From the NCBI RefSeq assembly GCF_002737755.1, contig NZ_PEGH01000017.1, positions 496,001 through 560,000 on the forward strand: a DNA stretch of 64,000 nt, read 5' to 3'. A program made the position numbers and the translations under genes. This document shows positions 1-64,000 of the stretch, piece by piece; the stretch's first letter is position 1; each line of letters begins with the position of its first letter. The DNA comes from Caulobacter sp. BP25. GTDB taxonomy: Bacteria > Pseudomonadota > Alphaproteobacteria > Caulobacterales > Caulobacteraceae. The notes beneath the pieces were generated by a model. The model saw only the letters and a list, made by a program, of their open reading frames with translations, ran no database searches and had not been told where the DNA came from.

Positions 1-55
1 CCGATCCGTCAGGGGCCGGTTCTTTCGCTAAACGACCGGTCTTAAAACTAACGGA

Positions 56-568
56 TCAAGCCATTTGTTCAGGCGTGAACAGGCCGACCTTCAGGTCCTT
101 GGTTTCGTAGATCACCTTGCCGTCGGCCTCCAGCACGCCTTCGCCGATTCCCATGACGAGCTTGCGCATGATGACCCGCTTCAGGTCGATCTTGTAGACG
201 ACTTTCTTGACGTCCGGAGTCACCTGGCCGGTGAACTTGACCTCGCCCACGCCCAGAGCGCGGCCACGGCCCGGCGCGCCCGACCAGCCCAGGAAGAAGC
301 CGACCAGCTGCCACATGGCGTCCAGGCCCAGGCAGCCAGGCATGACCGGATCGCCGATGAAATGGCAGCCGAAGAACCAGAGGTCTGGGTTGATGTCGAA
401 TTCGGCTTCGACATAGCCCTTGCCGTACTTGCCGCCGTCCGACTCGATCCGGACGATCCGGTCGAACATCAGCATCGGCGGAGCCGGCAGTTGGGCGTTG
501 CCCGGGCCGAAAAGCTCGCCCCGGCCGCAAGCCAGGAGTTCCTCAAAGGTGTAGGCGTTCTTCTGCAT
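56..568 (-). CDS. fabA: 3-hydroxydecanoyl-[ACP] dehydratase/isomerase FabA
   Basis: Cytoplasmic fatty-acid synthesis enzyme that dehydrates beta-hydroxyacyl-ACP and isomerises the C10 trans-2 enoyl product to cis-3, the branch point to unsaturated fatty acids. The 170-residue length is normal for FabA. The hot-dog active site is visible: [12 protein letters not shown] with the catalytic His at residue 69 and the Asp at 83 in GLDAMWQ. The start ATG at 568 is followed by the usual FabA N-terminus (YTFEELL). fabB normally follows fabA, but it would lie to the left, outside the window. The neighbour upstream on the same strand is an SH3 protein 68 bases away, with no obvious functional link. Confidence 0.97.
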
Positions 569-636
569 GGGCCACGCCCTAGCACGGCGGCGGGGCGCGC
601 CTCAATGTTTCCCTGTCGAAACGCCCCGCGAGGCGG

Positions 637-1173
637 TCAGTCCTTGCCGCACTGGGCGGCCGGGTCGGCGCCCCAGATCTCGCGCTCGCGGGCCCAGCCC
701 GACACCCCATCGGCCCGCAGGCGGCACCAGCCGTCTTCGCACTTGTCGAGGGACGCGATCCCTCGCGCCTTCAGATAGGCGGTGACCTTCGCGCCCTCCT
801 TGGGCGACTTCAGCAAAGGCAGGCTGGTCGGCTGGACCCGCATGGCCGAGCGGCGGCCATCGACAGTGCGCTTGTGCACCCAGGCCAAGCCGCCCTCGGG
901 ATCGCAGATCCGCCGCCACTCGCGGGTTTCGGCCACGACCTGCACCGGCAGGCCTTTGGCGCGGTAGACCCAAAGCAACTGATGGGCCTCGTCGGGGCCC
1001 TTGCGCGCGTTCACTTCCGTGTATTTCAGCGAGACGTAGCGCGGCACCTCCAGCCCGGACGGCGTGATCCGGGGCCCCTGGGCGAGCGCCGGGCCAGCGG
1101 CGAAAGCGGCTAGACCCAGCACGAGCGGCATGAAACGCTTCCAGAGCGAACCTTGTTCTGTTTTCGACGGCAT
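637..1173 (-). CDS. Exported bacterial SH3-domain protein
   Basis: A 178-residue protein with a signal peptide (hydrophobic stretch about residues 12-31, cleavage probably after ALAQ) followed by two SH3-like units of the SH3_4/DUF1058 type. The first unit reads VNARKGPDEAHQLLWVYRAKGLPV and onward to WAWVHK-like turns; the second covers the last 60 residues and contains two cysteines (CEDGWC). Such proteins are periplasmic and are thought to bind peptidoglycan or protein partners, but no enzymatic function is known. It is divergent from the hydroxyacid dehydrogenase gene, with 72 bases between the two starts. The family call is firm; the role is not. Confidence 0.82.
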   Translation of the reverse strand: MPSKTEQGSLWKRFMPLVLGLAAFAAGPALAQGPRITPSGLEVPRYVSLKYTEVNARKGPDEAHQLLWVYRAKGLPVQVVAETREWRRICDPEGGLAWVHKRTVDGRRSAMRVQPTSLPLLKSPKEGAKVTAYLKARGIASLDKCEDGWCRLRADGVSGWAREREIWGADPAAQCGKD

Positions 1174-1245
1174 GTTGCTTGGCCCCCTCGGGCCCCTTTG
1201 CTACAGCTTTCAAACGCCCGTCAGTGAGAGCTTTTCAGTCCGACC

Positions 1246-2232
1246 ATGGCCGCCCGCAAGCTCAAAGTCGTCGTCACCCGCAAACTCCCCGATCCGGTGG
1301 AGACGCGGATGCGCGAACTGTTCGACACCGAACTCAACGTCACCGACACGCCGATGACGCCGAATGAGCTGGTGGACGCTATGAATCGCGCCGACGTGCT
1401 GGTTCCAACGATCACCGACCGCATCGACTCGCGCCTTCTGTCGCGATCCGGCGATCGGCTCAAGCTCATCGCCAATTTTGGCGCCGGCGTGGACAATATC
1501 GACGTCGCCACGGCCAATGCGCGCGGCATCATTGTCACCAACACCCCGGGCGTCCTGACCGAGGACACCGCCGACCTGACCATGACCCTGATCATGGCCG
1601 CCTCGCGCCGGATCGTCGAAGGCGCCGAGGTGGTCAAGGCCGGCGGCTTCCATGGCTGGTCGCCGACCTGGATGCTGGGCCGCCGCCTGTGGGGCAAGCG
1701 CCTGGGCATTATCGGCATGGGCCGCATCGGCCAGGCCGTCGCCCGCCGCGCCAAGGCCTTCGGCATGCAGGTGCACTACCATAACCGCAAGCCCATCAGC
1801 CCGCGCATCGCCGAAGAGCTGGGCTGCACCTATTGGGAAAGCCTGGACCAGATGTTGGCCCGGATGGACTTCATCTCGGTCAACTGCCCGCACACCCCGG
1901 CGACCTATCACCTGCTGTCGGCGCGCCGGCTGAAGCTGCTGCGGCCGCACGCCATCGTGGTCAACACCGCGCGCGGCGAGGTGATCGACGAGGGGGCCCT
2001 GGCCAACATGCTGGCCAAGGGCGAGATCGCCGGCGCCGGCCTCGACGTCTACGAGCACGAGCCGGCCATCAATCCCAAGCTGCTCAAGCTGCCCAATGTC
2101 GTGCTGCTGCCCCACATGGGCTCGGCCACGGTCGAGGGCCGCATCGACATGGGCGAGAAGGTCATCGTCAACGTGAAGACCTTCATGGACGGCCACCGGC
2201 CGCCGGATCGGGTGATCCCGGCGATGCTGTAG
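1246..2232 (+). CDS. D-2-hydroxyacid dehydrogenase (glyoxylate/hydroxypyruvate reductase type)
   Basis: NAD(P)-dependent oxidoreductase of the D-isomer 2-hydroxyacid dehydrogenase family, 328 residues, cytoplasmic. The Rossmann motif GIIGMGRIGQAVARRA lies near residue 155. The catalytic Arg is in NTARGEVIDEGAL near 242, the Glu about 30 residues later in the VYEHEP segment, and the His in LLPHMGSAT near 288. The sequence resembles glyoxylate and hydroxypyruvate reductases (GyaR/GhrB), but the exact substrate cannot be read from the sequence. The gene appears monocistronic and is followed by an inverted-repeat element. Confidence 0.93.
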   Translation: MAARKLKVVVTRKLPDPVETRMRELFDTELNVTDTPMTPNELVDAMNRADVLVPTITDRIDSRLLSRSGDRLKLIANFGAGVDNIDVATANARGIIVTNTPGVLTEDTADLTMTLIMAASRRIVEGAEVVKAGGFHGWSPTWMLGRRLWGKRLGIIGMGRIGQAVARRAKAFGMQVHYHNRKPISPRIAEELGCTYWESLDQMLARMDFISVNCPHTPATYHLLSARRLKLLRPHAIVVNTARGEVIDEGALANMLAKGEIAGAGLDVYEHEPAINPKLLKLPNVVLLPHMGSATVEGRIDMGEKVIVNVKTFMDGHRPPDRVIPAML

Positions 2233-2247
2233 GGGCGGGAGGCTGCA

Positions 2248-2379
2248 AGCGCCCCTCCGTCTCGTCGCTTCGCGCCGATCCGCCTCCCCCGCAAGCGGGG
2301 CAGGAGGGCGGCGGCCTCCTCCTCACCCGTAAAACGGGGGAGGTGGCGCGCGGCGCAGCCGCGTGACGGAGGGGGCGCT
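2248..2379. repeat. Intergenic inverted-repeat element (CCTCCGTC...CCTCCCCC type)
   Basis: The left part (from 2248, AGCGCCCCTCCGT) and the right part (ending 2379, ACGGAGGGGGCGCT) are near-perfect inverted copies. Internal arms carry CCTCCCCCGCAAGCGGGG and its relative CCCGTAAAACGGGGGAGG. The whole element could fold into one long hairpin. Related elements lie at 18291-18408 and 55213-55333, so it belongs to an interspersed repeat family. It fills the gap between two convergent genes. Confidence 0.7.
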
Positions 2380-2386
2380 CACACCC

Positions 2387-2926
2387 TTACCCCGCCAGCG
2401 GATACTCCCGCTCCAGCCGGTAGACCGACCCCGCGCTGGTCTGCCAGCTGGAATAGAGCCCGAAGCGATCAACCGGGAAGCTCGCCGATTTCAGCAGGTT
2501 GTTGGCCTGGATCCAGGCGCCGACTTCCGGAACGGGCGCGCGCTTCAGATAGGCCAGCGTGACGTGCGGCGTGTAGAGCCGCGCCTCGGGCTTGAGCTCG
2601 GCCGCGCGGGCGGCGCTTTCGTTGGCCTTCTGCAGCCGGCGCAGGGGCGCGCTGTCCTCGACCCCGGCCCAGACCGCGTGGATGTCGATCCCCTCGCCGA
2701 AATAGCCCGCGCCGGCCAGGGTCAGGTCGAAGGCCGGGGCGTCGATCGCCATCAGCGCTTCGTCAAGATCAGCCGCCACGTCCTCGGCCACGTCGCCGAT
2801 GAACCTCAGCGTGATGTGGAAGGCCTCCCGCGGCCGCCAGCGGGCGCCCTCGATCCCGTGCTGGCGGGGCAGCAGGCTCTCGCCGACGTCCGGCGGGATG
2901 GCGATGGCGGTAAAGAGACGGATCAT
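2387..2926 (-). CDS. thpR: RNA 2',3'-cyclic phosphodiesterase ThpR (2H family)
   Basis: 2H phosphoesterase of the LigT/ThpR family, about 179 residues. Both signature motifs are present: HITLRFIG in the N-terminal half and HVTLAYLKR in the C-terminal half. The enzyme hydrolyses RNA 2',3'-cyclic phosphates; the historical name is 2'-5' RNA ligase. An ATG at 2950 is open, but MIRLFTAIAIP starting at 2926 is the usual N-terminus and lies just after the stop of the upstream aldo/keto reductase gene (14-base gap), so I chose 2926. The two genes are probably co-transcribed. Confidence 0.9.
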   Translation of the reverse strand: MIRLFTAIAIPPDVGESLLPRQHGIEGARWRPREAFHITLRFIGDVAEDVAADLDEALMAIDAPAFDLTLAGAGYFGEGIDIHAVWAGVEDSAPLRRLQKANESAARAAELKPEARLYTPHVTLAYLKRAPVPEVGAWIQANNLLKSASFPVDRFGLYSSWQTSAGSVYRLEREYPLAG

Positions 2927-2940
2927 GCTGGCCTGAACGC

Positions 2941-3993
2941 TTACGGGCACGGGTTGGGGTGGCGGGCGTGGATGGCGTTGACCGCGTCTTCCAGATCGTC
3001 GGTCCAGGCCAGGTCGAAGGCGTCGATATTGGTCTTCAACTGGTCCATCGAGGTGGCGCCGATGATCGTGGCGGTCACGAAAGGCCGCCCGTCGCAGAAC
3101 TTGAGCGCCAGCTGGGCCGGATCGATCCCATTGGCCTGGGCGAGCGCCACATAGGCGTGGAAGGCCTCCTGCGAGCCAGGGCCTTCATAGCGCTGCATGC
3201 GGTTGTAGAGCGCCTTGCGCGAGCCGGCCGGCGTGGCGCCGTCCAGATACTTGCCGGTCAGTTGGCCCTGGGCCAGCGGCGAATAGGCCAAGAGGCCCAC
3301 CTGCTCGCGCATGGCGATTTCGGCCAGGCCGTATTCGAAGGTCCGGTTAGCCAGGTGATAGGCGTTCTGGATCGAAGCGATGCGCGGCAGGCCCTGCTTT
3401 TCGCTCTCGGCCAGGAAGCGCATCACGCCCCAGGGGAACTCGTTGGAGACCCCGACATGGCGGATCGAGCCCTTCTTCACGTGGGCGTCGAGGGCTTCCA
3501 GAATGTCGCCGAAGCTTTCGAAGTCCTGGTCGTAGTCCTTGAAGGTCTGGCCGCCGAACACCCGCACCCGGCGATCGGGCCAGTGCAGCTGGTAGAGATC
3601 CAGATAATCGGTCTTCAGCCTGCGCAGCGAGCCCTCAACGGCCTCGTCGATCTGGGCCTTGGTCTGGCGGGTGGTCGCCCCGTCCTTGCGCATCCACGAA
3701 AGACCGCCGAACGCCGCGCCCTGGCCGGCGACCTTCGAGGCCAGCACGACCTCCTGGCGCTTGCCGGTCTTCTGGAACCACGAGCCGATGTATTCCTCGG
3801 TGCGGCCTTGAGTCTCCGGATTGGGCGGGCTGGCGTACATCTCGGCCGTGTCCCAGAAGGTCACGCCGCGTCCCAGCGCGTAGTCCATCTGCGCGTGGGC
3901 CTCGGCTTCGCTGTTCTGCGAGCCCCAGGTCATGGTGCCCAGGCAGCAGCGCGAGACCGTCACGTCGGTCCGACCCAGCTTGGCGTACTCCAT
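2941..3993 (-). CDS. Aldo/keto reductase (Tas-like)
   Basis: NADPH-dependent aldo/keto reductase, 350 residues from the chosen start (MEYAKLGRTDVTVS). The open frame runs further upstream to 4080, but that stretch is proline- and arginine-rich and not typical. The catalytic tetrad is recognisable: Asp and Tyr in FWDTAEMY, Lys in VLASKVAG and His in YQLHWPDR. The long loop between the Lys and His segments and the FGGQTFKDYDQD region resemble E. coli Tas rather than the AKR11 voltage-gated-channel type. The substrate is unknown. It is the first gene of a two-gene unit with thpR. Confidence 0.92.
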   Translation of the reverse strand: MEYAKLGRTDVTVSRCCLGTMTWGSQNSEAEAHAQMDYALGRGVTFWDTAEMYASPPNPETQGRTEEYIGSWFQKTGKRQEVVLASKVAGQGAAFGGLSWMRKDGATTRQTKAQIDEAVEGSLRRLKTDYLDLYQLHWPDRRVRVFGGQTFKDYDQDFESFGDILEALDAHVKKGSIRHVGVSNEFPWGVMRFLAESEKQGLPRIASIQNAYHLANRTFEYGLAEIAMREQVGLLAYSPLAQGQLTGKYLDGATPAGSRKALYNRMQRYEGPGSQEAFHAYVALAQANGIDPAQLALKFCDGRPFVTATIIGATSMDQLKTNIDAFDLAWTDDLEDAVNAIHARHPNPCP

Positions 3994-4178
3994 CGGCGCG
4001 TCCCTTGTTCTTGTTCTGCCCGTCGTTCTTAAGGGGTGCGGCGGCGGCTTGGGAAGCATCCTGGGCGACCACGTGCGCATACATGGTATACTTTTCGAAC
4101 GGGGATTGCGCCCGACGCGAGGACACCCGATATTTGGCGAGCGTCCACCGTGGACGCCTAGCTCAAGGGCTTTATTCG

Positions 4179-4931
4179 ATGAACGACTTCAACCGCGGCT
4201 ATGCGCGCTCGATCCCGGCGGATCGCGCCGACATGTCGGTTGACGCCGGCCTGCGTAGTTTCATGCTCGGCGTCTACAACAAGGTGGCGCTGGGCCTCCT
4301 GCTGTCGGCTGGCCTGGCCTTCCTGACCAGCGCCTATCAGCCGGTGGCCAGCCTGCTTTACGTGCTGACCCCTGACGGCCGCCTGGCCGGCTTCACGATG
4401 CTGGGCACCATCGTCCGCTTCGCGCCGCTGGTCATGATGCTGGTGGCCATGTTCGCCATGCGCAACCCGACCGCCCGCTCGTCCGGCATCCTTTATTGGG
4501 CGCTGGTCGCCTCGATGGGCGCGGGCCTGGGCGTCTGGCTTCTGGCCTATACCGGCGCCTCGGTCGCCGCGACCTTCCTGATCACCGCCATCGCGTTCGG
4601 CGGCCTCAGCCTGTTCGGCTACACCACGAAGAAGGACCTGACCGGCTTCGGCAGCTTCTTGATCATGGGCCTGATCGGTCTGATGCTGGCCTCGCTGGTG
4701 CAGATGTTCTTCCCGATGCCGGGCCTGGGCTTCATCATCAGCATCCTGGGCGTGTTCATCTTCGCGGGCCTGATCGCCTACGACACCCAGAACCTGAAGA
4801 TGACCTACTATCAGATGGGCGGCGACCAACAGTCGATGGCCGTGGCCACCAACTACGGCGCGCTGAGCCTGTATCTGAACTTCATCAACCTGTTCCAATT
4901 CCTGCTCAGCATCATGGGCAACCGCCGCTAA
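4179..4931 (+). CDS. BAX inhibitor-1 / YccA family membrane protein
   Basis: Integral inner-membrane protein of 250 residues with seven predicted hydrophobic segments between residues about 28 and 245 and a conserved IAYDTQNLK motif in the last third, as in the bacterial BI-1 (YetJ/YccA) family. Family members leak or gate Ca2+ in a pH-dependent way, or modulate FtsH; which applies here is not visible. The open frame extends upstream to 4005, but MNDFNRGYARSIPADRADM is the usual alphaproteobacterial start. A strong terminator follows 28 bases after the stop. Confidence 0.93.
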   Translation: MNDFNRGYARSIPADRADMSVDAGLRSFMLGVYNKVALGLLLSAGLAFLTSAYQPVASLLYVLTPDGRLAGFTMLGTIVRFAPLVMMLVAMFAMRNPTARSSGILYWALVASMGAGLGVWLLAYTGASVAATFLITAIAFGGLSLFGYTTKKDLTGFGSFLIMGLIGLMLASLVQMFFPMPGLGFIISILGVFIFAGLIAYDTQNLKMTYYQMGGDQQSMAVATNYGALSLYLNFINLFQFLLSIMGNRR

Positions 4932-4959
4932 GCACGGCGTTACGGAACGGACCAGACGA

Positions 4960-4988
4960 GCCCCGGCGGGAAACCGCCGGGGCTTTTT
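4960..4988 (+). terminator. Rho-independent terminator after the BI-1 gene
   Basis: Perfect 10-bp stem (GCCCCGGCGG at 4960-4969 with CCGCCGGGGC at 4974-4983), GAAA loop, then five T residues. Confidence 0.9.
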
Positions 4989-5030
4989 CTTTGGTCAAGC
5001 CGCCCCACATTGAAGGCGATGGAGACGACG

Positions 5031-5375
5031 ATGATCCGGACCCTCGCCCTTGCCGCCGCCTTGGCGGCCACTGGCCTCGCCCACGCCGAGACCATGCTTC
5101 CGGCCTATCCGCCGGCGGCCAAGACCCCCAACCTCGCCTTGCCTCTGAACCTCAAGCCGGTGAGCCCGATCGAGTTGCGCTACGCCCAGGCGCCGGCCCC
5201 GCTGCCAAGGGGCGTCGCCCGCACGGCGATCGAGCGCCGCGAAGGCGGGGTCTCGGGCGGGATCGGCGTGTTGTGCGGCATCCAGCCCAGCGCCGACACC
5301 AGCGGCGTCGGCACGGCCCGAGGCTACGACAACGATGGCCGCTTCGTCGGGGCCAAGCTGGGCTTCTCGTTCTGA
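5031..5375 (+). CDS. Small exported hypothetical protein
   Basis: A 114-residue protein with a clear Sec signal peptide (MIRTLALAAALAATGLAHA, cleavage after AHA). The mature part is proline-rich and ends in GAKLGFSF, a short aromatic end that could suggest an outer-membrane or periplasmic product. In-frame starts exist at 5010 (TTG) and 5019 (ATG), but GGAG six bases before 5031 favours this ATG. I do not recognise a domain; one lone cysteine is present (GVLCGIQ). It lies just after the BI-1 terminator, so it probably has its own promoter. Confidence 0.7.
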   Translation: MIRTLALAAALAATGLAHAETMLPAYPPAAKTPNLALPLNLKPVSPIELRYAQAPAPLPRGVARTAIERREGGVSGGIGVLCGIQPSADTSGVGTARGYDNDGRFVGAKLGFSF

Positions 5376-5385
5376 CCCGAGGGCC

Positions 5386-5718
5386 TCAGTCGACGACCGA
5401 GAACTTGCCCTTCTCGAAGACCCGCAGCACCTGGGTCAGCTCGTGGCCGCGCTTGAGGATCTGCCCGCCCTGGCCAAACACCGCCCAGGCGCCCTGCTTG
5501 CGGGCCAGGGCCGGATGCTTCTCGACACGATAGAGCGGCGCCTCGGCCGCGTGGCGGAAGATCGAGAACACGGCCCGGTCGGAAAGCCCCGCGATGCCGT
5601 AGTCGCGCCACTCGCCGGCGGCGACCATCCGGCCATAGAGGCGCATTAGCTGGTCAAGCTCGCGCCGCTCGAAAAAGACGACGCCGCCGACAGGGGTGGG
5701 CTGGGACTCCAGAGCCAT
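5386..5718 (-). CDS. DUF2794 family protein
   Basis: A 110-residue cytoplasmic protein matching the alphaproteobacterial DUF2794 family: VVFFERRELDQLMRLYGRMVAAGEWRDY-type N-terminus, then SIFRHAAEAPLYRVEK and FGQGGQILKRG. The family is conserved but has no assigned function. It converges with the small exported protein (10-base gap). Its start faces the small-RNA region. Confidence 0.85.
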   Translation of the reverse strand: MALESQPTPVGGVVFFERRELDQLMRLYGRMVAAGEWRDYGIAGLSDRAVFSIFRHAAEAPLYRVEKHPALARKQGAWAVFGQGGQILKRGHELTQVLRVFEKGKFSVVD

Positions 5719-5796
5719 GACGCGAATCTAGTCCGAAATCGGCCGATTGGAACAGCCGCGTGTCAGACGGGCCACAGCCGGCGAAAATGACACGGA

Positions 5797-6008
5797 ACGG
5801 TCATGGCGCGCCCCGAAAGGACCTTATTTCGGTCCTTCGCCCGCCCGTTTGCGGGTCGATAACATCAATGTCGGCTGATCGGAGACCCTGTGGTCCGGAT
5901 CCTGAACAGCCCCCCCCAGCCCCTAGATCGCGGGCCGGTCGGCCGACAAACTTGAAAGATCCCCTCCCCAACGAGCCCGCGCGGACCCCCCTCCCGCGCG
6001 GGCTTTTT
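5797..6008 (+). ncRNA. Putative small RNA, copy A of a tandem pair
   Basis: A block from 5797 (ACGGTCATG) to a strong terminator at 6008 that is clearly related to the block at 6055-6247. Shared features, in order, are ACGGTCATG, a CGAAAGGACCTT segment (here the 5' arm of a hairpin closing with GGTCCTTC), a GTTTG...GGGTTCGATAA-like segment, a tract of eight C residues followed by AGCCCC, and a GC-rich terminator. I found no plausible reading frame with codon bias. The homology block is about 212 bases; the true 5' end is not visible. The identity is inferred from duplication plus terminators; I do not recognise a named RNA. Confidence 0.6.
5975..6008 (+). terminator. Terminator of putative small RNA A
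   Basis: Perfect 10-bp stem GCCCGCGCGG (5975-5984) with CCGCGCGGGC (5994-6003), C-rich loop, then TTTTT. No protein gene on this strand ends nearby. Confidence 0.85.
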
Positions 6009-6054
6009 GCGTTTGGTCCGCGCTCTGTAGCAAGTCGGAGATCATCGCCGCACG

Positions 6055-6247
6055 ACGGTCATGCGCGGCCTCGAAAGGACCTTGGTTTAGTCCAGACCTC
6101 GCCGGTTTGGGGTTCGATAAAGACGGTGTCGACGAAGACGGACCGGGGCCCTGCCCAGCCCCCCCAGCCCCCCCGGTCCACCCCCCACTTCGGCGACGCT
6201 AAAGGAACCCGCGCGGCATTCCCCCTCCCGCCGCGCGGGTTTTTCTT
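6055..6247 (+). ncRNA. Putative small RNA, copy B of a tandem pair
   Basis: Second copy of the element at 5797-6008, starting with the same ACGGTCATG and the CGAAAGGACCTTG segment. It carries two tracts of seven C residues separated by AG (about 6158-6175) and ends in its own terminator. Divergence between the copies is concentrated in loops, while the 5' box, the C tracts and the terminator stem are kept; that pattern is expected of structured RNAs under selection. It lies between two minus-strand genes (DUF2794 and DUF1223), so it is an independent transcript if expressed. Confidence 0.6.
6206..6247 (+). terminator. Terminator of putative small RNA B
   Basis: Stem AACCCGCGCGGC (6206-6217) pairs with GCCGCGCGGGTT (6230-6241), followed by TTTCTTT. 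It is the same terminator type as copy A. Confidence 0.85.
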
Positions 6248-6268
6248 TGCTCGCGAAAAGCCAGGAAT

Positions 6269-7000
6269 TCAGTGCTCGACGGCCGGGGCCTGCAGCACGC
6301 CCAGGATGCGGCCACCCTTGGCGCCCTGCACCAGCACCACGCTGGCCAGATCCGGCTCAGCGGCGGGCGGCAGGCGATAGAGCCGGGGCTTGCCCGTCCA
6401 GGAGCCCAGACGCACCAGCTCGCGCACGACGTTGCGGTGGACCAGGGTCTGGCCCTTGTTATCGCCGCGCTTGACGGCGATGTCCTGTTCGCGCGGATCG
6501 TAGCGCACCAGCCAGACCTCGCCGCCGCCGCGCGGAGCCGGACCTGAGCCGACGGCGACCCGTGTCTTTCCGACGAACTCCATGTCCGGTGGGTTGGCCG
6601 ACGCCTTGGCGGCCGTCTTGATCAGGTCCTCGATCGCCTCGGCCTTGGCCCCCGAGGCCTGGACGCGTCCGGCGACCACCATCTGCGGCGTCGGCACGTC
6701 GCGCAGGGCGAACTTTATGGCGTAGGCGCGCTGGCGCTCGGCGAAGGCCGGCTTGGCGAAGGTGTCCTTCCAGCCGAGATAGTCCCAGTAGTCCACCGAA
6801 TAGGTCAGGGCCAAGACGCCGTCGCGCTGGGACAGCTCCGCGGCCAGCTGGTTGGCCTTGCCACAGGACGAGCAGCCCTGGGCCGTGAATAGCTCGACCA
6901 CCACGGGCGGCTTGCCCGCCCACGCGGCCGACCCCCAAGTCAGGGATGACGCAGCGCCGGACAGGGTCAGGCAGAACAGGGAGAGGGCGACCTTACGCAT
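6269..7000 (-). CDS. DUF1223 thioredoxin-fold exported protein
   Basis: A 243-residue exported protein: the signal peptide covers about residues 1-28 and is followed by VVELFTAQGCSSCGKANQ, a thioredoxin-like CxxC motif typical of DUF1223. Downstream WDYLGWKDTFAKPAF and QMVVAGR are also family signatures. A periplasmic thiol redox role is likely from fold and motif, but the substrate is unknown. The gene appears to be monocistronic, lying between the small-RNA pair and the acnA terminator. Confidence 0.88.
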   Translation of the reverse strand: MRKVALSLFCLTLSGAASSLTWGSAAWAGKPPVVVELFTAQGCSSCGKANQLAAELSQRDGVLALTYSVDYWDYLGWKDTFAKPAFAERQRAYAIKFALRDVPTPQMVVAGRVQASGAKAEAIEDLIKTAAKASANPPDMEFVGKTRVAVGSGPAPRGGGEVWLVRYDPREQDIAVKRGDNKGQTLVHRNVVRELVRLGSWTGKPRLYRLPPAAEPDLASVVLVQGAKGGRILGVLQAPAVEH

Positions 7001-7119
7001 TGCGGGTCACTTAAGCCAAGAACGCCCAGGATATCCGTTCACGAGGCCGTGAATAGCGCCGGTCCATGGGGAGAAACGGTGGAGACATCGTTGTCACACG
7101 CCCCACAACGACAACCTCG

Positions 7120-7154
7120 AAACGAAAACGGCCGGCCCGCAAGGGACCGGCCGT
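7120..7154 (-). terminator. Terminator of acnA
   Basis: On the minus strand, a stem from ACGGCCGG plus CCC to GGG plus CCGGCCGT (7128-7154) is followed by TTTTCGTTT. It lies 26 bases after the acnA stop. Confidence 0.85.
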
Positions 7155-7179
7155 CTCGTTACGAAGCCCGAGGGCCTGC

Positions 7180-9867
<2,688 letters not shown>

Positions 9868-10050
9868 TTCTAAGGATCCTTCTCTGTCCACGGCCGCCCG
9901 AAAACCACTCCCGGGATCACGCGCTGATCGGAAGGGACACACAGGTTCCGCCTCCGCGCCGCGTACCACCCAAACCGACTGGAGGGGGACGACCGCGCGC
10001 TTCTTAGCGCTGCGTTGGCTCAACGTCCATGTCGCGCGCGGGGTCTTGGC

Positions 10051-10674
10051 GTGTTGAGAGCTGTTCTCATAAAGGATTTGGCGATTACACGGGGCGAGCG
10101 CCGTCTGTTCTCGGGCCTGGACCTGACCCTGTCCGCGGGCGAGGCTGCGGTGCTGGTGGGGCGAAATGGCGCAGGCAAGACCAGTCTGCTGCGCGCTCTG
10201 GCCGGCCTGCTGCGCCCGGCCGAGGGAACCGTCGCGTTCGAGGGCGCTGACGGGCCGGTGGAGGCCGACGCGGCTCGCGCCGAGCACCTGCATCTGCTGG
10301 GCCACCAGGACGGCTTGAAATCCAGCCGCACCGCCTGGGAGGAACTACGCTTCCAAACGCTGTGGACCGGCGGGACCGAGGAGTCGGCGCGCGCGGCGGC
10401 CAAACGCTTCGATCTGCCAAGGCTCTTGGACCTGGAAGTCCGCCGCCTGTCGGCCGGACAGCGGCGACGCTTGGCCCTGGCGCGGCTGGCGGCCAGTCCG
10501 CGCACCCTATGGCTGCTGGACGAACCCATGGCGCCGCTAGACACCGCCCAGCGCGCCGCGTTCGGCCAGGTCATGAGCGAGCACCTGGCCGCCGGCGGCA
10601 TGATCCTGGCCTCGGTGCATGATCCGCTGCCGATCCCCACGCGAAGCATCGCCATTGGGGAGGCCGGCCGATGA
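10051..10674 (+). CDS. ccmA: Heme exporter ATP-binding protein CcmA
   Basis: ATPase of the CcmABCD complex, which moves or releases heme-charged CcmE for cytochrome c maturation. Walker A ([12 protein letters not shown]) is near residue 37, the signature RLSAGQRRR near 128 and Walker B ([12 protein letters not shown]) near 152. I chose the GTG at 10051 (207 residues, usual size); a TTG at 10015 would add 12 residues unlike the family. The stop overlaps the ccmB start (ATGA). Confidence 0.93.
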
Positions 10675-11336
10675 AGGCGTTCGGCGTCCTCCTGCGGCGC
10701 GAGCTGTCCCTGGCCTGGGGCCGGGGCGGCGGGCCGCTGCTGGCCCTGACCTTCTACGCCTGCGTCGTGGTGCTGCTGCCCATGGCGTCGGGTCGCGCGC
10801 CCGAGCGCCTGGCCGCGATCGCGCCCGGCATCGCCTGGCTGGCCCTGGCCCTGGCGGCGCTGCTGTCGCTGGAGCGCCTGTTCGAGCGCGACTACGAGGA
10901 CGGGACCCTGGACCTGCTGGCGCTCGGCCCCGCGCCGCTGGAGGCCGTGGCGGTCGCCAAGTGCCTGGCTCAATGGCTGGCGACCGGCGCGCCCCTGGCC
11001 CTGGCCGCCCCCGTAGCCGCCCTGATGCTGGGCGCCGACCTCAAGGTGATGCCGCTCCTGGTGCTGTGCGCCCTGATCGGAGGCCTGGCCTTCGCCTTCC
11101 TGGGCGGTCTGGGCGCGGCGCTCGCCTTGGGCAGCAAGCGCGGCGGGCTGCTGGTGGCCGTGATTGTTCTGCCGCTTTTCGCGCCCCCCGTGATCTTCGG
11201 CGCGGGGGCGCTGGACGGCTATTCGGCCGGTCTGCCCTGGACCAGCGGCCTCTTGCTGATGCTGGCCTACTGCGCTGGTGCGGTGGCCCTGTCGCCGCTG
11301 GCCATGGGCGCGGCTTGTCGGAACGCGCTGGATTGA
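10671..11336 (+). CDS. ccmB: Heme exporter permease CcmB
   Basis: Six-helix inner-membrane subunit of the CcmABCD heme-handling ABC complex, 221 residues. The family signature [17 protein letters not shown] is at about residues 71-87, followed by [18 protein letters not shown]. The ATG overlaps the ccmA stop by four bases, so translation is coupled. A 104-bp palindromic repeat follows 10 bases after the stop and separates it from a convergent exporter gene; ccmC is nearly 2 kb away. Confidence 0.95.
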
Positions 11337-11346
11337 GGCGATGGAT

Positions 11347-11450
11347 GCTGTCATCCCGGCCAAGCGCGAAGCGCGCCGAGCCGGGACCGCCGGAAGCTCA
11401 GAGCCTCTTGCGGTCCCGGCTCTCCGCTACGCTGCGGCCGGGATGACAGC
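11347..11450. repeat. 104-bp palindromic interspersed repeat, copy 1
   Basis: Ends are inverted copies: GCTGTCATCCCGGCC at 11347 and GGCCGGGATGACAGC ending at 11450, with an inner pair CCGGGACCGC/GCGGTCCCGG. A second copy of exactly the same length with few differences is at 14679-14782. It is flanked by TTTT on the right and sits between the converging ccmB and DMT-exporter genes, where it may act as a bidirectional terminator. Confidence 0.8.
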
Positions 11451-11452
11451 TT

Positions 11453-12346
11453 TTACGGCGTGGGCGGAACCGTCGCCTGCAGCTCCCCCGGCGCGGCCTT
11501 CCGTTCGCCCCGGACCACGGCGAGACTGCCGCCGATGATCAAGGCGCCGCCCGCCAGCAGCGGCAAGGTCAGGTGGTCGCCGAACAGCAGCACGCCGCAG
11601 GCCGCGCCGATCAGCGGCTCGATATTGATGAACACCCCGGCGCTGGCCGCACCGACCTGAGCCGCGCCGAACTGCCAGGCCGCCGTCGCCAGCAAGGTGG
11701 CCAGGACGCCCTGCGCGACCACGGCGGCCCAGACCGGCGGGCTCAGATCCAGCTTTGGCGCCCCATGCATGAAGAAGGCGATCGGCAGGATGGTCACGGC
11801 GGCCACGATGATTGACACCGCCGGAATGGCCATCGCATTGGGCGCGGCCGGGGCCCGGCGCAGCGTCAGCAGCCAGGCCAGGAACAGGAACAGCGCCGCG
11901 ATCGACAGCGCCACGCCCCAGGGCGTGCTGGCGCCGTCCGGCTTGCCGGCGATCAGCGCCGCGCCGAGGGTCGCCGCCGCCACGCCGGCCCACGACAACC
12001 GCGAGACCTTTTCGCCCAGAACGCGGGCGCTGATGGCGATCAGGGCCGGCATCGCCCCGACCAGCAAGGCCGCCACCGTCACGCTGACATTGGCCAGGCC
12101 CTCAAACTGGACCAGGAAGGCCACGCCATAGAGCACGCCGGCAGCCAGCACGACCGGCGAGCGGAACAGGGCCCGGACCTTAGGATCGCGCAGGGCGAAC
12201 GGCGCGGCGGCCAGGGCGGCGACGGCGAACCTCAGCAGCACCATGTGGGCGGCCTGTGTCTCGGTCAGGATCAGCTTGCCCGTGGGAAAGCCAAGGCCCC
12301 AGCAGACGCCGGCCAGGGCCAGGGCCAGAAACGCGATCGACTTCAT
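11453..12346 (-). CDS. EamA/DMT-family transporter
   Basis: Inner-membrane drug/metabolite transporter of 297 residues with about ten hydrophobic helices arranged as two EamA repeats (residues about 5-135 and 148-285). The N-terminal AGVCWGLGFPTGK and the second-repeat motifs SAGVFINIEPLIGA are typical. The substrate cannot be inferred. MKSIAFLALALAG at 12346 is the natural start; the frame is open to 12400 with an arginine-rich lead. It is inserted between ccmAB and ccmCDG in the opposite direction. Confidence 0.88.
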   Translation of the reverse strand: MKSIAFLALALAGVCWGLGFPTGKLILTETQAAHMVLLRFAVAALAAAPFALRDPKVRALFRSPVVLAAGVLYGVAFLVQFEGLANVSVTVAALLVGAMPALIAISARVLGEKVSRLSWAGVAAATLGAALIAGKPDGASTPWGVALSIAALFLFLAWLLTLRRAPAAPNAMAIPAVSIIVAAVTILPIAFFMHGAPKLDLSPPVWAAVVAQGVLATLLATAAWQFGAAQVGAASAGVFINIEPLIGAACGVLLFGDHLTLPLLAGGALIIGGSLAVVRGERKAAPGELQATVPPTP

Positions 12347-12581
12347 GCGGACTCCGCGCGGAAGAGGGCGGGCAAGAGCAGGCCGCGCGGCCCGCCTCAT
12401 GGCGATGTCTAGCGTCGGTGAGGCCCAGAATTGTCAGTGGTGATAGCGCCGCTGGCCCGGCCTGCAAACCCGTGCGTGTCCGTCCCGCGTCAAGTCTGTA
12501 AAATTGTTCATCTATCCAGACATTTTCACGCCACATCGCGATGCCCAAGCTTTGGTCGCTAGAACGACAGGAGCTCACATC

Positions 12582-13148
12582 ATGCGTAAAAGCCTTATCC
12601 GTCTGGCGCTCGCGAGCGCCGCCGTCACCGCCCTGGCCGCCGGCGCGGCCTCGGCCCAGATTCCCGCCCCGCCGACGCCGCCCGCTCCCCCCGCGCCGCC
12701 GCCCCCAACGGAGCGGATGATGGCCATGCACCACGGCCGCGCCCCGAGCCCGGAACAGCGCGTCCAGCATCTGCGCGATGTCCTCCAGCTGCGGCCAGAC
12801 CAGGAGGGCGCGCTGAAAACCTATGTCGACGCCACCTCGCCCAAGATCATGATCCGCAAGGACCGGGACGACGACAGGGGCGGTCCCGACCGCCTGATCG
12901 ACCGCAAACCGCCGACCACGCTGGAGCGCCTTGATCAAATGACCAAGGCCGCCGAGGCCGTGCAGAAGCGCGTGGCCGCCACCCGGGCCTTCTACACCGC
13001 CCTGTCGCCGAGCCAGCAAAAGGCGTTTGACGCCCTGGACCTGGAGGTCGGCGGCGATCACATGCGTGTCCATCGCATCGAAACGCGCGGTCCCGCGAGC
13101 TCCAAGGGCGGTTCGCGGACAATGATGATCCAACGCAAGATCGGCTGA
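12582..13148 (+). CDS. Spy/CpxP-like periplasmic protein
   Basis: A 188-residue exported protein: signal peptide MRKSLIRLALASAAVTALAA (residues 1-20) extending to ASA at about 25, a proline-rich linker (PAPPTPPAPPAPPPP), then a helical domain with LRPDQEGALKTY and LSPSQQKAFDAL, the LTxxQ-type repeats of the Spy/CpxP refolding-chaperone and heavy-metal-sensor family. AGGAG eight bases before the ATG supports the start. Function as a periplasmic chaperone is inferred from the family. A terminator follows. Confidence 0.75.
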   Translation: MRKSLIRLALASAAVTALAAGAASAQIPAPPTPPAPPAPPPPTERMMAMHHGRAPSPEQRVQHLRDVLQLRPDQEGALKTYVDATSPKIMIRKDRDDDRGGPDRLIDRKPPTTLERLDQMTKAAEAVQKRVAATRAFYTALSPSQQKAFDALDLEVGGDHMRVHRIETRGPASSKGGSRTMMIQRKIG

Positions 13149-13165
13149 CCCCGACCCTGCGCCCG

Positions 13166-13198
13166 AGGGGCGGCGCGCCTGCACGCGCCGCCCCTTTC
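13166..13198 (+). terminator. Terminator after the Spy-like gene
   Basis: Stem AGGGGCGGCGCG with CGCGCCGCCCCTTT (13166-13196), loop CCTGCA, followed by TTTCTC. Confidence 0.75.
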
Positions 13199-13259
13199 TC
13201 CAAACTCCGTAGCGATACGGCCATTGCCCGCGCCGTCGCGCCGCTCTAGAGCGTGAAGC

Positions 13260-14003
13260 ATGGACGCGCGCCACACGTTCGATTTCCTGACCAACCCCGA
13301 GCGGTTCATGGCCTTCTCGCGGTGGGCCGCGCCGTTGCTCGGCGTTCTATCGGCCATCGCGGCCGCCGTTGGCCTGGTCCTGACCTTCATGGTCCCCGAG
13401 GACTACCAGCAGGGCGACACGGTGCGGATGATGTTCATCCACATCCCGGCCGCGTCCCTGTCGATGTTCATCTACCTCTGCCTAGGAGTCGCCAGCTTGC
13501 TGTCGCTGGTGTTTCGCCACGTCCTCGCCGATCTGGCGGCGCAGGCGTGCGCCCCGATCGGCGCGATCTACACCGTTCTGGCCTTGATCACCGGCTCGCT
13601 GTGGGGCCGGCCGATGTGGGGGACCTTCTGGGTCTGGGACGCCCGCCTGACCTCGGTGCTGGTCTTGCTGCTGTTCTATCTTGGCTACATGGCCTTGCGC
13701 GGGGCGCTCGAGGACGAACAGAAGGCCGCACGATCGGCGGCCATACTGGCCCTGGTCGGCGTGATCAATCTTCCGATCGTCAAGTTCTCGGTCGACTGGT
13801 GGAACACCTTGCACCAGGGCTCCTCCACCTTCCTCGCGGACAAGGGTGACCACCTGCCGGCGATCTATGCCTGGCCGGCCGCCCTGATGGCTCTGGCCTA
13901 TCTCGGCGGCTTCGGCGCGCTGTGGCTGGTGCGGATTCGCGCCCTGGTCTGGCGGCGCAAGGCGCGAAGCCTCGCCATGAAGCTGGCGGAGAGCGCGCGA
14001 TGA
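13260..14003 (+). CDS. ccmC: Heme exporter / heme lyase-interacting protein CcmC
   Basis: Six-helix inner-membrane protein, 247 residues, that presents heme to CcmE. The tryptophan-rich heme motif WGTFWVWDARLTS is at about residues 120-132, flanked by the conserved His-containing periplasmic loops (HIPAASLSMF and the LHQGSS segment). It overlaps ccmD by four bases (ATGA), and ccmD overlaps ccmG likewise, so the three form one coupled unit. Confidence 0.96.
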   Translation: MDARHTFDFLTNPERFMAFSRWAAPLLGVLSAIAAAVGLVLTFMVPEDYQQGDTVRMMFIHIPAASLSMFIYLCLGVASLLSLVFRHVLADLAAQACAPIGAIYTVLALITGSLWGRPMWGTFWVWDARLTSVLVLLLFYLGYMALRGALEDEQKAARSAAILALVGVINLPIVKFSVDWWNTLHQGSSTFLADKGDHLPAIYAWPAALMALAYLGGFGALWLVRIRALVWRRKARSLAMKLAESAR

Positions 14004-14167
14004 GTTTCGATTTCGACGCGGGCAAGCACGCCATCTACCTGTGGCCCGCGTTCGCCGTGTCGGCCGTGGCCTTCGCCTGGCTGATCGGCGACAGCCTGGC
14101 CATGGCCCGCCGCTGGCGGCGCGAGGCCGAGCGCCTGCAGGCCGAGCTGGAGTCCTCCAAGCCGTGA
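14000..14167 (+). CDS. ccmD: Heme exporter accessory protein CcmD
   Basis: A 55-residue protein with one transmembrane helix (YLWPAFAVSAVAFAWLIGD, about residues 13-31) followed by a basic cytoplasmic tail (RRWRREAERLQ), exactly the layout of CcmD, which stabilises CcmC-CcmE-heme. The start ATG overlaps the ccmC stop; the stop overlaps the ccmG GTG. It is shorter than many gene finders' cutoffs but strongly supported by position. Confidence 0.9.
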   Translation: MSFDFDAGKHAIYLWPAFAVSAVAFAWLIGDSLAMARRWRREAERLQAELESSKP

Positions 14168-14676
14168 AGCGCTGGCTGACCTTCGTCCCGCTGCTGATCC
14201 TGCTGGCCCTGGCGGGCCTGTTCGCCGGCTACGCCCTGAAGCGCGACCCGCGCGTCCAGCCCCAGGCCCTGGTCGGCAAGCCCGCGCCCGCCCTGCTGCT
14301 GCCCGAGCTGACCAGCGGGACGCCGACGGCGATCCGCACGGCCGGGCAAGGCCCGATCCTGGTCAACTTCTTCGCCTCCTGGTGCGCTCCCTGCGAGGTC
14401 GAGCACCCCCAGCTGATGGCCCTGAGGGCGCAGGGCGTGAGCGTGGTCGGGATCGCCTACAAGGACGCCCCGGCCAACACGCAAGCCTTCTTGACCCGCC
14501 TGGGAGACCCCTTCGCCCTGAAGCTGGTCGATCGCGACGGCCGCGCGGGGCTGGAGTTCGGCGTCACCGGCGTGCCCGAGACCTATCTGGTCGGCTCGGA
14601 CGGCGTGATCTTGGCCAAGCACACCGGCCCCCTGACGCCCGACGCGGCCGAAGACCTGCTGAAGAAGGCTCGATAG
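14164..14676 (+). CDS. ccmG: Thiol:disulfide interchange protein CcmG/DsbE
   Basis: Membrane-anchored periplasmic thioredoxin that reduces apocytochrome c before heme attachment. 170 residues from the GTG at 14164: N-terminal anchor (about residues 6-24), FFASWCAPCEVEHP with the CxxC near residue 76, and the conserved GVPETYLVGSDG near 140. The GTG overlaps the ccmD stop (GTGA). It is the last gene of ccmCDG; the second copy of the 104-bp repeat begins two bases after its stop. Confidence 0.95.
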   Translation: MKRWLTFVPLLILLALAGLFAGYALKRDPRVQPQALVGKPAPALLLPELTSGTPTAIRTAGQGPILVNFFASWCAPCEVEHPQLMALRAQGVSVVGIAYKDAPANTQAFLTRLGDPFALKLVDRDGRAGLEFGVTGVPETYLVGSDGVILAKHTGPLTPDAAEDLLKKAR

Positions 14677-14678
14677 AG

Positions 14679-14782
14679 GCTGTCATCCCGGCCAAGCGCC
14701 AAGCGCGCCGAGCCGGGACCGCCGGAAACACCGCGCCTCCTGGGGTCCCGGCGCTTCGCTGCGCTGCGGCCGGGATGGCAGC
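14679..14782. repeat. 104-bp palindromic interspersed repeat, copy 2
   Basis: Same element as 11347-11450, equal in length, with the same ends (GCTGTCATCCCGGCC and GGCCGGGATGGCAGC) and substitutions mainly in the middle. It starts immediately after the ccmG stop codon. Confidence 0.8.
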
Positions 14783-14822
14783 TTTAACAGTAGGTGCGCT
14801 CACACGTCGCGGCCAAAGCCTG

Positions 14823-14865
14823 TTAACTTTGCGTTGACCATACTCGCGCAGATTTCGTTAACCAT
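14823..14865 (+). promoter_or_regulatory. CtrA-type motifs upstream of a small gene
   Basis: TTAA-N7-TTGA at 14823-14837 (one mismatch to the CtrA consensus TTAA-N7-TTAA) and TTAACCAT at 14858-14865, a half-site form common in Caulobacter cell-cycle promoters. The following ATG is at 14881. Binding is inferred from motif only. Confidence 0.4.
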
Positions 14866-14880
14866 GCTAGACATCGAGTC

Positions 14881-15153
14881 ATGAGCAACGTCCGTCCCGC
14901 CGGCTGGCCCGTCGTTCCGTCGCAAACCCCGTCGGTCCCCGCCAAGACCGGCGCCTCGACACGCGCGGCCTTCTTCCAGGCGGCCCTGACCGACGCCACA
15001 CCGACACGCCCAGCGGTCGCGCCCTCGACGGTGCAGCTGCAGACCCAGGCTCAGACCCAGCAGCGCGTCGCGCCGCAAAAGCCGTTCGTGCAGCCCGACG
15101 CCCAGCCGCAGAAGATCCTGCGGCCCGGGTCGCTGCTGAATATCCTAGTCTAG
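14881..15153 (+). CDS. Small hypothetical protein rich in Ala/Pro/Gln/Thr
   Basis: A 90-residue protein without signal peptide or membrane segment. The middle is low-complexity (Q-T-Q-A repeats around residues 50-62) and the end is RPGSLLNILV, an ordered-looking tail after a disordered body. I recognise no domain. Coding is supported by an intact frame starting right after CtrA-like motifs and by ending before a repeat element; GC-rich DNA makes chance frames common, so confidence is moderate. Confidence 0.55.
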   Translation: MSNVRPAGWPVVPSQTPSVPAKTGASTRAAFFQAALTDATPTRPAVAPSTVQLQTQAQTQQRVAPQKPFVQPDAQPQKILRPGSLLNILV

Positions 15154-15182
15154 GGCGCCCAGCTCCCAACCTCACCGATAGC

Positions 15183-15317
15183 CTTCCTAGGCCTTGTGCC
15201 TAGGACCCATGGTTCAGCCTGCATTGCGACAGGAGCCGCGCGCCGAGATCGCCGGCGCAGCTTCCCATGGTCGGAGCCAAGCCAAACCATGGGTCCTCGC
15301 CACAGGGGCGAGGAAGG
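15183..15317. repeat. Inverted-repeat element (CCTAGG/ACCCATGG type)
   Basis: Left end carries hairpin CCTAGGC-CTTGT-GCCTAGG and ACCCATGG; right end carries CCATGGGT and hairpin CCTCGCC-ACAGG-GGCGAGG. The two halves are inverted relatives. A related element of similar size, with CCTGGGC hairpins, lies at 63448-63577. It lies between the convergent small gene and the MarR gene. Confidence 0.65.
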
Positions 15318-15346
15318 CGATGAAGAGAACCGTGGGAGAAGGGCTC

Positions 15347-15901
15347 TCAGGCCGCTTTCTTCGCGGCCTTGTCCTTTTTCACCTTCTTGTCCTTCTTCGG
15401 CTTGTCGGCTTTCTCGGCCTTGGCCTTCTTGGACTTGGGCGCTGGCTCTTCCGGATGCAGCTCCGACCCGGCGACGTCGGCCAGCAGGTCGAGGAAGCCT
15501 TCGCGCTTGCTGGGCTTGAGCAAGGCCAGGATCCGGGCGTCTGCCATGGCCACCATCGGGCGGACGGCTTCCAGGGCCTCGCGGCCGGCGGCGGTCAGGC
15601 GCACGCTGTTGGCGCGGGCGTCCTCGCTCGAGCGCTGACGCTCAAGGTGGCCCTTGGTGATCATGCGGGCGACCATGTCGGCCAGGGTCGAGCGGTCAAT
15701 GCCGGTGGCCCGGACCAGGGCCGTCTGGGTGACGCCCTCGTTCTCGGCCACGGCGGCCAGGACGGCGAACTGGCGCTGGGTCACGCCCGCCTGCCCGCAC
15801 TCCTCGGCGTAGATGTCGAGGGCTAGCTGCAGGACCCGGTGCAGGAGATGGCTGGGCGAACGCTCCAGCAGACCCGCCTTGTCGCCCTTGCTCTTGACCA
15901 T
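15347..15901 (-). CDS. MarR-family regulator with a lysine-rich tail
   Basis: Winged-helix transcription regulator, 184 residues. The MarR core spans about residues 15-145: TQRQFAVLAAVAEN, the recognition region TALVRATGIDRSTLADMVARM and the wing with RSSEDARANSVRLT. The last 30 or so residues are almost entirely Lys, Ala, Asp and Pro (KKDKKVKKDK), an extension not part of MarR that resembles histone-H1-like tails. The ligand and targets are unknown. There is no co-directional neighbour close by on the 3' side. Confidence 0.88.
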   Translation of the reverse strand: MVKSKGDKAGLLERSPSHLLHRVLQLALDIYAEECGQAGVTQRQFAVLAAVAENEGVTQTALVRATGIDRSTLADMVARMITKGHLERQRSSEDARANSVRLTAAGREALEAVRPMVAMADARILALLKPSKREGFLDLLADVAGSELHPEEPAPKSKKAKAEKADKPKKDKKVKKDKAAKKAA

Positions 15902-15997
15902 CTCGCGCCCCCATCTCGCACGGCCTTCTCGACCGACGGACGAACGCTAGCACCATTACGCGTCGATTTGACGACAACGGTCCGTGGACGGTTGAAA

Positions 15998-16609
15998 CTA
16001 GAACCCGGCGTCAGGGGGCTGGGCGGCCGCGGGCTCGTCGCCCTTGGCCATGTGCTTCATCATGAAGGGGATCTGGGTCGCGACGAACACCAGGGCCAGG
16101 GGCAGAAGACCCAGGCGGAACTTCACCCAGGTGTCGGTGTCCTGGGTGTTGCGGACGATCTCGTTCAGCACCGCGACCAGGGCGAAATAGCCGCCGTAGC
16201 GCAGGGTCAGGGTGCGCCAGGCGGCGTCGGGCAAGTGCAGGGCCTCGCCCATCAACAGCTTCAGCGGCTGCCGGCCCATCAGCGTGCCGCCCAGCAGGAA
16301 GGCGGCCAGGGACAGGTTGATCACCGTGAGCTTGATCTTCACGAAGACGTCGGAGTGGAAAACCAGGCCCAGGGCCCCGAACACTAGGGCCATGCCCCCG
16401 AAGAACAGCGGCAGCAAGGCCAGGCGCCGCTCGACCGCGTAGCCGATCGCCAGGGCGGCGGCCGAGGCGGCGACCAGAACCCAGGTCGCCTTCTGGAAGT
16501 CCTTGGTGACGAAATAGGCCACGCCGAACGCGATGGCCGCGCCATAGTCGACGACCGTCCGAACCCAGCCGGCGGTCTTCTTAGGGCCCTCAGGCGCCGC
16601 TTCGTTCAC
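15998..16609 (-). CDS. ispZ: Inner-membrane septation protein A (IspZ/YciB)
   Basis: A 203-residue membrane protein with five to six hydrophobic segments. It matches the YciB/IspZ family through DYGAAIAFGVAYF, the VFVKIKLTVINLSLAAFLLGG-type middle and NEIVRNTQDTDTWVKFR. The family is linked to septation and envelope maintenance. The start is three bases after the ftsY stop, so it is in an operon with ftsY, the arrangement common in alphaproteobacteria. Confidence 0.93.
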   Translation of the reverse strand: MNEAAPEGPKKTAGWVRTVVDYGAAIAFGVAYFVTKDFQKATWVLVAASAAALAIGYAVERRLALLPLFFGGMALVFGALGLVFHSDVFVKIKLTVINLSLAAFLLGGTLMGRQPLKLLMGEALHLPDAAWRTLTLRYGGYFALVAVLNEIVRNTQDTDTWVKFRLGLLPLALVFVATQIPFMMKHMAKGDEPAAAQPPDAGF

Positions 16610-16612
16610 GGA

Positions 16613-17554
16613 TCAGTCCTTCAGGCCGACGAGAGAGCGCGAAAAGGCGCGGGCGTTGAACGGTTGCAGGTCCTCGACCCCCTCGCCCACCCCAATCAGC
16701 TTGATCGGGCTGTCGGAGGCGCGAGCCACCGGCACCAGCACCCCGCCGCGCGCGGTGCCGTCCAGCTTGGTCATGACAATTCCCGACACCCCGACCTGGT
16801 TGCCGAAGATCTTCTCCTGGGCCAGGGCGTTGCGGCCCACGGTGGCGTCCAGGACCAGCAGGGTCTCGTGCGGATAGTCCGGATCGACCTTCTTCACGAC
16901 ACGGATGACCTTCAGGAGCTCGTCCATCAGGCCCTGCTTGTTCTGCAGGCGGCCGGCGGTGTCGATCAGCACGACGTCGTAGTGCTCGGCCTTGGCGCGC
17001 TCGACGGCCTCGTAGGCGAGGCCTGCGGCATCCGAGCCGGTGGGCTTGGACATGAAGTCGGCCCCGGCCCGATCAGCCCAGACCTTCAGTTGCTCGACAG
17101 CGGCGGCGCGGAAGGTGTCGCCGGCGGCGATCAGCACCCGCGCGCCCTTCTCGGTCAGGTCGGCGGCGATCTTGCCCAGCGTCGTGGTCTTGCCCGAGCC
17201 GTTGACGCCGATGAACAGCACCACATAGGGGCGCGGGCCGTGCAGCGGATCGAACTCGCCCTGGCGGTCGGCCAGCTCGGCGGCGATCAGCTCAGCCAGA
17301 GCTTCCTTGACCTCGTCGTCGGTCGACGACTTGCCAAAGCGCGCCTTGCCGAAGGCGTCGGTAATGCGGGCGGCGATCTCGGGACCGAGATCGGCCTCGA
17401 TCAGCATCTCTTCCAGGGCGTCCAGCTGTTCCTGGTCCAGGGGCTTCTTGGTGAAGACCCCGGTGACCTGTTCGGTCATCGCCTGGGACGACCGGGTCAG
17501 GCCGGACGTCAGGCGTTGGAACCAGCCTTTTTTCTGCTCGGGCTTGTCGCTCAT
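16613..17554 (-). CDS. ftsY: Signal recognition particle receptor FtsY
   Basis: SRP receptor GTPase delivering ribosome-nascent-chain complexes to the membrane. 313 residues, with a short N-terminal A region and an NG domain: G1 GVNGSGKTTTLGK near residue 116, G3 DTAGRLQNK near 200 and G4 TKLDGTARGG near 260. The long acidic A domain of E. coli FtsY is missing, as in many alphaproteobacteria. It is transcribed with ispZ and divergent from a TRIC-type channel gene (90 bases apart). Confidence 0.97.
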   Translation of the reverse strand: MSDKPEQKKGWFQRLTSGLTRSSQAMTEQVTGVFTKKPLDQEQLDALEEMLIEADLGPEIAARITDAFGKARFGKSSTDDEVKEALAELIAAELADRQGEFDPLHGPRPYVVLFIGVNGSGKTTTLGKIAADLTEKGARVLIAAGDTFRAAAVEQLKVWADRAGADFMSKPTGSDAAGLAYEAVERAKAEHYDVVLIDTAGRLQNKQGLMDELLKVIRVVKKVDPDYPHETLLVLDATVGRNALAQEKIFGNQVGVSGIVMTKLDGTARGGVLVPVARASDSPIKLIGVGEGVEDLQPFNARAFSRSLVGLKD

Positions 17555-17644
17555 CGCGCCCCTTTAGCCGACCCGGCGAAAGTGTAAATCGGATTTAACC
17601 GAGGACGGTTAGCGCGAGCCGTTCAGCCGTGCGATGGAAAGGGC

Positions 17645-18304
17645 ATGGACGTGCAACTTGACCCTTTGGGAACAGCGCTTTTCTGGCTCGACTACGCTGC
17701 AGCGGCGGTTTTTGGGGCAACCGGCGCCCTCGCGGCGGCCCGGCGCAAGCACGACATCATCACCTTCGGATTTTTCGCGGCGATCACCGGCGTGGGCGGC
17801 GGGACGCTGCGCGACCTCTTGATCGGCGCGCCGGTGTTCTGGGTGCAGCGGCCGGGCTACATCGTCGCGTGTCTGGCCGCCGCCACCGTCGTCTGGCTTC
17901 TGGGCAAGCGCGGCTGGCGGTTCCGGGCGCTGCTGTGGCTGGACGCGCTGGGCATGGCCGCCTACGCCGTGGTCGGCACGGCCAAGGCGCTGAGCCTGGG
18001 CGTGCACCCGTTCAGCGCCGTCGTCATGGGCGTGCTCACCACCGCCTTCGGCGGCGTGATCCGCGACGTGCTGGCCGAGGAGCCCAACCTGCTGCTGCGG
18101 CGCGAAATCTACATCACCGCCGCCCTGCTGGGCGCCAGCGTGTTCGCGGTGCTGAAGCTGGCAGGCGTTCCGTTCTGGCCGGCGGGGATCGCGGGATTCG
18201 TGGCGGCCTTCGGCCTGCGGGCCTGCGCGATCAAGTTCGGCTGGAGCCTGCCGGGGTTTGTTGGGGAGGACAGCGCGGACGGGCGGGACAAATCCTCCCC
18301 CTAG
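17645..18304 (+). CDS. TRIC/UPF0126 family cation channel
   Basis: A 219-residue inner-membrane protein with seven hydrophobic helices and the duplicated signature of the bacterial TRIC family: ITGVGGGTLRDLL in the first half and TTAFGGVIRDVL in the second, each with the Gly-Gly and Arg of the pore. Homologues form trimeric K+-permeable channels. The last ten residues (SADGRDKSSP) and the stop codon lie in the edge of a palindromic repeat, so the C-terminus may have been altered by the repeat. It stands opposite in direction between ftsY and mtaB. Confidence 0.9.
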   Translation: MDVQLDPLGTALFWLDYAAAAVFGATGALAAARRKHDIITFGFFAAITGVGGGTLRDLLIGAPVFWVQRPGYIVACLAAATVVWLLGKRGWRFRALLWLDALGMAAYAVVGTAKALSLGVHPFSAVVMGVLTTAFGGVIRDVLAEEPNLLLRREIYITAALLGASVFAVLKLAGVPFWPAGIAGFVAAFGLRACAIKFGWSLPGFVGEDSADGRDKSSP

Positions 18305-18408
18305 CGGGGGAAGTGGCGCGAAGCGCCGGTGGGGGAAGTGCTGCCGACCCTGCCTCTTCCCCTCCGTCGTCGCTGCGCGCCGACACCTCCCCCGCTAGGG
18401 GGAGGATT
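18291..18408. repeat. Intergenic inverted-repeat element overlapping the TRIC gene end
   Basis: AATCCTCCCCCTAGCGGGGG at 18291 is matched in inverted form by CCCCCGCTAGGGGGAGGATT ending at 18408; inner parts also pair (GGGGGAAG with CTTCCCCT). It is related to 2248-2379 and 55213-55333. Confidence 0.75.
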
Positions 18409-18413
18409 GGGAT

Positions 18414-18845
18414 TTACGTATCGAAATCCGGATGCTGCCGCGACACCACCGCCCCCGTCGGCCCCATCGGCGGCCGCACCGGCATGTCCGCGAGATGCTC
18501 CATCCAAGCCGGCCGGGTCTCGACCGCCAGCTGAACCACCGGCGCCACGACCGACGGATCGTCGAAGGCAAAGACCGCCAAGTCGATCTTGTCGGCGCTC
18601 CATTCAAACGTCAGGGGCGTGCCGCAGGCGGCGCAGAAACCGCGCTTGATGGTCTCAGAGCTCTGGAAGGTCGCCCGCTGTCCCCGCGTCCAGGTCAGTT
18701 GGTCGACGGGTACCGTGACCAGCGCCCCGAACGGGCCGCCGAACGCCTTCTGGCACATGCGGCAATGGCAGATGGAGGCTCGACCCGGCTCGCCTTCCAC
18801 CCGGAACCGCACCGCGCCGCACTGGCAGCCGCCCGATAAGCTCAC
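18414..18845 (-). CDS. GFA-family (glutathione-dependent formaldehyde-activating enzyme-like) protein
   Basis: A 143-residue zinc protein of the GFA/CENP-V fold. The three Cys clusters are intact: GGCQCGAVRF near residue 7, CHCRMCQKAFG near 31 and CAACGTPL near 72. Family members bind zinc and sometimes S-(hydroxymethyl)glutathione; activity on formaldehyde is not established for most. The GTG start overlaps the mtaB stop (GTGA), so it is translated with mtaB. Confidence 0.9.
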   Translation of the reverse strand: MSLSGGCQCGAVRFRVEGEPGRASICHCRMCQKAFGGPFGALVTVPVDQLTWTRGQRATFQSSETIKRGFCAACGTPLTFEWSADKIDLAVFAFDDPSVVAPVVQLAVETRPAWMEHLADMPVRPPMGPTGAVVSRQHPDFDT

Positions 18846-20170
18846 GACGTCAGCTCCGCGATCACGCGGGCGCCGTCATGGCCCGTGACCTTGAAGGACA
18901 CGATCCGGCCGGCGGGCGCCTCGCCCTCGAAACGAATCTCAGTGAAGTCCTCGGCCCGCGCCAGACCTTCGCGCTCGACCAGGCCCGAGAGTACGCGGCC
19001 AACCTGACGCTGGAGGTGGCGTTCCAGGCCCCGCTGGCCGGCCTCGCGCAGGCGGCGGGCGCGGTCCTTGATCACCGGACCCTTCACCGGCGGCATCCGC
19101 GCGGCCGGGGTGCCGGGGCGCGGGCTGTAGGGGAAGACGTGCAAGAAGGCCAGATCCGCCTCCTCGACCAGGCGCAGGGTGTTCTCGAACGCCTCGTCGC
19201 TTTCGGTCGGGAAGCCGGCGATCAGGTCGGCGCCAAAGGCGGTGTCGGGGCGCACCCGACGCACTTCGGCGACGAGCTTCAGGGCATCCTCGCGGCTGTG
19301 GCGTCGCTTCATGCGCTTGAGGATCATGTTGTCGCCGGCCTGCAGCGACAGATGCAGGTACGGCATCAGGCGCGGTTCGGTCTCAAGCAGGGCGAAAAGG
19401 TCCGGGTCGATCTCGGCCGCGTCGATCGACGACAGGCGCAGGCGCGGCAGGTCCGGGACCATGCGCAGGATGCGGCCGACCAGCTGGCCCAGGGTCGGCT
19501 GCTCGGGCAGGTCCGCGCCCCAAGACGTCACATCGACGCCAGTCAGCACGACTTCCTGGTAGCCCTCGGCGGCCAGCTTGCGGACCTGCTCAACCACCTC
19601 GGCAGCCGGCGCGGATCGCGAGTTCCCGCGGCCATAGGGGATGATGCAGAAGGTGCAGCGGTGGTCGCAGCCGTTCTGGACCTCGACATAGGCCCGGGCG
19701 CGATCCTTCAGCCCGTCGATCAGGTGACCGGCGGTCTCCTTCACGGACATGATGTCGTTGACCCGCACGCGGCCTGTTTCCAGCAGCGCGCCGGGCGCGG
19801 CCTTCTCGGCGTTGCCCAGCACGAGGTCGACCTCGGGCATAGCGGCGAAGGCGGCGGGATCGACCTGGGCGGCGCAGCCCGTGACGATGACCCTGGCGCC
19901 CGGACGCTCACGGCGGGCCTTGCGGATCGCCTGGCGGGCCTGGCGCACGGCCTCGTTCGTGACCGCGCAGGTGTTGAACACCACCGCGTCGGTCACCCCG
20001 TCGGCGGCGGCGCGGGCGCGGATGGCCTCGCTCTCGTAGGCGTTCAGGCGGCAGCCGAAGGTCACGACCTGGACGCCGTCCGGGCCGGAGGAAACGACGG
20101 CGGGACCGCCTTCCTCCCCGATCTCGGGTTTAGGCTTGGGCGTCGCCTTGATGACGGTGTAGGTCGCCAT
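18842..20170 (-). CDS. mtaB: tRNA t6A37 methylthiotransferase MtaB
   Basis: Radical-SAM enzyme converting t6A to ms2t6A at position 37 of ANN-decoding tRNAs. 442 residues: N-terminal UPF0004 domain (FGCRLNAYESE, near residue 42; FNTCAVTNEA; VTGCAAQVDP), radical-SAM motif CDHRCTFCIIPYGRG near 167, and a C-terminal TRAM-like region. The Cys set for two [4Fe-4S] clusters is complete. It lies four bases after dapF and overlaps the GFA gene. Confidence 0.96.
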   Translation of the reverse strand: MATYTVIKATPKPKPEIGEEGGPAVVSSGPDGVQVVTFGCRLNAYESEAIRARAAADGVTDAVVFNTCAVTNEAVRQARQAIRKARRERPGARVIVTGCAAQVDPAAFAAMPEVDLVLGNAEKAAPGALLETGRVRVNDIMSVKETAGHLIDGLKDRARAYVEVQNGCDHRCTFCIIPYGRGNSRSAPAAEVVEQVRKLAAEGYQEVVLTGVDVTSWGADLPEQPTLGQLVGRILRMVPDLPRLRLSSIDAAEIDPDLFALLETEPRLMPYLHLSLQAGDNMILKRMKRRHSREDALKLVAEVRRVRPDTAFGADLIAGFPTESDEAFENTLRLVEEADLAFLHVFPYSPRPGTPAARMPPVKGPVIKDRARRLREAGQRGLERHLQRQVGRVLSGLVEREGLARAEDFTEIRFEGEAPAGRIVSFKVTGHDGARVIAELTS

Positions 20171-20174
20171 GGCT

Positions 20175-21028
20175 TTAAGCGGCGACCGCCTCGGGCAGCT
20201 TGCCGGCGAAGTCCATGCTGACCGGGCCGGTCATGATCACGTGGCCATCGCTCTCGCGCCACTCGATCACCAGCGACCCGCTCTCGAACTCGACCTTGGC
20301 CTTACGGTCGGTCAAGCCTCGGCGCACGGCCGCGACCTGGGCGGCGCAGGCGCCGGTGCCGCAGGCTAGGGTCAGGCCCGCGCCGCGCTCCCAAACCTTC
20401 AAGCGGATATGGTCGCGGCTCTCGATGTGCGCGAAGCCGACATTGACCCCTTCTGGGAACAGCGGGTGATGCTCGACTAGGCTGCCGGTCTTGGTGGCGA
20501 AATCGCCGGTGACCGGCGCGTCGACGAAGAAGACCACGTGCGGATTGCCCATCGAGACGCAGACCGGCGTATGGACCCACGGGGCGTCGATCGGGCCAAC
20601 CTGCAGCTCGACGCGAGCGGTGTCCATCTCTTCGGCCAGCGGGATCTGGTTCCACTCAAGGCGCGGCGGGCCCATGTCGACCGTGACCTGCTTTTCGCCA
20701 GCGGCGACGCCCGACAGGCGTCCGGCCACCGTGTCGAAGGCCACCTCGGTCTTGCCGGCCGATTGCATCAAGAGCCACGCCACGCAGCGGGTGCCGTTGC
20801 CACAGGCCCCGGTCTCCTCGCCGTCCGAATTCCAGAATCGCACATAGGCCGACGCGCCCTCGGCCTTGGGCGGGTCGATGGCGATGACCTGGTCGCAGCC
20901 GATCCCGCCGTCCCGCGTTTGGCGATCGCGCGGATCTCCTCAGGGGTCGGCTCGAAGCTCTCGGTCAGGGTCTGGACCACGACGAAGTCATTGCCCAGGC
21001 CGTTCATCTTCAGGAAGGTGCGGCTCAT
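20175..21028 (-). pseudogene. dapF: Diaminopimelate epimerase DapF, interrupted by a one-base frameshift
   Basis: DapF interconverts LL- and meso-diaminopimelate for lysine and peptidoglycan. The N-terminus (MSRTFLKMNGLGNDFVVV) starts at 21028 and runs in frame to IAKRG. The rest (DGGIGCDQVIAIDPP, the catalytic ACGNGTRC and the second catalytic ACGTGACAAQ) continues in another frame down to 20175. Adding one base to the three-C run at 20912-20914 restores a continuous protein of about 284 residues reading IAKRGDGGIGCDQ. Everything else is intact. Because dapF should be essential, a homopolymer sequencing error is more likely than a true pseudogene. Confidence 0.85.
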
Positions 21029-21174
21029 GACGGGGCTATATAGTGGAAAAGCCCCGCCAAGTCAGGGGATGGCTCGACGCGGGGAAGAAACGCCTTGGCT
21101 TGGAGCCATCGAAGGCACGAATGAACCGAAAAGTGGGCTGGCGCGCGGCGGATTGTTCGTTACCGTCCGCGACC

Positions 21175-23322
21175 ATGCTCACGCTCCGTCACGGCTCGGC
21201 GGCCGCATTCGCCATCGCCCTTCTCGCCTCCGGCTCGGCCCTGGCCCAGGCGGAGGACCTGCATCTGGCCCTGGAAGGGGTCGAGACGCCCTCGTCGCTG
21301 GCCTGGGTGAAGGCCCAGAACGACAAGACGCTTCCGCTGCTGTCGGCCGATCCGCGCTTTTCCGGCCTGCAGGCCGACGCCTTGAAGATCCTGGCCAGCA
21401 AGGACCGGATCGCCATGCCGAACTTCGTCGGCAAGACAGTCTTCAACTTCTGGCAGGACGCGACCCACGTGCGCGGCGTCTGGCGGCGCACGAGCCTGGA
21501 GTCCTACAAGTCCGCCAGCCCCCAGTGGGAGACGGTGATCGACCTAGACGCGCTCTCGGCAGCCGAGGGCAAGAACTGGATCTGGAAGGGCACCGACTGC
21601 CGGCCCAAGACCCATGACCGGTGCCTGATCTCGTTATCCAACGGCGGCAAGGACGCCGTCACGGTTCGCGAGTTCGACCTGACCACCAAGACCTTCGTCG
21701 ATCCGGCGGCCGGCGGCTTTGTCCTGCCCGAGAGCAAGCAGACCATCGAGTGGCTGGACGCCGACACCCTGATCCTGACCCGCGACTGGGGTCCGGGCAC
21801 GACGACCGAAAGCGGCTACGGCTTTGTGATCAAGACGCTGAAGCGCAGCCAGGCCTTGAGCGACGCCGTCGAGGTGTTCCGGGGCCAGAAGAGCGACGTC
21901 TCCGCCCGCCCGAATGTGCTGCGCGACGCCGCCGGTAACCGGGTCGTCCTGCTGACCCGCGCCACGGACTTCTTCCACGACGAGACCTATCTGTGGGACG
22001 GCCAGGCCGCCCAGCTTTTGCCGATCCCACGAAAGGTCGGCGTAAGCGGCCTGATCGGCGGGAAGCTGATTCTGAAGATTGAGGAGCCGTGGACCGTCAA
22101 GGTTGGGACGAGCGCCATCACCTATCCAGCCGGCGCGTTGGTCGCGGCGTCGCAAGACTTGCTGACGGGAGCCCGCGACAAGCAAATCGCGATCAGCAAC
22201 GATTGCGATCCGTGCCAGCTGCTGGCTCCGGGGCCCCGCCAGTCGATCAACCAGGTGGCCGTGACCGACCACCGCGTGCTGGCCGTTGTCTATGACAATG
22301 TCCGGGGCAGCCTGGTCAGCCTGCGGCTGCGCGGCGAGTTCGGGGTCACGGCCCAGACGCTGCCGGTGATCGACAACGCCGCCGTTTCGCTGGGCTCGAC
22401 TTCCGACGAAGGCGATGACGTCTTCTACACGGTGGAAGGGTTCCTGACGCCGACCGAGCTGAAGCTGGCCGACGCCACCGGGACCACCGCCGAGACGGTC
22501 AAGTCCCTGCCCGCTCAGTTCGACGCCAAGGACATGGTCGTCGAGCAGAAGTCGGCCACGTCGAAGGACGGCACGGCCGTCCCCTACTTCCTGGTCCACA
22601 AGAAGGGCTGGAAGCTCAGCGGCCAGAACCCGACCCTGCTGCACGCCTATGGCGGCTTCAACCTGTCGAAGCTGCCCGTCTACGACCCGCTGATCGGCAA
22701 GCTGTGGCTGGAGCGCGGCGGCGCCTACGCCGTGGCCAACATCCGCGGCGGCGGGGAGTTCGGCCCGGCCTGGCACGAGGCGGCGCTGAAGGCCAACCGC
22801 CAGCGCGCCTATGACGACTATTTCGCGGTCGCCGAAAAGCTGATCGCCGACAAGGCGACCTCGCCCCGGCATCTCGGCGCCTATGGCCGCTCGAACGGCG
22901 GCCTCTTGATGGGCGTGGCCATGACCCAACGTCCGGAGCTTTGGAACGCAGTGGTGGTCGAGAGCCCGCTGCTGGACATGATCCGCTACACGGTGCTGCC
23001 GGCCGGGGCCTCGTGGATCGGCGAATATGGCGACCCGGCCATCCCGGCCGAGCGGGCCTGGATCGAGACATACAGCCCCTATCAGAACCTCAAAGCCGGC
23101 GTGAAATACCCGCTGGCCTACATCACGACCTCGACCAAGGACGACCGCGTCCATCCGGGCCACGCCCGCAAGTTCGCCGCGCGCCTGGATGACCTGAAGG
23201 TCGACCATCTCTATTTCGAGAACACCGACGGCGGCCACGCCAACGGCGCCGACCCCAAGGCTAACGCCCGCCGGTGGGCCCTGCACTACACCTACCTGTC
23301 GCGCCAGCTGATGGATCACTAG
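21175..23322 (+). CDS. Exported prolyl oligopeptidase (S9A), copy 1
   Basis: Serine peptidase of the S9 prolyl-oligopeptidase family, 715 residues, with a signal peptide (MLTLRHGSAAAFAIALLASG) starting at 21175; the open frame reaches 21043 with an unlikely leader. A beta-propeller covers about residues 70-440 and the alpha/beta-hydrolase domain follows. The catalytic triad is visible: Ser 573 in GRSNGGLLMG, Asp 657 in KDDRVHPGHA and His 688 in DGGHANGAD. It is followed immediately by a paralogue (stop TAG directly abutting the next ATG). Confidence 0.93.
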   Translation: MLTLRHGSAAAFAIALLASGSALAQAEDLHLALEGVETPSSLAWVKAQNDKTLPLLSADPRFSGLQADALKILASKDRIAMPNFVGKTVFNFWQDATHVRGVWRRTSLESYKSASPQWETVIDLDALSAAEGKNWIWKGTDCRPKTHDRCLISLSNGGKDAVTVREFDLTTKTFVDPAAGGFVLPESKQTIEWLDADTLILTRDWGPGTTTESGYGFVIKTLKRSQALSDAVEVFRGQKSDVSARPNVLRDAAGNRVVLLTRATDFFHDETYLWDGQAAQLLPIPRKVGVSGLIGGKLILKIEEPWTVKVGTSAITYPAGALVAASQDLLTGARDKQIAISNDCDPCQLLAPGPRQSINQVAVTDHRVLAVVYDNVRGSLVSLRLRGEFGVTAQTLPVIDNAAVSLGSTSDEGDDVFYTVEGFLTPTELKLADATGTTAETVKSLPAQFDAKDMVVEQKSATSKDGTAVPYFLVHKKGWKLSGQNPTLLHAYGGFNLSKLPVYDPLIGKLWLERGGAYAVANIRGGGEFGPAWHEAALKANRQRAYDDYFAVAEKLIADKATSPRHLGAYGRSNGGLLMGVAMTQRPELWNAVVVESPLLDMIRYTVLPAGASWIGEYGDPAIPAERAWIETYSPYQNLKAGVKYPLAYITTSTKDDRVHPGHARKFAARLDDLKVDHLYFENTDGGHANGADPKANARRWALHYTYLSRQLMDH

Positions 23323-25464
23323 ATGAAGCGTCTCCTTCTCGCCCTCCTTGCCACCACGAGCCTGATGACCCTGACCCCCGCGACCGCCGCCGACAGCGCC
23401 AAGCCCGCCGAGGCTCGCACGCCGCTGTCCGAGCTGGGCAAGAACGATCCCTATCTGTGGATGGAGGAGATCGAGGGAACCCGCGCGCTCGACTGGGCCA
23501 AGGCTCAGAACACGCGCAGCCTGGGCGTGCTGCAAGGCGATCCTCGCTACGCCGACCTGGAGGCCCAGGCCCTGGCGATCCTGAACGCCAAGGATCGGGT
23601 GCCGGGCGTCTCGTTCGCCGGCGACGGAAGCTTGCGCAACTTCTGGCAGGACGCTGACCACGTGCGCGGCCTGTGGCGCAAGACGACACTGGAGAGCTAC
23701 CGCACGGCCGAGCCCGTCTGGGAGACGATCCTCGACATCGACGCCCTCACCAAGGCCGAGAACGCCAACTGGGTGTTCAAGGGCGCCAGCTGCCTGCCGC
23801 CGGAGGAGACCCGGTGCCTCGTCACCCTGTCGAACGGCGGCAAGGACGCGGTGACCGTCCGCGAGTTCGACACCACGACCAAGAGCTTCGTGGACGGCGG
23901 TTTCGTCCTGCCCGAGGGCAAACAGAACTATACTTGGCTGGACAAGGACACCTTGCTGGTCGGCCGCGAGTGGACGCCGGGCGAGCTGACCGATTCCGGC
24001 TATGCCTATGTCCTGAAGACGCTGAAGCGCGGCCAGTCTCCGGACCAGGCGGTCGAGGTCTATCGCGGCCAGAAGACCGACGTGTCCGTCAGCCCGATCG
24101 TGCTGCGCGACGCCGACGGCAAGGTCGTGGCGGTGATGGCGCACCGGGGCGTGACCTTCTTCGAGAGCGAGGTCTATCTGCTGGAGGGCGCCAAGCCCGT
24201 GAAGCTGGACCTGCCGCTGAAAAGCTCGATCCAGGGCTATGTCGACGGCCAGATGGTCGTGCTGATGGAGCAGGAGTGGCCGGCCAAGGGCTTCAAGACC
24301 GGCGACCTGATCAGCTTTGACCTGGCCAAGCTGAAAGCCGCCCCGGACAAGGCGACGGCGACCCTCGTGCTGCGGCCCACCGCGCGCCAGTCGGTCGAGC
24401 AGGTCCAGACCACCCGCACCAAGCTGGTGGTCGGCATGCTGGACAACGTGAAGGGCGCGGCCAAGGTCTTCACCCATGGGCCCAAAGGCTGGACCGCCCA
24501 GGCCCTGGACCTGCCGGCCAACAGCTCGATCGGTCTGGGCTCGTCGGACGACAAGGGCGAGCGCCTGTTCGTCACCGTCACCGGCTACCTGGCGCCGACC
24601 ACCTACTGGCTGGCCGACGCAGGCTCGCTGAAGCTGGAGCAGGTCAAGGCCTCGCCAGCGCGGTTCAACGCCTCCGCCCACGTCGTCGAGCAGTTCGAGG
24701 CGACCTCGTCGGACGGCGTGAAGATCCCCTACTTCGTGGTGCGGCCCAAGGGCGTGAAATACGACGGATCGGCCCCCACCCTGCTCTACGCCTACGGCGG
24801 TTTCCAGGTGCCGCTCACCCCCGGCTATTCGGGCGTGATGGGCAAGCTGTGGCTGGAGCGCGGCGGGACCTATGTGGTCGCCAACATCCGCGGCGGCGGC
24901 GAGTTCGGACCGGCCTGGCACGAGGCCGGCCTGAAGGCCAACCGCCAGAAGGTCTATGACGACTTCTTCGCCGTCTCCCAGGACCTGATCGCTCGCAAGA
25001 TCACCTCACCCCGACGCCTGGGGATCATGGGCGGCAGCAACGGCGGCCTCCTGATGGGCGTGGCCTTGACCCAGCGGCCCGACCTCTACAACGCCGTCGT
25101 CGTGCAGGTGCCGCTGTTCGACATGATCCGCTACAGCCAGCTTGGCGCCGGCGCCTCGTGGGTTGGCGAATATGGCGACCCGGCTATCCCGTCCGAACGG
25201 GCGGTGATCGCCAAGTACGACCCCTATTCGAACCTGAAGGCGGGTCAGAAGTATCCTGAGGTCTTCATCGAGACCTCGACCAAGGACGACCGCGTCCATC
25301 CCGCCCATGCCCGCAAGGCGGCCGCGCGGCTGATGGAGCTGGGCTATCCGGTGCTCTATTACGAGAACATCGACGGCGGTCACGCCGGCGCGGCCAACCT
25401 GGCCGAGACGGCCCGGCGGCAGGCGCTGGAGTATGTCTATCTGACCCGCCGCCTGATGGACTGA
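23323..25464 (+). CDS. Exported prolyl oligopeptidase (S9A), copy 2
   Basis: Paralogue of the preceding gene, 713 residues, with its own signal peptide (MKRLLLALLATTSLMTL) and the same layout: propeller, then hydrolase domain with Ser 572 in GGSNGGLLMG, Asp in KDDRVHPAHA and His in DGGHAGAA. Unlike copy 1 it keeps the full DPYLWMEEIEG N-terminal element typical of prolyl oligopeptidases. The two genes form a tandem duplication in one operon ending at a hairpin 65 bases downstream. Confidence 0.94.
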   Translation: MKRLLLALLATTSLMTLTPATAADSAKPAEARTPLSELGKNDPYLWMEEIEGTRALDWAKAQNTRSLGVLQGDPRYADLEAQALAILNAKDRVPGVSFAGDGSLRNFWQDADHVRGLWRKTTLESYRTAEPVWETILDIDALTKAENANWVFKGASCLPPEETRCLVTLSNGGKDAVTVREFDTTTKSFVDGGFVLPEGKQNYTWLDKDTLLVGREWTPGELTDSGYAYVLKTLKRGQSPDQAVEVYRGQKTDVSVSPIVLRDADGKVVAVMAHRGVTFFESEVYLLEGAKPVKLDLPLKSSIQGYVDGQMVVLMEQEWPAKGFKTGDLISFDLAKLKAAPDKATATLVLRPTARQSVEQVQTTRTKLVVGMLDNVKGAAKVFTHGPKGWTAQALDLPANSSIGLGSSDDKGERLFVTVTGYLAPTTYWLADAGSLKLEQVKASPARFNASAHVVEQFEATSSDGVKIPYFVVRPKGVKYDGSAPTLLYAYGGFQVPLTPGYSGVMGKLWLERGGTYVVANIRGGGEFGPAWHEAGLKANRQKVYDDFFAVSQDLIARKITSPRRLGIMGGSNGGLLMGVALTQRPDLYNAVVVQVPLFDMIRYSQLGAGASWVGEYGDPAIPSERAVIAKYDPYSNLKAGQKYPEVFIETSTKDDRVHPAHARKAAARLMELGYPVLYYENIDGGHAGAANLAETARRQALEYVYLTRRLMD

Positions 25465-25528
25465 TCGTGGATCCTAACGCGCGGCGTTGTTCCGGATCGC
25501 TCTCGGATCGACGCCGCCCGCCGGCCCC

Positions 25529-25565
25529 GAGCATTTTCGACCGAAAATGCTCAACCCTTTCTTTT
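25529..25565 (+). terminator. Terminator after the oligopeptidase pair
   Basis: Perfect 11-bp stem GAGCATTTTCG (25529-25539) with CGAAAATGCTC (25542-25552) followed by a pyrimidine tract CCCTTTCTTTT. Confidence 0.75.
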
Positions 25566-25604
25566 CTAGAGCCCTTTTATCCGATCTGCTCGGAAGGGCT
25601 CTAG
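25566..25604. repeat. Inverted repeat overlapping the DUF2218 stop codon
   Basis: CTAGAGCCCTT (25566-25576) and AAGGGCTCTAG (25594-25604) are perfect inverted 11-mers. The right arm contains the stop codon of the DUF2218 gene. There is no T tract on either strand, so it may be an RNA-stabilising hairpin or repeat rather than a terminator. Confidence 0.6.
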
Positions 25605-25885
25605 GCGCGGGTCCAGTTGTACTTCAACTCGCCTTCGCGAAAGGCGAAGCGGTCGAGATGCTTGGCCACCACGTCCTCCATGCGGGCCAGGCCCTCCTGG
25701 TCGGCGGCCTCGACGGTGATGTCCAGGCCGTCGGCGTGGGCGACCATGCGGCAGGTCCCCAGCGGCAGCGGGAACAGGGCAGAGGTCTCGTCATAGGTGA
25801 CCTCGAACTTGTGACTCCAGTGCTTGGCCAGCTGGATCATGTAGCGAGCCGCCTTGTCGGTGGCGACGCGAGCGTGACTTTCCAT
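25601..25885 (-). CDS. DUF2218 domain protein
   Basis: A 94-residue cytoplasmic protein of the DUF2218 family (SHARVATDKAARYMIQLAKHW, then ALFPLPLGTCRM and VVAKHLDRFAFRE). The domain is known to accompany or be fused to siderophore-interacting ferric reductases, but its own function is unknown. It lies 13 bases after the PadR regulator gene and is probably in the same operon. Given the YqjI-like nature of that regulator, a role in iron or nickel handling is a reasonable inference. Confidence 0.85.
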   Translation of the reverse strand: MESHARVATDKAARYMIQLAKHWSHKFEVTYDETSALFPLPLGTCRMVAHADGLDITVEAADQEGLARMEDVVAKHLDRFAFREGELKYNWTRA

Positions 25886-25898
25886 GTTCGCGCCTCCC

Positions 25899-26477
25899 TC
25901 AGATCGACTCGATGGCCGAAGCCGCGTCGTCCAGCGCCTTGGCGACGGCCGCGATCTGCTCGGCCGTCAGCTGGCCGCCATGCAGCTTAAGCCGCAGCGC
26001 CGTCTTCAGGTTCTCGCGGCCCCGCAGGATCTGCGGCGAGAAGGCCGCGCTGTCCGAAGCCGCCTGCGCCATGCGCTCGAACAGCGAGCGGACCGGCGCG
26101 TCGTTGCTTTGCAGGAACGCCTCGCCCTCGGGCGTGATGGTGTAGAGTTTCTTGCCGCCGCCGGCGTCGCTGGCGATGACATAGCCCATCTCCTCCAGCA
26201 GGGTCAGGGTCGGATAGACCACGCCGGGGCTGGGGCTATAGGCGCCGCCGGCGGCGGTCTCGATCGCCTTGATCAGCTCGTAGCCATGGCTGGGCTTGTC
26301 GGCGATCAGTTTGAGGACCACGAAGCGCAGGTCGCCGTGGTCGAAGAAGCGACCCATGCGTCCGCCACGGCCCCGGCCGGGATGACCGCCCTGGAAACCG
26401 AACGGGTGACGGCCGCGATGCGCCTCGCCCCGGCCCTCCCATTGGCCGCGCTGGTGATGATGATGTCGTCCAAACAT
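25899..26477 (-). CDS. PadR-family regulator, YqjI-like with His-rich N-terminus
   Basis: A 192-residue PadR winged-helix repressor. The N-terminal 40 residues are rich in His, Gly and Arg (MFGRHHHHQRG), followed by RFFDHGDLRFVVLKLIADK, SHGYELIKAIE and YSPSPGVVYPTLTLLEEMGY. This layout matches E. coli YqjI, a nickel- and iron-responsive repressor of a ferric reductase. A metal-sensing function is inferred from the His-rich arm. AT-rich repeated motifs upstream (26500-26561) look like operators, so autoregulation is likely. Confidence 0.9.
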   Translation of the reverse strand: MFGRHHHHQRGQWEGRGEAHRGRHPFGFQGGHPGRGRGGRMGRFFDHGDLRFVVLKLIADKPSHGYELIKAIETAAGGAYSPSPGVVYPTLTLLEEMGYVIASDAGGGKKLYTITPEGEAFLQSNDAPVRSLFERMAQAASDSAAFSPQILRGRENLKTALRLKLHGGQLTAEQIAAVAKALDDAASAIESI

Positions 26478-26499
26478 GTGTTCTAGATCCTATTTCGTT

Positions 26500-26561
26500 A
26501 TATCGGAATTATAGATATATCGGATCGCGAGTTCGTCAAGAGCTATTTTCGATATATCTGA
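26500..26561. promoter_or_regulatory. Candidate PadR operator cluster
   Basis: ATATCGGA occurs at 26500-26507 and 26517-26524 and ATATCTGA at 26554-26561; palindromic GATATATC is at 26514-26521 and 26551-26558. The tract is strikingly AT-rich against the genome and lies 23-84 bases upstream of the PadR start. Confidence 0.5.
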
Positions 26562-26764
26562 TTGTATCGAGAATCAGCTTGGACGCTGACAGGAGGAAGG
26601 CGCGGCCGCTCAACCCTGGGATAGCACCCTCAACTGCGACCTCTCCGCCTCAGTCTCACCGCAATCGGCGCTAAAGAAGACCGAGGTGTACGGAAATGAT
26701 CGCGTCAGTCTTGATACGGAGCAGAGCGTCAATACATGGGGGCTTCAGAAGCAGGAGCATTCTC

Positions 26765-27586
26765 TTGAGCGACAAGGACCACAGTGCGCGCCGTAGGGCG
26801 CTCGGCCGGCGTTTCAGCGCCGCCGGGATCGCGGCGGCCGCAGGCCTGCTGGCGCTCGCGCCCGCCGTCCACGCGGAGGAGAACGCTGCCGGCTCCGTCG
26901 AGGCCAACGATCCGCTCGAGGGCTTCAATCGCGGCGCCTTCAAGCTGGGCATGGGCCTGGACAAGGTGCTGCTGGCGCCGATCGCCCATGGCTACATGGC
27001 CGTGACGCCCAAGCCCGTCCGCAACCGCGTCAGCTCGGCGGTCTATAACCTGGGCGAGCCCAACACGGTCATCAATCAGGTCCTGCAGGGCAAGCCCAAG
27101 CGCGCCATGCGGGCCACCACGCGCTTCGTCGTCAACTCGACCGTCGGCGTGCTGGGCCTGTTCGACGTGGCCGCCAAGATGAATCTGCCGCGCCGCGATT
27201 CCGACTTCGGCCAGACCTTCGGCTACTACGGGGCGGGTCCTGGGGCCTATATCTATGTGCCGCTGATGGGTCCGCTGAACGTCCGCGACGGCATAGGCCG
27301 GGCGCTGGACATGGCCACCGATCCGGTCGGCGCGGTGGCCGGCGGGATCGGCACCGACTTCGGAAAGGCGCGGCTGGGCGTGACGATCGTCGACGTCCGC
27401 GCCTCGGCTGATCCGGCCTTCCATGCGTTGAAAGACTCGTCCGACCCCTACGTCACGACGCGCTCGGCCTATGGCCAATACCGCGAAGCCTTCATCCGTC
27501 AGGCCACCGGCCAAGCCGAGGACCTGCCTGATTTCGACGCGCCGCCTCCGGACGCTTCCGCGCCGGCCGCGACGTCCACTCCATAA
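26765..27586 (+). CDS. mlaA: Phospholipid-binding lipoprotein-family protein MlaA (VacJ)
   Basis: Outer-membrane component that removes mislocalised phospholipids from the outer leaflet and passes them to MlaC. 273 residues: N-terminal export segment (residues about 12-38), then the family motifs DPLEGFNRGAFKLG, FVVNSTVGVLGLFDVA and FGQTFGYYGAGPGAYIYVPLMGP. There is no lipobox cysteine, so it may be anchored differently from the E. coli lipoprotein. The TTG at 26765 has AGGAG seven bases before it and is preferred over the open frame to 26696. It is first in mlaACDEF. Confidence 0.9.
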   Translation: MSDKDHSARRRALGRRFSAAGIAAAAGLLALAPAVHAEENAAGSVEANDPLEGFNRGAFKLGMGLDKVLLAPIAHGYMAVTPKPVRNRVSSAVYNLGEPNTVINQVLQGKPKRAMRATTRFVVNSTVGVLGLFDVAAKMNLPRRDSDFGQTFGYYGAGPGAYIYVPLMGPLNVRDGIGRALDMATDPVGAVAGGIGTDFGKARLGVTIVDVRASADPAFHALKDSSDPYVTTRSAYGQYREAFIRQATGQAEDLPDFDAPPPDASAPAATSTP

Positions 27587-27599
27587 GCGACCTGGTAAG

Positions 27600-28238
27600 A
27601 TGATGAACACCTCCCCCACCCGGCGCGGCGCCAACGCCGCGCTTTTGGCCTTCCTCGGCGCCGCCGCGATCGGCGCGCCCGCCATGGCCCAGCAGGCCCG
27701 CGACCCGAACGCGGAGGCCTTTGTCCAGACCAAGGCCCAACGGGTTATCTCGGTGCTCGCCAACAAGGGCATGAGCGAGGCCCAGAAGAAGCAGGTCTTC
27801 CATCAGGCGATCGACGAACTGGCCGACGTGCCGCGCGTCACCAACTTCGTGCTGGGCAAGTATGCGCGCACCATCACGCCCGACCAGCGCGCCCGCTTCG
27901 CGCCGGCCTTCCGCACCTACGCCGAGAACGTCTACCAGGACCGCATCGACGACTATAAGGGCGAGGTCCTGAAGGTGACCGGCTCGACCGTGCGCAAGCC
28001 CGGCGACGTGATCGTCAACACCACCATCTCGGGCGGCCAGATCAGCCAGCCTTTGCCGGTGTCCTGGCGGGTTCTGGGCGGCGGGCAGACCTGGAAGGTC
28101 GTCGACGTCCAGTTCAAGGGCGTGTGGCTGGCCATCACCCAGCAGCAGGACTTCGTCTCGACGATCGACAACGCCGGCGGCAACATCGACGTACTGATCA
28201 ACCAACTTCAAAAGGGGCAGGGCGCCAAGGGTCGCTAA
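27600..28238 (+). CDS. mlaC: Phospholipid-transport periplasmic protein MlaC
   Basis: Periplasmic shuttle of the Mla pathway, 212 residues with a signal peptide (cleavage near AMAQQ at about 30). Motifs include NFVLGKYARTITPDQRARFAPAF and the WKVVDVQFKGVWLAITQQQDF end, both characteristic of the MlaC/Ttg2 family. Two adjacent ATGs (27600 and 27603) are possible. It lies 13 bases after mlaA and 31 before mlaD in one operon. Confidence 0.92.
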   Translation: MMNTSPTRRGANAALLAFLGAAAIGAPAMAQQARDPNAEAFVQTKAQRVISVLANKGMSEAQKKQVFHQAIDELADVPRVTNFVLGKYARTITPDQRARFAPAFRTYAENVYQDRIDDYKGEVLKVTGSTVRKPGDVIVNTTISGGQISQPLPVSWRVLGGGQTWKVVDVQFKGVWLAITQQQDFVSTIDNAGGNIDVLINQLQKGQGAKGR

Positions 28239-28269
28239 GCGGCGAGGCGTCCGAGGACGGAAGAAGACT

Positions 28270-28785
28270 ATGGCGTTGCGCGAACAATGGGCCGAGACGG
28301 CCATGGGCTTGGTTGTTCTGGCCCTGGCAGGCAGCTTCCTGACCTATTCCCTGAGCGTGGGAGGCGTCTCGACCAAACGCGGGAACTACGAGATCAGCGC
28401 CAAGTTCGGCGAGGCCGGCTCGCTGGCCCCGGGCGCGGCCGTCAGCGTGGCGGGCGTCAAGGTCGGCACCGTCTCGCAGGTCACGCTTGAGCCGAAGACC
28501 TATCTAGCGGTCGCCAAGCTCTCCATCGACCCCAGCGTGAAGCTGCCGGCCGACTCCACGGCCAAGATCACCAGCGACGGCCTGCTGGGCGGGGCGCACA
28601 TCGCCATCGCGCCGGGCGCCTCGTTGGAGGATCTCAAGCCGGGCGGCGAGATCGAGAACACGCAAGGCGCCGTCGATATCTTCGGCCTGATCGGCTCGGT
28701 GATCCGTCCGCAAGGCGGCGGATCGAGCGACACGGGGACGGGCGCGGCGACGCCGTCGGCCTCGCAACCGGCCGAGAGCTACTGA
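28270..28785 (+). CDS. mlaD: MCE-domain phospholipid transporter subunit MlaD
   Basis: A 171-residue inner-membrane-anchored MCE protein: one N-terminal helix (about residues 12-33) and an MCE domain (about 38-117) containing AKFGEAGSLAPGAAVSVAGVKVG-type and DGLLGGAHIAIAPGA segments. It forms the hexameric ring on MlaE/MlaF that receives lipid from or gives lipid to MlaC. The C-terminal tail is Gly/Ser/Ala-rich. Confidence 0.94.
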   Translation: MALREQWAETAMGLVVLALAGSFLTYSLSVGGVSTKRGNYEISAKFGEAGSLAPGAAVSVAGVKVGTVSQVTLEPKTYLAVAKLSIDPSVKLPADSTAKITSDGLLGGAHIAIAPGASLEDLKPGGEIENTQGAVDIFGLIGSVIRPQGGGSSDTGTGAATPSASQPAESY

Positions 28786-28786
28786 C

Positions 28787-29596
28787 ATGACCGCCGGCGA
28801 GGCGGCCCGGAAGGTCGCCGTCAATCCCATCCGATCGCTCGGGCGTTCGACCCTGGCCGCCGTCCGCACGGTTGGCGCGGTGGGCGTGTTCGCCGTGCGG
28901 GGCGCCGCTGCGGCGCTGAGCCCTCCTTGGTTTCCGGGCCAGCTGATGCGCCAGTTCATGGCGATCGGCTTCTTCTCGCTGCCGGTCGTCGGCCTGACCG
29001 CCGTCTTCACCGGCGCGGCCCTGGCGCTGAACATCTTCACCGGCGGCGGGCGTTTCAACGCCGAGCAGGTGATGCCGCAGATTGTGGCCCTTGGCATCAC
29101 GCGCGAGCTGGGTCCTGTCCTCGCCGCCCTAATGCTGGCCGGCCGCGTCTCGGCCGCGATCGCCGCCGAGATCGGGGCCATGCGCGCGACCGAGCAGATC
29201 GACGCCATGCGCACCCTTTCGACCGATCCGTTCCGCTATCTGGTCGCGCCGCGCCTGCTGGCCGCCGTGCTGATGCTGCCCCTGCTGACGGCGGTGGCCG
29301 ACACGATCGGCATCGCCGGCGGCTGGCTGGTCGCCACGCGGGTGCTGGAGTTCAATCCGACCATCTACATCCGCAACACGGTCAACTTCCTTGAAAGCTG
29401 GGACATCGTCTCTGGCCTGATCAAGGCGGCCGTGTTCGGCTTCATCGTGGCGCTGATGGGCTGCTACCACGGCTACAACGCCTCGGGCGGCGCGCGGGGG
29501 GTCGGGCGAGCCACGACCCATGCGGTCGTCTCCTCGGCGATCCTGATCTTCGCCTCGGACTACCTCCTGACCACCTTCTTCACCCACGCCTCATGA
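28787..29596 (+). CDS. mlaE: Phospholipid ABC transporter permease MlaE
   Basis: Inner-membrane permease of the MlaFEDB complex, 269 residues with five helices in the MlaE fold. Signatures include GRVSAAIAAEIGAMRATEQIDAM near residue 125 and VFGFIVALMGCYHGYNASGGARGVGRATT near 220. The start is one base after the mlaD stop, and the stop overlaps mlaF (ATGA). Confidence 0.95.
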   Translation: MTAGEAARKVAVNPIRSLGRSTLAAVRTVGAVGVFAVRGAAAALSPPWFPGQLMRQFMAIGFFSLPVVGLTAVFTGAALALNIFTGGGRFNAEQVMPQIVALGITRELGPVLAALMLAGRVSAAIAAEIGAMRATEQIDAMRTLSTDPFRYLVAPRLLAAVLMLPLLTAVADTIGIAGGWLVATRVLEFNPTIYIRNTVNFLESWDIVSGLIKAAVFGFIVALMGCYHGYNASGGARGVGRATTHAVVSSAILIFASDYLLTTFFTHAS

Positions 29597-30360
29597 CGCA
29601 GATCCCCAAACTGGCCTGGAAGGGCGTCACCAAGCGCTTCGGAGACCGACCCGTCCTGGACGGGCTGGACCTGTCGGTCGCGCCCGGCAAGTCGCTGGTG
29701 ATCATCGGCGGCTCGGGGCAGGGCAAGTCGGTGACCATCAAGACCGCCCTTGGCCTGATGCGGCCCGAGAGCGGCCAGATCGAGCTGGACGGCCAGAACG
29801 TCGTCGGCCTGTCGGAAGGCCAGCGCCGCAAGCTGTTCTCGCGGATCGGCGTGCTGTTCCAGGGCGCGGCCCTGTTCGACAGCCTGAGCATCTGGGAAAA
29901 CGTCGCCTTCCGCCTGCTCAACGCCGACGGTGTGCCGCGCAAGCAGGCGCGGGAACGGGCCATCGAGGCCCTAGAACAGGTTCGCCTGGACCCGGCCGTC
30001 GCCGACCGCTTCCCCTCCGAGCTGTCGGGCGGCATGCAGAAGCGGGCGGGCCTGGCCCGCGCCGTTGTCGCCCAGCCGGAGATCCTGTTCTTCGACGAGC
30101 CGACGACGGGTCTGGACCCCATCACTGCTGCGGCGATCAACCAGCTGATCTCGGATCAGGTGCGTCGCCTGGGCTCGACGGCGGTGTCGATCACCCACGA
30201 TCTGGCCTCGGCCCAGACCATCGGCGACGAGATCGCCATGCTGCACGGCGGCAAGATCGTCTGGCGCGGCCCCGCCGCCGATCTCCAGACGACCGACAAT
30301 CCTTATGTGCGCCAGTTCGTCGAAGGGCGTCCAGACGGGCCGATCGCTCACACGGTCTGA
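29593..30360 (+). CDS. mlaF: Phospholipid ABC transporter ATP-binding protein MlaF
   Basis: ATPase of the Mla retrograde/anterograde phospholipid transporter, 255 residues. Walker A GGSGQGKSVTIK near residue 38, signature LSGGMQKRAGLARA near 140 and Walker B ILFFDEPTTGLDP near 160 are all intact. It overlaps mlaE by four bases and ends the operon; no STAS-domain mlaB is present in the window. It converges with oxyR. Confidence 0.95.
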   Translation: MTQIPKLAWKGVTKRFGDRPVLDGLDLSVAPGKSLVIIGGSGQGKSVTIKTALGLMRPESGQIELDGQNVVGLSEGQRRKLFSRIGVLFQGAALFDSLSIWENVAFRLLNADGVPRKQARERAIEALEQVRLDPAVADRFPSELSGGMQKRAGLARAVVAQPEILFFDEPTTGLDPITAAAINQLISDQVRRLGSTAVSITHDLASAQTIGDEIAMLHGGKIVWRGPAADLQTTDNPYVRQFVEGRPDGPIAHTV

Positions 30361-30374
30361 CCCGGCGCGGCGCC

Positions 30375-31289
30375 TCAACCGGCCTCGCGCAGGGTTTCGG
30401 CCAGCAGTCGGCCCTCGACCGAGCGGCTGGAGCCCGCGCGCCAGGCCACCACGATCTCGCGGCTGGAATACTCCGTCGCCAGCGGGCGCACGGTGACGGC
30501 GGCCTTGTCGGTCAGCCCCGCCTGCACCGCCATGGCCGGCAGGAACGAGACGCCAAGGCCCGAGCCGATCATCTGCACCAGGGTCGGCAAGGAGGTGGCC
30601 GCGAAGCTCTCCTCCTCGCCTAAGCCCCCATTGCCATAACGGGAGGGCGGCTCCAGGCCACAGGCGGCCAGGGCGTGGTCGCGCAGACAGTGGCCGTCCT
30701 CCAGCAGGATCAGGTCATCGCCGCGCAGGCTGTCGGGATCGACCCGAACCGACGCCGCCATCGGATGGTTGGCGGGCGCGGCGGCCAGCAGTTCGTCGTC
30801 CTCGACATGGGCCCAGTCCAGGCCGCTCATGTCGTAGGGCAGAGCAATCAGGGCCGCGTCCAGCGCACCGGCCTTTAGCGCCCCGATCAGCCGCTGAGTC
30901 AGGTCCTCGCGCAGGAACAGCTTCAGCTTGGGGAAGCGGTCGCGCAGGACGGGCAGGGCGCGCGGCAGAAGATAAGGCGCCACCGTCGGGATCACGCCCA
31001 GCCGGAAGCGGCCCGCCAACGGCTGGCCCGCGCCCCGCGCGGCCTGCACCAGATCCTCGGCCCGAGCCAGGATGTCCTCGGCGCGGCGCACGGCCTCCTG
31101 GCCCGCGGCGGTCAGGATCACCCCGGATCGCGCGCGATCGACGACGGGCGCGCCAAGGATTTTCTCCAGCTCCTGGATGCCGGCCGACAGGGTCGGCTGG
31201 GTCACGTGGGCGTTCTCGGCCGCCCGGCTGAACGAGCCGTGCTCTGAGAGCAGCTTCAGATATTGCAGTTGGCGCAGGGTGGGCAGCAT
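30375..31289 (-). CDS. oxyR: Hydrogen-peroxide-sensing regulator OxyR
   Basis: LysR-family regulator, 304 residues. The winged helix spans residues 1-60 (LRQLQYLKLLSEHGSFSRAA), and the effector domain carries the two redox cysteines in DGHCLRDHALAACG, spaced as in OxyR Cys199/Cys208. That spacing distinguishes it from generic LysR proteins. Peroxide is expected to form the disulfide and activate target genes. It is divergent from ahpD; an ATAG-N7-CTAT element lies just upstream of its start. Confidence 0.93.
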   Translation of the reverse strand: MLPTLRQLQYLKLLSEHGSFSRAAENAHVTQPTLSAGIQELEKILGAPVVDRARSGVILTAAGQEAVRRAEDILARAEDLVQAARGAGQPLAGRFRLGVIPTVAPYLLPRALPVLRDRFPKLKLFLREDLTQRLIGALKAGALDAALIALPYDMSGLDWAHVEDDELLAAAPANHPMAASVRVDPDSLRGDDLILLEDGHCLRDHALAACGLEPPSRYGNGGLGEEESFAATSLPTLVQMIGSGLGVSFLPAMAVQAGLTDKAAVTVRPLATEYSSREIVVAWRAGSSRSVEGRLLAETLREAG

Positions 31290-31298
31290 GGGTCGAAT

Positions 31299-31313
31299 AT
31301 AGGCGACATCTAT
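31299..31313. promoter_or_regulatory. Candidate OxyR half-operator
   Basis: ATAG-N7-CTAT at 31299-31313, one half of the four-part OxyR consensus (ATAG-N7-CTAT-N7-ATAG-N7-CTAT). It is in the oxyR/ahpD divergent region, 10 bases from the oxyR ATG. The second half is not recognisable. Confidence 0.35.
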
Positions 31314-31513
31314 CAGAAAGCAAAAAACTATTGATTGGATGCATTTCGCCGAGACGCTTATCCAAGGTCATGGTGAAAAGGCTTCGGATGTTTCCCCCAT
31401 CCCCCCGAAGCGCCCCGCCTGATCCCCGGTCCGCCCTCAGCCCCCCGTCGCCGCGGCGGACCGGGACGTCGTCCCCTGACAATGCTATGCGGCCCCGTCA
31501 TCTGGAGCCGCCC

Positions 31514-32065
31514 ATGCCAATCCAAGCCTTGTGCGCCGCCCTGCCGCCTTACGCGCGGGACATCGCCAGGAACCTCTCGATCCTAGCCGAAGAGACCGTG
31601 CTTTCGGACCAGGCCAAGTGGGGCTGCTTCGTCGCCAGCGCTCATACGGTGGCCGAGCCCCTGACCCTGCGGGCGATCGACGCGACGGCCGAGGCGGCGG
31701 GCCTTTCGGAAAAGGCCTTCGAGGCGGCCAGAACCGCGTCGGCGGTCATGGCGATGAACAACACCTACTTTCGCGCCCTGCACCTGATGTCCGCCGCCGA
31801 ATATCGGGCGCTTCCGTCTCGCCTGCGGATGAACCGACTGTCCGATCCGGGCGCGCCCGCAGTTGATTACGAGCTGTGGAGTCTCGCAGCGTCGGCGATC
31901 AATGGTTGCGGCGCGTGCCTCGACAGCCATGAGGCCGAACTGCGGGCGCGCGGCGTGACCCCGCTCCAGGCGCAGGCGGCGCTGCGGATCGCCGCCGTGG
32001 TTAACGCGGTCGGTCGAGTGATGGCGGCCGAATCCGCAGCCAATCCCCAAAAATGGGGCGTTTGA
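31514..32065 (+). CDS. ahpD: Alkylhydroperoxidase AhpD
   Basis: A 183-residue AhpD/CMD-fold protein with the redox motif NGCGACLDSHEAEL near residue 130 (Cys-x-x-Cys with the proton-relay His four residues after) and the preceding Glu in YELWSLA. AhpD reduces lipoyl-linked AhpC in mycobacteria; ahpC is not in this window. The frame runs upstream to 31331, but MPIQALCAALPPYARD at 31514 is the usual start. Divergent placement from oxyR suggests peroxide control. Confidence 0.93.
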   Translation: MPIQALCAALPPYARDIARNLSILAEETVLSDQAKWGCFVASAHTVAEPLTLRAIDATAEAAGLSEKAFEAARTASAVMAMNNTYFRALHLMSAAEYRALPSRLRMNRLSDPGAPAVDYELWSLAASAINGCGACLDSHEAELRARGVTPLQAQAALRIAAVVNAVGRVMAAESAANPQKWGV

Positions 32066-32217
32066 GTTCTATCCGCGACTCCCGGTCGCGGTTACCCCTA
32101 CTCGACATTCATCTTGTCCGTGAACTAAGTTGTTAACCTCTGGGTAAGAGATTCGCGGCGTTCGGCCGTCGTTCCTTAAGGAACGCGTCGGACCCGCATG
32201 GGGCGAAGGTGGGCGAG

Positions 32218-33588
32218 ATGAGACTGCTGTCGAAAAATTCTCGGGACAAGAACGCCAAGCCGGCCGTTCTGGGCGACGATCGCAGCGAGGCGATGCTTCA
32301 CCAGATCGAGTCCACCCAGGCCATCGGTCAACGCTACGAGACCATTCACGGCGGGCTCGACAGCATCGGCCGGGTCATGGAGCACCTGAAAGCGATCGAG
32401 CCGCTGATCGCCGAGATCCGTGGCCCTGTCGGCCAGGAATTCGAGGCCCGGCGAGCCGAACACGCCGAGCTGATCGCCCTGCGCGCCAACTTCGACCACG
32501 CCCAGCGCCAGATTGCCCAGATCCAGGCCGAGGAGCGCGAAGTCAGCGCTCGCCTCGCCGCCGCCGAAACCGCCCTTGGCGAGTCCGACGCCCGCCGCCA
32601 GAGCCAGGATGTGACTCTGGAGGACAACGCCCTTGAGATCGACCGTCTGCGCAACGCCCTGCTACAGTCGGACCTGAAGGTCTCGAACCTCGACGCATCC
32701 CTGCGTGACGCCAACGCCCGCATCGAGCACCTGGTGCAGGACGTCGAGGGCCTGCGCGCCCAGGCTCAGGACATCGACACCCGTCGCGGTGACGCCGAGG
32801 CCGCCCTGGCCCGCGCCAACCAAGACAACGCCCTGCTGGGCGAGGAAGCCGCCACGCTCAAGAAGCGCGTCGATCAGGCCGGCCTGGATCTGGCCCGCCT
32901 GTCGCGCATCGAGACCGACCTCGAAGCCCAGGTCGCCGCCGAGCGCGCGCGCGTTCAGGCTCTCGAGAACGCGCTGGCCGCCCACCAGACCGACAGCGGC
33001 CGCATCGTTCGCGGCCTGGAAAGCCAGGTCGAGGCCAGCCGCGCCGAGATCTCGGCCCTGCAGACGCGCCTCGAGACCGCTACGGGCCGCGCCGACAAGC
33101 TGGAAGAGATGAACACGCAGCTCTCGGCCCGCCTGGCCGAGTCCAGCGCCCACCAGAAGGCCGTCGAGCGCCGCGCCGGCGACCTTAATGTCGCCCTGGA
33201 GCGCGCCCTGGAACGCATCCGCGCCCTGGAGGAAGAGGCCGAAAGCCTGCGTCAGCGCCACGCCGGCGTCGACACGGCTCGCGCCACCGCCATCGAGCGC
33301 GCCGACCAGATGGCCAAGAGCGCCGTCGCCCAGGAAAAGGCGATGAAGCGGGCCGAGGAGCGCGCCCAGCAACTGCGCGCCCGCCTGGACGCCATGCAGG
33401 AAGCCCAGGACCAGATCCGCCGCGAGCACGAGGACAAGGTCTCCGAGCTGCAAGCCACGATCGAGCGCCTCACCTCGGAGAACGCTCTGGCCGAAGGCGC
33501 CCTGGAAGCGGCCCGCCGCGACCGCTCGCGCCTGCAGATGGCGCTGCTCGGCGCCAGCGGCGACGCCGACCTGGCCGACGCGGGCTGA
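32218..33588 (+). CDS. creS: Crescentin, intermediate-filament-like cell-curvature protein
   Basis: Bacterial intermediate-filament-like protein that lines the inner curvature of Caulobacter cells. 456 residues, about the size of C. crescentus crescentin. It opens with the basic MRLLSKNSRDKNAK segment (MreB/membrane contact), followed by AMLHQIESTQAIGQRYETI and a near-continuous heptad coiled coil from about residue 70 to 445 rich in Ala, Glu, Arg and Leu, ending in RSRLQMALLGASGD. The match to crescentin is by direct recognition. A GTG at 32209 is in frame, but the ATG gives the known N-terminus. It appears monocistronic. Confidence 0.96.
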   Translation: MRLLSKNSRDKNAKPAVLGDDRSEAMLHQIESTQAIGQRYETIHGGLDSIGRVMEHLKAIEPLIAEIRGPVGQEFEARRAEHAELIALRANFDHAQRQIAQIQAEEREVSARLAAAETALGESDARRQSQDVTLEDNALEIDRLRNALLQSDLKVSNLDASLRDANARIEHLVQDVEGLRAQAQDIDTRRGDAEAALARANQDNALLGEEAATLKKRVDQAGLDLARLSRIETDLEAQVAAERARVQALENALAAHQTDSGRIVRGLESQVEASRAEISALQTRLETATGRADKLEEMNTQLSARLAESSAHQKAVERRAGDLNVALERALERIRALEEEAESLRQRHAGVDTARATAIERADQMAKSAVAQEKAMKRAEERAQQLRARLDAMQEAQDQIRREHEDKVSELQATIERLTSENALAEGALEAARRDRSRLQMALLGASGDADLADAG

Positions 33589-33630
33589 AACGAGAACCCC
33601 TTCCTTCTCCCCCCTGCGGGATAGGGGAGG

Positions 33631-34155
33631 CTACTTCGCCTCCGTCGCCGCTTTCAGCCCGGCGACCTGCTGGCCGATGACTCCATCGACGCCGGCGGCC
33701 CATTTGTCGAAACCGCCTTTCAGGTAGCCGCCAACGTCGTAGGTGACGGTGATCGTCGTCTTGCCGTCCTTCTCCGCGAGCAGGAAGGTCAGCGCGCCGG
33801 TCGCGCCGGAGGTCTGCAAAGGTCCCAGCGCCCCGGACAGCACGAGCTTCCGCCCCGGCGCGGCATGAACCGTGGTCATGTGCACGACGGACCCGCCGTT
33901 CGGCAGCCGTTCGCAGAAGCAGCCGCCCGACGCCGCCGCCAGCGAGAGGTTGGCGGCCGAGCGGGACCAGGTGTGCGCCGACGCCCACCATTTCGACGGT
34001 TGGACCAGCACGTCCCACACCGCCGCAGCCGGCGCGTCGATCACCACCTCGTGCTTGACCTCAAAGCCGTTCGGCTGGGCGTCGACCACCTCGGCCCGCG
34101 CCGCGCCAGCGGCGAGCAGGGCCAGCCCGGCGGCGGCGATCGTCAGCGTTCTCAT
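33631..34155 (-). CDS. Exported SRPBCC (AHSA1/START-like) protein
   Basis: A 174-residue protein with a signal peptide (MRTLTIAAAGLALLAAGAARA) and a SRPBCC fold: VKHEVVIDAPAAAVWDVLV at the start of the domain, PSKWW, TSGATGALTFLLAEKDGKTTITVTYDVGG-type strands, and a C-terminal helix. Such domains bind hydrophobic ligands. Two adjacent cysteines separated by one residue (GGCFCERL) are notable for an exported protein. No substrate can be named. Confidence 0.8.
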   Translation of the reverse strand: MRTLTIAAAGLALLAAGAARAEVVDAQPNGFEVKHEVVIDAPAAAVWDVLVQPSKWWASAHTWSRSAANLSLAAASGGCFCERLPNGGSVVHMTTVHAAPGRKLVLSGALGPLQTSGATGALTFLLAEKDGKTTITVTYDVGGYLKGGFDKWAAGVDGVIGQQVAGLKAATEAK

Positions 34156-34228
34156 ATCGGGTCTCCTCCCCAGACGGCGGGCGGAGGCTGACGGCTTCGA
34201 CGACGAACCGTCAAGCCGACGAGCGCGG

Positions 34229-35221
34229 CTACTCGACTGGCGAGGTGATCGTCGCGCCGCCCGCCTTCAGGCGGTCCAGCACGCCATTGGCGGGCAGCAG
34301 GAAACCCAAATCCACCACCGCCACGGTGACGCCCGGCCGCTTCAAGGCCTCGGTCATGGCGCCCGTCGTCAGGCCGACGCCCTTCTCCAGAAGTTCGACG
34401 CCGCCCGGGGCATGGAGCAGGCACCGCTGGGCGGCGCTGGCCCGATAGCGGGCGCGGACAGACGCAAGATCGCCCTCGGCCCAGTCGCGGCCGATCGTCG
34501 TAGAATGCGCGCCGTCATAGGCGATCTCGTCCAGCGCCACGCGCAGGCAATAGAGCTGGTCCTCGGCCGAAAGCTTCGAGGCAATCGTCGTCACCGCGCT
34601 CATCCGGTACTGGCCCACGGCCTTGACCTTCAGTTTGCGAGCCTTGGCCATGCGCTCGACCGTGCTGACCGGCTTGGCTTCGGAAAGCCCCGCCGCCTGG
34701 CGGAAATCCGACAGCAGCAGGAAGCCCGCCACGGCAGGTTTCCAGTTCTTGTACTCGCCCGCGCCCTTGCGGGCCTGGGTCCGCGCTTCCACGAACCGGG
34801 CCTTGAGGTCGGGCGGCAGCTCGTTCTCCAGCGACTTGCCCAGCGGCTGGCGCAAGCCGGCGCCGAACCGCAGGACAAAGCCGGCGACTTGGGTGACGCC
34901 GACCGAAGCTTCGGGCGGCACGAGCACGAGACTGGCCTTGTCCAACGCCTTCTCGAGGCGCGGGCTGGACCATTTCAGTTGGTGGGGCAGGGGCGGGGCC
35001 GAGCCCAGGATGTAGAGCCGAGCGCCGTCCTTCTCGACCAGCCAGACGGCGGGGCCCGGCGGCTTGGCCATGATCGTCAGCTCGGCGACCACCGCGCTCT
35101 CGTCCTGAGCCGGGGCCTGACCGAGATCGACCGTTGGCGGCGGGGCGGTCTGGGCCAGGGCCGAGGTCGACAAGAACAGGGAAAGGGCGAGGGCGGGCAG
35201 GACGGACTTGGACGCGGCCAT
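34229..35221 (-). CDS. TraB/GumN family protein, divergent active site
   Basis: A 330-residue exported protein with a signal peptide (MAASKSVLPALALSLFLS). It resembles the TraB/GumN (Tiki-like) family: WLVEKDGARLYILGSAPPLP, LKWSSPRLEKALDKASLVL and the C-terminal GVTVAVVDLGFLLPANGVLDRL. The family's GTxH motif is replaced by GSAP, so the metal-binding His is missing at that position. Peptidase activity is therefore doubtful. I chose MAASKS at 35221; the frame begins at 35242. Confidence 0.75.
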   Translation of the reverse strand: MAASKSVLPALALSLFLSTSALAQTAPPPTVDLGQAPAQDESAVVAELTIMAKPPGPAVWLVEKDGARLYILGSAPPLPHQLKWSSPRLEKALDKASLVLVPPEASVGVTQVAGFVLRFGAGLRQPLGKSLENELPPDLKARFVEARTQARKGAGEYKNWKPAVAGFLLLSDFRQAAGLSEAKPVSTVERMAKARKLKVKAVGQYRMSAVTTIASKLSAEDQLYCLRVALDEIAYDGAHSTTIGRDWAEGDLASVRARYRASAAQRCLLHAPGGVELLEKGVGLTTGAMTEALKRPGVTVAVVDLGFLLPANGVLDRLKAGGATITSPVE

Positions 35222-35248
35222 CAAAACTCCTTCAGCCCCCATTTCATC

Positions 35249-35373
35249 TAACCCTTCTCCACTTGCGGGAGAAGGTGTCAGCGGAGCTGACGGATGAGGG
35301 GTTGGACGGACACGCCCCAGAAACCCCTCACCCGGCCCGTTGGGCCACCCTCTCCCGCAAGGGGAGAGGGGGT
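35249..35373. repeat. Intergenic inverted-repeat element (CCCTTCTCC/GGGAGAGGG type)
   Basis: The left half carries hairpin CTCC-ACTTGC-GGGAG and GGATGAGGGGTT; the right half carries AACCCCTCACCC and hairpin CCCTCTCCC-GCAA-GGGGAGAGGG. The halves are inverted relatives. A fragment of the same type lies at about 33605-33632 (TCTCCCCCCTGCGGGATAGGGG). Confidence 0.65.
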
Positions 35374-35377
35374 TCGA

Positions 35378-37516
35378 TTACGCCCCCGGCGGAACCGGGA
35401 AGCCGCGCTTGCGCATCAGGGCGCCGATCTTGACGTCACGGCCACGGAAAGCGCGGAACTGCTCGACCGGATCGACCGTGTTGCCCTTGGACATGATGTC
35501 CTCGTAGAGCCGCTTGGCGACGGCCTTGTCGTAGAAGCCGCCCGGCGCTTCCTGGAACGCTTCGGCCGCGTCAGCGGTCAGGGTGTCGGCCCACAGATAG
35601 CTGTAATAGCCGGCCGAATAACCGTCGCCCGAGAAGACGTGGCCAAACTGCGGCGTACGGTGCCGCATGACGATCTCCTTGGGCATGTTCAGCTTGGTCA
35701 GCTCCTCGCGCTCGAACCTGTCGGGGTCGATGTCGGCGTCGCCGGCCAGGTGCAGCTTCATGTCGATCAACGCCGAGGCCAGGTACTCGGTCGTGCCGAA
35801 GCCCTCGCCGAACTTGCCGGCGGCCTCGATCTTGTCGACCAGGGCCTGCGGGATCGGCTTGCCGGTCTGGTAGTGCAGGGCGAACCGGTTCAGCACCTGC
35901 GGCGTGGACAGCCAATGCTCGTTCAGCTGGCTGGGGAACTCGACATAGTCGCGCGCCACGTTGGTGCCCGACACCGACGGATAGGTGGCGTTGGCGTTCA
36001 GGCCGTGGATGGCGTGGCCGAACTCGTGGAACAGGGTCGTGGCGTCGTCCCACGAGATCAGCACCGGCTCGCCGGGCTTGCCCTTGATGAAGTTGGAGTT
36101 GTTCGAGACGATCGTGGTGATTTCGCCCCCATTGGCCTTCGAGAACCGTTCCTGGGTGCGGTAGGCGTTCATCCACGCGCCCGAGCGCTTGCCGGGGCGG
36201 GCGTAGGGGTCGAAGTACCACAGGCCCACGTGCTTGCCGCCGCGCGTCACCTCATAGACGGTGATGTCCTCGTGATAGACGGGGATGCCGGAAAGCTTCT
36301 TGAATTCAAAGCCATATAGCTGACCCGAGGCCCAGAACATGCCCTCGCGCAGCTTGTCCAGCTGCAGGTAGGGCTTCACCTCATTCATATCGAGGTCGTA
36401 CTTGGCCTTACGGACCTTCTCGGCGTAGTACCGGTAGTCCCAGGGCTCCAATTTGAACCCGCCGCCTTCCTTGTCGATGATCGCCTGCATGTCGGCGACG
36501 TCGATGGCGACCTGGGCGATGGCCGGCGTCCAGACCGCCTCCATCAGCGCCATGGCGTTTTCAGGGTTCTTGGCCATGGCGTTCTCAAGACGCCAGTGGG
36601 CGTGGGTCTTGTAGCCCAAGAGCTTAGCGCGCTCGGCCCGCAGCTTCAGGACCTTGGCAATGATCGCGTTGTTGTCGGTCGCGCCGCCGTTGTCGCCGCG
36701 ATTGACGAAGGCGCGCCAGACCTTCTCGCGCGCCGCCCGGACCGGGGACTCGGTCAGGAACGGGTCGACGCTGGAGCGGGTGTTCACGACGATGAACTTG
36801 CCCGGCAGCTTGCGGGCCGCAGCGTTCGAGGCGGCGGCGGCCTTGAGGCCCTCAGGCAGACCGGCCAGATCGGCTTCGGAGAGCTCGATCCAGGTGTTCT
36901 CATCGGCCAGCAGGTTCTGGCTGAACTTGGTGTAGAGGCCGGCCAGCTCGGTGTTGATCGCGCCGACGCGGGTCTTGGCGGCGGGGCTCAGCTTGGCGCC
37001 GGAGCGCACGAAGTTGGTGTAGTAGATCCACAGCACCCGCTGCTGCTCGGGCGTCAGCTTGACCTTGTCCGGCGAAGTGTAGACAGCCTCGATGCGGGCG
37101 AAGAGCGCGGCGTTCTGATTGATCTTGTCGTAGTGGGCCGAGAGTTTGGGATCCATCTCCTCCTCGACCGTCTGGAACTCCGGCGTGCTCATGTTCGAGC
37201 CCCAGATGTAATAGTAGGTCTGGACGTCGTTCAGCGACCGGCCGGCGTCTTCTAGCGCGGCGATGGTGTTCTCGAAATTGGGCGCGGCCTTGCTGGCGGT
37301 GATCGCGTCGATCTCGGCCAGGTTCTTGGCCATGGCCGCCTCGAGCGCGGGCTTGAACTGCTCGACCTTGACCTTGTCGAAGGCGGGCACGCCGCTATAG
37401 GGGCCGGTCCATTTCTGGAGCAGGGGATTGGCAGCTTGAGCCATGGACACGCTGGGGCTGAGGGCGGCGGCGACCCCGGTGGCGGCCGCGGAAGCAAGGA
37501 AGGTACGACGTTGCAC
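35378..37516 (-). CDS. M3-family oligopeptidase (peptidyl-dipeptidase Dcp-like), exported
   Basis: Zinc metallopeptidase of family M3, 712 residues, with the HExxH-type site in LFHEFGHAIHG (about residue 480) and the downstream Glu in DYVEFPSQLNEHW. The N-terminus MQRRTFLASAAATGVAAALS has a twin-Arg motif, so export by Tat is plausible. It trims peptides in the periplasm. Dcp and oligopeptidase A are hard to separate by sequence alone; length and export favour Dcp. Confidence 0.92.
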   Translation of the reverse strand: MQRRTFLASAAATGVAAALSPSVSMAQAANPLLQKWTGPYSGVPAFDKVKVEQFKPALEAAMAKNLAEIDAITASKAAPNFENTIAALEDAGRSLNDVQTYYYIWGSNMSTPEFQTVEEEMDPKLSAHYDKINQNAALFARIEAVYTSPDKVKLTPEQQRVLWIYYTNFVRSGAKLSPAAKTRVGAINTELAGLYTKFSQNLLADENTWIELSEADLAGLPEGLKAAAASNAAARKLPGKFIVVNTRSSVDPFLTESPVRAAREKVWRAFVNRGDNGGATDNNAIIAKVLKLRAERAKLLGYKTHAHWRLENAMAKNPENAMALMEAVWTPAIAQVAIDVADMQAIIDKEGGGFKLEPWDYRYYAEKVRKAKYDLDMNEVKPYLQLDKLREGMFWASGQLYGFEFKKLSGIPVYHEDITVYEVTRGGKHVGLWYFDPYARPGKRSGAWMNAYRTQERFSKANGGEITTIVSNNSNFIKGKPGEPVLISWDDATTLFHEFGHAIHGLNANATYPSVSGTNVARDYVEFPSQLNEHWLSTPQVLNRFALHYQTGKPIPQALVDKIEAAGKFGEGFGTTEYLASALIDMKLHLAGDADIDPDRFEREELTKLNMPKEIVMRHRTPQFGHVFSGDGYSAGYYSYLWADTLTADAAEAFQEAPGGFYDKAVAKRLYEDIMSKGNTVDPVEQFRAFRGRDVKIGALMRKRGFPVPPGA

Positions 37517-37639
37517 GGAGAGTCTCCGATGGATGTTTGGCAGGGACCGTAGGGCAAGGCCTCGCGGCCGTCACATGACAGGACTGTAACCTTTCGCCCC
37601 TGCGTGGACGCCGCCGGCCCGGAGCGCTAAACCTGCCTC

Positions 37640-38488
37640 ATGATCGGCGTCTTCGACTCCGGCGTAGGCGGCCTCTCGGTCCACCGCGCCCTCGTGCAGC
37701 GTCTGCCCCAGGCGGACTTCACCTATCTGGCCGACCAGGCCAACGCCCCCTATGGCGTCAAGACAGGCGAGGAGATCGTCGAGCTGACCAAGGCCGGCTG
37801 CGAGCGCCTGTTCGAGCGCGGCGCCAGCCTGGTGGTCCTGGCCTGCAACACCGCTTCGGCCATCGCCCTGCGCCGCCTGCAGCAGACCTGGCTGCCCGCC
37901 TATCGCAAGGCCCTGGGCCGTCCGGTCAACATCCTGGGCATCATCGTCCCGACGATCGAGAAGGCCACGGGCCTGCCCTGGGAGCACGAGGCCGAGCGGC
38001 GCGGCGAGAAGGTCGAGCAGCTGGACATTCTCGGTGTTTTCGCCACCCAGGCCACGGTGCGCTCGCGCGTCTACGAGATCGAGATCGACAAGCGCAAACA
38101 GGACCTGGCCGTGTTCTCCGAGGCCTGCCCGGAGCTGGTCCCGCTGATCGAGGGCGACGCCTCGGCCGTTGATCTCGCCAAGGCCGTCGAAGGTCATGTC
38201 CAGGCGCTGAAGACCCGCATCGGCCGCTATCCCGACCGCGTGGTGCTGGGCTGCACCCACTACGAGATCATCGCCGATATCTTCCGCGCGGCCCTGCCGC
38301 TTGGCACGCCGCTGATCCAGCAGCCCGAGGCCACCGCCGACGCGCTGGAGCTCTACCTGGAGCGTCACCCGGAATACGATCCGGGGCAGGGGGGAAGCCG
38401 CGTCTTCCTGACGACCGGAACGCCGGGGCCGCAGAACGGCCTCGTCCAGAGCTTCTGGGGCGGCCCGGTGGCGTTCGAGGCGGCTTGA
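37640..38488 (+). CDS. murI: Glutamate racemase MurI
   Basis: Makes D-glutamate for peptidoglycan. 282 residues with the phosphate/substrate-binding start MIGVFDSGVGGLSVHRAL and the two catalytic cysteines in VLACNTASAIA (about residue 73) and VLGCTHYEIIA (about 200). A C-terminal extension of about 25 residues ends after FLTTG. It is followed by ftsK in the same direction (110-base gap). Confidence 0.95.
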   Translation: MIGVFDSGVGGLSVHRALVQRLPQADFTYLADQANAPYGVKTGEEIVELTKAGCERLFERGASLVVLACNTASAIALRRLQQTWLPAYRKALGRPVNILGIIVPTIEKATGLPWEHEAERRGEKVEQLDILGVFATQATVRSRVYEIEIDKRKQDLAVFSEACPELVPLIEGDASAVDLAKAVEGHVQALKTRIGRYPDRVVLGCTHYEIIADIFRAALPLGTPLIQQPEATADALELYLERHPEYDPGQGGSRVFLTTGTPGPQNGLVQSFWGGPVAFEAA

Positions 38489-38598
38489 ACGAAACCCTGA
38501 CGAACGTCGTAAACGCCTCTTAACCCTCTTCGGCCAAAACATGTTGGTTCGACCCATTCTGGCGGGTCGCGAGATACGTTTTGAGTTCGGAGACTTTC

Positions 38599-41046
38599 AT
38601 GGCGCGAGCGGCGCGGCGATCCCCGACGGAGCTCCTTTGGGATGCGGTCCGTTACGGCTGGGTCCAGCCCTGGACCGCCCGGTTCCGGGGCGGAGTGGTG
38701 ACGGTCATCGGCGCCGTCCTGCTGCTGGCCATCGCCACCTACAACGCCACCGATCCCAGCCTGAACGCCGCCAGCGGCGAGCCGGCGCGCAACGCGCTGG
38801 GCGGCGTCGGCGCGACCATCTCGGACATGCTCATGCAGTCCCTGGGCCTCGCGGCCTGGGGCGTGGCCTTGCTGATGCTGGTGTTTGGCGTCACCCGCGT
38901 GGCCCAGGCCGATCCGGACGCCGACCGTCAGTCGATGCGTGTGCGTGCGATCGTAGGGGCCCTGGGTCTTCTGGCGCTCGCCGCCGTGCTGGCCGCGCCG
39001 CCGCCGCCGGCGATCTGGCAACTTGAGAAGGGCCTGGGCGGCTTCTGGGGCGAGGCCCTGCTGCACGGCGTGGCCGGGACCTTGCGCTTCGCCCATATCC
39101 CCGGCGCGACCGTGATCGCCGCCGTGCTGTTCGCGATCGCCGCCGTCTTCGCCCTGGGTTTCGCGATCGGCGTGCGCGACATCGACCCCGAGGTGTTCCA
39201 GGCCGCCCTTCGCCCCCGTCCGCGCCAGGAGCCGGCGCCCGCCCAGGCCGCCCCGGCCAAGGCCCCGCGCGCCAGGAAGGAGAAGGCCGAGCCGCCCAAG
39301 CGCGAGCGCCCCGGCCGCCTGCCGCCGCTAGACGACGAGGACGACGCCACCGCCATCGCCGCGGCGCCGGTCGCCCCAGAACGCGCCTACACGCCGCCCC
39401 CCGCCGTCCAGGACGACGAGGACGACTTCGAAGACTCGCTGGACGCTCGCCCCATGGCGATCGCCAAGCCCAAGAACACGCTCAAGGAATCCGGCCGCGA
39501 GCAGCGCGAGCAGCAGAAGGCCTTCGATTTCGACAGCGAGGGCGGATTCCAGCTGCCGGAACTGGCCATGCTGGCCAAGTCCAAGCCGCGCTCGTCCGAG
39601 GTCGACGCCGCAGCCCTGCGCCAGAACGCCCGCCTACTGGAAAGCGTGCTGGCCGAGTTTGGCGTGAAGGGCCAGATCGACCAGATCCGCCCGGGTCCGG
39701 TCGTGACCATGTACGAGCTGGTGCCCGCGCCGGGCGTGAAGACCGCCCGCGTCGTGGCCCTGGCCGATGACATCGCCCGCTCGATGAGCGTGATCTCGTG
39801 CCGCGTGGCCGTGGCCCAGGGCCGCAACGCCATCGGCATCGAGATGCCCAATTCCCGGCGCGAGACCGTCTATCTGCGCGATCTGCTGTCCAGCGCCGAC
39901 TATGAGAAGGCCAGCCAGATCCTGCCGATGGCGCTGGGCGAGACGATCGGCGGCGAGCCCTATGTCGCCGACCTCGCCAAGATGCCCCACCTGCTGATCG
40001 CCGGCACCACCGGCTCGGGCAAGTCGGTCGGCGTCAACGCCATGATCCTGTCGATCCTGTACAAGCTGCCGCCCGAGAAGTGCCGCTTCATCATGGTCGA
40101 TCCCAAGATGCTGGAACTGTCGGTCTATGACGGCATCCCGCACCTGCTGGCCCCCGTCGTGACCGACCCGAAGAAGGCCGTGGTGGCGCTGAAGTGGACG
40201 GTCCGCGAGATGGAGGACCGCTATCGCCGCATGTCCAAGATCGGCGTGCGCAACATCGCCGGCTACAACGAAAAGGCCAATGAAGCCCTGGCCAAGGGCG
40301 AGCACTTCGAGCGCACGGTCCAGACCGGCTTCGACGACGCCGGCCGCCCGATCTACGAGACCGAGCAGATCCGCCCCGAGGCAATGCCCTATCTGGTCGT
40401 GGTCATCGACGAGGTCGCCGACCTGATGATGGTGGCCGGCAAGGACATCGAAGGCGCCGTGCAGCGCCTGGCCCAGATGGCCCGCGCCGCCGGCATCCAC
40501 CTGATCATGGCCACCCAGCGCCCGTCGGTCGACGTCATCACCGGCACGATCAAGGCCAACTTCCCGACCCGGATCAGCTTCCAGGTCACTTCGAAGATCG
40601 ACGCCCGCACCATTCTGGGCGAGCAAGGCGCCGAGCAGCTGCTGGGCCAGGGCGACATGCTCTACATGGCCGGCGGCGGCCGCATCACCCGCCTCCACGG
40701 CCCGTTCGTCAGCGACGGCGAGGTCGAGGCCGTGGCCAAGTTCCTGCGCGACCAGGGCACGCCCCAGTACCTGGAGGAAGTCACCGCCGGCGGCGACGAG
40801 GAACAGGAAGAGGCCGTCGAGGCGGCGTTCGGCGGCGAGGGCGGCGCCAACGACCTCTACGACCACGCCGTGGCCGTGGTCACCCGCGACCGCAAGGCCT
40901 CGACCAGCTACATCCAGCGCCGCCTGCAGATCGGCTACAACCGCGCCGCCTCGCTGATGGAGCGGATGGAGAAGGAAGGCGTCGTCGGCGCGGCCAACCA
41001 TGCCGGCAAGCGTGAGATTCTGGCGCCGCCGCCGCCGGCGCTGTAA
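38599..41046 (+). CDS. ftsK: DNA translocase FtsK
   Basis: Divisome DNA pump that clears the terminus and activates XerCD at dif. 815 residues: four N-terminal membrane helices (about 25-190), a Pro/Ala/acidic linker (about 200-330), the motor with Walker [15 protein letters not shown] (about residue 472) and Walker [16 protein letters not shown] (about 600), and the C-terminal gamma winged helix ([20 protein letters not shown]) that reads KOPS. The start at 38599 has GGAG six bases upstream; a TTG at 38581 is possible. Confidence 0.97.
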
Positions 41047-41060
41047 CGCTTTTCTCCGAT

Positions 41061-41179
41061 CTCCCCGGCGGATGCCGGGGCCCAGCTGCCAAGACGCCCG
41101 CGATCCCGAAAGGTCGCGGGCGTTCTTGCATGAACCTCAAAGCCTTACGATCTAGGCCCCGGCATCCGCCGGGGAAGTC
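41061..41179. repeat. Nested inverted repeat between ftsK and lolA
   Basis: Outer arms CCCCGGCGGATGCCGGGGCC (41063-41082) and its near-complement GGCCCCGGCATCCGCCGGGG (41155-41174) surround a terminator-like hairpin ACGCCCGCGA (41094-41103) with TCGCGGGCGT (41114-41123) followed by TCTT. The inner hairpin is probably the ftsK terminator; the outer arms look like an inserted palindromic repeat. Confidence 0.7.
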
Positions 41180-41313
41180 GCAAGAGGAATGGCAACCTTC
41201 GCCTTCGCCAGGACGTTCCCCCGCACCCAACCTGAACGGCGCTTCATCGGCGCGCCGGAAAATGGCCTCGCGGCGGCCTTCGCGCGGGCCAAGGTTGGGG
41301 CTAAGGAGTTCGC

Positions 41314-41970
41314 ATGACCACTCGCCGTTTCCTCCTCGCGGCCGGCCTGGCCGCCGCCCTTTCTTCAGCTTTGGGGGCGTCGCCCGCGCTAGCGCAGAAC
41401 ACCGCACCGGCTCCGGCCGTCCTGAACGCCGAGCAGAAGGCGCTGGTCGACAAGGCCACGGCCTATGTCCAGGGCCTATCCTCGGCCCAAGGCCGTTTCG
41501 TCCAGACCGACGCGAGGGGGACCCGCACGCAGGGGACCTTCTACCTGCAGCGCCCAGGCAAGGCGCGGTTCGCCTATGACGCGCCCGCCGGCCTGCTGGT
41601 CGTGTCGAACGGCAATAATGTCAACATCTGGGACAGCCGGCTGAAGACCTACGAGAGCTATCCGCTCAGCAAGACGCCGCTGAACCTCTTGCTAGCGCGG
41701 GAGGTCCGACTGGACCGCGGCGTCGTGATCACTGACGTCCGGCGTCTGGCCGATGGTTTCACGATCGTGGCCCAGGACGCCAAGCGCCAGGCGCTGGGCA
41801 AGATCGCCCTGGATTTCTCGGACGGCCCGGTCGCGCTGATGGGCTGGACGGTCACCGACATCAAGGGCGGCCAGATCCGTGTCCGCCTGGCCGACTTTGG
41901 TCCGGCGTCCGGACTCGACCCCAAGCTGTTCGTCCTGACTGATCCTCGCCCGAAGGTAGGCCGTCCGTAG
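41314..41970 (+). CDS. lolA: Outer-membrane lipoprotein carrier protein LolA
   Basis: Periplasmic chaperone carrying lipoproteins from LolCDE to the outer membrane. 218 residues with a signal peptide (MTTRRFLLAAGLAAALSS, cut near ALAQN). LolA signatures include VQGLSSAQGRFVQTDARGTR, FYLQRPGKARFAYDAP and NNVNIWDSRLKTYESYPLSKTPLNLLL. It lies downstream of ftsK, as in other alphaproteobacteria, but is separated from it by a nested palindromic repeat. Confidence 0.94.
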   Translation: MTTRRFLLAAGLAAALSSALGASPALAQNTAPAPAVLNAEQKALVDKATAYVQGLSSAQGRFVQTDARGTRTQGTFYLQRPGKARFAYDAPAGLLVVSNGNNVNIWDSRLKTYESYPLSKTPLNLLLAREVRLDRGVVITDVRRLADGFTIVAQDAKRQALGKIALDFSDGPVALMGWTVTDIKGGQIRVRLADFGPASGLDPKLFVLTDPRPKVGRP

Positions 41971-42134
41971 TCCGTTTTGTGACATTCTCACAACAGGCAA
42001 GAATCAACACGACAGCCGCTTGACTAAAAGTTTTGACGTGGCATATTTAACACGCATGGCGAAGAGCGACCGACCCGCTCCTCGCGAACCGTGCCGGATT
42101 CTATCCCCTCCCGGCGGCGGCATGAGAGACCTGA

Positions 42135-42296
42135 CTTTCGCCCCCCGGACACTCGGTGTCCGGGGGCGTTTTTCTTTTGGACGCCGACCCACAGTCGGCT
42201 TGGGGACACTCGGTGTCCGGGGGCGTTTTTCTTTTGGACGCCGACCCACGGTCGGCTTGGGGGACACTCGGTGTCCGGGGGCGTTTTTCTTTTCAG
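42135..42296 (+). repeat. Three-copy tandem array of terminator-like hairpins
   Basis: The core GGACACTCGGTGTCC followed by GGGGGCGTTTTTCTTTT occurs at 42147, 42204 and 42262, a period of 57-58 bases. Copies 1 and 2 are followed by a second hairpin, GCCGAC-CCACA-GTCGGC. Copy 1 has the full stem (CGCCCCCCGGACAC with GTGTCCGGGGGCG) and a T tract, i.e. a strong lolA terminator; copies 2 and 3 keep the 3' arm and T tract only. It occupies most of the 355-base gap between lolA and xth; the rest (41971-42134) shows nothing else. Confidence 0.85.
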
Positions 42297-42325
42297 CCGG
42301 TGGTAATCCGCGATAGAGCGAGGTC

Positions 42326-43132
42326 ATGCGCCTTCGTATCGCCACCTGGAACGTCAATTCCGTCCGCCTGCGCGCCGAACAGGCCGCTCGTTTTGTCGAC
42401 GAGCAGGCGCCCGATGTCCTGTGTATGCAGGAGATCAAGTGCCAGGAGGGCGAGTTCCCGCGCGAGGCCTTCGAGGCCATGGGCCTGCCGCACCTGAAGA
42501 TCGCGGGTCAGAAGGGCTGGCATGGCGTGGCGATCGCCTCGCGCCTGCCGATCGAGGACGTTCCGACTCTGATGAACTGTCGCGAGGGCCACGCGCGCTG
42601 CGTCGCGGTCAAGGTGGCCGGGGTCGAGATCCAGAACTTCTATATCCCGGCCGGCGGCGACCTGCCTGACCGGGTGGCCAATCCGAAGTTCGACCACAAG
42701 CTCGACTTCTATGAGACGCTCACGGCGGCTCTAAAAAAGCGCGATCCCAAGGATCCGCTGATCGTCACCGGCGACCTGAATATCGCGCCGGGCGAAAACG
42801 ACGTCTGGAGCCATCGCCAGATGCTGAAGATCGTCAGCCACACCCCGGCCGAACTCGAGGCCTTCGACGCGATGATCAAGTCGATGAACCTCCTGGACCT
42901 GCCGCGCCTGGCCACGCCCGAGCCGGAGAAGCTGTTCAGCTGGTGGAGCTATCGCGCCGCCGACTTCCGCAAGTCCAACCGCGGCCTGCGCCTGGACCAC
43001 ATCCTGGCCAGCCCCGGACTACGCGGCGCCGCCATCGTGGACGGCAGGACCTCATCCCGCGTGCACGACGACGTTCGCGAATGGGAGCGGCCTAGCGACC
43101 ACGCCCCCGTCACGGCGGACCTGAAACTTTAA
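42326..43132 (+). CDS. xth: Exodeoxyribonuclease III
   Basis: AP endonuclease and 3' exonuclease of base-excision repair, 268 residues. Family motifs: [11 protein letters not shown] at the start, [11 protein letters not shown] (metal Glu), [15 protein letters not shown] (catalytic Asp and Asn) and [10 protein letters not shown] (catalytic His). Its stop codon shares the bases TTAA with the stop of the convergent chemoreceptor gene. Confidence 0.95.
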
Positions 43133-44940
43133 GCCGCCAGCGCCCGAGCCGCGCTTTCGCTGACCTTGAACTGGCTCATCAGGCGAGCCAGGTCGTCGGC
43201 CTCGGTGGCCAGGCTGTGGCTGGCGGCGGTGGCTTCCTCGACCATGGCGGCGTTTTGCTGCGTCACCTGGTCCATCTGGTTCACAGCGACATTGACCTCG
43301 CCCAGGCCGGTGGCCTGTTCGCGAGCCGAAGCCGCGATCTCGGTGACGACGCCGCTGACGTCGATGACCTTGGCGACGATGCTTTCCAGCGCCTTGCCCG
43401 TCTGACCGACCAGCTCGACGCCCGTCATCACCTGATTGGTCGATAGGGTGATCAGTTGCTTGATCTCCTTGGCGGCGTCGGCCGAGCGCTGGGCCAAGGC
43501 CCGGACTTCCTGGGCGACGACGGCGAAACCGCGACCCGCTTCGCCCGCTCGCGCGGCTTCGACGCCGGCGTTCAGGGCCAGCAGGTTGGTCTGGAAAGCG
43601 ATCTCGTCGATCACGCCGATAATCTGGCTGATCTGGCTGGACGAGCTTTCGATCTCGCTCATCGCCGCGACCGCGCGCTCGGCGATCTCGCCGCCGCCTT
43701 CGGCGTCGCTCTTGGCGCTGCTGACGGCCGACCGGGCATGGCCGGCGCCTTCGGCGGTCTTGTTGACCGTGGCGGTGATCTCTTCCAGCGCCGCGGCGGT
43801 CTCTTCCAGGCTGGCGGCCTGCTGCTCGGTGCGACGAGACAGGTCGTCGGAGGCTGCGGAGATTTCCCGCGCGCCGCCGCTGATGGTCATGACGGCGTGA
43901 CGCACGCCCGACATCACGGTTTCCAGCTTGGCGATCGAAGCGTTGAAGTCTTCCTTCAGCTGCTCGGTCTTGGCGGACAGCTGTTCGGTGATGCGGTGAG
44001 TCAGGTCGCCGGTCGACAGGGCGTGCAGGCCTTTGCCCAGCGCCTCGATGGCCGCCCGATCCTCGGCTGCTTCCCGGGCCCGCTGAGCTTCGGCACTAGC
44101 GCGTTCGGCCTCGCCGGCCTCGCGCATCGCGCCGGTTTCCTGCTCGAGGCGAACCGCCCGAAGGCTGTTTTCCTTGAAGGCCTCAAAGGCGCGCGACAGC
44201 GAGCCCACCTCGTCGGCGCGATCGCGATCAGGCGTCTCGACGTCGAAATCGCCGTCAGCCAGGCGTAGCATCGACTGGGTCATGCGACCCACCGGCGCGG
44301 CGACCAGGGTCGTCAGCTGCCAGCCCATGCCCACGGCGATCACGACCAGGCCGATGCCGCCGCCGATCAGCATGGCGACTGACGAGAAGATCGCCTTGTG
44401 CTGGGCGTCTTCGCGTACGGCCATACGGGCTTGTTCCGTCGAGCGGATGACCCCGATCCGCTTGATTATATGGGTCACTCGAGCCTTTTCGCCGGCCTCC
44501 GTGAGAGTCTGACGGCCTTCTTCTTTGCGGGCGGGGTCCAGGCCCGCCATCGTGAGGGGGCGACCATAGGTGTCCAGCCAGGTCTTGGTGTCGGCTTTGA
44601 CCTTTGCCAGGTCGGCTCTCTCTTGATCGGTCAGATTAAAGGATTCGAGCTTGGCGATTGCATCATTGAAGCCTTTTAGGCCCTCGTCGTAGGAGGCCAT
44701 GTACTTGACGCTGCCCGTGAGCAGGATCCCGCGCATCTGCGAGTTGACGCGCAGAATACTCTTCTCGGCGGTCTGCGTTTGATCAATGATCGACTTGCTC
44801 TCGTCGTTCAGCCCAATGGCCGCCTGCATGCTCGTGAGCTGCAGGAAGACGCTGATGATCATCGCCACGGCCGCAGCCAGCAGAAGGCCGAACGACAGCA
44901 TGATCTTGTTACGGATCGAGATGTTCTTCAGGAAAGACAT
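43129..44940 (-). CDS. Methyl-accepting chemotaxis protein
   Basis: Transmembrane chemoreceptor, 603 residues from [14 protein letters not shown]1 is at about residues 10-32, a periplasmic four-helix-bundle sensor follows, TM2 at about 185-208, then a HAMP ([23 protein letters not shown]), a second HAMP-like segment ([10 protein letters not shown]) and the signalling domain with the hairpin tip [23 protein letters not shown]. No CheR/CheB pentapeptide is seen at the C-terminus. The ligand is unknown. The frame begins at 44952, four codons earlier. Confidence 0.94.
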
Positions 44941-44980
44941 CCGAGACTCCACGCCGCTCTGAGCTTTAATAGATTTTTAC

Positions 44981-46417
44981 TTAGAATTCGATTTGCATGC
45001 GGGCTTGGAAGACCGTCACGTTGGCGTCGTTTTCGACCGTACCGATGCGGCGGTTATTGACCTTGGCCTTGGTGACGTTCGCCATGAAGCGGACGTTGCT
45101 GTAGGGGTACCAGTTCACGCCGGCGGTCACGCCCTTGTAGGTGCCCGCAGTCGCCAGGCCCGGCTGACTGGCCAGGGCCGTGACAGCGTTCGGGCTCATC
45201 TTGGTCAGGTCGGCATAGTCATAGCGGCCCGCCACTTCGAAGGCGCCCTTGCCGCCCTTGTCGATCGGCTGGAGGACCTTGACCTTCCCGAACTGACCCG
45301 AGGCGTTGTACGGGCGGGTTTCGCCGGTCGGGAACCAGCTGGCCAGCGCATAGCCGGTGACGATGTTGAAATCCTTGCCGCCGTTGGCGGCGCTCTGGGT
45401 CGTGGTCACGCGATTGACCTTGATCCGGGCCAGCTCGCCCTGCACCGAGACCGTCTTGTGTTTCCAGGCCGCTTCAGCGGCGACGGTGGTGTCGCTTTTG
45501 CCGACGGCGCCCGTCGACAGCAGCACGCCCCCAGCGGAGGTTTGCGGGCGATAGGCCGTGTTGGCCGCTGCCGCGTAGGTAAAGCCGGTTTCGCCCCCCG
45601 TGTCGCGCTGGCGAAGCGAAACGCCCAGGTGAACCGCGTCGTCAGCCGTCATGATCGGCGCATAGGTGCCGCGCACCATGAAGCCGGAGCGCTCTTTGGC
45701 GTTATTGGCGCTGTAGGCGCCTGACGAGACGTCGGCCTTGTTGATCGAATCGCCTTGCAGCGCGCCGCGCAGCGACCAGTTCTTTCCGATCTTGGTGGCC
45801 TGGGCGGAGAGCACGAAGCCGTTGTCGGTCAGGTCGCCGAACGGACCGCGCTCCATGAAGGTGATGTTCTTGATCGAGGTGAGGTTCTCGAGACCGCCGA
45901 CCTTCTGGTTGCCGACAGCGAGCAGCAGGCCGCTCTTGGTCCTGTACTCGATGACCGCGTCGTCCCAGCCCCAGGCGCCGCCATTGGCCGCGCCGCCTTC
46001 GATCCGATAGGCGAAGCCGGCGAACTGGCCTTCCGCGCCAAGGAACAACTGACGGGCGCGATACTGGCGCGACTTGTAGGTGGGGCCGCTGTCGCGATCG
46101 ACATTGACGTTGACGCCGTCGATCAGCAGACGGCCACGCAGCTTGAACGTGGCGCCGCTGGCTTCGGTGAAGCGGGGGGAGCCTTCCCACCGGATCTGGG
46201 TGGCCGGCGCCGCCGGCTTGGCGACCGGCGCGGCGACTGGAGCGGCGACCGGCGCGGAGGACTTGGTCTCAAGCGACTGCAGTCGCTCCTGCATAACCTT
46301 GATTTGCGCCTTCAGCTCTTCGAGCGCGGCGGCGTCTGTCTTGGGCGCCTCTTGGGCGGCTGCGACGCTAGCCAGCATGGTCGCAGCCAACAAAGTTACA
46401 GGAAAGAGTTTGCGCAC
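44981..46417 (-). CDS. Phosphate-selective-type porin (OprO/OprP family)
   Basis: Outer-membrane beta-barrel porin, 478 residues: signal peptide (to about residue 21), a short coiled-coil (EELKAQIKVMQERLQSLE), an Ala/Pro linker, then a barrel of alternating strands ending in FQARMQIEF with the C-terminal Phe required for BAM. LRGRLLIDGVNVN at the barrel start and RYDYADLTKMSPN near the end match OprO/OprP. Phosphate or polyphosphate uptake is inferred from the family. It lies at the probable rearrangement junction next to dnaQ. Confidence 0.9.
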   Translation of the reverse strand: MRKLFPVTLLAATMLASVAAAQEAPKTDAAALEELKAQIKVMQERLQSLETKSSAPVAAPVAAPVAKPAAPATQIRWEGSPRFTEASGATFKLRGRLLIDGVNVNVDRDSGPTYKSRQYRARQLFLGAEGQFAGFAYRIEGGAANGGAWGWDDAVIEYRTKSGLLLAVGNQKVGGLENLTSIKNITFMERGPFGDLTDNGFVLSAQATKIGKNWSLRGALQGDSINKADVSSGAYSANNAKERSGFMVRGTYAPIMTADDAVHLGVSLRQRDTGGETGFTYAAAANTAYRPQTSAGGVLLSTGAVGKSDTTVAAEAAWKHKTVSVQGELARIKVNRVTTTQSAANGGKDFNIVTGYALASWFPTGETRPYNASGQFGKVKVLQPIDKGGKGAFEVAGRYDYADLTKMSPNAVTALASQPGLATAGTYKGVTAGVNWYPYSNVRFMANVTKAKVNNRRIGTVENDANVTVFQARMQIEF

Positions 46418-46687
46418 GAGAGATCGCCCTGTTTTCTGAGAAAACGAGATTTGTTGGGCGAAGTTGATCGGCTCGGCGGGTGAATTCGTGATTAATACCT
46501 CGAAAGGCGCGACAATATGACCTATCTTATAACGATGTTATTTTTCGAATCCTGACATGTCGCCTGACTGACGCGAATTCTCATGGATGATATTGAAGTT
46601 GGTGGGGATGCGGGCCCGTCAACTTTTTGGGCCTCCGACTTTCCGGCAAAGGCCAAACGGAGCGGCGTTTTCGAACGCCGTTCGGGC

Positions 46688-47401
46688 TCAGCCCTCGACC
46701 GCCACGACCCCGAACTTGATCCAAAGGGCCTGGTCCTTGAGATTCTTGCGGACCCAGGCGGCATGAACCTCGCGTTCGACGTCGGTCGAGCGGGGCGCGA
46801 GCGGCCGTGGGCGAACCCCGTAAGAGCCTTGAGCGGCGGCCGACACGGCGAGGCTCTCGACCGCGTGGGTGAGCTCCAGCGCGCGTTCCTTACCGCCCTG
46901 CAGCTCCAAATAGACCTCGGCCAACAGGTGGGCGTCGATCAGGGCGCCGTGCTTGTCGCGACTTTCCAGGCTGATCTTGAAGCGTTTGCACAGCGCGTCG
47001 AGCGAGTTGTACATGCCCGGAAAGCGCTTCTTGGCCATCGCCAGGGTGTCGATCCAGCGATCCTCGTGGATCGGGGCGCGGCCGCACTTGGCCAACTCGA
47101 AATTGACGAACTGACGGTCGAAGGCGGCGTTGTGGGCCACGACCACGCTGTCGCCGACGAACTCGACGAAGCGGTCGGCGATCTCGTGGAACTTGGGCTT
47201 GCCGGTCAGGAAGGCGCTGGACAGGCCGTGAACCTTCTCGGCCTCGGCCGGCATGTCCCGCAGCGGGTCGCAATATTCATGGAACGAGCGGCCGGTCGGC
47301 ATGAAGTCGACCACCTCGATGCAGCCGATTTCAACCAGGCGATCGCCCGTCTTCGGATCGAAGCCGGTCGTTTCAGTGTCGAGGATGATCTCGCGGGCCA
47401 T
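46688..47401 (-). CDS. dnaQ: DNA polymerase III epsilon subunit (proofreading exonuclease)
   Basis: 3'-5' exonuclease of the replicative polymerase, 237 residues. Exo I IILDTETTGFDP, Exo II in VVAHNAAFDRQFVNFEL and Exo III DKHGALIDAHLLAEVYLEL give the DEDDh set. The C-terminal tail binds the alpha subunit. It ends the leftward gene series maf-aroE-coaE-dnaQ from the origin. Confidence 0.96.
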   Translation of the reverse strand: MAREIILDTETTGFDPKTGDRLVEIGCIEVVDFMPTGRSFHEYCDPLRDMPAEAEKVHGLSSAFLTGKPKFHEIADRFVEFVGDSVVVAHNAAFDRQFVNFELAKCGRAPIHEDRWIDTLAMAKKRFPGMYNSLDALCKRFKISLESRDKHGALIDAHLLAEVYLELQGGKERALELTHAVESLAVSAAAQGSYGVRPRPLAPRSTDVEREVHAAWVRKNLKDQALWIKFGVVAVEG

Positions 47402-47432
47402 GGGCCTTCTTTGAGCCGGTTCGATCCACGCT

Positions 47433-48032
47433 TCAAGCGAAGCGGGAAGTTCTCAACAGAGTCAGAAGGTCGCGCACTTGCTCCCGAGCGTGCTCGACGC
47501 CTTGGCCTGTGTCGATGATGAAATCGGCGCGCGCACGCTTATCCGCATCGGGCAGCTGGCGCGCCAGGATCGCCTCGAACTTCTCGGGCGTCATTTCGGG
47601 CCGGGCCAGGACCCGAGCGCGCTGAACTTCGGGCGGAGCCGAGACGACAACGACCTTGTCGACGCTCTTCTGGCCGCCGGTCTCGAACAGCAGAGGCACG
47701 TCCAGGACCACGATCTCGTGGCCCTCGGCCTGGGCCTTCTGGAAGAAGCCGATGCGGTGGGCGCCGACCAGCGGGTGGACGATCGCCTCCAGCTTGGCCA
47801 GAGCCTCGGGATCCCCGACCACCTTGGCGCTGAGCCTCGCGCGGTCGATCGCGCCGTCGACCACCACGCCGGGGAAGGCCGCCTCGACCGGAGGGACGGC
47901 CGCGCCACCGGCGGCGTATAGCGCGTGGACTGCCGCGTCGGAGTCGTAGACGGGAACACCCTCGGCCTCGAACATCGACGCGGTCGTGGACTTTCCCATG
48001 CCGATCGAACCGGTCAGGCCCAGCACCAGCAT
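47433..48032 (-). CDS. coaE: Dephospho-CoA kinase
   Basis: Last step of coenzyme A synthesis. 199 residues from [21 protein letters not shown], with the P-loop at 8-15, [14 protein letters not shown] and the lid region [19 protein letters not shown]. The frame is open upstream to 48104 inside aroE, but this start is standard and is four bases after the aroE stop. Confidence 0.95.
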
Positions 48033-48036
48033 GGCT

Positions 48037-48894
48037 TTAAGCCTCGCCCAGAAGCGCCAGGGCCAGGCCGCGCACATCGACGGTGGGAGAGGGCGCCACG
48101 CCATAGATCGCCTCGAAGGTCGGTATGGCCTGACGCAACAGCATCTCCAAGCCGTCCACCGTGCGCCGGCCCGCCGCCTCGGCGCGGCGCAGGAACTCGG
48201 TGCGCAGCGGCTTGTAGACCATGTCCATCACCACGGCGGTCTTCGGCGTCAGGGATAGGTCCGCTGACGGGCCGTCTCCGCCGCCCAGGCCCAGCGAGGT
48301 GGCGTTGATGACGAGGCCCGCATCGGCCAGTAGACCGGGGAGGGCGGTCTCCTCGGCCGCGACCACCTTGGCCCCAAAGGCGTCGGACAGCTCCTGGGCG
48401 CGAGCCAGGGTGCGGTTGACGATGCGGATCTGTGGCGCGCCCGCCAGCAACAGGGCCGCCACCGCCCCTCGCGCCGCGCCGCCGGCGCCGAGGATGACCA
48501 CCGGGCCAGCCTTGGCGTCGAAGCCTGGGGCCTGAGCCTCGACCGCGCCCAAGAGGCCCGGCCCGTCGGTGTTGTCGGCATGGATCGAGCCGTCGGCAGC
48601 GAACAGCAGAAGGTTCGCTGCTCCGGCCATCCTGGCCAGGTCGCTGGCGGTGTCGGCCAACGCCAGGGCGCGTTCCTTGAAGGGAATGGTGACGTTGACC
48701 CCGCGCACCGCCCCGCCGCGCAGGCCGTCGACGAAGGTCTCGAACCGTTCAGCCGCCGGGGCAAAGGGGACGTAGGCTGCATCCAGGCCGGCCGCTGCGA
48801 TCCAGGCGTTGTGGATCACCGGGCTCATAGAGTGCTTGATCGGCTGGCCGCAGACGCCGCCGACGATGGCCGCGCCCGAAATCGTGGAAGTCAT
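48037..48894 (-). CDS. aroE: Shikimate dehydrogenase
   Basis: NADPH-dependent reduction of 3-dehydroshikimate in aromatic amino-acid synthesis, 285 residues. Motifs: [16 protein letters not shown] (substrate site), [11 protein letters not shown] with the catalytic Lys, [13 protein letters not shown] and the Rossmann [13 protein letters not shown]. Its ATG overlaps the maf stop (ATGA), so translation is coupled. Earlier in-frame starts would lie within maf. Confidence 0.95.
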
Positions 48895-49520
48895 CCGACC
48901 AGGGCTCCGTGAAGACGTAGAAAGTCCAGAAGTGCGACCAAGGGCAGACCCAGTATGGCGAAGTAGTCCCCGTCGACCTGGTCGAACAGCTGCACGCCCT
49001 CGCTCTCCAACTCGTAACAGCCGACCGACCACAGCAGGGCCTCGCCGCGCCGCTCTATATACTGGTCGAGCCAAGCCTCGCTGAACGGGCGGACCGAAAG
49101 CTTGGCGGTCTCGACAATCCGCCAGATCGGCTGGCCGTCGCGGGCCACCACCACGGCCGAGTGCAGCTTGTGGACCTGGCCGCGCAGTTCCAAGAGGCGG
49201 GCGCGCGCCTCGCCCAGGGTGTCGACCTTGTCGATCAGCTTGCCGCGCAGGTCGAGCGTCTGGTCGGCGCCGATGACAAGGCCGGAGCGCTTGGTCGAGA
49301 CCTTAACGGCCTTCATCTCCGCCAGGGCGTCGGCGATGTCGCGCGGCGTGACCTCTTCGGCCAGAAGAGAGGCCTTGGCCGCGTCCTCATCTACGCCCGA
49401 GCCGACCGCCTCGAAGGCGACGCCGGCGTTCTTCAGGATCATCTGGCGGGCCGAGCTCTTGGACGCCAGGGTTACGGGGGCCAGGGTTACGGGGGCCAGG
49501 GTTACGGGGGTAAGCGTCAA
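48891..49520 (-). CDS. maf: Maf-family nucleotide pyrophosphatase
   Basis: House-cleaning NTP pyrophosphatase, 209 residues as called. The family start [13 protein letters not shown] is preceded by a threefold PVTLA-type repeat encoded by three exact 15-bp units (49466-49510). VIGADQTLD holds the metal-binding residues. [28 protein letters not shown] is the C-terminal signature. Start at 49520; no alternative start closer to TLASKS is visible. Confidence 0.93.
49466..49510 (-). repeat. Three exact 15-bp tandem repeats in the 5' end of maf
   Basis: The unit CCAGGGTTACGGGGG (plus-strand sense) occurs three times without change, adding in-frame five-residue copies (TLAPV) after the start codon. 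Being a multiple of three, copy number can change without shifting the frame. Confidence 0.95.
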
Positions 49521-49525
49521 AGGCG

Positions 49526-50437
49526 TCAGGCTCCCAGGACCTCGACCTTGCCGCGGCCGCCCGACAGCAGGTTGATGATCGCCGCCGCCGTCTCTTCGAC
49601 GGAGCGCCGGGTGATGTCGATCACCGGCCAGCCCTGACGTTCGAACAGGCGGCGGGCGGCGATGATCTCCTGGCGCACGGCGTCGGCGTCGACATAGTCG
49701 CTCTCGCGGTTCTCCTTCAGGGAGAGCAGGCGGTTGCGGCGGATCTGGATCAGCCGGTCCGGCGAGGTGATCAAGCCAACGATCAGGGTATTCTTCAGCT
49801 CGAACAGGTCCTGCGGCGGCGGACGCCCCGGCACCAGCGGCACATTGGCGGCGCGCACGCCGCGATGGGCGAGATAGATGCAGGTCGGGGTCTTGGAGGT
49901 GCGCGACACCCCAACCAGGATCACGTCGGCTTGGGTCAGGTCCTGGCCGCCCTGGCCGTCATCGTGGGCTATGGCGTAGTCCAGCGCCTCGATCCGGTCG
50001 AAATAGTCATTGGTCAGGGCGTGTTGAGCGCCGACCCGCGTCGAGATCCGCGCGCCGAGATAGCGCGACATGGCGCTAACCACCGGGTCGAGGGCGGCGA
50101 TGCAGGGCATTTCCAGCTTGCGGCACCCTTCCTCAAGCGCCGCGCGCAGGCCGGGGTCGACGATGGTGTGCATGACCACGCCCGGCGCGCCGGCGATCTC
50201 CTCCAGCGCTCGATCCAGCTGACGCGTTGAGCGCACCAACGCATAGATGTGCTCGATCGGCAGGATGTCGGTGAACCGTGCGCAGACCGCGCGCGCCATG
50301 GCGTTCAGCGTCTCACCCGTCGAGTCCGACACCAGATGGATGTGGAAGTAGGTCGCGAAACGCGGGGGCAGGCGTTCGCCCTCGCCGCCAGCGCCGTGAC
50401 TCTCCTGTGGATCATCCGTTAACGGTTGTTTAACCAC
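49526..50437 (-). CDS. ppsR: PEP synthase/PPDK regulatory kinase-phosphorylase (DUF299, PpsR)
   Basis: Bifunctional ADP-dependent kinase and Pi-dependent phosphorylase acting on phosphoenolpyruvate synthase or pyruvate phosphate dikinase. 303 residues; VSDSTGETLNAMARAV near residue 36, P-loop GVSRTSKTPTCIYLA near 175 and the conserved RRSVEETAAAII end. It is the first gene left of the origin; a perfect CtrA site and a TGATCCACA box overlap its first codons. The maf start is five bases after its stop. Confidence 0.93.
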   Translation of the reverse strand: MVKQPLTDDPQESHGAGGEGERLPPRFATYFHIHLVSDSTGETLNAMARAVCARFTDILPIEHIYALVRSTRQLDRALEEIAGAPGVVMHTIVDPGLRAALEEGCRKLEMPCIAALDPVVSAMSRYLGARISTRVGAQHALTNDYFDRIEALDYAIAHDDGQGGQDLTQADVILVGVSRTSKTPTCIYLAHRGVRAANVPLVPGRPPPQDLFELKNTLIVGLITSPDRLIQIRRNRLLSLKENRESDYVDADAVRQEIIAARRLFERQGWPVIDITRRSVEETAAAIINLLSGGRGKVEVLGA

Positions 50438-50884
50438 TAGCCCTGCCTCTGGGGACGCCTGGGCGCCGAATGGCCCGAGAGGCGTCGTGACATGGCGCCG
50501 CTGTGATCAACGGTCGCATTGCTCGCGTACCATCCCCAGGCTCGACCCGCATCCCCCGAAGTCTGAATCCTCGTTCTCCCTGTCGGGGGAAAGAGTCTCG
50601 TGAGGGGTCTTTCACGCGCCGCCGTTAATTAAGTTTTCATTAAGACCTTCAAGGCCCTGCAAGGGTGTCCACAAGATTAACAGAGGGTTAACCACATGTG
50701 CGGGCCCTTGTGGGCAAGGCCGGATCGCGTGTGGGAGTCACGCGCTCGGCGAGGGTTTTCCCCACTTTGCAGTTGCCCTCCTGCTCCCTCTTCCAAAACC
50801 TAATTTCTTATTAAGATATGTTAGAAAGGGCTTAAGGGGACTCCGGGCTTGAGCCAAAGCCCAGGCCGGGCTTTAACCCGAGCC
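50400..50884. other. Chromosomal replication origin (Cori type)
   Basis: The region between ppsR and hemE, slightly overlapping ppsR, holds the Caulobacter origin signals. Perfect CtrA sites TTAA-N7-TTAA lie at 50419-50433, 50629-50643 and 50677-50691, a near match (CTAA-N7-TTAA) at 50800-50814, and a partial one at 50811. TGTGGATCA (reverse of the G-box TGATCCACA) is at 50406-50414; TCCCCA-type weak boxes are at 50450-50455 (reverse), 50533-50538 and 50759-50764. GANTC methylation sites are at 50565, 50593, 50735 and 50839. An AT-rich stretch is at 50795-50830. No gene is present. Confidence 0.9.
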
Positions 50885-51940
50885 ATGACGTCGCCCTCCC
50901 AGACTCCCCATCAGACTCCGAAATTTCTCTCCGCGCTTTCCGGCGAGACGCACGCCCATCCGCCGATCTGGTTCATGCGCCAGGCGGGGCGGTATCTGCC
51001 GGAGTATCGCGCGGTTCGGGCCACGGCCCCAGACTTCATCAGCTTCTGCTTCGATCCGGAGAAGGCCGCCGAGGTCACCCTGCAGCCGATGCGGCGCTTC
51101 CCGTTCGACGCGGCCATCGTCTTCGCCGACATCCTGCTGATCCCGGGGGCTCTGGGCCAAAAGGTCTGGTTCGAGGCCGGCGAGGGTCCAAAGCTCGGCG
51201 ACATGCCGTCCGTCGAGTCCATGGCCGAAAAGGCCGGCGAGGCGGGCAAGGCCCTATCGCTCGTCGGCGAGACGCTGACGCGGGTTCGCTCGGCGCTCGA
51301 TCCGGAAAAAGCCCTGATCGGCTTTGCCGGCGCGCCCTGGACCGTGGCGACCTACATGATCGAGAAGAGCTCCAGCGACCGTAGCGGCGCGCGGACCTTC
51401 GCCTACCAGAACCCCGAGACGACTGACGCCCTGATCCAGGTGCTGGTCGACTCGACGATCGACTACCTGGCCATGCAGGTCGACGCCGGCGCGCAAGCCG
51501 TGAAGCTGTTTGAGAGCTGGGCCGAGGGTCTGTCCGAGCCGCTATTCGATCGCCTGGTCACCCAGCCGCACAAGAAGATCGTCGAAGGCCTTCGGGCCCG
51601 CGGCGTCACCGTGCCGATCATCGGTTTCCCGCGCGGGGCCGGCGCCCTGGTCGAGGGCTACGCTGCCCATGTTCCGGTGCAGGGCGTGGCGCTCGACACC
51701 CAGGCCAGCGCCACGCTGGGCCAAGCCATCCAGAAGACCAAGACCATCCAGGGCGCACTCGATCCGCTGCTTCTGCGGGCCGGCGGCGACGCCCTGCTCA
51801 AGCGCGTGGACGAACTGCTCGAACAGTGGAACCAGGGTCCCTATATCTTCAACCTGGGCCACGGGATCCTGCCCGATACGCCGATCGCGCACGTCGAGGC
51901 GGTGCTTGAGCGGGTGACCGGACAGAAGGTGGTCAAGTGA
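50885..51940 (+). CDS. hemE: Uroporphyrinogen decarboxylase
   Basis: Fifth step of heme synthesis, decarboxylating uroporphyrinogen III to coproporphyrinogen III. 351 residues: PPIWFMRQAGRYLPEYR near residue 20 (active-site Arg), ILLIPGALGQKVWFEAGEGP near 80 and the NLGHGILPDTP end. The ATG at 50885 is preferred; a TTG at 50849 lies in the CtrA-rich origin edge. In Caulobacter the hemE promoter lies within the origin. The stop overlaps hemH. Confidence 0.97.
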   Translation: MTSPSQTPHQTPKFLSALSGETHAHPPIWFMRQAGRYLPEYRAVRATAPDFISFCFDPEKAAEVTLQPMRRFPFDAAIVFADILLIPGALGQKVWFEAGEGPKLGDMPSVESMAEKAGEAGKALSLVGETLTRVRSALDPEKALIGFAGAPWTVATYMIEKSSSDRSGARTFAYQNPETTDALIQVLVDSTIDYLAMQVDAGAQAVKLFESWAEGLSEPLFDRLVTQPHKKIVEGLRARGVTVPIIGFPRGAGALVEGYAAHVPVQGVALDTQASATLGQAIQKTKTIQGALDPLLLRAGGDALLKRVDELLEQWNQGPYIFNLGHGILPDTPIAHVEAVLERVTGQKVVK

Positions 51941-52980
51941 CCAAGAAACTCGCCGTCGTCCTGTTCAATCTGGGTGGACCCGATGGTCCGCGCGCCGTGC
52001 GGCCGTTCCTGTTCAACCTGTTCCGCGATCCGGCGATTATCGGCGCGCCAGCGCTGATCCGCTATCCGCTGGCGGCCCTGATCTCGACGACGCGCGAGAA
52101 GATGGCCAAGGCCAACTACGCGATCATGGGTGGCGGCTCGCCCCTGCTGCCGGAAACCAAGAAGCAGGCCGACGCGCTGGAGACCGCCCTGACGGCGGCT
52201 CTGCCGGGCGTCGAGGCCAAGTGCTTCATCGCCATGCGCTACTGGCATCCGCTGACCGGCGAGACCGCGCGCCAAGTCGCCGCCTTCGCGCCGGATGAGG
52301 TCGTTCTGCTGCCGCTCTATCCGCAGTTCTCGACCACGACGACGGGCTCGTCGCTGAAGGCCTGGCGCAAGACCTATAAGGGCTCGGGCGCCGAAACGAC
52401 GGTCTGCTGCTATCCGACGGACGGGGGCCTTGTCGACGCCCACGCCCGGATGATCCGCGAGACCTGGGAGAAGGCCGGTTCGCCGACCAATATCCGTCTG
52501 CTGTTCTCGGCCCACGGCCTGCCGGAGAAGATCATCCTGGCCGGTGATCCCTACCAAAAGCAGATCGAGGCCACGGCCGCCGGCGTCGCCGCCAAGCTGC
52601 CGGCCGAGATTGACTGGACGGTCTGCTACCAGAGCCGGGTCGGACCCCTGAAGTGGATCGGCCCGTCGACCGACGAGGAGATTCGCCGCGCGGGGACCGA
52701 GGGCAAGGGCGTGATGATCACGCCGATCGCCTTTGTCTCCGAGCACGTCGAGACCCTGGTCGAGCTCGACCACGAATACGCCGAGCTGGCGAAGGACGTC
52801 GGCGTCGCGCCCTATGTCCGGGTTCCTGCCTTGGGCGGCGCGCCCGAGTTCATCGGCGGTCTGGCCAGCGCCGTCCGCGACGCGCTGGGCAAACGGGCCG
52901 GCTCGGTCGCCCCGGCCTGCGGCTGGCGCTGCGGCGCTGAATGGTCCAAGTGCCCCCGTCGAGAGGGAGTCGCCGCGTGA
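51937..52980 (+). CDS. hemH: Ferrochelatase with C-terminal Cys cluster
   Basis: Inserts ferrous iron into protoporphyrin IX. 347 residues from a GTG overlapping the hemE stop. Signature LFSAHGLPEKII (catalytic His) is near residue 192 and CYQSRVGPLKWIGPSTDEEI near 232. The C-terminus contains ACGWRCGAEWSKCP, cysteines fitting the [2Fe-2S] cluster known in C. crescentus ferrochelatase. The stop overlaps the hemJ GTG. Confidence 0.96.
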   Translation: MTKKLAVVLFNLGGPDGPRAVRPFLFNLFRDPAIIGAPALIRYPLAALISTTREKMAKANYAIMGGGSPLLPETKKQADALETALTAALPGVEAKCFIAMRYWHPLTGETARQVAAFAPDEVVLLPLYPQFSTTTTGSSLKAWRKTYKGSGAETTVCCYPTDGGLVDAHARMIRETWEKAGSPTNIRLLFSAHGLPEKIILAGDPYQKQIEATAAGVAAKLPAEIDWTVCYQSRVGPLKWIGPSTDEEIRRAGTEGKGVMITPIAFVSEHVETLVELDHEYAELAKDVGVAPYVRVPALGGAPEFIGGLASAVRDALGKRAGSVAPACGWRCGAEWSKCPRREGVAA

Positions 52981-53444
52981 CGGATTTCCTGGTGGCGCAC
53001 TTCAATCTGGTGCGGGGCTTACACATCCTGTCGGTCATCGCCTTCATGGCCGGGATGCTCTACTTGCCGCGCCTGTTTGTTTATCACACCCAGGCCGAGC
53101 CGGGCTCGCAGATGGACGAGACGTTCAAGGTGATGGAGCGGCGCCTGCTGCGCGGCATCATCAATCCCGCCTCGATCGCCACGGCGCTGTTTGGCCTGGG
53201 CCTGATCCTGGCCGACGCCCAGATCCGGGGCTGGAGCTTCCTCCTCGAACCCTGGATGGCCACCAAGCTGGTCGCCCTGGTCGGCCTTTACGGCTTCCAC
53301 GGCTTCCTGTCGGCCTCGCGCAAAAAGTTCGAAGCCGGCCAGAACACCCGCCCGGAGAAGTTCTGGCGGATGGTCAACGAGATCCCGTTCGTGCTGGCGA
53401 TCGTGATCGTCCTCGCGGTGACGACCAAGTTCCTGAACCACTAG
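52977..53444 (+). CDS. hemJ: Protoporphyrinogen IX oxidase HemJ
   Basis: A 155-residue, four-helix inner-membrane protein of the HemJ family, with the His-containing first helix LVRGLHILSVIAFMAGMLYLPRLFVYH and the conserved WMATKLVALVGLYGFHG segment. It performs the step before ferrochelatase, fitting its place after hemH. The GTG start overlaps the hemH stop (GTGA) with GGGAG seven bases upstream; an earlier in-frame ATG at 52941 lies inside hemH. Confidence 0.93.
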   Translation: MTDFLVAHFNLVRGLHILSVIAFMAGMLYLPRLFVYHTQAEPGSQMDETFKVMERRLLRGIINPASIATALFGLGLILADAQIRGWSFLLEPWMATKLVALVGLYGFHGFLSASRKKFEAGQNTRPEKFWRMVNEIPFVLAIVIVLAVTTKFLNH

Positions 53445-53699
53445 AGCCCGCGGCGCTTGACCCGCCGCCCGCCGCGTGATTTGCATCGACGATCGGTTCG
53501 CTGTCAGTGAACCGTCTTCTTCTTTCGGACCGGCGCCCGTCCTGGCGCGCCCCGCGAGCGATCCGCTCCAAGGTCCGTCCCCCGAACGATCCGCGTCATC
53601 GTCAAGCGACGCGCATGTCCCGGTCTGACCGGGCGTGACCCCTGAAGTTCTACTGGCCGGACTCCGTCTTGGGGACCGCGCCCACCCTTGAGTCTTGTC
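53445..53699 (+). promoter_or_regulatory. Long leader upstream of rho
   Basis: 255 bases between hemJ and rho without a gene. From about 53520 to 53640 it is pyrimidine- and C-rich with YC steps (for example CCGTCCCCCGAACG). Such leaders can be rut sites for Rho autoregulation. There is no intrinsic terminator after hemJ. Regulatory role is inferred. Confidence 0.45.
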
Positions 53700-55142
53700 A
53701 TGACCGAAGAAACCGAAAACGAAATCCCCTCCTCGGAAGATGGGCGCGCTGAAGAAGCGACCATTGAAGACACCGTGGCGGATGTCGCCGACGTCGCCAC
53801 CGAAGCCTCGGTCGAGGCCGATGGCGAGGGCGACGATGACGGCTCCGGCATCGCCGAGGCCGTCGCCGCCCTGGGCCTGAAGTCCATGTCCCTGCAGGAG
53901 CTGAAGGAGAAGTCCCCGGCCGACCTGCTGGCGTTCGCCGAGACCTTCGAGGTCGAGAACGCCAACTCCATGCGCAAGCAGGACATGATGTTCGCGATCC
54001 TGAAGACCCTCGCCGAGGAAGGCGTGGAGATCTCGGGCTCGGGCACCATGGAAGTGCTGCAGGACGGCTTTGGCTTCCTGCGCTCGCCGGAAGCCAACTA
54101 TCTTCCGGGTCCGGACGACATCTATGTCTCGCCGTCGCAGATCCGGAAGTACGGCCTGCGCACCGGCGACAGCGTCGAGGGCGCGATCCGCTCGCCGCGC
54201 GAAGGTGAGCGCTACTTCGCTCTGACCAGCGTCACCAAGATCAATTTCGAGAGCCCCGAGAACGTGCGCCACAAGGTGCACTTCGACAACCTGACGCCGC
54301 TCTATCCCGAAGAGCGCCTGAACATGGAGCTGCCCGATCCGACCGTGAAGGATCGCTCGGGCCGCGTCATCGACATCGTCGCCCCGCTGGGCAAGGGCCA
54401 GCGCTGCCTGATCGTCGCCCCGCCGCGCGTGGGTAAGACGGTGATGCTGCAGAACATCGCCAAGTCGATCGAGACCAACCACCCCGAGTGCTATCTGATC
54501 GTCCTCTTGATCGACGAGCGCCCGGAAGAAGTCACCGACATGCAGCGCACGGTGAAGGGCGAGGTTATCGCCTCGACCTTCGACGAGCCGGCGACCCGCC
54601 ACGTTCAGGTAGCCGAGATGGTCATCGAAAAGGCCAAGCGCCTGGTCGAACACAAGCGCGATGTTGTCATCCTGCTGGACTCGGTCACGCGTCTGGGCCG
54701 CGCCTACAACACCACAGTCCCGTCGTCGGGCAAGGTGCTGACCGGCGGTGTCGACGCCAACGCCCTGCAGCGTCCGAAGCGCTTCTTCGGCGCGGCGCGC
54801 AATGTGGAAGAGGGCGGCTCGCTGTCGATCATCGCCACGGCCCTGATCGACACCGGCAGCCGGATGGACGAAGTCATCTTCGAAGAGTTCAAGGGCACCG
54901 GTAACTCGGAAATCGTCCTGGATCGCAAGGTGGCAGACAAGCGCATCTTCCCGGCGATCGACGTGCTCAAGTCGGGCACCCGCAAGGAAGAGCTCATCAC
55001 GCCGCGCGACCAGCTGCAGAAGACCTATGTGCTTCGCCGCATCCTCAACCCGATGGGCGCGTCGGACGCGATCGAGTTCCTGCTGGACAAGCTGCGCCAG
55101 TCGAAGACGAACGGCGACTTCTTCCAGTCGATGAACACCTGA
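53700..55142 (+). CDS. rho: Transcription termination factor Rho
   Basis: Hexameric RNA-dependent helicase. 480 residues, longer than E. coli Rho by an acidic N-terminal extension (about residues 1-60, rich in Glu and Asp), followed by the RNA-binding domain ([28 protein letters not shown]-type cold-shock fold) and the motor with Walker [14 protein letters not shown] near residue 245 and Walker [17 protein letters not shown] near 325. The ATG at 53700 is used; a TTG at 53688 is open. A terminator follows. Confidence 0.97.
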
Positions 55143-55170
55143 GTCCAGCCAGACTCAGCCGGATACGAGA

Positions 55171-55200
55171 AAGGCCTCGGAGCGATCCGGGGCCTTTTTT
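55171..55200 (+). terminator. Terminator of rho
   Basis: 10-bp stem AAGGCCTCGG (55171-55180) with CCGGGGCCTT (55187-55196), loop AGCGAT, six T residues. Confidence 0.9.
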
Positions 55201-55212
55201 GTTGCTCGAAAG

Positions 55213-55333
55213 ATCCTCCCCCGCGACGCGGGGGAGGTGGCCCAGAGAGCCGGAGGGGGCGAGCTGGAAATCGGCCGGGTTAGCCCCCTCAGTCACTCCG
55301 TGACAGCTCCCGCGCATCGCGGGAAGCATCTTG
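55213..55333. repeat. Intergenic inverted-repeat element between rho and qor
   Basis: Begins with hairpin CCTCCCCCGCGACGCGGGGG and GGAGGGGGC, followed by inverted relatives (GCCCCCTC, ACTCCGTGACAG, CTCCCGCGCATCGCGGGA). Same family as 2248-2379 and 18291-18408. Confidence 0.6.
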
Positions 55334-55337
55334 GTTC

Positions 55338-56303
55338 TTACGGCAAGAGCAACGTCGCCCCAGTCGTCCGCCGCCCCTCCAGCGCTTCATGCGCGGCCCG
55401 CGCCTCGGCGAGGGGGAAGGTCTGGCCGATGTCGATCTTCACCGCGCCCGAGCCGAGGACCGCGAACAAAGCCTCCGCGCTCTCGTCCAGTTCCTCGGTC
55501 GTGACGATGTAGTCGAACAGGCGAGGGCGGGTGACGAACAGCGACTTGGCGCCCAGCTCCAGCGGCGCGAACGGCGGGACCGGACCTGAGGCGTTTCCGA
55601 AGGTGACCATGACCCCACGGCGAGCGAGGCTCTTCAGGCTGGCCGCCCAGGTATCCTTGCCGACGCCGTCATAGACGACCGCGACGCCTTGGCCGCCGGT
55701 CAGCTCACCGACCTTGGCGGCGACATCTTCTTGGCTGTAGTCGATCACGTGGTCCGCGCCGAGGTCGCGCGCGACTGCGGCCTTGGCCTCGGAGCCGACC
55801 GTGGCGACCACCGTCGCGCCCAAGGCCTTGCACCACTGGACCAGGATCTGACCGACGCCGCCGGCGGCTGCGTGGACCAGGACGGCGTCGCCCTGTTTCA
55901 CGTGGAAACATCGCCTGACCAGGAACTCGGCGGTCATGCCCTTGAGCAGGGCGGCGGCGGCGATCTCCAGGCTGACGCCCTCGGGAACCTTCACCGCGCG
56001 GTCGGCCGGAACCACGGCCGCCTCGGCATAGGCGCCCATCGTCCCGTTGTAGGCGACGCGGTCGCCGACCTTGAACCGGGTGACGCCCTCGCCGACCGCC
56101 TCGACCGTACCCGCCGCCTCAAGGCCAATGCCGCTGGGCAGCTTCAGCGGATAGAGACCCGAGCGGTGATAGGTGTCGATATAGTTCAAGCCGACGGCTG
56201 CATGGCGGATCAGGATCTGGCCGGCGTCGGGCGAGGGGATCTCGACCTCGGCCACCTCCAGGACCTCCGGACCGCCCGCACGGGAAAACTGGATGGCCAG
56301 CAT
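55338..56303 (-). CDS. qor: NADPH:quinone oxidoreductase (Qor, zeta-crystallin type)
   Basis: A 321-residue MDR-superfamily reductase. GLNYIDTYHRSGLYPLKLPS near residue 37 and GIGLEAAGTVEAVG are typical of Qor. The cofactor fold AAAGGVGQILVQWCKALGA is near 147. It lacks the structural-zinc cysteines, as expected. A parS-like site (55894-55910) encodes FHVK in its middle. Its ATG overlaps the last base of the hydrolase stop, so the two are co-translated. Confidence 0.93.
   Translation of the reverse strand: MLAIQFSRAGGPEVLEVAEVEIPSPDAGQILIRHAAVGLNYIDTYHRSGLYPLKLPSGIGLEAAGTVEAVGEGVTRFKVGDRVAYNGTMGAYAEAAVVPADRAVKVPEGVSLEIAAAALLKGMTAEFLVRRCFHVKQGDAVLVHAAAGGVGQILVQWCKALGATVVATVGSEAKAAVARDLGADHVIDYSQEDVAAKVGELTGGQGVAVVYDGVGKDTWAASLKSLARRGVMVTFGNASGPVPPFAPLELGAKSLFVTRPRLFDYIVTTEELDESAEALFAVLGSGAVKIDIGQTFPLAEARAAHEALEGRRTTGATLLLP
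55894..55910. other. Degenerate parS-like site in qor
   Basis: TGTTTCACGTGGAAACA resembles the parS consensus TGTTTCACGTGAAACA with one extra base in the right arm. It lies in coding sequence. It may be a weak ParB site. Confidence 0.45.
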
Positions 56304-56998
56304 CAGCTAAGCGCCTTCTGGAAGAAGGTCAGGCTTCGGCCATTGGCCTTGGCCGCGTCGGCCGCGTCATAGTGCGCGCCGCCGTCCCGGGCGAAAGCGT
56401 GATCGCGGCCGGCATAGGTGTGGAGCTCGATCTGCGGGTGATCCTTCAGCGCCTGCAGGATGACCTGCTGGGCTTCGGGCGGGACGAACTGGTCCTTCTC
56501 GGCGATGTGGATCAGCAGCGGGTGGGTCAGCTTCTCGGCTTCGCCAACATGCTTCTCCAGGCCGACGCCGTAGTACGAGGCCGAAGCGTCCACGTCGGTG
56601 CGGGTCGCCGTCAGGAACGCCAGCAGACCGCCCAGGCAATAGCCGACCGCTCCGACCTTGCCGTTGACGCCGGGGAGCTCGCGCGCGGCCGTGATCGTCG
56701 CGGCGATGTCATTGACGCCCGCGTCGACGTCGAAGGCGTTGAACAGCTCGAAGGCCTTCTTCCACTCGGCTTCCGACTGGTCGGTGATGTCGATGCCAGG
56801 CTCGATCCGCCAGAACAGGTCGGGGCAGATGGCGACATAGCCCTGGGACGCCAGGCCATCGCAGATGTCGCGCATGACCTTGTTGACGCCGAAGATTTCC
56901 TGGATGACGACGATGGCCGGCGCGGCGGCCGCCTTCGGGCGGGCGACATAGGCGCTGAACGCGCCATCCGGCGTGGTGATGGTGAGGGTCTCGTTCAT
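56303..56998 (-). CDS. Dienelactone hydrolase family protein
   Basis: A 231-residue alpha/beta-hydrolase with the nucleophile Cys in GAVGYCLGGLLAF (near residue 121), the Asp in the loop before DQFVPPEAQ and the His in YAGRDHAFARDGGAHYD. This Cys-Asp-His triad is that of carboxymethylenebutenolidase-type dienelactone hydrolases. The physiological substrate is unknown. It is first in a two-gene operon with qor. Confidence 0.93.
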   Translation of the reverse strand: MNETLTITTPDGAFSAYVARPKAAAAPAIVVIQEIFGVNKVMRDICDGLASQGYVAICPDLFWRIEPGIDITDQSEAEWKKAFELFNAFDVDAGVNDIAATITAARELPGVNGKVGAVGYCLGGLLAFLTATRTDVDASASYYGVGLEKHVGEAEKLTHPLLIHIAEKDQFVPPEAQQVILQALKDHPQIELHTYAGRDHAFARDGGAHYDAADAAKANGRSLTFFQKALS

Positions 56999-57122
56999 CG
57001 GGATTCTCCGTCGTGCTCAGGTCCCTTGCGGGACGAATGTGACTTTCGACCAAAGCGCTCTAACCTGCGCCGACGGGCGAGGCCCATAACAATATCGTGC
57101 CCTGACCGAAGGGAACTTTCTG

Positions 57123-57368
57123 ATGAAGATGACGATCGAGATTGACTGCTCGCCAGTCGAAGCGCGGGCCTTTCTAGGCCTGCCGGATGTCAGTGGTTTG
57201 AACGACCACCTGGTGAAGGAAATGCAGGCCCGGATGGACGCCAACATGGCCATGCTCGCGCCCGAGGAGTTGATGAAGAACTGGATGGCGTTTGGCGCTG
57301 GCGCCCAGGAGTCATTCCGCAAGCTGATGACGGCCGCCGCCGGTGCGGCGGTCGGCAAGCCGGACTGA
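57123..57368 (+). CDS. Small DUF6489-like protein
   Basis: An 81-residue soluble protein ([23 protein letters not shown]) ending in an Ala-rich tail. It matches an alphaproteobacterial family (DUF6489) that contains an [11 protein letters not shown] motif and commonly lies in this position before mnmE. Function is unknown. It ends two bases before the mnmE ATG, implying one operon. Confidence 0.8.
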
Positions 57369-57370
57369 TC

Positions 57371-58711
57371 ATGGCGGGTACGATCTTCGCCCTGGCCACA
57401 GCGGCCGGGCGGGCGGCGGTGGCCGTCGTGCGCATTTCCGGGCCGGATACGCTTCGGACCGTAGAGGCCTTGGCGGGCAGGGCGCCCGCGCCGCGTATGG
57501 CCGCGCTGCGCAAGCTGCGGTACGGCGGAGTAGAGCTGGACGAAGCCCTGGTCCTACGGTTCGAAGGTCCGGCCAGCTATACCGGCGAGGATAGCGCCGA
57601 GTTCCACGTGCATGGCGGCCGGGCCGTGGTGGAGGCTTTGCTCTCCGCGCTGAGCGAGCTTGGTCTGCGTCTGGCCGAGCCGGGCGAGTTCACGCGGAGG
57701 GCCTTCGAGAACGGCAAGCTGGACCTGGCCCAGGCCGAGGGTGTGGCTGACCTGATCGACGCCGAGACCGAGGCGCAACGACGGCAGGCGCTGGGCCAGG
57801 TGGGTGGCGCGCTGAGCCAGCGCTATGACCAGTGGCGCGACCTGCTGGTCCAATCGCTGGCCATGCTGGAGGCTGCGGTCGACTTCCCGGATGAGGATTT
57901 GCCGGAGGAAGTCGCAGAGAGGGCGCGCCCCGGGCTGCGGGTTTTGGCCGAGGAGCTGGACGCGGCCTTGGCGGACGTTTCCCGTGGTCGCCGGGTGAGG
58001 GACGGCTATCGCATCGCTCTGGTCGGGGCGCCCAATGCCGGCAAGAGCACGCTGTTGAACGGCCTCGTCGAGCGGGACGCGGCCATTGTCACTGACACGC
58101 CCGGCACGACGCGCGACGTCATCGAGGTTCCGCTGGTTCTGGGCGGCTATCGGGTGCTGATCGCGGACACCGCTGGGCTTCGCGAGACCGAGGACGCGAT
58201 CGAAGCGGAGGGCGTCCGCCGTGCGCGCCGTTGGGCGGAGGAGGCGGATCTTCGCCTCTGGGTCGTCGATGGTTTTCACGTGAAACAGCTTGAAGCGCTG
58301 GAGGCGACAGTTCGGCCCGGCGACTGGCTGGTGTTGAACAAGGCCGATATCGCCGACGCCGTTGTCTTGGCGGAGGCGGAAGTCCGCTGGGCGGAGCGGG
58401 GGCTTTCGGTTTTCCGTCTATCCGCGCGATCCGAGACGGCGGTCGCTGATCTGCGTGCGTGCCTAGCTGACCACGTGAGCGACGTGCTGTCTGGCTCGGA
58501 GTTTCCGGCGGCGACCCGGCTTCGTCACGCGGAACGCTTGGGCGAGGCGCGGAGCTACTTGGCTCGGGCCCTCTCCGAGGTCGGATTGGAGGTGGAGCTC
58601 GCCGCCGAGGATGTTCGCTTGGCCGCCCGCGCGTTGGAGAAGATCACCGGTCGCGTTGACCCGGAGGATGTCCTGGGTCGCGTCTTCTCGACCTTCTGCA
58701 TCGGCAAGTAA
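57371..58711 (+). CDS. mnmE: tRNA modification GTPase MnmE
   Basis: Works with MnmG to place cmnm5U at U34 of tRNAs. 446 residues: N-terminal tetrahydrofolate-binding domain ([23 protein letters not shown]), helical domain, and inserted G domain with G1 [12 protein letters not shown] near residue 222, G3 [10 protein letters not shown] near 268 and G4 NKAD near 322. The C-terminal CIGK carries the catalytic Cys. A parS-like sequence lies within the G domain at 58272. Confidence 0.97.
58272..58287. other. parS-like site inside mnmE
   Basis: GTTTTCACGTGAAACA matches 14 of 16 bases of the ParB site TGTTTCACGTGAAACA. It encodes FHVKQ in the MnmE frame. Confidence 0.65.
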
Positions 58712-58727
58712 TGTTTCACGTGAAACC
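58712..58727. other. parS site 1 between mnmE and mnmG
   Basis: TGTTTCACGTGAAACC matches 15 of 16 bases of parS with a perfect 14-bp palindrome core. It begins one base after the mnmE stop. Confidence 0.9.
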
Positions 58728-58736
58728 CTCTCCATG

Positions 58737-58745
58737 TTGTCCACA
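58737..58745 (+). promoter_or_regulatory. DnaA-box-like sequence between two parS sites
   Basis: TTGTCCACA differs by one base from TTATCCACA. It lies midway between the two strong parS sites in the mnmE-mnmG gap. Confidence 0.45.
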
Positions 58746-58769
58746 GCGCGCTCACAGCTGTGGCGGGGG

Positions 58770-58785
58770 TGTTTCACGTGAAACG
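58770..58785. other. parS site 2 between mnmE and mnmG
   Basis: TGTTTCACGTGAAACG matches 15 of 16 bases of parS and lies 42 bases after site 1. A pair of near-perfect sites here fits a ParB nucleation centre. Confidence 0.9.
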
Positions 58786-58880
58786 CTGATGACTCGGATC
58801 GACCCTCCCGACTGATTGGCGTATATGTCGAGTCCAGCGCCCCCGCTTGTCCCGGGGGCGTTCGCATTGAGGCGAGCGTC

Positions 58881-60752
58881 TTGTCCAAGTCCTGGGATGT
58901 CATTGTCATCGGCGGCGGTCACGCCGGCTGCGAAGCGGCCGCCGCTTCCGCGCGCACCGGCGCGCGCACCCTGCTGCTGACCCACAAGCTGGAAACCATC
59001 GGCGAGATGTCGTGCAACCCGGCCATCGGCGGCCTGGGCAAGGGGCATCTGGTTCGCGAGATCGACGCCCTGGATGGCGTGATGGGTCGTATGGCCGACA
59101 AGGCCGGCATCCAGTTCCGGATGCTGAACCGCTCCAAGGGCCCAGCCGTGCGCGGCCCGCGCTCGCAGATCGACCGCAAGCTCTATCGCGAGGCGATGCA
59201 GGCCGAGCTGTTTTCCACGGGAAACCTCGACATCATCGCCGCCGCCGCCGAGGATCTGATCGTCGAGGACGGCCCAAATGGAAAGCCCAGGGTCGCCGGC
59301 GCTGTTGACGGGGAAGGGCGCTCCTACAGCGCCCCCCGTGTGATCCTGACCACCGGCACCTTCCTGAAAGGCGTGATCCATCGCGGCGAGGAGCGCATCC
59401 CCGCAGGCCGGGTCGGCGACCAGCCGGCCATCGGGCTGTCGGATCGCCTTTACGGCCTCGGCTTCCAGATGGGTCGTCTGAAGACGGGCACCCCCGCGCG
59501 CCTGGATGGCCGCACGATCGCCTGGGACCGTCTGGACAGCCAGGCGGCCGACGACCAGCCGGTCCCGTTCTCGTATCTCACCGACAAGATCGACGTCCCG
59601 CAGATCGCCTGCGGCGTGACCTTCACGACCGAAGAGACCCACCGGATCATTGCCGAGCGGATCGGCGAGTCGCTGGTCTATAGCGGCCGCGCCACGGGGG
59701 TCGGCCCGCGCTATTGCCCGTCGATCGAGGACAAGGTCGTCCGCTTCGCCGACAAGACCAGTCACCAGATCTTCCTGGAACCCGAGGGCCTGGACGATCC
59801 GACGGTCTATCCGAACGGCATCTCCACCTCGGTCTCGGAAGAGACCCAGCTCCTGTTCCTGCGGACGATCCCCGGCCTCGAGAACGTCGAGGTGCTGCGC
59901 TACGGCTATGCGATCGAATACGACTATGTCGATCCGCGCGAGCTCTTCGCCACGCTGGAGACCAAGCGCCTGCCGGGCCTCTATCTGGCCGGCCAGATCA
60001 ACGGCACCACGGGCTACGAAGAGGCCGGTGCTCAGGGCCTGATCGCAGGGCTGAATGCAGCGCTGGCCGAGCAGGGCAGGGAGCCCGCCGTGTTCGCCCG
60101 GGACGAGGCCTATATCGGCGTGATGATCGACGACCTGGTCACCCGTGGCGTCACCGAGCCCTATCGGATGTTCACCAGTCGGGCCGAGTTCCGCCTGACC
60201 CTGCGCGCCGACAACGCCGACCAGCGCCTTACCGATCGTGGCATCGCCCTGGGCGTGGTCGGCGAGGGCCGCGCCAAGGCCTGGGCCGAGAAGAAGACGC
60301 GCCTGAACGCGGCTCGCACCTTCGCGCGCTCGGTCAGTTTGACGCCCAACGAGGCGGTGAAGGCCGGCTTCAAGGTCAACAGCGACGGCGTCCGCCGTGA
60401 CGTCTTCGCCATGCTGGCCTATCCGGATGTGACCCTAGACGACCTCGGCCGCATCTGGCCCGAGGTTTTCACGTGGAACACCGACGTCCGAGAGCAGATC
60501 GAGATCGAGGCCGCCTATGCCGGCTATCTGGATCGCCAGCGCGCTGACGCTGAGTCCCTGCGCAAGGACGAGGACCTGCGCCTGCCGGCCGATATGGACT
60601 ATGCCGACATCGGTAGCTTGTCGAACGAGGTCCGCGAGAAGCTGGCCCGCGTTCGGCCTCTGACCCTGGGCCAGGCGGCCCGCATCGAGGGCGTGACGCC
60701 AGGAGCGCTGACCGCGCTGCTAGCCCACGTGCGGCGCACCCGTGCAGCCTGA
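58881..60752 (+). CDS. mnmG: tRNA uridine-5-carboxymethylaminomethyl modification enzyme MnmG
   Basis: FAD enzyme (GidA) partnering MnmE. 623 residues from a TTG start ([20 protein letters not shown]), with the FAD loop at about 9-20, [21 protein letters not shown] near 46 and [25 protein letters not shown] near 372. The C-terminal helical region binds MnmE. The rsmG GTG begins inside its last codons. A weak parS-like sequence lies at 60465. Confidence 0.97.
60465..60480. other. Weak parS-like site in mnmG
   Basis: GTTTTCACGTGGAACA matches 13 of 16 bases of parS and keeps the CACGTG centre. Confidence 0.45.
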
Positions 60753-61407
60753 CGTCGCCCCAAGAAGCGTGGAGGTCGCGGAGCCGCCGGTCCTGGACGC
60801 GGCGGGTTATCAGGCCCTGACCGGCGCCAGCGACAGCCAGATGGCCGACCTGGTCCGTTTCCAAGAGCTGCTGGCCGAATGGAACGAGGTCATGAACCTA
60901 GTGGGGCCTCTGACGATCGCCACCTACTGGACGCGCCACGCCCTCGACAGCTCGCAGCTGTTGGACCTCGCGCCGGAAGCCTCGACCTGGGCCGATCTCG
61001 GCGCCGGCGCCGGTCTGCCCGGGGTCGTGCTGGCCATACTGTTGAAGGGTAGGGCCGGAGCCAAGGTCCATCTGGTCGAGTCGATGGCCAAGCGCTGCCG
61101 CTTCCTGGATGTGGTGGCCAAGGATCTCGACCTGCCGGTCCAGATCCACAACGCTCGGGCCGAAGACCTGAAGCTGAAGGTCGACATCGTCACCGCGCGT
61201 GCCTGCGCCCCGATGACCAAGCTGCTGGGCTTCGCCGAACCCTATCTGCGCACTGGCGCGACCGGCCTGTTCCTCAAGGGGCAGGATGTCGCGGCCGAGC
61301 TTTCCGAAGCCGCCAAGGCTTGGAAGTTCCAGTCCGAATTGCGACCTAGCCAAAGCGACCCTCGCGGTCGGATCGTTCAAGTGAAGGGGCTGACCCGTGT
61401 CCGCTAA
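60742..61407 (+). CDS. rsmG: 16S rRNA (guanine-527-N7) methyltransferase RsmG
   Basis: SAM-dependent methyltransferase, 221 residues from a GTG start. Motifs: [26 protein letters not shown], the SAM loop [17 protein letters not shown] and [13 protein letters not shown]. The start overlaps the mnmG stop and the stop overlaps the parA GTG, making mnmG-rsmG-parA one overlapping unit, a common order near bacterial origins. Confidence 0.95.
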
Positions 61408-62200
61408 TGCTCTCCGCGTCCTGGCGATCGCCAACCAGAAAGGCGGCGTGGGCAAGACCACGACCGCTATCAACCTCGGCACCGCCCTGGCCGCTTGCGG
61501 CGAAAAGGTTCTGCTGATTGACGCCGACCCGCAGGGCAACTGCTCGACGGGACTGGGCATCGGCCGCACCCAACGCCGCACCACCCTGTATGACGTGCTG
61601 ATGGGCGAGTCGCCGGTCGTCGACGCCGCCGTGAGGACGGAACTACCCGGTCTGGACGTCATACCGGCCGACGCCGATCTGTCCGGTATCGAGATCGAAC
61701 TGGGTCAGACCGCTCGCCGGTCATACCGGCTGCGGGACGCCCTGGAGGCCATCCGGGTCAACGGCCCCTACACCTATGTGCTGATCGACTGCCCGCCGTC
61801 GCTGAACGTGCTGACCGTCAACGCCATGACCGCCGCCGACGCGGTGTTCGTGCCGCTGCAATGCGAGTTCTTCGCCCTGGAAGGCCTGACACAGCTGATG
61901 CGCACGATCGAGCGCGTGCGCGGCAGCCTGAACCCCCACCTGGAGATCCAGGGCGTGGTGCTGACCATGTACGATCGCCGCAACAGCCTGTCGGAGCAGG
62001 TCGCGCACGACGTCCGCGCCCACTTCGGCGACAAGGTCTATGACGCGGTGATCCCGCGTAACGTCCGCGTCTCGGAGGCGCCGTCGTTTGGCAAGCCGGT
62101 GCTGCTGTATGACCTGAAGTGCGCGGGTAGCCAGGCCTATCTGAAGCTGGCCCGCGAGGTGATCAGCCGCGAACGCGACCGTCAGGCCAAGGCCGCCTAA
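61397..62200 (+). CDS. parA: Chromosome-partitioning ATPase ParA
   Basis: Deviant-Walker ATPase that forms the polar-to-polar gradient moving ParB-parS. 267 residues from a GTG ([22 protein letters not shown]); P-loop near residue 15, Walker A' DADPQGNCSTGLG near 42 and Walker B YVLIDCPPSLNVLTVNA near 125. The start overlaps rsmG. parB follows in the same operon. Confidence 0.97.
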   Translation: MSANALRVLAIANQKGGVGKTTTAINLGTALAACGEKVLLIDADPQGNCSTGLGIGRTQRRTTLYDVLMGESPVVDAAVRTELPGLDVIPADADLSGIEIELGQTARRSYRLRDALEAIRVNGPYTYVLIDCPPSLNVLTVNAMTAADAVFVPLQCEFFALEGLTQLMRTIERVRGSLNPHLEIQGVVLTMYDRRNSLSEQVAHDVRAHFGDKVYDAVIPRNVRVSEAPSFGKPVLLYDLKCAGSQAYLKLAREVISRERDRQAKAA

Positions 62201-62283
62201 GACCCTTTGAACTAGACCTACAGAACTAGAACCGAAGCTTGACTGAGATAGTGATGGAGTCCGCCGTGGTGGGAGAGCCGGGT

Positions 62284-63168
62284 ATGGCCGAGGGTCGTCG
62301 GGGACTGGGACGCGGTCTGTCCGCCTTGTTGGGCGAGGTCGAGACCGCGCCAGCCCAAGCGCCGGGCGATCCGGCTCCGGGATCGCGGGAAGCGCCGATC
62401 GAGCTGCTGAAACGCAACCCCGACCAGCCGCGCCGCACCTTCCGTGAGGAGGATCTTGAGGACCTGTCCAACTCGATCCGTGAGAATGGCGTCCTGCAAC
62501 CGATCCTGGTCCGCCCAGCGCCTGGCGCGCCCGGTGAATTCCAGATCGTTGCTGGCGAGCGTCGCTGGCGCGCGGCTCAGCGGGCCGGCCTGCGCAGCGT
62601 ACCGATCATGGTGCGAGAGCTGGACGACCTGGCGGTACTGGAAATCGGCATCATCGAAAACGTCCAGCGCGCCGACCTGAACATCCTCGAAGAAGCGCTT
62701 TCTTACAAAGTGCTTATGGAGAAGTTTGAACGCACCCAGGACGCCATTGCCCAGACGATCGGCAAGAGCCGCAGCCATGTGGCCAATACCCTGCGCCTTC
62801 TGGCCCTACCGGAGGAGGTCCAGTCATACTTGGTCACTGGCGAGCTTTCGGCCGGTCACGCCCGCGCCATCGCCGCCGCCGCCGACCCGGTGGCGCTGGC
62901 CAAGCAGATCATCGACGGCGGCCTGTCGGTCCGCGAGACTGAGGCCCTGGCCCGCAAGACCCCAACCACCCCTTCGGCCAAGAACAAAGGCGGCCGTCCG
63001 CCCAAGGTGAAGGACACCGACACCCAGGCGCTGGAAGCTGACCTGTCGTCGGTGCTGGGCCTGGACGTCACCATCGACCATCGCGGCGGCGCCGGGTCGC
63101 TGACCATCAGCTACGCGACGCTCGAGCAGCTCGACGATCTGTGCAATCGGCTGACGCGCGGGGTCTGA
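62284..63168 (+). CDS. parB: Chromosome-partitioning CTPase ParB
   Basis: Centromere-binding CTP switch that loads at parS and spreads. 294 residues from MAEGRRGLGRGLSALLGE (ParA-stimulating arm). The CTP-binding GERRWRA is at 91-97, the helix-turn-helix AIAQTIGKSRSHVANTLRLL at about 160-180, and the dimerising C-terminal domain ends LDDLCNRLTRGV. GGGAG eight bases before the ATG supports this start; an upstream in-frame ATG at 62254 would add ten residues, which would match published C. crescentus residue numbering as I recall it. Confidence 0.96.
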   Translation: MAEGRRGLGRGLSALLGEVETAPAQAPGDPAPGSREAPIELLKRNPDQPRRTFREEDLEDLSNSIRENGVLQPILVRPAPGAPGEFQIVAGERRWRAAQRAGLRSVPIMVRELDDLAVLEIGIIENVQRADLNILEEALSYKVLMEKFERTQDAIAQTIGKSRSHVANTLRLLALPEEVQSYLVTGELSAGHARAIAAAADPVALAKQIIDGGLSVRETEALARKTPTTPSAKNKGGRPPKVKDTDTQALEADLSSVLGLDVTIDHRGGAGSLTISYATLEQLDDLCNRLTRGV

Positions 63169-63262
63169 TCTCCGATCCGTTCAGGCGCACCTAAATGCGT
63201 GCGGATGAGCGGATTTTCGGCCCCGAAAGGCTCTTCTAAAATCGCCTCTGTGGCGCGCCAAG

Positions 63263-63297
63263 CGGCGCCTTTCCGTATCCGGGGAGGCGCCGTTTTT
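63263..63297 (+). terminator. Terminator of the parAB operon
   Basis: CGGCGCCT (63263-63270) pairs with AGGCGCCG (63285-63292), followed by TTTTT. It lies 94 bases after the parB stop. Confidence 0.8.
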
Positions 63298-63447
63298 GTG
63301 AGGCGAGGGCGGTTTGTGCGGATTTATGCCGCAAGCGTTTGTGGCGTAAGGCTTTCTTGGAAAGCGTCCACAGCGGCGCAAAGCGGGTGTTTTGGGCGGT
63401 TTTGGCGGGCTCCTGCGCTCTCCCGCGCGATCACACACAAATCGCCC

Positions 63448-63577
63448 TCCTGGGCCTTGCGCCCAGGACCCAGCCGTCCGATCGCAAGGCGTGGAAGGAG
63501 GGGCACCGCCATCGCGTGTGCGCGATCAATCGGGTCCGAGTTCGCTGAACGATGGGTCCTGGGCACAAGGCCCAGGA
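63448..63577. repeat. Inverted-repeat element between parB and holA (CCTGGGC type)
   Basis: The left half has hairpin TCCTGGGC-CTTGC-GCCCAGGA then CCCA; the right half has TGGGTCCTGGGC-ACAAG-GCCCAGGA. It is similar in design to 15183-15317. The rest of the 443-base parB-holA gap (63169-63262, 63298-63447, 63578-63611) shows no gene or RNA I can support. Confidence 0.7.
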
Positions 63578-63611
63578 AGGCGAACTTAGTTTGTACGCGA
63601 TGGAAGAAAGG

Positions 63612-64000
63612 CTACAGCCCCAACCGCCGCGCCCGTCCCGCGATCGCCAGCGCCAAGCGCTCGGCGATCAACTGATCGGGCGAGCCAGAGGTCTTGCAGG
63701 CGCGGTCGGCATTGAGGACATCGCCCTGGACCTCCAGGATGGCGTCCAGGTTCCAGGCGCGGGCCTGGCGAAGGAACTCGCGCTCCTGCTTCCAGAAGAC
63801 GCCGGAGGCCTTGGCGGCGGCCTGCAGGTCGACGCCGTTCTTGTGCAGGGTCAGAACGCGCCGTAGGCGGCCTAGATAGTAGCTGATGGCCCGGACGGCG
63901 GCGGGACCGCCTTCGCCCTCGGCGGCGGCGCGGCGCAGGGCCGCCTGGGCCGCCCCGACCTTGCCGCCGAAGGCGTCGGCGGCGGCGTCGCTGAGCGAGG
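63612..64000 (-). CDS. holA: DNA polymerase III delta subunit HolA (3' part)
   Basis: Clamp-loader subunit, truncated by the window edge. The stop is at 63612-63614; the readable C-terminal 129 codons contain ISYYLGRLRRVL, VFWKQEREFLRQARAW and QLIAERLALAIAGRARRLGL, the typical end of alphaproteobacterial HolA. It converges with parB. The N-terminus lies beyond position 64000. Confidence 0.85.
   Translation of the reverse strand, partial: SLSDAAADAFGGKVGAAQAALRRAAAEGEGGPAAVRAISYYLGRLRRVLTLHKNGVDLQAAAKASGVFWKQEREFLRQARAWNLDAILEVQGDVLNADRACKTSGSPDQLIAERLALAIAGRARRLGL

Follow-up and report, generated by a model that had tools for sequence, protein, structure and literature searches.

The window analysed here, a stretch of 64 kb from the genome of Caulobacter sp. 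BP25 (contig positions 496001-560000), carries two tandemly repeated blocks on the plus strand between two genes of the minus strand, a DUF2794 protein gene (5386..5718, minus strand; PF10984, E = 1.5e-40), which is the divergent neighbour kept with the RNA, and a DUF1223 gene (6269-7000, minus strand), past which acnA is located. Positions 5797-5873 and 6055-6131 align without gaps over 77 nt with 71% identity and an offset of 258 from start to start. This 77-nt block is followed in each copy by a C tract (5901-5923 and 6150-6172, respectively) and by the arms of a terminator (5969-6009 and 6206-6241), the order being identical. A sequence-only reading of this stretch had pointed out the C tracts and GC-rich terminators common to both blocks, which are indeed present, and had proposed a duplicated regulatory RNA gene. 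As both RNA blocks lie between minus-strand genes, their terminators serve no protein gene of the annotated type, and the DUF2794 and DUF1223 neighbours bear out that part of the reading as well. Judged from its sequence, each block looks like a complete small-RNA gene, in which conserved DNA of about 73 bp precedes a hairpin and a terminator.

The first copy is the previously known CC3664. Using cmscan with Rfam 15, RF01530 (CC3664) was the sole gathering-level match in the whole window, covering positions 5870..6004 of the plus strand with 100 bits at a gathering cutoff of 60, so that a named family exists where the sequence-only reading had recognised none. The main hairpin of copy 1 (5870..5947, plus strand) scores 64.2 bits with model R2, the sequence being itself within the R2 training set. 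It is accompanied by a C-rich loop core (5907..5922, plus strand), located as a match to the loop pattern, and by a terminator hairpin with T run (5969..6009, plus strand), an inverted repeat of 88% over 16 nt which also appears in the predicted fold. Among 61 genomes, RF01530 was found in 41 at E <= 1 and in 29 above the cutoff; one of 14 control genomes, that of Caulobacter vibrioides, gave a match. CC3664 is described in Rfam as a Caulobacter sRNA, and the RNA was reportedly detected by Landt et al. in 2008. A literature search, most subscription journals being outside its scope, returned no function for CC3664 and no paper in which the name appears. From chromosomal order, our guess is that its locus tag in strain NA1000 is CCNA_R0091 or R0092.

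Copy 2 (6128..6245, plus strand; the 3' end is placed by the T run) looks like a new paralogue of CC3664 that was missed by the Rfam cutoff. With RF01530 it reaches 22.2 bits under permissive settings, which is below the cutoff of 60, and it shares the hairpin, the C-rich loop and the terminator with the family of which copy 1 is a member. Model R2 is based on alignment A2, i.e., 52 hand-chosen hairpins from which tandem second copies were left out. It nevertheless matches copy 2 at 6128-6197 with 30.6 bits and an E value of 2.5e-4 in the window, corresponding to 0.0163 under whole-genome scoring. Apart from both copies, R2 matched the reverse strand of copy 1 in the 64-kb window at E 0.86, and no further locus. 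The loop core of copy 2 (6156..6170, plus strand) again matches the loop pattern, while its terminator hairpin with T run (6206..6246, plus strand) is an inverted repeat of 100% over 12 nt. The loop pattern CAGCCCCCCN{0,2}AGCCC occurs at two places in the 64 kb, one per copy (5907-5922 and 6156-6170), with zero expected from 100 shuffles, and the loop CAGCCCCCC(N0-2)AGCCC, taken here as one mark of the extended CC3664 family, is present in both copies. Taken together, the Rfam match of 100 bits, a loop found twice with none expected and the recovery of copy 2 with a model to which no second copy contributed place the two repeated blocks, at the positions given for them earlier, beyond chance. 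They also support the proposed duplication of a regulatory RNA gene, copy 1 being the Rfam sRNA CC3664 and copy 2 a paralogue with loop, stem and terminator kept.

The RNA itself probably starts at GTCG (5870 and 6128), and the parts upstream of it are, from their sequence, most likely promoter DNA composed of a dyad-like box followed by CGATAA at -13..-8. In copy 1, the upstream block (5797..5869, plus strand), which is 71% identical to that of copy 2 and stands in fixed register, includes the conserved box GAAAGGACCTTATTTCGG as proposed activator site (5815..5832, plus strand) and a putative -10-like element CGATAA (5857..5862, plus strand), read from the sequence with its consensus at -13..-8. 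The repeat of this block in copy 2 (6055..6127, plus strand) contains the box GAAAGGACCTTGGTTTAG (6073..6090, plus strand), with one mismatch to the pattern, and a putative CGATAA element, also read from the sequence (6115..6120, plus strand), which lies as far from the box as its counterpart in copy 1. When folding was compared with shuffled sequences, z scores of -5.11 and -5.36 were obtained for the RNA parts of copies 1 and 2, versus -0.65 and +0.65 for their upstream parts. The box GAAANGACCTTNNTTYGG (up to four substitutions) is found 55 bases ahead of the Rfam start in all 30 loci returned for RF01530 (L001-L030, a non-random sample). With both ends located separately, the box-to-stem distance amounts to 54-56 in 91 of 124 units, 33 being without this spacing. 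Information in 76 main copies from Caulobacteraceae reaches 1.40 bits per position at -57..-38 compared with 0.11 at -110..-75; outside this family the box stands out far less, with 0.53 versus 0.28 bits per position in 20 main copies. Since a scan of 5600-6400 gave no sigma-70 consensus promoter, a transcription activator is likely, and it is predicted to act at the box. In the own genome, the box has six matches with at most two mismatches, the best two being the genes described here (zero and one mismatch) and the four others having two. Use of the box as a regulon motif was rejected, as these six matches compare with two in a reversed control and no regulon was apparent.

The sequence-only reading had assigned the upstream blocks differently, with two longer RNAs running from the ACGGTCATG boxes (5797 and 6055) and CGAAAGGACCTT serving as hairpin arm. 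Such RNAs would agree with the upstream blocks being repeated and conserved, and an AAGGACC...GGTCCTT pairing is possible in copy 1, but shuffled sequences fold just as well as the blocks, the Rfam model begins at 5870, and the distance between box and hairpin is fixed in the manner of a promoter element. Fixed register, conservation profile and poor folding thus make the 5' box and the 'hairpin arm' most likely promoter DNA; an RNA start at the ACGGTCATG box is not favoured, and we regard the longer RNAs as very improbable. The same block could, in principle, encode a short leader peptide, 19 codons long and opening with the ATG of copy 1 at 5803, and this frame is open in eight of eight close sequences examined, the window included. 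An ATG is, however, present at the 5803 position in 5 of 30 loci, and the box-internal ATG is found in 63 of 120 units, the others having AAG, ACG, AGG, etc. Moreover, variable columns are distributed 2/6/5 over the codon positions, with no excess at the third, and the frame of copy 2 stops after nine codons. Poor ATG conservation and the missing third-position excess leave a peptide at 5803-5862 with practically no credibility, and it was rejected as a candidate.

Within the RNA, the structure is supported by covariation in alignment A1, which holds 69 sequences out of 98 de-redundant units with starts set by the box. Its outer stem, which was not selected by folding energy, consists of ten pairs, eight of which display two-sided changes, and 96.4% of its cells are paired. 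None of 500 shuffles equalled the structure as a whole in any of five measures, and when the partners were shifted by one to three columns, pairing fell from 94.9% to 30.0-44.3%. The terminator covaries too, its ends in A1 having been picked by folding energy. In A2, 3' ends were picked for pairing, so the covariation count from that alignment is biased towards the stem. Invariant and near-invariant columns fall mostly in the loop and the stem foot; the loop CAGCCCCCC(C)AGCCCC is almost invariant, and the stem around it covaries.

Judging from these sequences, the CC3664 family appears to reach further back and to be more widespread than its catalogue entry implies. Of 200 genomes of the order (Caulobacterales), 148 are matched by model R1 at E <= 0.01, 41 of these 148 belonging to the family of the window, and 52 are without a match; the 20 misses listed come from families f3, f4 and f5, and f5 gave only three R1 matches. 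Covariation (0 of 500 shuffles) and conservation past this strain, which the sequence-only reading had put forward as checks, both speak for it. In 20 stretches from families f2, f3 and f4, hand-picked among the R1 matches and none of them in the R1 training set, stem and C-rich loop were recognised by eye in every case, two with slight loop variants, and 13 of the 20 contain DUF2794. A loop scan of genome contigs yielded at least 118 stretches, 80 of which were turned into loci (L056-L135), mostly from Caulobacter, Phenylobacterium, Brevundimonas, Asticcacaulis or other members of their family or order. DUF2794 is present in 30 of 30 RF01530 loci and in 62 of these 80. Before counting, L074 and L113 (loop letters without a hairpin), L111:5250 and L127:7475 (chance), L086, L094 and L130 (contigs as long as those of L027, L003 and L004, respectively) and L024 (same place as L049) were dropped. 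Of 28 loci with the RNA according to R1, R2 or the loop pattern, drawn from two sets (9 and 19 loci), RF01530 itself recognised one at gathering level.

In a sample of the class, R1 matched 8 of 289 genomes, four of them outside the order (L246 among these four being doubtful), and R2 matched 14 of 289, ten of them outside the order and three of those ten in the R2 training set. DUF2794 adjoins seven of the ten R2 matches outside the order, and five when only the seven matches absent from training are counted. In other genomes, 28 loci with DUF2794 were scanned with R2, which matched L274 and L275 at E < 0.01 and touched L276 at E 3.3; similar hairpins were seen by eye at L276, L278 (twice, in tandem) and L290, and nothing recognisable was found at most of the remaining loci of this set. 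The two tandem hairpins of L278, a locus from a different family, lie upstream of DUF2794 on the opposite strand, with the loop TAGCCCCCAAGCCC; they were identified by eye, R2 giving no match, and an independent tandem duplication is possible there. Upstream of DUF2794 in L281, a terminator-like hairpin with the loop AAATTTCTCCTCCCGAA follows a similar upstream box, and the position may now be occupied by another C/U-rich RNA. Further hairpin copies elsewhere in genomes, with no DUF2794 nearby, were noted in L037-L041, L071, L101, L109, L125 and L133, several of the copies away from DUF2794 being without an evident terminator; the one in L037 lies upstream of what we take to be a topA-like gene.

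A further copy on the same strand was found with R2 in 22 of the 30 Caulobacter loci (L001-L021 and L024). The single place represented by L024 and L049, in a Caulobacter-type genome, has three RNA copies in a row. A tree built from box and RNA never pairs a first copy with the second copy of its own locus; second copies are grouped separately and on long branches, with weak support for the deep nodes. From this grouping, the duplication seems to predate the split of these species, and the second copies apparently evolve faster. Neither Rfam 15 nor the literature searched, from which most subscription journals were excluded, yielded a record of the second gene, of the upstream box at its fixed distance, of the linkage to DUF2794 or of the spread across the order.

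Several known small RNAs resemble the pair in parts. The RNAs sX13 (RF02232) and alphar14 (RF02344) have C-rich loops, and both show a weak covariance-model similarity to the RNA of the window; membership was rejected, as sX13 scored 16.6 bits at best against a cutoff of 50 and alphar14 24.1 bits against 58.8. The alphaR8 RNAs SisA-D of C. crescentus are sibling sRNAs, likewise from Caulobacter, with a C/U-rich single-stranded core, given as UUUCCUCCCU (PMC12559287); this core has no match in the 64-kb window, and membership was dismissed. EcpR1 of Sinorhizobium follows a similar plan, its first stem-loop carrying a loop that does not change and its second being a terminator. Membership was rejected on the locus, which for EcpR1 lies between divK-pleD and rpmG (PMC4414408), whereas DUF2794 and DUF1223 are the neighbours here. 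GsrN of C. crescentus has a C-rich loop as found here and offers a possible working model for a CC3664-family RNA. GsrN is under sigma-T and its predicted homologues are typically located near general stress genes (PMC5869019), in contrast to DUF2794, DUF1223 and acnA at the present locus; none of eight neighbouring proteins scanned was a sigT-phyR gene, and GsrN membership was likewise rejected. By analogy, both copies may act in the manner of GsrN and other C-loop sRNAs, though they belong to none of those families.

On balance, we consider it fairly probable that the locus holds two tandem paralogous sRNA genes of the CC3664 family, each with its own control region and terminator, whose loops pair in trans with G-rich mRNA sites. 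An activator would bind the box about 55 bp before the RNA and switch on transcription; the RNA would start at GTCG (5870, 6128) and end at the terminator-like hairpin with its T run, and the covarying stem presents the near-invariant C-rich loop. This loop would then pair with G-rich sites of several mRNAs, probably near translation starts, and thereby alter their translation or stability. Pairing in trans is most likely by analogy with GsrN, the C-rich loop of which pairs with the G-rich katG leader (PMC5869019). Copy 2 would have arisen by duplication in the Caulobacter lineage; as its loop is kept and its stem changes faster, its role is probably to raise the dose or, with overlapping targets, to respond to another signal. 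Loop complements in the own genome numbered 86 versus 74 for a reversed control, and 317 versus 316 in a second count, so close to the controls that no clear target emerges. One near-match to the loop complement is repeated several times, always within one repeated element. A seed-plus-ATG search over five genomes gave 41 hits in the own genome versus 15 with the pattern reversed, but reversal is not a fair control for codons. In the window, GGGGGCTGAAGGAGTTTTGATG at 35219-35240 (minus strand), at the start of the gene 34229-35221 (minus strand), is a candidate loop-pairing site beside the ribosome-binding site. Among nine relatives examined, GGGGGCTGAAGGAG was exact in two, near in one and absent in six, and with exact conservation in just two of nine the site is a lead only.

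The C-rich loop could instead act as a decoy that titrates an RNA-binding protein. Rho, for example, prefers C-rich RNA. A nearly invariant loop on a variable stem would suit such a role, and so would an own genome without an outstanding long complement of the loop, but short pairing seeds would likewise escape a search for long complements, and the C-rich loop of GsrN is known to pair with G-rich mRNA (PMC5869019). Titration of a protein in place of mRNA pairing is thus regarded as unlikely.

Beyond the pairing of the loop with mRNAs, a wider and more tentative proposal, to which we give somewhat less than an even chance, views CC3664 as the Caulobacter branch of an ancient alphaproteobacterial sRNA inherited with the DUF2794 locus and duplicated in tandem more than once (in Caulobacter and, by eye, in L278). 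As box and bipartite AGCCCCC loop have stayed almost identical through changes in stems, terminator and copy number, the loop would serve one constant partner, be it a protein or an unvarying set of mRNAs. In Caulobacter, if copy 1 alone were knocked out, copy 2 could mask the effect. A loop that hardly changes over such distances, together with an upstream box in fixed position, suggests a core role for these RNAs.
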